A stretch of 27,068 nt of DNA from contig JAILMZ010000148.1 in NCBI GenBank assembly GCA_024692105.1, positions 1 to 27,068 of the forward strand. Direction: 5' to 3'. A program made the position numbers and the translations under genes. Origin of the DNA: Saccharofermentans sp. Its GTDB lineage: Bacteria > Bacillota_A > Clostridia > Saccharofermentanales > Saccharofermentanaceae. Within the stretch, counting starts at the first letter, position 1; each line of letters opens with the position of its first letter. The notes beneath the pieces are model-generated. The model was not told where the DNA came from, searched no databases, and worked only from the letters and a program-made list of their open reading frames with translations. Shown here piece by piece: positions 1 to 27,068 of the stretch.

Positions 1-30
1 CGAGTGATGGAGGTTTACCAAGCAGCATAA
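1..30 (+). CDS. possible 3' end of a gene cut by the window edge
   Basis: Frame 1 reads nine codons (ending VYQAA) to a TAA at 28-30, shortly before a hairpin terminator. This fits the tail of a plus-strand gene that starts outside the window, but ten codons cannot prove coding. No function can be assigned. Confidence 0.25.
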   Translation, partial: RVMEVYQAA

Positions 31-50
31 ATCCATTAATGCTAAAACAA

Positions 51-72
51 AGACCGGATTTGACTCCGGTCT
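51..72 (-). terminator. intrinsic terminator, probably bidirectional
   Basis: Perfect 8-bp stem AGACCGGA / TCCGGTCT with a 6-nt loop. Read on the minus strand it is followed by a T-rich tail (TTTGTTTT), so it should end the membrane acyltransferase-like gene at 145-1230. On the plus strand the tail is weaker (GTTTGCT) but may serve the gene ending at 30. Confidence 0.8.
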
Positions 73-144
73 GTTTGCTATGCCCAGTTATTTCAAAACA
101 GAAAACTGCCAACAAGCTCTTGATTTTTGTTAGCAGGTTTATTT

Positions 145-1230
145 TCAACTAGTCCAGAAGTTAGCCTTGAGATTGATGAGCATCTTGACTGATACGTATG
201 TCGCAGCCAGCACGATGGTCCCGAGCAGAAGATTGATCCAAACATCCGTGATGTTGATGAGCAGCGGAAGCATCGGGCTGATGAATACCCACATCATCAG
301 GAAGATGCCCAGGACATGGCGGCTCATATCAGCTAAAAGCGCAGGTATCTTTCGTCCCGTGAGTGCCAGTATGCCGAAACAAATGGCCATCTCCAGGCAG
401 ATGATGCCGATGGCACAGACGAGGTTCCATATGTTAAGTGAATAGTAATCGACTGCTGATACGTAGCCGGGATTTACTGCTGCCAGGGGAAGTCCTTTCG
501 TCATGATCGCAGCGATGCTCATGGGAATGAAGGTCACGCCTACCGCCAGGGATGCTATCGCGAACTGGAACCTGTTCTCCCATCTGCGGTAGAGGAATCC
601 TGCCCAGTATCCCATTACCGGGAATATTCCCCAGGGAACGACCGGGAACCACGAGTACTCATTCTGTCTGAAGAAAACCCCGATGAGCGTCGCGAGCCAC
701 TGGTTGCCCTTGAAAGTCTCGGGCGTGAGCATGAAGTCGGCAGCGAAGATCGCCAATACGACAACGAGACTGAAAACGCCGCAGAGGATCGGGTTATCTT
801 CCGCCCATCTCATTATGGCGAAGAAGATCATCGAAAGAGCTGCAAACCACAGGATGTTAAAATCCAGAATGGCCCAGGGATGCTCGAGGAAAGAACCGAA
901 GTGTTCGGGATCGATAAGGCCCGGCAGGATGTCACGGATTATGTTGACATAGAGTCCGAGAAGGAAGAGTTTCAGTGCCCTTAAAAGGAATGTCTTTACG
1001 GTTGATCTTTCGGAATGCTCCGCGCCCCAGCCCATGGCGAACATTAACACGCCTGCGGTAGGGATACCTCCGAGAAACTCGAAGAATGTATAGGGAACGA
1101 GCCCCGGAAGTGCCTTCACATTTATCAGAACGTCACGTGAACCTTCAATGACAAGGACATAGATCATGCCGATGATGGCCACAGCCTTCATCAGTTCTAT
1201 CTCCGGTACCCTCTTCGTCTTCTCAGCCAT
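145..1230 (-). CDS. multi-pass membrane protein, acyltransferase-like (HGSNAT/DUF1624 type)
   Basis: A 361-residue protein with about ten hydrophobic helices. The N-terminus (residues 8-30: PEIELMKAVAIIGMIYVLV) resembles the first helix of the heparan-alpha-glucosaminide acetyltransferase / DUF1624 and acyltransferase-3 families, where a charged residue precedes a helix rich in I, M and V. These families move acyl groups across or onto envelope molecules; the substrate here cannot be read from the sequence. The usual active-site histidine in the first loop is not obvious, so enzymatic activity is uncertain. It is a single-gene unit: a minus-strand promoter lies at 1267-1296 and a terminator at 51-72. 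It is divergent from the small membrane protein at 1340. A general membrane protein of unknown function is the alternative. Confidence 0.6.
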   Translation of the reverse strand: MAEKTKRVPEIELMKAVAIIGMIYVLVIEGSRDVLINVKALPGLVPYTFFEFLGGIPTAGVLMFAMGWGAEHSERSTVKTFLLRALKLFLLGLYVNIIRDILPGLIDPEHFGSFLEHPWAILDFNILWFAALSMIFFAIMRWAEDNPILCGVFSLVVVLAIFAADFMLTPETFKGNQWLATLIGVFFRQNEYSWFPVVPWGIFPVMGYWAGFLYRRWENRFQFAIASLAVGVTFIPMSIAAIMTKGLPLAAVNPGYVSAVDYYSLNIWNLVCAIGIICLEMAICFGILALTGRKIPALLADMSRHVLGIFLMMWVFISPMLPLLINITDVWINLLLGTIVLAATYVSVKMLINLKANFWTS

Positions 1231-1266
1231 CTGAATAATCCTTATTTGATCTTATTTTTCTGCACT

Positions 1267-1296
1267 ATTATAAAGCATAAAGTTTTACGATAGCAA
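1267..1296 (-). promoter_or_regulatory. sigma-A type promoter for the membrane acyltransferase-like gene
   Basis: On the minus strand: TTGCTA at 1296-1291, an 18-bp spacer, and a perfect TATAAT at 1272-1267, about 37 bp before the ATG at 1230. It overlaps the candidate divergent promoter at 1284-1311. Confidence 0.65.
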
Positions 1297-1311
1297 AAAA
1301 TAGGTTATCAT
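1284..1311 (+). promoter_or_regulatory. possible promoter for the gene at 1340
   Basis: TTTACG at 1284-1289, 16-bp spacer, TATCAT at 1306-1311. The match is moderate, but spacing and position (28 bp before the ATG) fit. It overlaps the divergent promoter, so the two genes could compete for polymerase. Confidence 0.35.
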
Positions 1312-1339
1312 TCAGGAAAACCTCAAGGAGGGCACGAAA

Positions 1340-1855
1340 ATGATCTACCGCCAAGCCACCGACGACGACCACGAACTGATCGTAAAACAGGTCAGATCCA
1401 ACTCCATCCAGAACGCCTGCCTTCTCATACCGGTAATACCGCTGGCTGTGCTTTTCATGTGCCTTTCGGTCAACATGATGATCAGGGACCACTACGACGA
1501 AGAGACTCTCGTGGTGTGCTCCGTAATCTATGCGATGATGCTCATTGGCGTTGTGGTCTTCATACTCTTCCTGATGAAGGACGTATTCAAGCGCATCAGC
1601 TTCATCAACAAACGCAAATACACTGTCGCCGACTGCACCGTGGAGAGCAAGGAAAGGCAGGCCGGCTACAGATACGCACGCCACTTCATCAAGGTCAACT
1701 TCCCGGACGGCTGGTGGATGAAGCTCCGTGTTCCCCCTAAGATCTTCTATAAGACAGAAGATGGCATGAAGGCGATCACGGTAAAGTACGATGAACCGGA
1801 AAATAAGAAAAACAAACTTCCGGAAGATCTGGCGGTAATATTTAGCAAAGACTAA
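1340..1855 (+). CDS. small membrane protein of unknown function with two helices
   Basis: A 171-residue protein. The start is set by an AAGGAGGG ribosome binding site at 1324-1331. Residues about 1-25 are polar and charged. Two hydrophobic stretches follow, about 28-50 (ACLLIPVIPLAVLFMCLSVNMM) and about 58-80 (VCSVIYAMMLIGVVVFILFLM), consistent with a helical hairpin. The remaining C-terminal half is soluble and basic/acidic mixed, with an aromatic patch (FPDGWWMKLRVP) and a predicted beta-rich character. I do not recognise a family. It stands alone: the next plus-strand transcript starts from its own promoter at 1864, and no clear terminator separates the two. Function unknown. Confidence 0.75.
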   Translation: MIYRQATDDDHELIVKQVRSNSIQNACLLIPVIPLAVLFMCLSVNMMIRDHYDEETLVVCSVIYAMMLIGVVVFILFLMKDVFKRISFINKRKYTVADCTVESKERQAGYRYARHFIKVNFPDGWWMKLRVPPKIFYKTEDGMKAITVKYDEPENKKNKLPEDLAVIFSKD

Positions 1856-1863
1856 CTTTAGAC

Positions 1864-1891
1864 TTGAATGATTATTCTCAAGTGTTACAAT
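1864..1891 (+). promoter_or_regulatory. promoter of the riboswitch leader
   Basis: TTGAAT at 1864-1869, 16-bp spacer, TACAAT at 1886-1891, preceded by TGT at 1883-1885 (extended -10). Transcription would start near 1898, right at the 5' edge of the riboswitch aptamer, which supports both calls. Confidence 0.7.
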
Positions 1892-1900
1892 GAACCCAGA

Positions 1901-1999
1901 TATTAGGGAGTAGCTTGCACACCCGCGTGTGCGGTGCATGTCGTCATCACAGGGCCTTTGCCCTCGGTATGTGTCTTTTGAAGCGAGACTTTTATTGCA
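1901..1999 (+). promoter_or_regulatory. yybP-ykoY manganese riboswitch aptamer
   Basis: The conserved blocks of the yybP-ykoY family appear in order: GGGAGTAGC (1906-1914), a variable hairpin GCACAC/GTGTGC (1916-1931), GTCGTCA (1940-1946), a GGGC/GCCC hairpin followed by CTCGGT (1952-1968), and GAAGCGAGACTTTT (1980-1993). Known members bind Mn2+ and usually control MntP, TerC-like or P-type ATPase exporters. The 3' side of the closing stem overlaps the left arm of the terminator at 1987-2020, so ligand binding should disrupt termination, an ON switch. Here the first downstream gene is an ABC ATPase, which is not the usual target. I recognised it from remembered consensus; a covariance-model search would settle it. 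Confidence 0.87.
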
Positions 2000-2029
2000 G
2001 TTATCGATGCAATAAAAGTCCCGTTTTTT
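1987..2029 (+). terminator. riboswitch-controlled intrinsic terminator
   Basis: Perfect 13-bp stem: GACTTTTATTGCA (1987-1999) and its reverse complement at 2008-2020, 8-nt loop, then a T run at 2024-2029. The left arm shares bases with the 3' end of the riboswitch aptamer, giving the two mutually exclusive folds expected for transcriptional control. Confidence 0.88.
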
Positions 2030-2069
2030 ATTGCCTCGATTTTGGAAAGATTGCATAAAAGCAATCGTG

Positions 2070-2098
2070 TTGACGCGTTAGCGTCGACTAACTACAAT
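2070..2098 (+). promoter_or_regulatory. second promoter, for the ABC exporter operon
   Basis: TTGACG at 2070-2075, 17-bp spacer, TACAAT at 2093-2098: a near-consensus sigma-A promoter placed after the riboswitch terminator. A short inverted repeat GACGC (2072-2076) / GCGTC (2081-2085) overlaps the -35 box and spacer. The exporter can thus be transcribed independently of the riboswitch. Confidence 0.75.
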
Positions 2099-2124
2099 AC
2101 ATATGAACAATTACTCATATGTAT
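2097..2124 (+). promoter_or_regulatory. perfect inverted repeat at the start site of the ABC exporter operon
   Basis: ATACATATG (2097-2105), 10-nt gap, CATATGTAT (2116-2124): a perfect 9-bp inverted repeat that overlaps the end of the -10 box and covers the predicted +1 region. This is a typical repressor operator position. No regulator gene is adjacent, so the binding protein is unknown. A 5' mRNA hairpin is the alternative reading. Confidence 0.55.
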
Positions 2125-2148
2125 GGGAAAGACACGAGGTATTACAAA

Positions 2149-2868
2149 ATGTCAGAAAAAGAACTCAAAGAATTCCTTTATGTTTGCAACGTTTTCAAGG
2201 GATTCGGTGAGGGCGACAGCAGACAGGAAGTCCTGCGCGGGATGGACTTCACTGTTAGAAAGGGCGAGTTCTGCGTCCTGCTGGGTCCTTCCGGGTCGGG
2301 TAAGTCCACCCTCCTCAACATCATCGGCGGTATCGACAGTGCGGACGACGGGTACATCTCCATTGCAGGAGACAAGCTCCGCGACATGGACGAGAAAGCG
2401 CTGACGAGGTACAGGAGAAAACACCTGGGATATGTATTCCAGCTCTATAACCTTATCCCGAACCTGAACGTCAAGGAGAACATCGAGGTCGGCGCTTATC
2501 TTTCCGACTCCCCCCTTGATATCGACGAACTCCTTAACACACTTGGTCTGTGGGATCACAGATACAAACTTCCCAACCAGTTATCCGGCGGCCAGCAGCA
2601 GAGAACATCCATCGGCCGTGCCATCGTAAAGAATCCCGATATCCTCCTCTGCGACGAGCCCACGGGCGCACTTGATTACAACACTTCCAAAGAGATCTTA
2701 AAACTTATCGAAGACGTCAACCAGAAGTACGGCAATACCGTCATCATGGTCACGCACAACAACGCGATCCAGGATATGGCTGACCACGTGATCAAGCTTC
2801 GTGACGGCGTCGTAAGGAAGAACATCATCAACGAGAACAAGATCTCGGCCGTCGATCTCGACTGGTAA
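2149..2868 (+). CDS. ABC transporter ATP-binding protein (MacB/LolD-like family)
   Basis: A 239-residue nucleotide-binding subunit that powers the permease encoded next. All motifs are present: Walker A GPSGSGKST at residues 46-54, Q-loop Gln about 98 (VFQLYNLIPNLN), signature LSGGQQQR at 145-152, Walker B ILLCDEPTGALD at 165-176 with catalytic Glu170, and switch His203 (VTHN). The LSGGQQQR signature and DEPTGALD form are typical of the subfamily that works with FtsX-fold permeases (MacB, LolD, BceA, YknY). I chose the ATG at 2149 because GAGG at 2136-2139 is correctly placed; an in-frame ATG at 2119 has no such site and lies within the start-site palindrome. The permease start is 12 bp after the stop. 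Substrate unknown; the riboswitch upstream hints at a link with manganese. Confidence 0.93.
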   Translation: MSEKELKEFLYVCNVFKGFGEGDSRQEVLRGMDFTVRKGEFCVLLGPSGSGKSTLLNIIGGIDSADDGYISIAGDKLRDMDEKALTRYRRKHLGYVFQLYNLIPNLNVKENIEVGAYLSDSPLDIDELLNTLGLWDHRYKLPNQLSGGQQQRTSIGRAIVKNPDILLCDEPTGALDYNTSKEILKLIEDVNQKYGNTVIMVTHNNAIQDMADHVIKLRDGVVRKNIINENKISAVDLDW

Positions 2869-2880
2869 GGAGGCGGCGTC

Positions 2881-5484
2881 ATGCGTAATCCAATAAACAA
2901 AAGGATCCTCCGCGACATTGCGAAGGAATGGAAGAGATATGTTGTGCTGTTCCTTCTCATGAGCTTCATGATAGGCACGGCATCAGGAATGTATGTTGCC
3001 AATGGCAGCATGCTTAAGGCTTTTGACGATTCCTACGACAAATACAAGATGGAAGACGGACACCTCGAATTCAAGGAAGAACCTACTGAGGATCTTCTTG
3101 CTGCGATGCCCGGCAACATAACCCTTTACGAGCAGTTCTACAAGGAAGTCTCAGAGGTGTCGGACGGCAATGACAAAGCGGTCGTAAGAGTATTCAAGAT
3201 CAGAGAAGACCTTAATACCGCATGCGTTATAGACGGACGTCTCCCGGAAGGCAAAGGCGAGATCGCGATCGACCGTATGCACGCAGACAACAACGGCATC
3301 GAGATCGGAGATACTATCACCGTTAACGGCAAGGAACTCGAAGTCGTCGGCCTTATCGCTCTGCCCGATTACAGCACTCTCTTCAAGAAGAATTCGGACA
3401 TCATGTTCAACGCCATTGATTTCGACGTGGCGCTCGTAACGGAAGACGGCTGGAACGACCTTCCCGGCAACGTCAAATACCAGTATGCGTTCAGATACGA
3501 CACTACCCCTGCTTCAGTGTACGAAGAGAAGGAATGGGGCGACGATCTGATGGAGAAGGCAGCCGTCATCGCGGCAACCGGCGGTTATACGGACGACAAG
3601 GACGAAGCCGAGCAGCTGGCAGATAACGTCGACGAGTGGACAGCTTATCTTGAAGGCATCGAAGAGCAGGCAGACGAACTCGAAGCCCGCGGCGAAGACC
3701 TTGAGGAAAGGGCTGCAGTTTTGGAAGAAAACTACGACAAGGTACTTGCCGGAGACCCCGAGTGGCTCGAAGAAGCTGCTTCCATACAGGAAGATGCGGA
3801 CGCGCTCCAGGCAGATGCCGATGCACTTGCCGCAGAGCAGGACAAGATCGACGAGATCGTGGACAAGCTCGAAGGACTCGAGCCGTACGACAACAACACA
3901 AACGAACTGGTAGACTTCCTTCCGAAATATGCCAACCAGGCAATACAGTTCGCACCGGAAGATTTCGGTTCGGACGTGGCCATGATGGGCGTGCTCGTGT
4001 ATGTGTTCATCGCAGTGCTGGCGTTTGTTTTCGCGATAACGACATCCAACACCATCGCGAAAGAGGCCGCCGTCATAGGCACTCTCAGGGCAACGGGCTA
4101 CACCAGGGGCGAGCTCACCTTCTACTACATGATGATGCCCGTAATCGTTACGCTCCTGTCGGGCGTGGCAGGCAACGTATTGGGCTATACATTCTTCAAG
4201 GATGTGGTCGTAAGCATGTACTACAATTCTTACAGCCTGCCTTCTTACGAAACGGTTTGGAACGCCGAGGCTTTCATCAACACAACGGCTATCCCGCTCG
4301 TGCTGATGTTCGCGATCAACCTCTTCATCATCGCCAAAAAGATGAGACTGTCTCCCCTTAAGTTCCTCAGAAGGGATCTGTCCACTTCCAAGAGAAAGAA
4401 GGCCATGAGGCTGCCGAGACTTAAGTTCTTCAGCCGTTTCCGCCTGAGGATCCTCCTGCAGAACATCGGTTCTTACATCGTGCTCTTCTTCGGAATCGCT
4501 TTCGTCATGCTGCTTCTCTCGTTCTCGATCGGTCTTCCCGAGACTCTCGATCACTATAAGCAGATCATGACCCAGGATCTCATCTCCGAGTATCAGTACA
4601 TTCTCATGGACTACGAGGACGATGATGACAACATCATCACTACTGATGTTAAGGATGCCGAGAAGTTCTCCATGTGCAATCTCGAGACAACCGACGGAGT
4701 TCATGTTGGCGAAGGCATCACAGTCTATGGCATCGAAGATGACAGCAGATATATCAAGGCAAAACTTCCCGAGGACGGCGTGCTCATCTCGAGTGCATAT
4801 GCAACCAAGTTCATGCTGAGAGAAGGCGATACCATCGTGCTGAAAGAGAAGTACTCGGATAAGACTTATACATTCGAAGTAAAGGGCATCTATACTTACA
4901 TGGGCGGACTGTCCGTCTTCATGAGGAACGATGCTTTCAACGATTGCTTCGACCTGGACAAAGACAGTTTCACCGGCTTCCTGTCGTCTGAGAAGATCAC
5001 AGACATAGATGAGGACCAGATCTATACGGTCATAACCAGAGAAGACATCATGGCGCTGTCCATCCAGATCGACCATTCGATGGGTGACTACATGGATTAC
5101 GTATCGTATGCCTGCCTTCTGATCGGTATACTCGTGATCTATCTGCTCACGAAGATAATCATCGAGAAGAATGCTACATCCATCTCGATGGTCAAGGTGC
5201 TCGGTTACGAGAACAAAGAGATCAACAGCCTCTATGTCAACCTGACGACGGCAGTGGTCATTGTATTTGCCGTTGCGACAGCTTTCCTGTCCGTTGCAGG
5301 TCTGTCAGCGATCTTTACCGTCATCATGTATTCGATGTCGGGATGGTTCGATGTCTATGTCAGTTTCGTCAGCATCCTGAAGATGGTCGGCATACTTCTT
5401 GCGGCGTACTTCATAGTATCCTTCTTCGACATTACGAGGATCAAGAAGATACCTCTTACTGATGCGCTGAAGTCTGTAGAGTGA
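2881..5484 (+). CDS. FtsX-type ABC transporter permease with an extracellular coiled-coil insert
   Basis: An 867-residue permease, preceded by AAGGAGG. Helix 1 lies at about residues 20-42. A large outside domain (about 45-360) follows, containing a Glu/Ala/Asp-rich, low-proline stretch at about 240-336 (LEARGEDLEERAAVLEENYD) that looks like a coiled-coil hairpin. Helices 2-4 at about 366-490 form the first FtsX domain. Helix 5 at about 528-550 starts a second half with a smaller outside domain (about 553-735) and a second FtsX domain (about 738-860). This two-FtsX layout is that of large Gram-positive exporters or mechanotransducing ABC proteins, not importers. It forms an operon with the ATPase and ends before the terminator at 5508-5532. 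The substrate may be a lipid, peptide, envelope component or metal complex; sequence alone does not tell. Confidence 0.88.
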   Translation: MRNPINKRILRDIAKEWKRYVVLFLLMSFMIGTASGMYVANGSMLKAFDDSYDKYKMEDGHLEFKEEPTEDLLAAMPGNITLYEQFYKEVSEVSDGNDKAVVRVFKIREDLNTACVIDGRLPEGKGEIAIDRMHADNNGIEIGDTITVNGKELEVVGLIALPDYSTLFKKNSDIMFNAIDFDVALVTEDGWNDLPGNVKYQYAFRYDTTPASVYEEKEWGDDLMEKAAVIAATGGYTDDKDEAEQLADNVDEWTAYLEGIEEQADELEARGEDLEERAAVLEENYDKVLAGDPEWLEEAASIQEDADALQADADALAAEQDKIDEIVDKLEGLEPYDNNTNELVDFLPKYANQAIQFAPEDFGSDVAMMGVLVYVFIAVLAFVFAITTSNTIAKEAAVIGTLRATGYTRGELTFYYMMMPVIVTLLSGVAGNVLGYTFFKDVVVSMYYNSYSLPSYETVWNAEAFINTTAIPLVLMFAINLFIIAKKMRLSPLKFLRRDLSTSKRKKAMRLPRLKFFSRFRLRILLQNIGSYIVLFFGIAFVMLLLSFSIGLPETLDHYKQIMTQDLISEYQYILMDYEDDDDNIITTDVKDAEKFSMCNLETTDGVHVGEGITVYGIEDDSRYIKAKLPEDGVLISSAYATKFMLREGDTIVLKEKYSDKTYTFEVKGIYTYMGGLSVFMRNDAFNDCFDLDKDSFTGFLSSEKITDIDEDQIYTVITREDIMALSIQIDHSMGDYMDYVSYACLLIGILVIYLLTKIIIEKNATSISMVKVLGYENKEINSLYVNLTTAVVIVFAVATAFLSVAGLSAIFTVIMYSMSGWFDVYVSFVSILKMVGILLAAYFIVSFFDITRIKKIPLTDALKSVE

Positions 5485-5507
5485 TTGTACTCTTCCTTAA
5501 GTTCAGG

Positions 5508-5532
5508 GGGCGGCTTTCGGGCCGCCCTTTTT
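5508..5532 (+). terminator. intrinsic terminator of the ABC exporter operon
   Basis: GGGCGGC (5508-5514) pairs with GCCGCCC (5521-5527) around a 6-nt loop, followed by five T. It lies 24 bp after the permease stop. Confidence 0.92.
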
Positions 5533-5597
5533 GCTGCAACAGTTTGGCGGTTTGAACTGTATTAATAGCAGAACACAACATGCAAAGGGGTGTAGTT

Positions 5598-6191
5598 ATG
5601 GTCAAGTTCAGGAAAGCGTTAAGCATAGTACTCGCGGCAGTTTTGGCATTGGGGCTTTGCGCCGGATGCAGTGATGTGCGGAGCAGGAAAAGCAAGAAAA
5701 ACAGCGACGGCATCGTCCCCAAATTTGCCTGGGTGTACTCATGCAACCCCGACAACATGCTCGGCTTTGAAGGGTACTACTGCAAGGGCGATACACTGTA
5801 CATTGTCTTTGACAAGGACTACATAAAAGATTCCAATGTTCCGTCCGCGCTTAGCTATATTGCGGGCGATAAAGAGTGGCCGGAATTCTACGATATCTAT
5901 GTCTATAGTGACGATGATTACTTTTGGAAGGAGCCGCAAGACATTTCTTTGGAAGGCACGGACGGCAAGCTCATCATAAGCTTTGAACTCGATGATGTCA
6001 GACCAAACGAGATCACCGAGTTATGTATAGAATACGATTCCTATATATACACCGAAGACGGTACTCTAAGAGTTAATGTGTGGGGCGGCGAATGGAGCTG
6101 CGAATACACTCAGGCATATGACGCAGGTGACGATGAGTGGGGCGAGATCGAAGCAGAAGAAACTTTCTGGGAGTTTGACGATTGTTGTTGA
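5598..6191 (+). CDS. small secreted lipoprotein, function unknown
   Basis: A 197-residue protein with a lipoprotein signal: MVKFRK, hydrophobic residues 7-20, then GLCAGC with the lipidated Cys probably at position 24. Residue -3 of the lipobox is Cys rather than the common Leu. The mature part is acidic and rich in Tyr, Asp and Trp, with a probable beta-sheet fold and a short basic linker (RSRKSKKN) right after the anchor. The start at 5598 is set by AAGGGG at 5585-5590; an in-frame ATG at 5580 lies before that site. It is monocistronic: the exporter terminator lies upstream, and the palindromic array begins 11 bp after the stop and may end its transcript. No family recognised; an extracellular binding or stress role is a guess. 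Confidence 0.82.
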   Translation: MVKFRKALSIVLAAVLALGLCAGCSDVRSRKSKKNSDGIVPKFAWVYSCNPDNMLGFEGYYCKGDTLYIVFDKDYIKDSNVPSALSYIAGDKEWPEFYDIYVYSDDDYFWKEPQDISLEGTDGKLIISFELDDVRPNEITELCIEYDSYIYTEDGTLRVNVWGGEWSCEYTQAYDAGDDEWGEIEAEETFWEFDDCC

Positions 6192-6201
6192 TCCCTTTTT
6201 C

Positions 6202-6368
6202 TACAGCAATTCATACAGCAGTGCTGTACTCTTTGCTGTAGAATTCCTTCGAAAACCTCAAAATGTACAGCAATCCCTACAGAGGTGCTGTACGTTTTGC
6301 TGTAGAAACCCTGCAAAAACGACCAATTGTACAGCAGACCGTACAGCAGTGCTGTATCATCTGCTGTA
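6202..6368. repeat. three 39-bp palindromic units at an exact 64-bp period
   Basis: Units at 6202-6240, 6266-6304 and 6330-6368 start exactly 64 bp apart. Each has four 7-bp half-sites in fixed order: TACAGCA, 5 nt, TACAGCA, one G, TGCTGTA, 5 nt, TGCTGTA. Eleven of twelve half-sites are exact; the second one in the middle unit reads TACAGAG. The 5-nt gaps differ freely between units. The two 25-bp linkers (6241-6265 and 6305-6329) still look alike, matching at roughly two thirds of positions, so the array arose by tandem duplication, after which the palindromes were kept while the rest drifted. The last unit is followed by a short T run and could terminate the lipoprotein transcript. Either a multi-site protein-binding array or repeated nested RNA hairpins would fit. 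I found no further copies in the window. Confidence 0.9.
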
Positions 6369-6411
6369 TTTTTATTGAGAACTCCCCTGCCCTGGCTGAA
6401 AATCCCGGGAA

Positions 6412-6444
6412 TTGTTCAGAGACCCTGAACAGTTTACTGAACAA
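6412..6444 (+). promoter_or_regulatory. inverted repeat covering the -35 region of the GGDEF-EAL gene
   Basis: TTGTTCAG (6412-6419) and its reverse complement CTGAACAA (6437-6444) form a perfect 8-bp inverted repeat. A third half-site CTGAAC (6425-6430) lies between them. The array sits just upstream of the -10 at 6458-6463, so it should control that promoter. Its half-site differs from that of the 64-bp array. Confidence 0.6.
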
Positions 6445-6457
6445 ACCGCATTGATAG

Positions 6458-6463
6458 TATAAT
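6458..6463 (+). promoter_or_regulatory. -10 element for the degenerate GGDEF-EAL gene
   Basis: Perfect TATAAT 30 bp before the ATG at 6494. At the proper distance upstream there is no good -35 box, only the TGAAC half-sites, which suggests an activator-dependent or regulated promoter. Confidence 0.6.
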
Positions 6464-6493
6464 ATCAGCATGTAACCGGGCCGGAGGGGCAGT

Positions 6494-8029
6494 ATGTTTA
6501 TCAACAGACTCAATCAGTTATACAAGCCTGCAAGACTTCTGTACTATGTTGATGCGGACGATGCTGCCGTAAAGGATTTCTACGCCGGCAGGATATGTGA
6601 TGACATCTCTCGAAATGCAAAAGCATACGGCACCTACGACCACCCGGGGCTTTTCTACATTAAGTCTTCAGGGAAAACTGTAATCGGAATAGAATTCCGC
6701 GCGGACGACGAAAACATAGACTACCCGGAAGGCATTGACCATGTTACTTTGGACGGCGCGTTCTTCTATTCGGTGGAGATCGATGACGATATCGATGTCA
6801 GCCTCAAGACCATCAGGGACATGTTCAGGAAGATCGGCGAAGACGACGATGCACACAGGAACTACAGCGACCTGGCATTCGAAAAAGAACCCGAAGTCAT
6901 AAGCATATTCCACAGCGGCAACAAACTGCGCATTCTCTGCAGCATGAAGGTCACAAGCGACAGGGCTCCAGCCGTCATAAATGACGATGCCGAAAGCATA
7001 GACAAGGACTTCCTGTACAAGAAAGCTTTCATCGATCCGATTACAAACCACTACAACTGGAACCACCTTCTCCCCTTCCTCGAGATGCCTATGGATCACG
7101 GGATAAGCGACTATGCGTTCGTTCATTTCGACATCAAGGAGTTCAAGGTCATCAACGAGGTGTACGGCCACATCGCGGCAAACAAGGTCCTCTGCAATGT
7201 CGTCGATGCCATGAACCAATCTGACTTCGTGTATACGAGTGCGAGATGCCACAACGATAATTTCGCGATGATGATAAAGGACATGCCGGAGGACGTGATG
7301 CGTGCGAAGCTCGAGGAGTTTTTCGAGAGTGTGTCGCACATAGAAGACGACCCGAACTACCGCATATACTACAGGTGCGGCGTGGTACCGATGCAGACCG
7401 CGATGCTGTCGTGCAACAGGGTCGCAGATGCCGGCAAGATGGCTCAGGCTTTAGGCACGGACCCCAACAGGACCGAGATCACTTTCTACCGCGACGAGAT
7501 GCAGTACGACAACCAGTGGAGCAACTACCTCAAGGCTTATCTGGATACGGCAATCGCAAACAAAGAGATAACCGTCTATATGCGTGCGCAGACTGACATA
7601 AAGACCGGCAAGGCTGTCGGTGCAGAGACGATGATAAGGTGGAACTTCAAACACAAGACATACCTCTACCCCGGCAAGTTCATCCCCTACCTCGAGCGTG
7701 ACGGTTCCATCGGCAAGATAGAAGATATGGTATTAAGCGAGGTGTGCGCTTTCCTTGCAAGAACGAAGGCTGACCTCCCTGTTACGGTCGGTCTGTCAGT
7801 GTCACGACTCAATAGTGAAATGGTGCGTCATCTGACAAGCATCGCGGATGCGCACGGCATTAGCCGCAGCCTGATAAGTTTTGAACTGACTGCAAGCATG
7901 CCTGTTGAAAACAGCGAACAGCTGGAACTGGTCATAAATGAACTCAAAGCTGCGGGATTTAAGATAGCAGATCCGAACGGAATCTACTCTTACGGGGAGC
8001 CTGTAACCATAGAAGAATTCGAACTGTAA
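6494..8029 (+). CDS. degenerate GGDEF plus truncated EAL protein, probably non-catalytic
   Basis: A 511-residue cytoplasmic protein with a strong GGAGGGG ribosome binding site. Residues 1-165 are an unassigned N-terminal domain. Residues about 173-335 have the GGDEF fold (DIKEFKVINEVYGH), but the active-site loop reads CHNDNF near 252, so cyclase activity is unlikely. Residues about 345-511 match the first two thirds of an EAL domain. The EAL motif is ETM (GAETMIRW near 377), the metal-ligand Asn of the VNLS-like strand is Gly, the TE motif is TA, and DDFG is DPNG near 491. The protein then stops, so the Lys, EGVE and QG motifs are absent. It probably acts as a c-di-GMP or protein receptor, or is decaying. 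Its stop lies 4 bp from the convergent mntP stop. Confidence 0.85.
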   Translation: MFINRLNQLYKPARLLYYVDADDAAVKDFYAGRICDDISRNAKAYGTYDHPGLFYIKSSGKTVIGIEFRADDENIDYPEGIDHVTLDGAFFYSVEIDDDIDVSLKTIRDMFRKIGEDDDAHRNYSDLAFEKEPEVISIFHSGNKLRILCSMKVTSDRAPAVINDDAESIDKDFLYKKAFIDPITNHYNWNHLLPFLEMPMDHGISDYAFVHFDIKEFKVINEVYGHIAANKVLCNVVDAMNQSDFVYTSARCHNDNFAMMIKDMPEDVMRAKLEEFFESVSHIEDDPNYRIYYRCGVVPMQTAMLSCNRVADAGKMAQALGTDPNRTEITFYRDEMQYDNQWSNYLKAYLDTAIANKEITVYMRAQTDIKTGKAVGAETMIRWNFKHKTYLYPGKFIPYLERDGSIGKIEDMVLSEVCAFLARTKADLPVTVGLSVSRLNSEMVRHLTSIADAHGISRSLISFELTASMPVENSEQLELVINELKAAGFKIADPNGIYSYGEPVTIEEFEL

Positions 8030-8033
8030 TGCC

Positions 8034-8639
8034 TTACAGTCCGAAGATACCCCTGACGAATACTTCGATACCGATGAATATGAGTATCGCGCCTCCGATG
8101 ATGGTCGCCGTGCTCGAGAACTTGTTTCCTATCCTCTTGCCGAAAGCCAAACCGACAAAGCATATCGCGAGCGTGACCACGCCGATGATGAGCGCGGATA
8201 AGAGCGCTTCGATGACCGGATAGTCGGCAATGGTAAATCCTACGGAAAGAGCATCAATGGATGTAGCTATGCCCTGCACGATAAGGGCGCTGAAAGTAAG
8301 TTTGGCCGCCTTTTCCTGCTGACCGTCTTTTTCCTTCTTAGTCTGCTTTTTCTCCTGTATACCTTCCAGGATCATCTTGCCTCCGATGAACAGCAGGAGT
8401 ATCAGCGCGATCCACGGGATAAACGCATGGAACGCAGTGAACATCTCGGCAACGGTCTTGACCAGGAACCAGCCTATAAGCGGCATCATCATCTGGAATG
8501 CGGCATATACTCCTGCGATCTTGAGCATACGCCCCTTCTTCATGTCTGTCTCGATAATGCCGTTCGCAACGGATACCGAGAAAGCATCCATGGCAAGGGC
8601 TGCGCCGAGCAGCAGAGAATTGATGATGAGCTGCAACAT
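8034..8639 (-). CDS. mntP: MntP-family manganese exporter
   Basis: A 201-residue, six-helix membrane protein that pumps Mn2+ out of the cell. The two family signature helices are present: LAMDAFSVSVANG with Asp18 and TSIDALSVGF with Asp129. A charged, Lys/Glu/Gln-rich cytoplasmic loop (about 93-113) links the two three-helix halves, as in the family. Length matches the usual 185-200 residues with a slightly long loop. The ribosome binding site is weak, with only GTAGG in a usable position. The gene is divergent from the CPBP operon and convergent with the GGDEF-EAL gene. In many bacteria mntP follows a yybP-ykoY riboswitch; its short leader here shows none, although one exists at 1901-1999 ahead of the ABC exporter. 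Confidence 0.93.
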   Translation of the reverse strand: MLQLIINSLLLGAALAMDAFSVSVANGIIETDMKKGRMLKIAGVYAAFQMMMPLIGWFLVKTVAEMFTAFHAFIPWIALILLLFIGGKMILEGIQEKKQTKKEKDGQQEKAAKLTFSALIVQGIATSIDALSVGFTIADYPVIEALLSALIIGVVTLAICFVGLAFGKRIGNKFSSTATIIGGAILIFIGIEVFVRGIFGL

Positions 8640-8680
8640 ATATAAAACCTACTATCCTTATTTATGCATAAACGCCACCC

Positions 8681-8686
8681 ATTATA
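8681..8686 (-). promoter_or_regulatory. possible -10 element for mntP
   Basis: On the minus strand a perfect TATAAT lies 42 bp before the mntP start. No good -35 is visible at 16-18 bp; that region overlaps the -35 box of the divergent CPBP operon promoter. Confidence 0.4.
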
Positions 8687-8703
8687 CACCCGTTCGAAAA
8701 CGC

Positions 8704-8732
8704 TTGACACGCACACCGGGAGCGTGTATAGT
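8704..8732 (+). promoter_or_regulatory. strong sigma-A promoter of the CPBP-GntR operon
   Basis: TTGACA at 8704-8709, exactly 17 bp, TATAGT at 8727-8732. Transcription would start within the operator palindrome that begins at 8732. Confidence 0.88.
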
Positions 8733-8756
8733 TTGTATTACAAGCACTAATACAAA
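8732..8756 (+). promoter_or_regulatory. GntR (YtrA-type) operator palindrome
   Basis: TTTGTATTA (8732-8740), 7-nt gap, TAATACAAA (8748-8756): a perfect 9-bp inverted repeat that begins at the last base of the -10 box and spans the start site. YtrA-family regulators bind such spaced dyads and repress their own operons. The regulator encoded at 9718 is the obvious ligand; binding here would block transcription start. Confidence 0.8.
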
Positions 8757-8791
8757 GCATACAACGTGCTTGCATGGGAAAGAGGTTAGAT

Positions 8792-9721
8792 ATGGATAAG
8801 AAGAAAGTAATCAAATATGTGATCATCACCTTTGTGATCTCATGGACTCTGCAGATCGCAGGTGCACTCTACATGGTAAACAACCCCGGACAGACAGGCA
8901 TTATGGTGTTCCAGGCAAGTATGGCGATCTGTATGTTCGGCCCGTTCGTAGCGGCATGGATCGCGAACGGCACTCTCAAGGGTATGGGCTGGAAGCCGAA
9001 GTTCAAGGGCAATATCGGCTGGCTCGTCTTCGCAGCATATGGAATTATCCCCCTGACGGCGATCGGCGGCGCGCTGTATTACCTGATCTTCCCCGGCATG
9101 TTCGATGCTTCGTTATCTTACGTGATCGCACAGAATGCTGCGGCAGGCGTTGATTTCGAAGCGAAAATGGCAGAGTCTGGAATGACGATGCAGATGTATA
9201 TGATCATCACCATGGCATCTCTCGTCGTCACTCCGTTCATCAACATCATCACGGCGATCGGCGAAGAGACCGGCTGGAGAGGTTTCCTCTACCCTGAGCT
9301 CGGCAAGAGCTTCGGCAAGGCAAAGACTTGGATCATCGGTGGCATCATCTGGGCGGCATTCCACTTCCCCGCAATGCTCATCGGCGGATACGAGTACGGC
9401 AAGGATTACATCGGCGCACCTTGGCTCGGACTCATCGTTTTCACGGTCGTAGTAATCGCTTACGGCGTGCTCGAGGAGATCGTATATGATAAGACAAAGT
9501 GCATCTGGTATCCCGCGCTGCTCCACGGTTCGCTCAACGCAGCACTGACGATACCGCAGATATTCGCAAACGCAGAGAGATCCGACATACTCGATAAGTA
9601 TGCTTTCTGCGGCCCCATCGGAACCGGCCTGCTAGTCTCTGCACCCATCATCGTATGCGCGGTCATCATGGGCGTGGCAGAAGTCCGCAAGGCCGGCAAA
9701 ACAAAGGAGGTACCGGCATGA
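8792..9721 (+). CDS. CPBP-family intramembrane metalloprotease
   Basis: A 309-residue polytopic membrane protein of the CPBP (CAAX protease / bacteriocin processing) family. Motif 1, EETGWRGFLYPEL, is at about residue 157 and supplies the catalytic Glu pair and Arg. Motif 2, FHFP, is near 190 and motif 3, HGSLNA, near 245; their His residues complete the metal site, so the enzyme looks intact. Eight or so hydrophobic helices surround these motifs. The start at 8792 is set by GAGG at 8782-8785; the in-frame ATG at 8774 lies before that site. It is the first gene of an operon whose second gene, the GntR regulator, overlaps its stop by 4 bp. Family members act in bacteriocin maturation or immunity and in processing of membrane proteins; the target here is unknown. 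Confidence 0.9.
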   Translation: MDKKKVIKYVIITFVISWTLQIAGALYMVNNPGQTGIMVFQASMAICMFGPFVAAWIANGTLKGMGWKPKFKGNIGWLVFAAYGIIPLTAIGGALYYLIFPGMFDASLSYVIAQNAAAGVDFEAKMAESGMTMQMYMIITMASLVVTPFINIITAIGEETGWRGFLYPELGKSFGKAKTWIIGGIIWAAFHFPAMLIGGYEYGKDYIGAPWLGLIVFTVVVIAYGVLEEIVYDKTKCIWYPALLHGSLNAALTIPQIFANAERSDILDKYAFCGPIGTGLLVSAPIIVCAVIMGVAEVRKAGKTKEVPA

Positions 9722-10077
9722 TCATAAAGATAGACGAATACTCTGATGTGCCTATCTACATGCAGATCAGAAACCAGATAGTAATGGGCATCTCTTCGGG
9801 CGAACTTAGTCCCGGAGAACAACTCCCGACGGTAAGGGCGCTCGCTCTCGAGATCGGTATCAACACCATGACGGTCAGCAAGACTTACCAGCTCTTAAAA
9901 CAGGAAGGCTACATCATGACTGACCGCAAGAACGGCGCCCGCGTACGCGAGAACATCGCACAGAGCGGAGTGATGTCCGCGGAGAACAAGAACGAACTCC
10001 GGCGCATCGTCTCGGAAGCAAGGCTCTCGGGCGTAGCTAAGGACGAACTTAAGAAACTCATCGACGAGTTTTATTGA
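9718..10077 (+). CDS. GntR-family transcriptional regulator, YtrA subfamily
   Basis: A 119-residue repressor. Residues about 10-75 form the GntR winged helix (PIYMQIRNQIVMGISSGEL, then LPTVRALALEIGINTMTVSK and a wing with DRKNGARV). Only a short helical tail of about 40 residues follows, the hallmark of the YtrA subfamily, which lacks a ligand domain and dimerises through this tail. The start overlaps the CPBP stop (ATGA) and is preceded by AAAGGAGG. The operator is very likely the palindrome at 8732-8756 in its own promoter, giving negative autoregulation. Members usually sit with ABC transporters or membrane proteins and respond to envelope-active compounds; the inducer is unknown. Confidence 0.93.
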   Translation: MIIKIDEYSDVPIYMQIRNQIVMGISSGELSPGEQLPTVRALALEIGINTMTVSKTYQLLKQEGYIMTDRKNGARVRENIAQSGVMSAENKNELRRIVSEARLSGVAKDELKKLIDEFY

Positions 10078-10097
10078 AGGGATTGGAGGGATTAGAT

Positions 10098-11210
10098 ATG
10101 ACATGGATTATTAAACTGATATTATTCATCTGCATTGTACCTACAGTACTCCTTATGTTTGCAATGACATTTCCTGCATCACCGGAGAAAAAGAAGATGA
10201 TCTTCGGCGTTAGGAATAACCCGAAGTTCTTCGAAGGCGACACGGCAAAGAAAACAAAGGACATAATCGCATCCTGCCGCAAGGGCGGACTTATCATCAC
10301 GGTACTCATCTGCCTGGCAAGCATAGTGCTTCTCATCCTCCCTGCCAACGGCGTGACAATGGTTGCTTGGATAGTGCTTGTTTTCGCGACGTTCCTGGTG
10401 ACAGTGCCTTATGCCAAGGGCAACACGGAACTTAAGGACCTCAAGAAAGAACTCGGTATCACCAAGTCCGGCGTGGTCTATACGGACCTTACGAACGCAA
10501 ATGTCGTTCACAGCCTTAAGATGTCCTGGATCATCCTCCCCAACGCAATCGCTCTGGCAGGAACCATCGGCGCGCTTCTTATCGACCTGGGCGTTACCGG
10601 CATTACGCCTGCCGCTGAGAAATACGCACTCACGGCAATGAGCCTGTCGTTCCTGTTCCTGGCAGTCCTGATCGTACCTTTAGCTGCAATGATGGACAAC
10701 GCACGCAACATGGTCATCTCCAGGGACAGCAACATCAACGCCAACTACAGCAGGGCAAAGAAGAAGACCTGGGCAGACCTCTTTACGGCAATGAGCTGGG
10801 CAAACGCTCTCTTCCTCATCGGCTTTGCGATCCTTCTGGTGTTCGTATGCAATGACATCATAATGCTCTGCGGATTGCTCGCATACATGTTCATCATCAT
10901 TACGATCGTTGCCATCGGCGTCTATAACCAGAAAGCCGTCGAGAAGAGATATGACCGCGATACGGAGCTCGATCTCCAGGACGACGACGATTACTGGGTA
11001 TTCGGAATGTTCTACAATAACCCGAATGATACCCGTCTTAACGTCGAGAAGAGATTAGGCTACGGCGGAACCGTCAACATCGCTCACCCCGCAGGCAAGG
11101 CTATCATGATTGCATTGCTCCTTTTGGTAGTTGTCTCGATAGTAGTGATCATCTGGATGGCAGCTACAGGCCAGATCGATGAGACAAACATCATAAATAC
11201 ACCCTGGTAA
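10098..11210 (+). CDS. polytopic membrane protein with a C-terminal DUF5808-like region
   Basis: A 370-residue membrane protein, third gene of the GntR-controlled operon. The start at 10098 is set by GGAGGG at 10085-10090; an upstream in-frame ATG at 10074 overlaps the regulator stop and is less likely. Hydrophobic helices lie near residues 4-24, 60-80, 85-105, 138-160, 175-197, 235-255, 258-280 and 340-365. Between them, VPYAKGNTELKDLKKELG (near 108-125) and the C-terminal YWVFGMFYNNPNDTRLNVEK (near 300) match the pattern I remember for DUF5808 proteins, which often accompany YtrA-like regulators. The biochemical function of that family is unknown; a part in envelope stress or peptide resistance is inferred only from neighbours. 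Confidence 0.78.
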   Translation: MTWIIKLILFICIVPTVLLMFAMTFPASPEKKKMIFGVRNNPKFFEGDTAKKTKDIIASCRKGGLIITVLICLASIVLLILPANGVTMVAWIVLVFATFLVTVPYAKGNTELKDLKKELGITKSGVVYTDLTNANVVHSLKMSWIILPNAIALAGTIGALLIDLGVTGITPAAEKYALTAMSLSFLFLAVLIVPLAAMMDNARNMVISRDSNINANYSRAKKKTWADLFTAMSWANALFLIGFAILLVFVCNDIIMLCGLLAYMFIIITIVAIGVYNQKAVEKRYDRDTELDLQDDDDYWVFGMFYNNPNDTRLNVEKRLGYGGTVNIAHPAGKAIMIALLLLVVVSIVVIIWMAATGQIDETNIINTPW

Positions 11211-11242
11211 GAGGGTTGTAACACTGTTACATTACCGCGGGA

Positions 11243-12118
11243 TCAGTTGTCGGGATTGCTCTTGCGGTCAGGAATGACAAAATCAGGATGCTCACCCAGC
11301 CATGCCGTCTGAGGCATGCAGGTGAGCATTAACATGTCATCTTCCGTAAGCTCGAAATCAAACACCTCGAGGTTCGCCTTCATATGTTCTGCCGAGGACG
11401 CCTTGGGGATGGGAAGTATTCCCTTCTGCAGCAGGAACCTGAGATTGATCTGCTGGACGCTCTTGCCATACTTGGCAGCCAGGCGGACCAGGATGGAATT
11501 GCCTATCGTGGCGTTCTCCCTTCCCCTGCCGAGCGGGCTCCAAGCCATCGGAAGTACGTCGTTATCCTTGCAGAAAGCCACTGCCGCTTCCTGGGAGTAC
11601 CCCGGATGCAGTTCCATCTGATCGACAACAGGCTTTATCCTGCAATTATCAAGGATATTCTTAAGGTGATGAGGCAGGAAATTACTGAGTCCCAGCCTTC
11701 GTACAAGGCCCTGATCCACCATCTCTTCCATCGCACGCCATGTCTCGATGTCTAATTCCTTCCAGTTCTCATCATCTGCACCGGTCTGTCTCGGCCAGTG
11801 CATCATATAGATATCGAGGTAATCTGTACCTAGACGGTCAAGAGACTTGGCCAGCGCGGTCTTCGCGTTGTCATATCCCATCTCGTCTATCCAGAGTTTG
11901 GTCTCGATGATGACGTCAGTTCTGGCGATCCCGCTCTCTTTTATGGCAGCTCCGAGAGATCTCTCTGTCTCGTACAATGATGCTGTATCAAAGAATCTAT
12001 AGCCGCACTCGATGGCCTTGAGGATCGAAGCTTTGTTGTCTTTGAACTCCTCATTGTAGGTGCCAAAACCGATCTGCGGCAGCTTGGAGCCGTCGTTCAA
12101 CACATAGAATCCCGACAT
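11243..12118 (-). CDS. aldo/keto reductase family oxidoreductase
   Basis: A 291-residue NADPH-dependent carbonyl reductase of the AKR superfamily (alpha/beta barrel). The catalytic tetrad is complete: Asp44 (FFDTASLY), Tyr49, Lys74 (ETKLW) and His107 (MMHWP). The GFGTYN strand at 17-22 and the C-terminal cofactor part (PIPKASSAEHMKANLEVFDFELTEDD, about 240-268) match the family. It probably reduces small aldehydes or ketones in the cytosol; the substrate cannot be predicted. AAGGGGG precedes the ATG and lies in the 22-bp gap after the large GGDEF/EAL gene, so the two are probably cotranscribed. It is convergent with the DUF5808-like gene, 32 bp away, with no strong terminator between. Confidence 0.93.
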   Translation of the reverse strand: MSGFYVLNDGSKLPQIGFGTYNEEFKDNKASILKAIECGYRFFDTASLYETERSLGAAIKESGIARTDVIIETKLWIDEMGYDNAKTALAKSLDRLGTDYLDIYMMHWPRQTGADDENWKELDIETWRAMEEMVDQGLVRRLGLSNFLPHHLKNILDNCRIKPVVDQMELHPGYSQEAAVAFCKDNDVLPMAWSPLGRGRENATIGNSILVRLAAKYGKSVQQINLRFLLQKGILPIPKASSAEHMKANLEVFDFELTEDDMLMLTCMPQTAWLGEHPDFVIPDRKSNPDN

Positions 12119-12140
12119 GGATTATCCCCCTTGAATGTCG

Positions 12141-15100
12141 TCAGTTCTGCTTAACCTCAGTCTCAGTATCCCACTCGGAGAACGCGCTCAGTTCAAGCGG
12201 CTTCGCGTAATAGTAGCCCTGGAAACTCTCAACATTGAACTGCTGCAGGATATCTCTCATGCCCGCAGTCTCGATGCCTTCCACGCAGACTTTCGCGCCA
12301 AAGAGCTTTGCAAGTCCCGTGAAGTGCTTGATGAGTTCGCGTTCAAGCTCACTCTCTTCGATCTTCTTGACGAAGCCCTGATCGATCTTGATGATATCGA
12401 ACGGCAGTTCCTTGACGATCTCCATTGAAGAGAAGCCCGTGCCGAAATCATCGAGCGCTATCAATATACCTCTCGACTTAAGTTTTGCGGCTACATTCCT
12501 CAAGAGCTTGATATCAAGCAGTTTGCAGCGCTCTGTTATCTCGAAGCAGAGGTGTTCTGCCGGATAATCGAGTTCGTTTATGATGCGGTAGACCATATCC
12601 ACAAAGTCCGGTTTCTCGATCTGCGTATAAGACAGATTGATGTTCATGACAAAGTCCGGATGGTCCTTGAGAATCTTCTTTGCTGCGATGACCGCTTCCT
12701 TGATTATCCATTCGCCGAGTTCGGGGAACAGCGGATCGGTCTCGAGCATCGGCAGGAACTGGTCAGGCGGAACGACGCCGTATGTATCGTTCTTCCATCT
12801 GAGCAGCGCCTCTGCCGATATCAGCTTCTCAGTCATAGCATCAACGACAGGCTGGAACAACAGATAAAAGCCTCTGTAGCCGTGCATGATGGATCCGCGG
12901 ATCTCGTGGAGCTTCTCCAGTCTGTACTTGTTATTCTCGTTAAGATCGTTCATGAAGGATACAAGGTCACCCTGCTGGCGCGTCTTTGACTCGGCATATG
13001 CGAAGTTCAGGCACGCATACACCGTCTGTGAATCGACGTCGAAGTGATCCATCTTAAGCGCACCGCCGTTGACTTCTAGCAGTATCCTCTTATCATCGAC
13101 CTGGAACGATTCGCGGAAGTAATTACGGAATCTGTTGTATCTCGCCTCGATATCGTCAAATGACAGAGTATTGGTAATAACGGCAAACTTCGTTCCGTCA
13201 ATTCTGTAGCACGTGCCGCTGTTACCGGTCGTCTCGAAGACCTTCCTTGCAAACAGCTGCAGAACGCGGTTGCCGAAGTGATAACCATACACCTCGTTGA
13301 TCTCCGAGAACTTGCTGATACCGACGATAAGGATATGTGCTGCGGCCTGTCTGTTGATCCAGGCGTCGAGGTCATCAAAGAATCCGTACTGGTTCCTAAG
13401 ACCGGTAAGTGTGTCGATGTGTCCCTGCGTGCTGTGATTGCGGATCGTACCGACGAAGTAGTCAGGTTCTCCGGTCAGATCTCTGATAACGAGACCGCGG
13501 CATGTGCACACGTCGTAACCGCCGTCTGCTCTTCTGGCACGGTACTGCATATCGTGACCGAAAGTGTTTCCGGAAAAAATATCATCTATGCCTTTGTGAT
13601 AAGCCTCGCGGTCATCGGGATGGATATGGTTCTCCCAGATATCGCCGGCGCCGTACATATACTCCGAAGGAAGATTGTACTTATCAACGCAGTTCTTGGA
13701 CCATCTGGAGAAGTCATACTTCATATCGCAAAGATATACATAAGTGCCTTCTGCGACCAAATCGTATGATTTGAAGAGCGTATCAAGGAGTTTCTTTCTG
13801 TCATCGGTGATCTTCTTCACGACAGCAGTCTCCTTGAGAGTGCGTGTCTCCCTAAGGAATTTCTGTTCTTTCAGGCGTGTCTTATCACCATACATACGCT
13901 CGTCAGCGCGCTCGAAAACATCATCCACATTAGTATCAGAGTCCTTCTGGTAATCAGCCACGCCTATAGCGACGACAGGACCGGAACCCATTCTCAGATT
14001 GTCTTCGACCTGTCTTCTGAATGTCGCGACAAGTTCTTCTTTGTCCGCATACTCAGCACCCTTGAAGACAACGGCAAATTCATCGCCGCCGACCCTGAAT
14101 ACCGGGCTGTGGGCGAAGACCTGGCAGATAAGCTTACATGCAGCCTTGATGTAGTCATCACCTGCTTTGTGACCCTGGGTATCGTTGATGACCTTAAGGT
14201 CGTTAAGATCACATACGGCAAAGCCGAACGGCTCATCTCTCTTCTCGTCGATGATGGTCTGGAATTTTTTCTCGTATTCCTGGAAAGCAGTCTTGTTCCT
14301 GGTTCCTGTAAGGCTGTCTTTTCTGGCCATCTCGTTAGCCATGTTAAGAGCCTGCAGGTGTTCCTTTTCCCTCTTGACGACCTCATCCCTGTCCTCGACA
14401 CAGATTATGAAGTGTGTCCTATCCGAAGACCATGTTACCGTCATTCTTGTAAATTTGGGTTCTTCATTGCCGACAACCATTCGGTAATCCTGGATAAGCT
14501 GTCTGTTATTCTCGAGCTGCGATATGAGATTATCCTTATCAATGAATAACTTCAGACGCTCTCTGTCTTCAGGATGGATGATCCTCTCCGCATTCGTCTT
14601 GGCAACACTGAAGAAATCCTTGCCTTCCTCGGAGATCTCGAGTTCGCCATAGAGCTTTTGCGTAGCGAATTCCATGTAGTATTCAGTCTCGACATTAACA
14701 TAGTAGATCAGGTCATACTGACCTGCGAGACTCTCTGCGATCTGTGTATAAGTGATACTCTTCTGCTTGGTCTCAGCAAGTTCAAGCCTTGCCTTTACTT
14801 CGTCATCGATATTCTCGATACAAACGATGATATGCTTCTTATCGCTTGCCATGATCTCGGTATGCCTGATATGTCTGACCTCACCGCCTACAACAAGACG
14901 GTAAGCGATAGAATAAGAATTCCTGTGCTTCAGATTCTTCAGCATCGCATCCTTATAATGAATGGCAATAACCTGTTCCTGATCCTCAGGATGAACGTGC
15001 ATCTTAATGCTTCTTCTGCTATCGGCAAAAAAATCACTACCTGTTGCCGGCACGTTGAGCTTTTTGTAAGCATCGGTAGATGAGATCTCCACATACTTAT

Positions 15101-15623
15101 TCGTCTCGAGGTCGATATAATACAGCGTGTCATACTGACCTGCGAGGCTGGCAGTGATCTGGTTATAGATCTCTTTCTGTCTTGCGGTCTCTTTCTCGGC
15201 TTCCCTGCGGCGGTATTCTTCATCGATATTGATAACGCCAAGGATTATATAGTCGGAGCATTCGTCATCAGCATCATCCCAGCCGCGAATAAGTCTTAAC
15301 GAGTGCCATGTGGGAACGCCGTTTATCATGAGGCGGTATTCGATGCTCTGCATACTGCCTTTCTTCATTGCGTTCAGAAGTTTGTCCTTCTGGATGTCTT
15401 CCGTGAAGATGTGCTGATCTTCTTCGTAGATGACCTTCTTGCAGTCCCTGATTATGTTCTTGAAGAAATCATCTCCGCCCTGCTCAAGACTGAGCGAATG
15501 GAATCCGGGATTAACGGAGTACCAGAAGTATTCATTCGTGACGGCATTAACATAATAGACACTGGAATAATCAGTGAGCAGTGACTCAGCTATCTTTTTG
15601 AAGATGTCGTCCTGTCTCGTCAT
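12141..15623 (-). CDS. multi-PAS GGDEF-GGDEF-EAL c-di-GMP synthase/phosphodiesterase
   Basis: A 1160-residue cytoplasmic signalling protein without clear membrane helices. The N-terminus has three related PAS-like repeats of about 140 residues (about 5-150, 150-290, 290-430), each with a (V/L)YYV(N/D)-type strand, a DFF segment and a basic YR(L/M) strand. An intact GGDEF domain follows (DSLTGTRNKTAF; RVGGDEFAVV near 510). It lacks the RxxD inhibition site; the position reads FAHS. A fourth PAS domain (about 605-735, with HPDDREAY) leads to a degenerate second GGDEF (DGTKF). An EAL domain (about 905-1150) keeps EALLRW, NLS, EITE, DDFGTG, KID, EGIET and QGYY, so it should hydrolyse c-di-GMP. 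The ATG at 15623 is favoured over a TTG nine bases upstream because a GAGAG site is spaced for it. The aldo/keto reductase follows. Confidence 0.94.
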   Translation of the reverse strand: MTRQDDIFKKIAESLLTDYSSVYYVNAVTNEYFWYSVNPGFHSLSLEQGGDDFFKNIIRDCKKVIYEEDQHIFTEDIQKDKLLNAMKKGSMQSIEYRLMINGVPTWHSLRLIRGWDDADDECSDYIILGVINIDEEYRRREAEKETARQKEIYNQITASLAGQYDTLYYIDLETNKYVEISSTDAYKKLNVPATGSDFFADSRRSIKMHVHPEDQEQVIAIHYKDAMLKNLKHRNSYSIAYRLVVGGEVRHIRHTEIMASDKKHIIVCIENIDDEVKARLELAETKQKSITYTQIAESLAGQYDLIYYVNVETEYYMEFATQKLYGELEISEEGKDFFSVAKTNAERIIHPEDRERLKLFIDKDNLISQLENNRQLIQDYRMVVGNEEPKFTRMTVTWSSDRTHFIICVEDRDEVVKREKEHLQALNMANEMARKDSLTGTRNKTAFQEYEKKFQTIIDEKRDEPFGFAVCDLNDLKVINDTQGHKAGDDYIKAACKLICQVFAHSPVFRVGGDEFAVVFKGAEYADKEELVATFRRQVEDNLRMGSGPVVAIGVADYQKDSDTNVDDVFERADERMYGDKTRLKEQKFLRETRTLKETAVVKKITDDRKKLLDTLFKSYDLVAEGTYVYLCDMKYDFSRWSKNCVDKYNLPSEYMYGAGDIWENHIHPDDREAYHKGIDDIFSGNTFGHDMQYRARRADGGYDVCTCRGLVIRDLTGEPDYFVGTIRNHSTQGHIDTLTGLRNQYGFFDDLDAWINRQAAAHILIVGISKFSEINEVYGYHFGNRVLQLFARKVFETTGNSGTCYRIDGTKFAVITNTLSFDDIEARYNRFRNYFRESFQVDDKRILLEVNGGALKMDHFDVDSQTVYACLNFAYAESKTRQQGDLVSFMNDLNENNKYRLEKLHEIRGSIMHGYRGFYLLFQPVVDAMTEKLISAEALLRWKNDTYGVVPPDQFLPMLETDPLFPELGEWIIKEAVIAAKKILKDHPDFVMNINLSYTQIEKPDFVDMVYRIINELDYPAEHLCFEITERCKLLDIKLLRNVAAKLKSRGILIALDDFGTGFSSMEIVKELPFDIIKIDQGFVKKIEESELERELIKHFTGLAKLFGAKVCVEGIETAGMRDILQQFNVESFQGYYYAKPLELSAFSEWDTETEVKQN

Positions 15624-15657
15624 GCGCGTCAACTCTCAAAAAAGAATGATTATGCTA

Positions 15658-15663
15658 ATTATA
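15658..15663 (-). promoter_or_regulatory. possible -10 element for the multi-PAS GGDEF-EAL gene
   Basis: Minus-strand TATAAT 34 bp before the ATG at 15623. I find no convincing -35 element at the right distance, so this is tentative. The rest of 15624-15721 shows no terminator hairpin for the operon ending at 15722. Confidence 0.35.
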
Positions 15664-15721
15664 ATACACGAATTTGTGAAGTGGTGTTTTTCCTTGATAT
15701 GAACAATCAGTTAAAAGAATG

Positions 15722-16099
15722 CTATGTCTCGCAGAAGAACTCCACCTGCTCGCCCACCGGGCCGATCACGAAGGCCATCCTGATCCTGTATTCGGGGACA
15801 GAATCAATAACTTTGTCATTGGGCTCGACCATTACCTCGTAACCTGCTGCCCTTACCTTCTCTGTCATCTCATCCACGTTGTCCGTAAGAAGTGCCACAT
15901 GTCTTATCGCGCCGAGGCAGTGCTCGCCGTCTGCGTTCGTAAACACTTCGATAAACCCGCTTCCGGTATCTATCATGATGCCGTCAGACCACTCGCGGCA
16001 GATCTTAAGTCCGAGCAGTTCAATATAAAACTCCTTTACCCTGCGGAATTCCTCAGTAGTGCCTGCCTTCATCGATATGTGATGGATACCCTTTATCAT
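15722..16099 (-). CDS. VOC-family (glyoxalase-like) protein
   Basis: A 125-residue single vicinal-oxygen-chelate module pair. The start IKGIHHISMKAG, the FYIELLGLKICRE segment, EVF, the second-half start IRHVALLTDNVDEM and the final EQVEFF give the two beta-alpha-beta-beta-beta units and likely metal ligands His7 (or His6), the Glu of IEVF, the His of RHVA and the Glu of VEFF. Members include glyoxalase I, dioxygenases and resistance proteins; the substrate here is unknown. I chose the ATG at 16099, where GAGG is spaced 5 bp away and the fold begins; a longer frame to 16174 overlaps the upstream gene. It is the last gene of a four-gene minus-strand operon, 7 bp after the preceding stop. Confidence 0.88.
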   Translation of the reverse strand: MIKGIHHISMKAGTTEEFRRVKEFYIELLGLKICREWSDGIMIDTGSGFIEVFTNADGEHCLGAIRHVALLTDNVDEMTEKVRAAGYEVMVEPNDKVIDSVPEYRIRMAFVIGPVGEQVEFFCET

Positions 16100-16106
16100 A
16101 ACGTCC

Positions 16107-16754
16107 TCACTTGTAGTGCTCGCAGAGATATTCAAATGCACCCTCAACTGCCTTAGCGCAGGCTTCCCTGTCATCTGCCTCGACGGTCAAGCCGTACCTT
16201 CCGCGGCCGCAGCCGGCCTCCCACTCGACAAGGAATGCAATGACCATATCGTCGAACGCCTCGAAAAACTGCACCTCTTCACTGTTCTTTCTCAGGCAGA
16301 AGTACATGTCTATGAAGTTATCGACCGGCTCTATCTGCAGGTCTATGTCGAATTCTTCGCCAAATCTCTCTTTCACCTTGGGGTTGATAAGAGAAGACGC
16401 GTACTCTTTTACTTCGGCAGCCTTGCTGTTTACTTCGTCGATGTCATAAAGCTGCCTGCCCGGCTCTGCCTCGTTCTCGTCTATGTATGAGATGTTGTAT
16501 TTCGCAAGAGCTTCGTAGAGCGGTCCGACCTCTATTCCGAGTCCGCTTTTGAGCGTGATCTCTTCTTCGTCTTTGGTCGTGAATACGTAGCCCCGGCTGT
16601 TCAGCCTGATGCTCTTTATGTCAGCGTAAGATAACTCTCGCGAGCCGAAGAGTTTGTTGATCCTAATCCCTTCAGAAGTTGCTTCCCAGCCCATGTGTTC
16701 CCTTTTTGCCCTGCTTGCACGCAGTTTTAGTATCAGCGGCAGATGCCTGATCAT
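16107..16754 (-). CDS. uncharacterised protein with a PH-like N-terminal region
   Basis: A 215-residue protein of unknown function. Residues about 20-75 (GIRINKLFGSRELSYADIKSIRL, then a YVFTTKDEEEITLKS strand pair) look like the small beta-rich bacterial PH-type domains that follow a reference residue pattern of tryptophan-poor strands. The centre is charged and helical; the C-terminal part (about 130-215) alternates strand and helix and carries AFLVEWEAGCGRGRYGLTVEA. The N-terminal MIRHLPLILKLRASR is hydrophobic-basic but too short to be a sure membrane helix. The ATG overlaps the stop of the flavoprotein gene by 4 bp (ATGA), so translation is probably coupled. A plain cytoplasmic hypothetical protein is the safe name. 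Confidence 0.75.
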   Translation of the reverse strand: MIRHLPLILKLRASRAKREHMGWEATSEGIRINKLFGSRELSYADIKSIRLNSRGYVFTTKDEEEITLKSGLGIEVGPLYEALAKYNISYIDENEAEPGRQLYDIDEVNSKAAEVKEYASSLINPKVKERFGEEFDIDLQIEPVDNFIDMYFCLRKNSEEVQFFEAFDDMVIAFLVEWEAGCGRGRYGLTVEADDREACAKAVEGAFEYLCEHYK

Positions 16755-17296
16755 ATTGTCTTGCAGAACTCCAAGATGTCCTGCTTTCGAGGCTCGACGT
16801 CTGTCTTATATTCGATGGAAGTGAGCCCCAAGTGACCGCAGCATTCGATCTCCAGGTGTCCGTAGAAGTGTTCGATGCTTCCTATCAGCCTCTCGCACTC
16901 CGGCATGTTCGGACCTGTCCTTAAGGCGACTGCGTATCCTTTCTTGCCGGGCTTTAGGCTCGCATGAGGCTCGTGCGTGTTGCACCAGGGAGTTACCCTG
17001 TCAATGAATGCCTTGTACTGCCCCGGAATGTCCGCCCAATAAGAAGGCGCGACCGACACTATGATGTCAGCCGCGTCAAACTCGTTCATGATATCTCTTA
17101 TGACGCGGGCATCTTCCATTACGCATGAAGCCGTCTTGTGGCATGCCCTGCATCCCTTGCAGAATGCAAAAGAGTAATCGTCGATGCAGATGCACTTCGT
17201 GTCATAACGTGCGCCGATCTCGCCTGCGATGATATTTACTATCTCTGCAGTAGCGCCTGTCCTAACGGGACTGCAGTTGATGACAAGTGCCTTCAT
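16751..17296 (-). CDS. NAD(P)H-dependent FMN flavoprotein with a compact cysteine motif
   Basis: A 181-residue flavodoxin-fold protein. NCSPVRTGATAE at 7-18 is the FMN phosphate-binding loop of the NADPH-dependent FMN reductase / iron-sulfur flavoprotein family. Cys46, Cys49, Cys52 and Cys58 form the compact C-x2-C-x2-C-x5-C motif; in Isf-type members this binds a 4Fe-4S cluster, while in others the cysteines are partly kept without a cluster. SYWADIPGQYKAFIDR (about 90-106) is the second flavin-binding element. It probably carries electrons in an anaerobic redox or detoxification reaction. AAGGGG precedes the ATG, 13 bp after the upstream cyclic-nucleotide-binding gene, so it is the second gene in the operon. 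Confidence 0.9.
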   Translation of the reverse strand: MKALVINCSPVRTGATAEIVNIIAGEIGARYDTKCICIDDYSFAFCKGCRACHKTASCVMEDARVIRDIMNEFDAADIIVSVAPSYWADIPGQYKAFIDRVTPWCNTHEPHASLKPGKKGYAVALRTGPNMPECERLIGSIEHFYGHLEIECCGHLGLTSIEYKTDVEPRKQDILEFCKTI

Positions 17297-17309
17297 CTGC
17301 GCCCGCCCC

Positions 17310-18209
17310 TTACTTGTTGTAAGTCTCAGTGATCTCCTTACATGTGGTAAGGAAGTCGTAGTTGGTGCGTCTGATCTGGTTGGACAGATGACGGAGGACC
17401 ATGATGATCTTATCCGGACATTCGTTGAATACGGATATGAGATTATCTCTTGTGATTATCTCGACCATGGTGTCGTTGGATTCGGAGACAGCCGTAAATC
17501 TTCTTGTCTCGCCTTCCAGAAGGCCGGGGATGCCGAAGAACGATACTGCGTCCATAACTGCCATCTCGACCTCATCCCTGCTTCTGTAAGCGGTATAGAA
17601 ACCGACTCTTCCGCTGTAGAGGATGTACATCGAATCGCCTTCGGAACCTTCCTTGAAGATGATCATGCCCTTTCTGTAAGACTTGGTATTCTCACCTGCC
17701 GGGAGGTCGGCAAACTGCTCCTTGAGAGATTCGGGGCTGACCTCGGGGATCTTGCTCTTATTGTTCTGGTAGATGTCCATGTGCTTCTTGATCTTGGAGA
17801 ACAGAGACTTTTTCTTGCCCTCGTCAGATGCACGGAGCTCTTCTAAGAGACTGTGTGCGTTGTTGAGATCGTTGGTCATGTTATCGACTCTTCCTGCAAG
17901 GTGCTTGATGAGTTCGATAATGAGATCGGGGTTCTCGGCAAAGAAACCGGTCATCTCATCGCCCGGGATCTCGACTACCTTGGCATTGGTCTTGGCAACT
18001 ACGGTAGCACTTCTGGTATAGTCCTCGATGATAGCCATCTCGCCGAAGAATTCACCCGGCTCGAGGACAGCAAGACGGAGAGGATCCTTTTTGTCATAAT
18101 CAGCATATACGCTGGCCTGACCCTCCAGGAGCATGAAGAAACTCTTACCTGTCTCGCCTTCCTTGACGATCACTTCACCGCTTCTGTATTCCTTCTCAGT
18201 CATACCCAT
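17310..18209 (-). CDS. protein with two cyclic-nucleotide-binding domains and no output domain
   Basis: A 299-residue cytoplasmic protein. Domain 1 (about 8-120) has GEFFGEMAIIEDYTRSATVV, a good phosphate-binding cassette with the Glu and Arg that contact a cyclic nucleotide. Domain 2 (about 180-280) has FGIPGLLEGETRRFTAV; the Glu is replaced by Ile, so binding is doubtful. A charged linker helix (about 115-175, with ELRASDEGKKKSLFSKIKKH) joins them. There is no helix-turn-helix, kinase or channel, so it must act by protein contact. The start at 18209 is set by GAGGAGG; an in-frame ATG further upstream lies before that site. It heads the four-gene operon, after an extended -10 promoter at 18257-18265. 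Confidence 0.88.
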   Translation of the reverse strand: MGMTEKEYRSGEVIVKEGETGKSFFMLLEGQASVYADYDKKDPLRLAVLEPGEFFGEMAIIEDYTRSATVVAKTNAKVVEIPGDEMTGFFAENPDLIIELIKHLAGRVDNMTNDLNNAHSLLEELRASDEGKKKSLFSKIKKHMDIYQNNKSKIPEVSPESLKEQFADLPAGENTKSYRKGMIIFKEGSEGDSMYILYSGRVGFYTAYRSRDEVEMAVMDAVSFFGIPGLLEGETRRFTAVSESNDTMVEIITRDNLISVFNECPDKIIMVLRHLSNQIRRTNYDFLTTCKEITETYNK

Positions 18210-18256
18210 AACGCTACCTCCTCTTGTGTGACGGATCATTCCGTCCCGTGCTTTTT

Positions 18257-18265
18257 ATTATATCA
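18257..18265 (-). promoter_or_regulatory. extended -10 promoter of the cyclic-nucleotide-binding operon
   Basis: On the minus strand TGATATAAT: a perfect -10 with the TGn extension, about 48 bp before the start at 18209. The -35 region is weak, as allowed for extended -10 promoters. Confidence 0.6.
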
Positions 18266-18294
18266 GTTAAGATATGCACATTGGTATTCTGTTT

Positions 18295-19443
18295 TTATTG
18301 CTCAGGATCCTTCTTGGCCGCTTCCTGTGCCCTCTGTTCTCTCATGGCATTCATTACCATCACGAGGTAGATCACGAAAGCTACGATGGCGATAGGTACC
18401 AGCAATGCAGGAAGCAGATTTACGTACGGGATGAACATGCCGAGTATGAAGCATGCCATTACAAAAGCCACGATAGTCACGAGCTTTGCGACCGACAGAG
18501 GCCTGTTGCAATTGCCCGTGCCGTTATGCCCGCTCGCAGCAACGTTGTATATCTTTCCGCCGTATCTGCATCCGGTGAGCCATACCGGAACGAGCACATA
18601 TCTGTACGCAAGATTATGGTACTCGACCGAGTATTTCAGATCGGAGTAGCAGTCGGCACCGTTGGCAACGCAGCATGCATTTGTGATCCACTTGCCCATC
18701 TCCTTGTTCTGTGCATTCTTCCACGCCTCGTCCAGGCCTATCGTGTACATCTCCGCCGGCATTCCTGCCAGAGCGTCGGGTGTGTATGGAATGAGTTCAG
18801 ATTCCCTGAATGCCGTAACGGAATTCAGGAGTTTGTCATTTGCGAACTTTCTGCTTCCACAGACCGTGTGATCGTCCAAATGTTTCTCGACGATGCCTGA
18901 CTTCTGATACCAATTGGTCTTCTCATCCTCACCGCTGCTTGTCGTATAACCGAACCTTCCGCTGTATGTAATGACCACGTCCGCATCGAACGTCCAGTAC
19001 GGGATATAGATCGGCGTGAGGTTGCCCAGGACCTTGCCCTTACGAAACTTCTCCGGCGACCAGAACGCGAACTTATTCCATCTGTAGAACTTCTCCGTGA
19101 CTTCTTCCTTTGTGATGGAAAACGGGATCATCGCATTGGGCGCGATACCGCAGTCCGCCTCCTCCGGCGTGAGCACTATCGCAGATCCGCAGAACGGGCA
19201 CAGTTCGGACATCTGCTCCGGGGCGAAAAGCATCGACGCTCCGCAGCTCTTGCACGTAACCAGCCGTCTGCTTACGCCCCAATTCGTACCCGCTCCTCTT
19301 AACGCCGACTCGAAATCCATCTCCCCAACGGATACTCCCTCATCGGGCTTGTGAAGCTGTCTTTTTGCACCGCAGTGGTCACAGACAAGACCATAACTTG
19401 CGACATCATAAGTCATTGTGCTTCCGCAGCTGCTGCACTTCAT
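18295..19443 (-). CDS. zinc-ribbon protein with C-terminal membrane helices
   Basis: A 382-residue protein. The N-terminus carries two zinc ribbons: Cys3/Cys6 with Cys21/Cys24, and Cys64/Cys67 with Cys82/Cys85, each as CxxC pairs. This is the TFIIB-type zinc-ribbon family found widely in Firmicutes. A long middle domain (about 105-310) rich in aromatic residues (YIPYWTFDADVVITYSGRFGY) is probably beta-structured. Two adjacent helices at about 320-342 and 345-368 anchor it, with a charged cytoplasmic tail. No enzymatic motif is visible and the function of the family is unknown; a scaffold or chaperone-like role is only a guess. AAGGAGG precedes the ATG. It is divergent from the sugar permeases. 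Confidence 0.85.
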   Translation of the reverse strand: MKCSSCGSTMTYDVASYGLVCDHCGAKRQLHKPDEGVSVGEMDFESALRGAGTNWGVSRRLVTCKSCGASMLFAPEQMSELCPFCGSAIVLTPEEADCGIAPNAMIPFSITKEEVTEKFYRWNKFAFWSPEKFRKGKVLGNLTPIYIPYWTFDADVVITYSGRFGYTTSSGEDEKTNWYQKSGIVEKHLDDHTVCGSRKFANDKLLNSVTAFRESELIPYTPDALAGMPAEMYTIGLDEAWKNAQNKEMGKWITNACCVANGADCYSDLKYSVEYHNLAYRYVLVPVWLTGCRYGGKIYNVAASGHNGTGNCNRPLSVAKLVTIVAFVMACFILGMFIPYVNLLPALLVPIAIVAFVIYLVMVMNAMREQRAQEAAKKDPEQ

Positions 19444-19492
19444 AGTCGTTCCTCCTTATTCCCATTTTTGTTCCCCAAGATGTTACGTTTTA

Positions 19493-19501
19493 ATTATATC
19501 A
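19493..19501 (-). promoter_or_regulatory. extended -10 promoter of the zinc-ribbon gene
   Basis: On the minus strand TGATATAAT, the same extended -10 as at 18257-18265, 50 bp before the ATG at 19443. Confidence 0.6.
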
Positions 19502-19542
19502 TTTGATAATCCCCGCTTCAGATTTTGCATTTCAACAATATA

Positions 19543-19551
19543 TGGTAAACT
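19543..19551 (+). promoter_or_regulatory. candidate extended -10 promoter of the first permease pair
   Basis: TGG followed by TAAACT, 31 bp before the ATG. An almost identical TATGnTAAACT element stands before the second permease pair at 21371-21379, which supports a shared, duplicated promoter. Confidence 0.5.
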
Positions 19552-19582
19552 GATTTTGGCTGGATAAGCCGCAAGGGGATTT

Positions 19583-20560
19583 ATGACAAATAGGAATCAC
19601 ATAGCGAGGCACTATTCAAAGTGGGGTTATATCTTCGCTATCCCTTTTGCGCTCGTTTTCCTGATATTTCATCTGTGGCCGTTGGGAAGCACTCTCTATT
19701 ATTCTGTTTGCGAACTGAAGCATGCGGGCAATACCAACCCGATCTTCCTTCCGACGATCGGAGAACCTATCTACAAAAATTTCGTGGAAGTCGTAAAGTC
19801 CGTCTCGTTCCGTGATGCTCTGAGAAACACTTTCGTCTTCTGGATCGGTGCGACGATACCTGAGTGGATACTCGCATTCTGGCTTGCTGCCACCGTTACC
19901 GACAGAAGACTTAAGATCAGGGGAAGATGGCTGTTCAAGACCGCCTTCCTGCTTCCTGACCTGCTCGCGAGCGGCACGGCAACCGGGATGATCTTCAGTT
20001 CAGTCATATCGGTTATCAGTTTTGTTTATATAGCTTCCATGATCAACGGTTTCGGATATACGGACGAAGATTTTGAGTTCTTCTTCTCTGTAAGATTCCT
20101 CATAATAGTCGTATACATGTTCATGCATTTCGGCATTACGTTTATCTATGCCGTGGCAGGTATTACCGGCATCCCGGTCGAAGTTTTCGAGGCGGCGGAG
20201 ATAGACGGTGCGGACAGATGGAAGACATTCTTCCACATCACTGTTCCCTGCATGAAGCCCATTATGTTCTTCATCACCGTCATCTCGGTAATAGATGGTC
20301 TCGCGATGGTAGATGTCCCGGCAATGTTCGGTATTTTCGACTCCTCGCGTAAAGCACTTACGCTTATGCAGTATCTGCAGAATCAGGCATTCATGGGATC
20401 GTACATTTACGACAGAGCTTCCGCGGCAAGTGTTGTCCTTCTTGGGTTCGCAATAATCATCGCTGGAATACTGTACTTTGTATTCCTCTGGGATAAGGAT
20501 GAGGCAAAGGCCAAGAAGCTCAGAAAGAAAGAACTCAAAGCAATGAAGAAGGCGGCATGA
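19583..20560 (+). CDS. carbohydrate ABC transporter permease (MalF/UgpA type), pair 1
   Basis: A 325-residue inner-membrane subunit of a sugar importer. Six helices are visible, the first at about 15-37. The EAA loop that docks the ATPase is at about 200-226 (EVFEAAEIDGADRWKTFFHI) with the GADRW and PCMKP ends typical of the family. AGGGG precedes the ATG. Its stop is 1 bp from the next start, so the two permeases are translated together and form the heteromeric channel. No solute-binding protein or ATPase is adjacent; in Gram-positives a shared ATPase of the MsmK type often serves such permeases. The gene at 21411 is a close paralog: NRN, RHY, KWGYIF, PEWI and YDRASAAS blocks are shared. Confidence 0.93.
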   Translation: MTNRNHIARHYSKWGYIFAIPFALVFLIFHLWPLGSTLYYSVCELKHAGNTNPIFLPTIGEPIYKNFVEVVKSVSFRDALRNTFVFWIGATIPEWILAFWLAATVTDRRLKIRGRWLFKTAFLLPDLLASGTATGMIFSSVISVISFVYIASMINGFGYTDEDFEFFFSVRFLIIVVYMFMHFGITFIYAVAGITGIPVEVFEAAEIDGADRWKTFFHITVPCMKPIMFFITVISVIDGLAMVDVPAMFGIFDSSRKALTLMQYLQNQAFMGSYIYDRASAASVVLLGFAIIIAGILYFVFLWDKDEAKAKKLRKKELKAMKKAA

Positions 20561-20561
20561 C

Positions 20562-21350
20562 ATGAGCAGCAATACTATGACAAATACAATGCTCAAGAAG
20601 AACGATCTTAAACTCAAGATCACGGTCTATGCCGTATCGATAGCACTCGTGCTGCTTATACTGCTGCCGTTCGTACTCATCTTCTTTGAACCCGAAGTGG
20701 ACGAGAGCACGATAGTCGGCGAGCCATCAAGCCTTCTTGCAAGAGTGGTATACAAAGAATCGACCGTCATGAATGCGTTCAAGAATTCGATGATCGTGTC
20801 TGTCTCGGCTACTTTCCTGAATGTTTATTTTTCTTCTCTGACCGCATATGCGATCACCGCGTACGAATGGAAGCTCAAGACCGTGTTCAGCAAACTGATC
20901 ACAGCCTTCATGATGCTCCCGAACACCATCGCGCTTATCGGTTTCTATCAGCTGACCTGGAAGTTCCATCTGATCAACAACCTCGCAATGCTCATCATCC
21001 CGGCAGTTGCCACGCCGCTCACGGTCTTCTTCATGAGGATGTACCTGCAGGCAACATTCTCGATGGAGATAGTCGAATCCGGCAGACTTGACGGTGCGAG
21101 CGAGTTCAGGATCTTCAACCAGCTCGTCCTTCCTCTTTTGAAGCCTGCCATTGCAACGCAGATCATCTTTGCATATGTAAGCAACTGGTACAATTCATTC
21201 GTCCCGAGCATCATCCTCATCGACGATGCCAAAAAGACTCTTTCCCTGGTCCCTTCTCCCGACTGGGCATATATGCTGCCTCCGATCATCGTCTATCTCC
21301 TCTGCTCGAGGTTCATCGTCGAAGGCGTAGCTCTGGGCAGCACCAAATAA
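20562..21350 (+). CDS. carbohydrate ABC transporter permease (MalG/UgpE type), pair 1
   Basis: A 262-residue partner permease. The first helix lies at about 22-45, then a short outside segment and five more helices. The EAA loop is at about 168-195 (VESGRLDGASEFRIFNQLVL), the usual form of MalG-type subunits. The C-terminus ends with the family pattern EGVALGSTK. The start follows the previous stop by 1 bp with a purine-rich site inside the upstream gene. It is shorter than its paralog at 22411 because the outside segment after helix 1 lacks about 15 residues. Substrate unknown; plant or host oligosaccharides are plausible by family. Confidence 0.93.
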   Translation: MSSNTMTNTMLKKNDLKLKITVYAVSIALVLLILLPFVLIFFEPEVDESTIVGEPSSLLARVVYKESTVMNAFKNSMIVSVSATFLNVYFSSLTAYAITAYEWKLKTVFSKLITAFMMLPNTIALIGFYQLTWKFHLINNLAMLIIPAVATPLTVFFMRMYLQATFSMEIVESGRLDGASEFRIFNQLVLPLLKPAIATQIIFAYVSNWYNSFVPSIILIDDAKKTLSLVPSPDWAYMLPPIIVYLLCSRFIVEGVALGSTK

Positions 21351-21370
21351 TCGCAATCAATTATTATTTA

Positions 21371-21379
21371 TGTTAAACT
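21371..21379 (+). promoter_or_regulatory. candidate extended -10 promoter of the second permease pair
   Basis: TGT followed by TAAACT, 32 bp before the ATG at 21411 and 21 bp after the stop of pair 1. It matches the element before pair 1 (19543-19551). No terminator is seen between the pairs, so read-through is also likely. Confidence 0.45.
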
Positions 21380-21410
21380 CTGATTGAAGTTTGTCACTTC
21401 ATGGGGATCT

Positions 21411-22409
21411 ATGGCTAATAGGAATAACATATCGAGACACTACACCAAGTGGGGGTACATCTTTGTATTGCCCTTCCTTCTCATATTCCTGGTATTCAAT
21501 TTCTACCCGCTCCTTACTACGGTCTACTATGCCTTCTGCGACCTGAGAAGATTTGAAAATCCCGGTCCGAGATTCCTGCCTTCGATAGGCGAGCCGTGGT
21601 ACAGAAACTTCCAGCAGGTATTCGAAGCCAAGTCTTTCCATGATGCATTCAGGAACACAATGTTGTTCTTTGTCCTTACTGCCGTTCCCGAATGGATAAT
21701 TGCCTTCTGGCTTGCGGCAGCCGTCACAGACAGAAGACTCAAGATCAAGGGCAGGACTATCTATAAGACGGCATTCATCTTCCCCAAGCTGATTGAAGGT
21801 TCCGCTTTAAGCGGCATTCTTCTCGAACACCTCGTAATGACTACCGCAATGGCCGTCGGCTACGTCTATATGGCCATGCTGATCGATGGATTCGGCATCA
21901 CCGTGCAGGACATCAAGTTCTTCCTGTCCATCAGGTTCCTGATCATTGTCGTATCGATACTTATGCACTTCGGAATTACATTCATCTATGCCGTGGCGGG
22001 CATAACGAGCGTGCCGGTGGAGATTTTCGAGGCCGCGGAGATGGACGGCGCGAACCGTCTGCAGACGTTCTTCCGCGTTACCATACCCTGCATGAAGCCG
22101 GTACTGTTCTTCATCAGCGTCGTTACGCTTGTTGACGGTCTTGGCATGTTCAATGTCCCGTCATCGTTCGGACTTTTCGACAGTTTGAGGATCAACCTCA
22201 CCATGATGCAGTACATCATGAACCAGGCATACATGGGCGGGTACATCTACGACCGTGCTTCAGCGGCAAGCCTCATACTACTCGCCATGTGCGGAGTCGG
22301 CGCGCTGATCATCTACTTTATCTTCATCAGGGATAAGGATGAAGCAAGACTTAGAAAGCTCAGGAAGAAGGAACTAAGAGAAGCAGCGAAGGCAGGCGGG
22401 CTGGAATAA
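21411..22409 (+). CDS. carbohydrate ABC transporter permease (MalF/UgpA type), pair 2
   Basis: A 332-residue paralog of the permease at 19583. The start at 21411 is chosen because MANRNNISRHYTKWGYIF aligns with the start of the paralog and GGGG is spaced 5 bp away; an upstream in-frame ATG at 21384 has neither support. Six helices and the EAA loop (EIFEAAEMDGANRLQTFFRV) are present. By eye more than half of the residues match the pair 1 protein, with strong blocks at PEWIIAFWLAA, DRRLKIKGR and YIYDRASAAS. It is followed after 1 bp by its own MalG-type partner. Divergence is greatest in the first outside loop and in the segment after DRRLKIKGR, which may reflect different substrates or binding proteins. 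Confidence 0.93.
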   Translation: MANRNNISRHYTKWGYIFVLPFLLIFLVFNFYPLLTTVYYAFCDLRRFENPGPRFLPSIGEPWYRNFQQVFEAKSFHDAFRNTMLFFVLTAVPEWIIAFWLAAAVTDRRLKIKGRTIYKTAFIFPKLIEGSALSGILLEHLVMTTAMAVGYVYMAMLIDGFGITVQDIKFFLSIRFLIIVVSILMHFGITFIYAVAGITSVPVEIFEAAEMDGANRLQTFFRVTIPCMKPVLFFISVVTLVDGLGMFNVPSSFGLFDSLRINLTMMQYIMNQAYMGGYIYDRASAASLILLAMCGVGALIIYFIFIRDKDEARLRKLRKKELREAAKAGGLE

Positions 22410-22410
22410 T

Positions 22411-23247
22411 ATGAGCAGCAACGCGACACATGAGAGGACCATACTCCAGCAAAGGGATCTTAAATTAAGGATCGCTACTTATGTCGTGTCCATCCTGATC
22501 ACGATCCTTGTACTGTCGCCGTTCATAATCCTTTTTACGACCGCAGAACCCGGCAAGAAATCTGAGCTCGTCAGGCTTATTACCAATCCTGCCAAGCGAC
22601 TCGGAAAGTACTGGAAAGACATTTCACTGTTCTGCCAGTCCGAGCTGATATTTAACTTTTATAACTCGATCATAGTATCCGTTATCAGCACTGCGGGCTG
22701 TATGTACGTCTCTGCCATTGCCGCATACGGACTTACGGCTTATGAGTGGAAACTCAAAAAGCCGGTCGAGAATTTCATTATCATCTGCATGATGATCCCG
22801 ACCGTAATCTCGACGATCGGTTACTATCAGTTCGTCTGGGAGATCGGAATGATCAACCATCTTTCGATGGTCATAATGCCTGCCATCGCATCACCCATCA
22901 CAGTGTTCTTCATGCGCATGTATCTGCAGTCTACTTTCTCAAAGGAACTCGTGGAATCAGGAAGGCTTGACGGCGCAAGCGAGTTCAGGATCTTCAATCA
23001 GATCATTCTGCCGCTCATGAAGCCTGCGATCGCCACTCAGCTTATCTTCTGCTTCTCCAAAGTCTGGTACGACCAGTATGTTCCTGCCATCATCTTACTC
23101 GAGAACGATAAGAAGACTCTTCCCATCACGTGGAACATTTACGTAAAAATACCTGAAGTCTTTTTCTTCCTGCCGCCGATAATCGTGTATATCTTCTGCA
23201 GCAAGAACATCATCGAAGGTGTGGCTCTGGGAAGCGTTAAATACTGA
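22411..23247 (+). CDS. carbohydrate ABC transporter permease (MalG/UgpE type), pair 2
   Basis: A 278-residue paralog of the permease at 20562. Shared blocks include the MSSN start, SGRLDGASEFRIFNQ in the EAA loop, PLMKPAIATQ and the EGVALGS end. After helix 1 it carries a longer basic outside segment (about 50-75, with NPAKRLGKYWKD) absent from pair 1, a possible contact site for the solute-binding protein. Translational coupling to the upstream permease is likely (1-bp gap). Its stop is 1 bp from the stop of the convergent acyltransferase gene, so the two transcripts must overlap at their ends. Confidence 0.93.
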   Translation: MSSNATHERTILQQRDLKLRIATYVVSILITILVLSPFIILFTTAEPGKKSELVRLITNPAKRLGKYWKDISLFCQSELIFNFYNSIIVSVISTAGCMYVSAIAAYGLTAYEWKLKKPVENFIIICMMIPTVISTIGYYQFVWEIGMINHLSMVIMPAIASPITVFFMRMYLQSTFSKELVESGRLDGASEFRIFNQIILPLMKPAIATQLIFCFSKVWYDQYVPAIILLENDKKTLPITWNIYVKIPEVFFFLPPIIVYIFCSKNIIEGVALGSVKY

Positions 23248-23248
23248 G

Positions 23249-24775
23249 TTAACCCTTTTTCTTCTTGGATTTCTTTGACTTGCCTGAAGGCTTATTCTCA
23301 GCCTTGGGCTCTGCTTTCTTCTCTGCAGGCTTTTCTTCAGGCTTGTCTTCAGACTTTTTCTCAGGCTTTTGGGCAGGCTCTTTCTTTGCTTCTTCAGCCT
23401 TTGCTTCCGCCTTCTCATCAGCCATGATCTCAGTCTTTACGTTTGCCATCGTGGCAGGCTTGTCGTCATCAAGGAGCGACGGCCTGACATATGTATCCAC
23501 CACAACGGGCGCAGGCTTCCTGTAGATAAGATCCTGAACCTTGGTCGTGATCTTCTGTTCGATGACACCCATAATGACGGACAGGATGGTTACCGTTACC
23601 GCATAGATGAAGAGATTGTTCTTAACGTCGCCGACCATGACGAGTGCATCAGGCACCTCGATGAAGCGGCACACCGTGATGGCTGCCAGGTTCATGAGGT
23701 ATGTGTGCAGTGAATACTTTCCGAAGAAACGCGATACAGGATTGTTTACGTGATACTTCATCATGAGGATGAATACGAGTACCGGGAACACAAACAGGAG
23801 CGGTGCCTGCAGGAAGTATGTCTTAATCTTATCGTCAATGGCAGGACCTTTGCCCTCCCACTCAGTCCAGTAACCGAACACTCTCTGGCCGAACTCTGAA
23901 AGCATGAACAGGAGTATGGTTACGACCATGAGAGCATGGAGCTTGAGGATGTACTTCTTCTTGAAGAAAGCGACGATCTGCTTCTCGTAGTTCGCAAAGA
24001 GCAGTCCCGTAAGGAACGCGGGTGCCGAGTTGGCCCACCACTCACCGTTGAACCAGAAGATCTGCTGATCCATCCACCACTGGAAATTGTTCTCGAAATA
24101 AGCATCGTCCATCCACCAGTTATCCGGACCATACCACCACGCGAAATGTCCCACGACGCTTGTGGTGATGCCGAGGCTTATGATGAACAGGCCGATAACG
24201 ATAAAGCATGCCGGACGGTTCTTGATGAACCTGAAGCACAGATAGAACACGAGATAGAGCATGACGAGTATGATCGGGAACCATGCAAATCTGTTCATCA
24301 TGGTGATGCCCAGGAAGTTGGTGACCCACTGCAGAGGCTCGACCGGCCATTTAACAATGAACATCAAAATACCGTATATGATGACATTGACATAGAACGG
24401 GATCACGAGCGCTTTTACGACACGCTTGCCGATGAACCCCTTGAGGTAATCCTTCTTGGTATCGAAGCTCTTGAGGAGTCCGTAGCCTGAGCAGAAGAAG
24501 AAGATAGCTACGAAATACACGCCTGCATTAACGAATGCCGAGAGCACTCCTTCTTCCTGGAAGAACGGTTCCTGTGAGATATGGTGCAGGATGACGCCCA
24601 AAGCGGCAAAGCCCTGCAGTGACTTCATATTCTCAAGACTTGTGAAATCGTCGTTAAACTCGTTCTTCCTGCCGAACTTGTTCGTTGCGCCCCAGATAAA
24701 CAGTGCGATGAAAAGATACGCCACCACCTTATCTGCGACAAACCACCCGGTTATGCCGTTCAGAAACTCAGCCAT
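23249..24775 (-). CDS. acyltransferase-3 family membrane protein with a charged C-terminal tail
   Basis: A 508-residue membrane protein. Residues about 45-75 carry MKSLQGFAALGVILHHIS, the first helix and active-site His of the acyltransferase-3 (OatA/NodX-like) family, which O-acylates sugars or envelope polymers. About ten further helices follow to about residue 420. The last 75 or so residues are low-complexity, rich in Lys, Glu, Pro and Ala (KEPAQKPEKKSEDKPEEK), ending KSKKSKKKKG; such a tail should be disordered and cytoplasmic. I chose the ATG at 24775 (GGGGTG site, MAEFLNGITGW) over a frame that begins at 24817. It lies in a single-gene unit between the permeases and the diguanylate cyclase. 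Confidence 0.88.
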   Translation of the reverse strand: MAEFLNGITGWFVADKVVAYLFIALFIWGATNKFGRKNEFNDDFTSLENMKSLQGFAALGVILHHISQEPFFQEEGVLSAFVNAGVYFVAIFFFCSGYGLLKSFDTKKDYLKGFIGKRVVKALVIPFYVNVIIYGILMFIVKWPVEPLQWVTNFLGITMMNRFAWFPIILVMLYLVFYLCFRFIKNRPACFIVIGLFIISLGITTSVVGHFAWWYGPDNWWMDDAYFENNFQWWMDQQIFWFNGEWWANSAPAFLTGLLFANYEKQIVAFFKKKYILKLHALMVVTILLFMLSEFGQRVFGYWTEWEGKGPAIDDKIKTYFLQAPLLFVFPVLVFILMMKYHVNNPVSRFFGKYSLHTYLMNLAAITVCRFIEVPDALVMVGDVKNNLFIYAVTVTILSVIMGVIEQKITTKVQDLIYRKPAPVVVDTYVRPSLLDDDKPATMANVKTEIMADEKAEAKAEEAKKEPAQKPEKKSEDKPEEKPAEKKAEPKAENKPSGKSKKSKKKKG

Positions 24776-24839
24776 AATTACACCCCATATTTGTAATTTA
24801 TATATACCCGCATACATTCTACCATAATGTACATCTCAC

Positions 24840-24875
24840 AAATAGTTCATACAATTTACATACGTATAACTATTT
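24840..24875. promoter_or_regulatory. AT-rich inverted repeat upstream of the diguanylate cyclase gene
   Basis: AAATAGTT (24840-24847) and AACTATTT (24868-24875) form a perfect 8-bp inverted repeat around 20 nt, in the 167-bp gap between divergent genes. It may be an operator for either gene. I see no convincing promoter box for the cyclase gene; TTGCTA at 24877 with TAACAG 17 bp later is possible. Confidence 0.35.
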
Positions 24876-24942
24876 TTGCTAGTAAAATCATAAATGCATA
24901 ACAGAAGGCCCGAACGACCCTTGCCAAGAGGATACTCACACA

Positions 24943-26058
24943 ATGAGCGCCAAACCGACAAAGACAAAAACCGAAGAGACCGATCCGCAGAAATTCAATA
25001 AAGCGGTACATTTCCTTGTCGACCACACTTTTGCATTTACGGTTGTCGTAATGGGTTTTGTTCATGCAGTACTGATGGTCATCTACGGAGTTGCCGATGT
25101 GCTTCCGATGATGTTCCTTAACATCCTCAGCGTAGTTGTCTATACCCTCTGCTTCTTCCTTACCCGTGTCGGATACATCATGCCGGTCTATGTAAGCATC
25201 GTCGTGGAAGTTACGGTATACGCTGCTGTCTCCGCATATATGGTGGGACTTGGGTGCGGCCCGATCTACCTGCTGTTCTCGATCATCCCGATAATCATTT
25301 ATTTCGGAAGCAGTCTGGTCAAAGGAAGAAAGAGATGGTCCATCGCCCTGATACTCTTCCTGGACTTCATCACGTTCATTATTCTTTACCTCAGGTTCTT
25401 CTACGAAGAGCCGGTATACGACGTCACTCCCGGAATAAGACTGATACTGGTGGTCTTCTCCGCTTTCGCGATGGTCTTCGCAGTCATCTTCTATACTTCG
25501 ATGTACATCTTCACGAGTGAGAACACGGTTACAAGTCTCGTTGCCAAGAACAAGCAGCTCTCGGTCGATGCCCACGAAGATGCACTCACGAGCCTGCTGA
25601 ACCGCAGAGGTTTCCTGCCGCTCGTAAGAGATCTCATGACTGATGAGGACAACCGCTTCTGTATCGCGTTCTGCGACCTTGATGACTTCAAGCGCGTCAA
25701 CGATTCCTACGGACACGAGGCCGGCGACGAGGTGCTGCAACATGCAGCTACCATGATCAGGCAGGAACTCCCGGGCTGCGATATCTGCCGTTGGGGCGGC
25801 GAGGAATTCGTTATCCTTCTCAAGAACTGTGACAAGGCAATAGCAAAGAGCAGAGTCGAACGTCTCCGCAAGACGATAGAATCCAATCCGACGACGTTCT
25901 TCACCAAGCAGATATTCGTCACGACCACGATAGGCCTCGCCGAATACAAGCCGAAATACAAAGAGCCGGAAGAGGTCATCAAGAAAGCCGACGAGCGCAT
26001 GTACTACGGCAAGCAGCACGGCAAGAACATCCTGATATTTGAAGACATGGAGGCCTGA
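24943..26058 (+). CDS. membrane-bound diguanylate cyclase (GGDEF)
   Basis: A 371-residue protein that makes c-di-GMP from two GTP. The first 27 residues are polar; six hydrophobic helices span about 28-205; residues about 215-368 form the GGDEF domain. DALTSLLNRRGF starts the domain, DLDDFKRVNDSYGHEAGDE supplies the metal and base contacts, and the active loop is GGEEF at 285-289, an active variant. The RxxD inhibition site is missing (LPGC at that place), so product feedback by that route is unlikely. The membrane part resembles the simple six-helix sensor modules of Clostridial cyclases; the signal is unknown. AAGAGG lies a somewhat long 11 bp before the ATG. The terminator at 26051 overlaps its last codons. 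Confidence 0.93.
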   Translation: MSAKPTKTKTEETDPQKFNKAVHFLVDHTFAFTVVVMGFVHAVLMVIYGVADVLPMMFLNILSVVVYTLCFFLTRVGYIMPVYVSIVVEVTVYAAVSAYMVGLGCGPIYLLFSIIPIIIYFGSSLVKGRKRWSIALILFLDFITFIILYLRFFYEEPVYDVTPGIRLILVVFSAFAMVFAVIFYTSMYIFTSENTVTSLVAKNKQLSVDAHEDALTSLLNRRGFLPLVRDLMTDEDNRFCIAFCDLDDFKRVNDSYGHEAGDEVLQHAATMIRQELPGCDICRWGGEEFVILLKNCDKAIAKSRVERLRKTIESNPTTFFTKQIFVTTTIGLAEYKPKYKEPEEVIKKADERMYYGKQHGKNILIFEDMEA

Positions 26059-26077
26059 GCGATTAGTTCAGGCCTTT
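26051..26077 (+). terminator. intrinsic terminator overlapping the diguanylate cyclase stop codon
   Basis: AGGCCTGA (26051-26058) and TCAGGCCT (26068-26075) form a perfect 8-bp stem with a 9-nt loop, followed by TT and a T-rich stretch. The TGA stop is part of the left arm. Confidence 0.75.
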
Positions 26078-26086
26078 GTAGTTTAT

Positions 26087-26095
26087 TGGTATAAT
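26087..26095 (+). promoter_or_regulatory. extended -10 promoter of the last lipoprotein gene
   Basis: TGG followed by a perfect TATAAT (26090-26095), 27 bp before the ATG at 26123. The -35 (TTCAGG, 17 bp upstream) falls in the right arm of the cyclase terminator. Confidence 0.65.
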
Positions 26096-26122
26096 AGAAA
26101 ATGCATATGGGGGTATGTATAT

Positions 26123-27068
26123 ATGAAACATCTATCACAGCGCATTGCAGCTGCTGTTGCGGCTGCATCAGTCCTTCTTCCTGCCTTGCTTTGCACCGCA
26201 TGCAGCTCGAAAACAAGGACCAAGGAGATCATCAAGGAAGACAGCACATGGTACGACTCCAAGGTAACGTATGTGGATAACGGCCTTGATCCTGCTGATT
26301 ATTTCTATATGGACAATCACGTCCTGGGCATGGCAGGAGACCTCATCGTTTTCCTTACCATCGGTTCCGAATACTACGATCTCGATGATTACGACAATTC
26401 ACCATATGCTTTCGGATTCATACAGGTGTATGACAGCAACGGAATGCATCAGTACGACAAGGATGTCAAGGAGATCGTCAGCGACCTTGATCCCGCAGCA
26501 GACCACATCATTGTCGAGTCGGTCTCGGTAAGCGGTGACATGGTAAAACTCTACGCAAACTGGAAGAACAGCGGTAAGTACCAGTACAAGATCATAATGT
26601 TCGATCCTGCGACTGAAGAGATTGTATCAGCCGAAGATGTGACTACAGACGGAAGCTATGAAGCGGAAAACAGGATAACTGGCAATTCCTGGACGGCGGA
26701 CGGTTATTCGGTAGACTGCTATCAGGTCTTCCTTGATACCGGCGACGATAACTATGTCGAGTTTACTTCTCCGGACGGTGAAGTGACTGACATCAGGCTG
26801 GAAGATACCTTCATAGCGGATGAGATCCTGATAATGAAGGGTTTCCTCTACCTGGGAGATGCGCAGTTCTGCTTCATTTTCAACACATACAATATGGAAG
26901 ACAAGATCTGCTACATCGATCTGGAAAACGGAACAGTCTCTGATATCAGGGATGTAAAAGACTACTCATGGGTAGCAGATATCAGCAACATCTTAGACTA
27001 CTCGTACTATGACGGAGTCGGCAACTGCGTCCTGACCGAAGAAGGCATCAAGGTCCTGGATATCGAGA
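26123..27068 (+). CDS. large secreted lipoprotein, cut by the window end
   Basis: An open frame runs from the ATG at 26123 to the end of the window (315 codons, no stop). GGGGG at 26109-26113 serves as ribosome binding site. The N-terminus is a lipoprotein signal (MKHLSQR, an Ala/Leu-rich core, LLCTAC) with the lipidated Cys at about 27; as in the lipoprotein at 5598, the -3 residue is Cys. The mature part is acidic with repeated strand pairs of the type FDPATEEIVSAEDV, EFTSPDGEVTDIRLED and CYIDLENGTVSDI, about 60-70 residues apart, which suggests a beta-propeller-like fold. The family cannot be named; some Clostridial proteins of this kind continue into a solute-binding domain, which would lie outside the window. 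Base composition matches the neighbours. Confidence 0.85.
   Translation, partial: MKHLSQRIAAAVAAASVLLPALLCTACSSKTRTKEIIKEDSTWYDSKVTYVDNGLDPADYFYMDNHVLGMAGDLIVFLTIGSEYYDLDDYDNSPYAFGFIQVYDSNGMHQYDKDVKEIVSDLDPAADHIIVESVSVSGDMVKLYANWKNSGKYQYKIIMFDPATEEIVSAEDVTTDGSYEAENRITGNSWTADGYSVDCYQVFLDTGDDNYVEFTSPDGEVTDIRLEDTFIADEILIMKGFLYLGDAQFCFIFNTYNMEDKICYIDLENGTVSDIRDVKDYSWVADISNILDYSYYDGVGNCVLTEEGIKVLDIE

Follow-up and report, generated by a model that had tools for sequence, protein, structure and literature searches.

A 64-bp-periodic array of nested heptamers upstream of a truncated GGDEF-EAL gene as a putative cooperative operator in Saccharofermentans

On a Saccharofermentans contig, the gap that separates a predicted lipoprotein gene from a degenerate GGDEF-EAL gene contains an array of three 39-bp units, each with the form TACAGCA-N5-TACAGCA-N-TGCTGTA-N5-TGCTGTA. 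The array is real and strongly non-random, and it is somewhat probable that a sequence-specific DNA-binding regulator uses it as a cooperative operator. Within the window, by which is meant the whole stretch of 27,068 nucleotides analysed here, unit 1 spans positions 6202-6240 (TACAGCA at 6202 and 6214, TGCTGTA at 6222 and 6234), unit 2 spans 6266-6304 (heptamers at 6266, 6278, 6286 and 6298) and unit 3 spans 6330-6368 (heptamers at 6330, 6342, 6350 and 6362), with no strand assigned to any of them. Units 1 and 3 match the 39-bp pattern without mismatch, and the two mismatches of unit 2 both fall within its inner left heptamer. Eleven of the twelve heptamers are exact, the exception being TACAGAG at 6278, and the half-sites begin at offsets 0, 12, 20 and 32 of each unit. 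The initial annotation had proposed these three starting positions, an exact 64-bp period and eleven exact half-sites with 5-1-5 spacing, all of which are confirmed by pattern searches and repeat finders.

With up to three mismatches allowed, the 39-bp pattern matches the window at 6202, 6266 and 6330, with no further copy in the 27 kb, and it is absent from 100 dinucleotide shuffles. Repeat finders that were given no prior pattern also recover the 64-bp period. When the same geometry is scanned with any heptamer, the units score 28, 28 and 26 out of 28. Elsewhere in the window the score reaches at most 24, a value equal to the top maximum among 20 simulated first-order Markov sequences. The possibility of a CRISPR array was considered and rejected, as such arrays combine near-identical repeats with unrelated spacers and here the bases of the 39-bp unit vary and the first two linkers are related.

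The heptamers are selectively retained. Between units 1 and 3, all 28 heptamer bases are identical as compared with 3 of the 11 gap-and-centre bases (Fisher p 2.7e-6). The corresponding values are 26 of 28 against 4 of 11 for units 2 and 3 (p 6.1e-4), and 26 of 28 against 7 of 11 for units 1 and 2 (p 0.04). The retention of identical recognition words while the DNA between them drifts is expected of an operator array, and it agrees with the earlier description of constant half-sites separated by variable 5-nt gaps. In the information profile built from the 12 oriented half-sites, five positions reach 2.0 bits and two reach 1.59, and the bases directly flanking the heptamer carry 0.45 bits on each side. 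Further out, values of 1.0-1.2 bits are reached at positions -4 (1.08), +10 (1.18) and +12 (1.0), the latter two being raised in part because the facing heptamer falls there. The linkers, to which no strand is assigned, are each 25 bp in length (linker 1, 6241-6265; linker 2, 6305-6329) and are identical at 17 of 25 positions, a match that was not equalled in any of 20,000 permutations. Since the linkers share this much sequence, units 1 and 2 look like a younger duplication. The 25 bases 3' of unit 3 match linkers 1 and 2 at only 9 and 6 positions, respectively, so that the related but drifting linkers noted previously number two and not three.

A feature beyond those of the initial annotation is the ladder formed by the six outer heptamers. 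Situated at 6202, 6234, 6266, 6298, 6330 and 6362, they follow one another in exact 32-bp steps with alternating orientation, an equal spacing that arises because the linker is 25 bp long. Decayed inner heptamers that would continue the ladder were sought within the linkers (6246-6260 and 6310-6324), where the relevant places match TGCTGTA or TACAGCA at 2, 4, 1 and 3 of 7 positions and are not convincing. The 64-bp period corresponds to 6.1 turns at 10.5 bp per turn, in line with the six turns estimated at first. The associated proposal of a shared helical face is suggestive only: for the 12 half-site centres, R is 0.61, 0.76 and 0.84 at 10.4, 10.5 and 10.6 bp per turn, and with three heptamers from the probable promoter added it is 0.73 (10.5) and 0.83 (10.6), both series being drawn from few independent spacings.

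The genes on either side of the array are as first described. Upstream, the predicted lipoprotein gene (5580-6191, + strand) encodes a lipobox recognized by eye as LCAGC and belongs to no known family; a word-based search of approximately 5.8 billion proteins returned only two homologues, 94% and 68% identical. Its stop codon is followed after 10 nt by the start of the array. Downstream, the degenerate GGDEF-EAL gene (6494-8029, + strand) has HNDNF at the GGDEF site and, in addition to what had been noted, lacks the second half of EAL. HNDNF is present in all 10 aligned sequences, including those of longer relatives. The EAL truncation is present in four of the 10, namely the window's protein and P0003-P0005 (511-515 aa), and not in the six others (598-604 aa). 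The truncated form recurs in three protein clusters, 98, 81 and 80% identical to the window's protein, and hence is not a fresh pseudogene. The protein is probably inactive as a c-di-GMP enzyme, and the occurrence of its truncated form across three clusters suggests a maintained non-enzymatic role. Among named relatives, the top-scoring one comes from Saccharofermentans sp. (63%), and lower-scoring ones carry the names Clostridiales, Lachnospiraceae and also Treponema. A Saccharofermentans-like host within the Clostridia is probable. Repeats of a type III toxin-antitoxin system were rejected, as the downstream gene encodes a GGDEF-EAL protein. A protein search for relatives of an open reading frame that crosses the array (6263-6451) yielded no candidate.

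The same intergenic gap contains a second heptamer set, also new relative to the initial annotation. With the form TGTTCAG-N5-CTGAACA-N5-CTGAACA, it occupies 6413-6443 (starts at 6413, 6425 and 6437; no strand assigned) and uses the 5-bp gaps of the array with another heptamer. By eye, a TATAAT at 6458-6463 on the + strand is the probable -10 box of the GGDEF-EAL gene, one that a consensus promoter scan does not list. The place of its -35 box is weak, again by eye, and is overlapped by the last CTGAACA, so the second set would lie over the -35 region of this probable promoter. Exact heptamer triples with spacers of 0-20 were absent from 400 simulated 120-bp sequences. Taken alone, the set is moderate evidence since four comparable triples (three before and one after) are found elsewhere in the window; its equal 5-bp gaps and its position at the promoter add weight. 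Apart from the array, an intergenic scan for exact heptamer direct repeats with gaps of up to 37 gave CTGAACA-N5 in the present gap, CTTATTT-N3 (position 1241) and further pairs whose gaps are 24-29.

In the operator reading, each 7-bp word would be read by one protein subunit, and a 39-bp unit would accommodate a pair of facing dimers or a tetramer. The 32-bp ladder and the 64-bp phase would align the units along roughly the same face of the helix and allow adjacent complexes to touch. The gene whose transcription is most likely tuned in this way would be the truncated GGDEF-EAL gene, with a probable -10 box that begins about 90 bp after unit 3. Acting together with the array, another regulator or a paralogue may occupy the CTGAACA set over the weak -35. 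Protein binding, its cooperativity, the gene controlled and the direction of control are what we infer here. Some points weigh against an operator. A genome scan with exact words, which would miss drifted versions, found the 27-bp core in no relative, and further genes with such an operator might be expected. The array also lies upstream of the presumed -35, which is far for a simple repressor, and it begins close behind the lipoprotein stop codon.

That last point leads to an RNA alternative, which is unlikely but is the main rival. In this reading, the 3' untranslated region of the lipoprotein mRNA would contain the units as three stacked hairpins, of which the last would be an intrinsic terminator and the others would serve as stability or protein-binding elements. 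The initial annotation had left the choice between a binding array and stacked hairpins open, and both have support, with the binding array having more. Besides the 10-nt distance from the stop codon, the hairpins draw support from the folding of isolated units: as RNA, units 1, 2 and 3 form nested hairpins of -22.4, -16.4 and -23.7 kcal/mol (z -6.4, -3.4 and -6.3). Directly 3' of unit 3 is TTTTTATT (6369-6376, + strand), so placed that the unit 3 hairpin and this tract could form an intrinsic terminator of the lipoprotein mRNA, and by eye there is no other terminator ahead of the downstream promoter. At the first gap position, each of the three units has a complementary pair (A-T, A-T and G-C), with one double change, and this A-T to G-C exchange is the sole hint of covariation. 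Together with the nested RNA fold of unit 2 alone, the pairing slightly favours structure.

The behavior of the complete array is less favorable to RNA. Its lowest-energy fold pairs unit 1 with unit 3 at -76.7 kcal/mol, compared to -70.2 kcal/mol when spans are limited to 50, and unit 2 is out of the nested shape in either fold. With DNA parameters, unit 2 alone also does not adopt the nested fold of units 1 and 3. Unit 2 nevertheless keeps three of its four words, which favours an operator over a fold. The identity of the words argues in the same direction: outer and inner heptamers share one word in 11 of 12 cases, and while a hairpin needs complementarity, a protein needs the word. Identical outer and inner words are not needed for stems and even allow mispairing. 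Further support for the operator comes from the retention of 26-28 of 28 heptamer bases compared with the 3 and 4 of 11 gap bases that units 1 and 2 share with unit 3, from the placement of the outer heptamers on the 32-bp ladder, and from the second set with its same 5-bp gap over the probable downstream promoter. As for the terminator, the stem of unit 3 is of mixed composition before TTTTTATT, whereas three other terminator-like inverted repeats in gaps of the window (at 51, 5508 and 26051) have G+C-rich stems. One of these, GGGCGGC-N6-GCCGCCC-TTTTT at 5508-5532, is an evident G+C-rich terminator upstream of the lipoprotein gene. The sole hit of a consensus terminator scan is the inner stem of unit 1 (one found; shuffle mean 0.8). 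Unit 3 is absent from it, a silence that says little because the scan also misses the evident terminator at 5508. No Rfam family matches the window at the gathering threshold. Unit 3 may serve as a terminator in addition to binding a protein.

It is improbable that the array is a mobile or amplified palindromic repeat that landed in the gap and was duplicated there. REP, BIME and REPIN elements are extragenic imperfect palindromes that are sometimes arrayed and are dispersed in high copy number, and GTAG is a foot tetranucleotide of REP elements. The array is likewise extragenic, palindromic and tandem, its first two linkers are clearly duplicates, and GTAG stands at three of the six unit edges (both edges of unit 1 and the right edge of unit 2). 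The tetranucleotide is missing from the other three edges, however, and the retention of words amid drift is unlike that of decaying copies. The 27-kb window has no other copy at up to three mismatches. The exact 27-bp core has one match in a collection described as representing 84,980 species by a single genome each, a scan that needs exact words and would miss drifted versions in relatives. That match, in a Spirochaetaceae MAG, was rejected as a true copy and is taken for chance: it lies inside a 377-aa MacB/FtsX-like permease ORF, has no full unit at up to three mismatches and is not surrounded by such repeats. The full pattern at up to three mismatches was found in none of 392 genomes from the phylum of this MAG, which serves as a background control only and is not the presumed host group. 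In a test for reaching a sporulating phylum, Spo0A_C was found in none of the last 16 of 40 relatives drawn. Viral contigs gave no exact match for three patterns; for each of the two flanking proteins, two viral stretches fit the word pattern and none encodes a relative. BLAST searches of plasmids (window 5500-6600) and phages (6190-6490) gave no match, which says little since BLAST is blind to spaced 7-bp words.

Very improbable is a chromosome-structural site that has no connection with the adjacent genes and serves in partition or in the loading of nucleoid proteins, since the general resemblance to the iterated, phased words of plasmid centromere iterons is set against the lack of a partition family among the scanned ORFs of the window (several of which match nothing), the lack of a plasmid match by BLAST, and the second set with the same spacing over a probable promoter.

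Returning to the cooperative operator, several known systems offer partial parallels. OmpR/PhoB-type operators consist of head-to-tail repeats of 6-7 bp that are about 5 bp apart, often lie over the -35 and usually have a period of 10-11 bp. The array shares the head-to-tail repeats and the separation; it differs in having two direct-repeat pairs that face each other and a period of 12 bp, the value seen in every listed exact direct pair of TACAGCA, TGCTGTA and CTGAACA, and an operator of this type was rejected. The word of the array is also not of the Fur type, which is A+T-rich, and its outer heptamers at 5-bp gaps are extra to a Fur-like arrangement. In the definition taken from part of PMC7536154, a two-dimer Fur box combines 7-1-7 repeats at an offset of 6 nt. 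The inner half of the array unit, TACAGCA-G-TGCTGTA, is similarly a 7-1-7 inverted repeat of heptamers, and heptamers starting at 0, 12, 20 and 32 do not show the 6-nt offset of that definition (PMC7536154), which led to the rejection of a two-dimer Fur-type box. A precedent for cooperative-operator logic is provided by the mneP promoter of B. subtilis, where, according to the excerpted text of a preprint (PMC11275975), an 84-bp region is bound cooperatively by four dimers of MntR, with one predicted site overlapping the -35 and cooperative activation as the outcome. The parallel with the proposed operator lies in a series of low-affinity dimer sites lined up ahead of a promoter, one of them predicted over the -35; the difference is that the MntR sites are four adjacent 18-bp sites, and the same excerpted text describes no nested four-heptamer unit or 64-bp repeat (PMC11275975).

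Cooperative operator arrays are already known, and what is unusual here is the nested geometry of facing direct-repeat pairs on an exact 32/64-bp ladder. This arrangement did not surface in literature searches, a thin basis for calling it absent. If real, the operator would point to an uncharacterised regulator for which the 39-bp unit could be used as bait, and it would tie this regulator to a truncated, probably inactive c-di-GMP protein that is kept in three clusters. A more speculative extension, which we doubt will hold, is a modular spacing rule by which paralogous regulators read TACAGCA and CTGAACA on a common 12-bp (7+5) grid. One of them would form a comb or filament on the 32-bp ladder of alternating heptamers upstream of the gene for the probably catalytically dead c-di-GMP protein.

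A short GntR-family regulator encoded in the window (9655-10077) was considered as a reader of the array and is thought unlikely, its operon having its own, different palindrome. This palindrome, TTTGTATTA-N7-TAATACAAA at 8732-8756, overlaps the end of a TTGACA/TATAGT promoter-like pair recognized by eye (8704-8732), and the genes downstream of it include that of the regulator. By its position, it is perhaps the regulator's own operator. Two further repeats were observed in the window. A 7-1-7 inverted repeat, TGTAACA-N-TGTTACA, occupies 11217-11231 in a 32-bp gap between two convergent ORFs and is perhaps a terminator. Within an acyltransferase gene (23249-24817, - strand), positions 23318-23386 contain 5.7 copies of the 12-bp tandem repeat CTTTTCTTCAGG.
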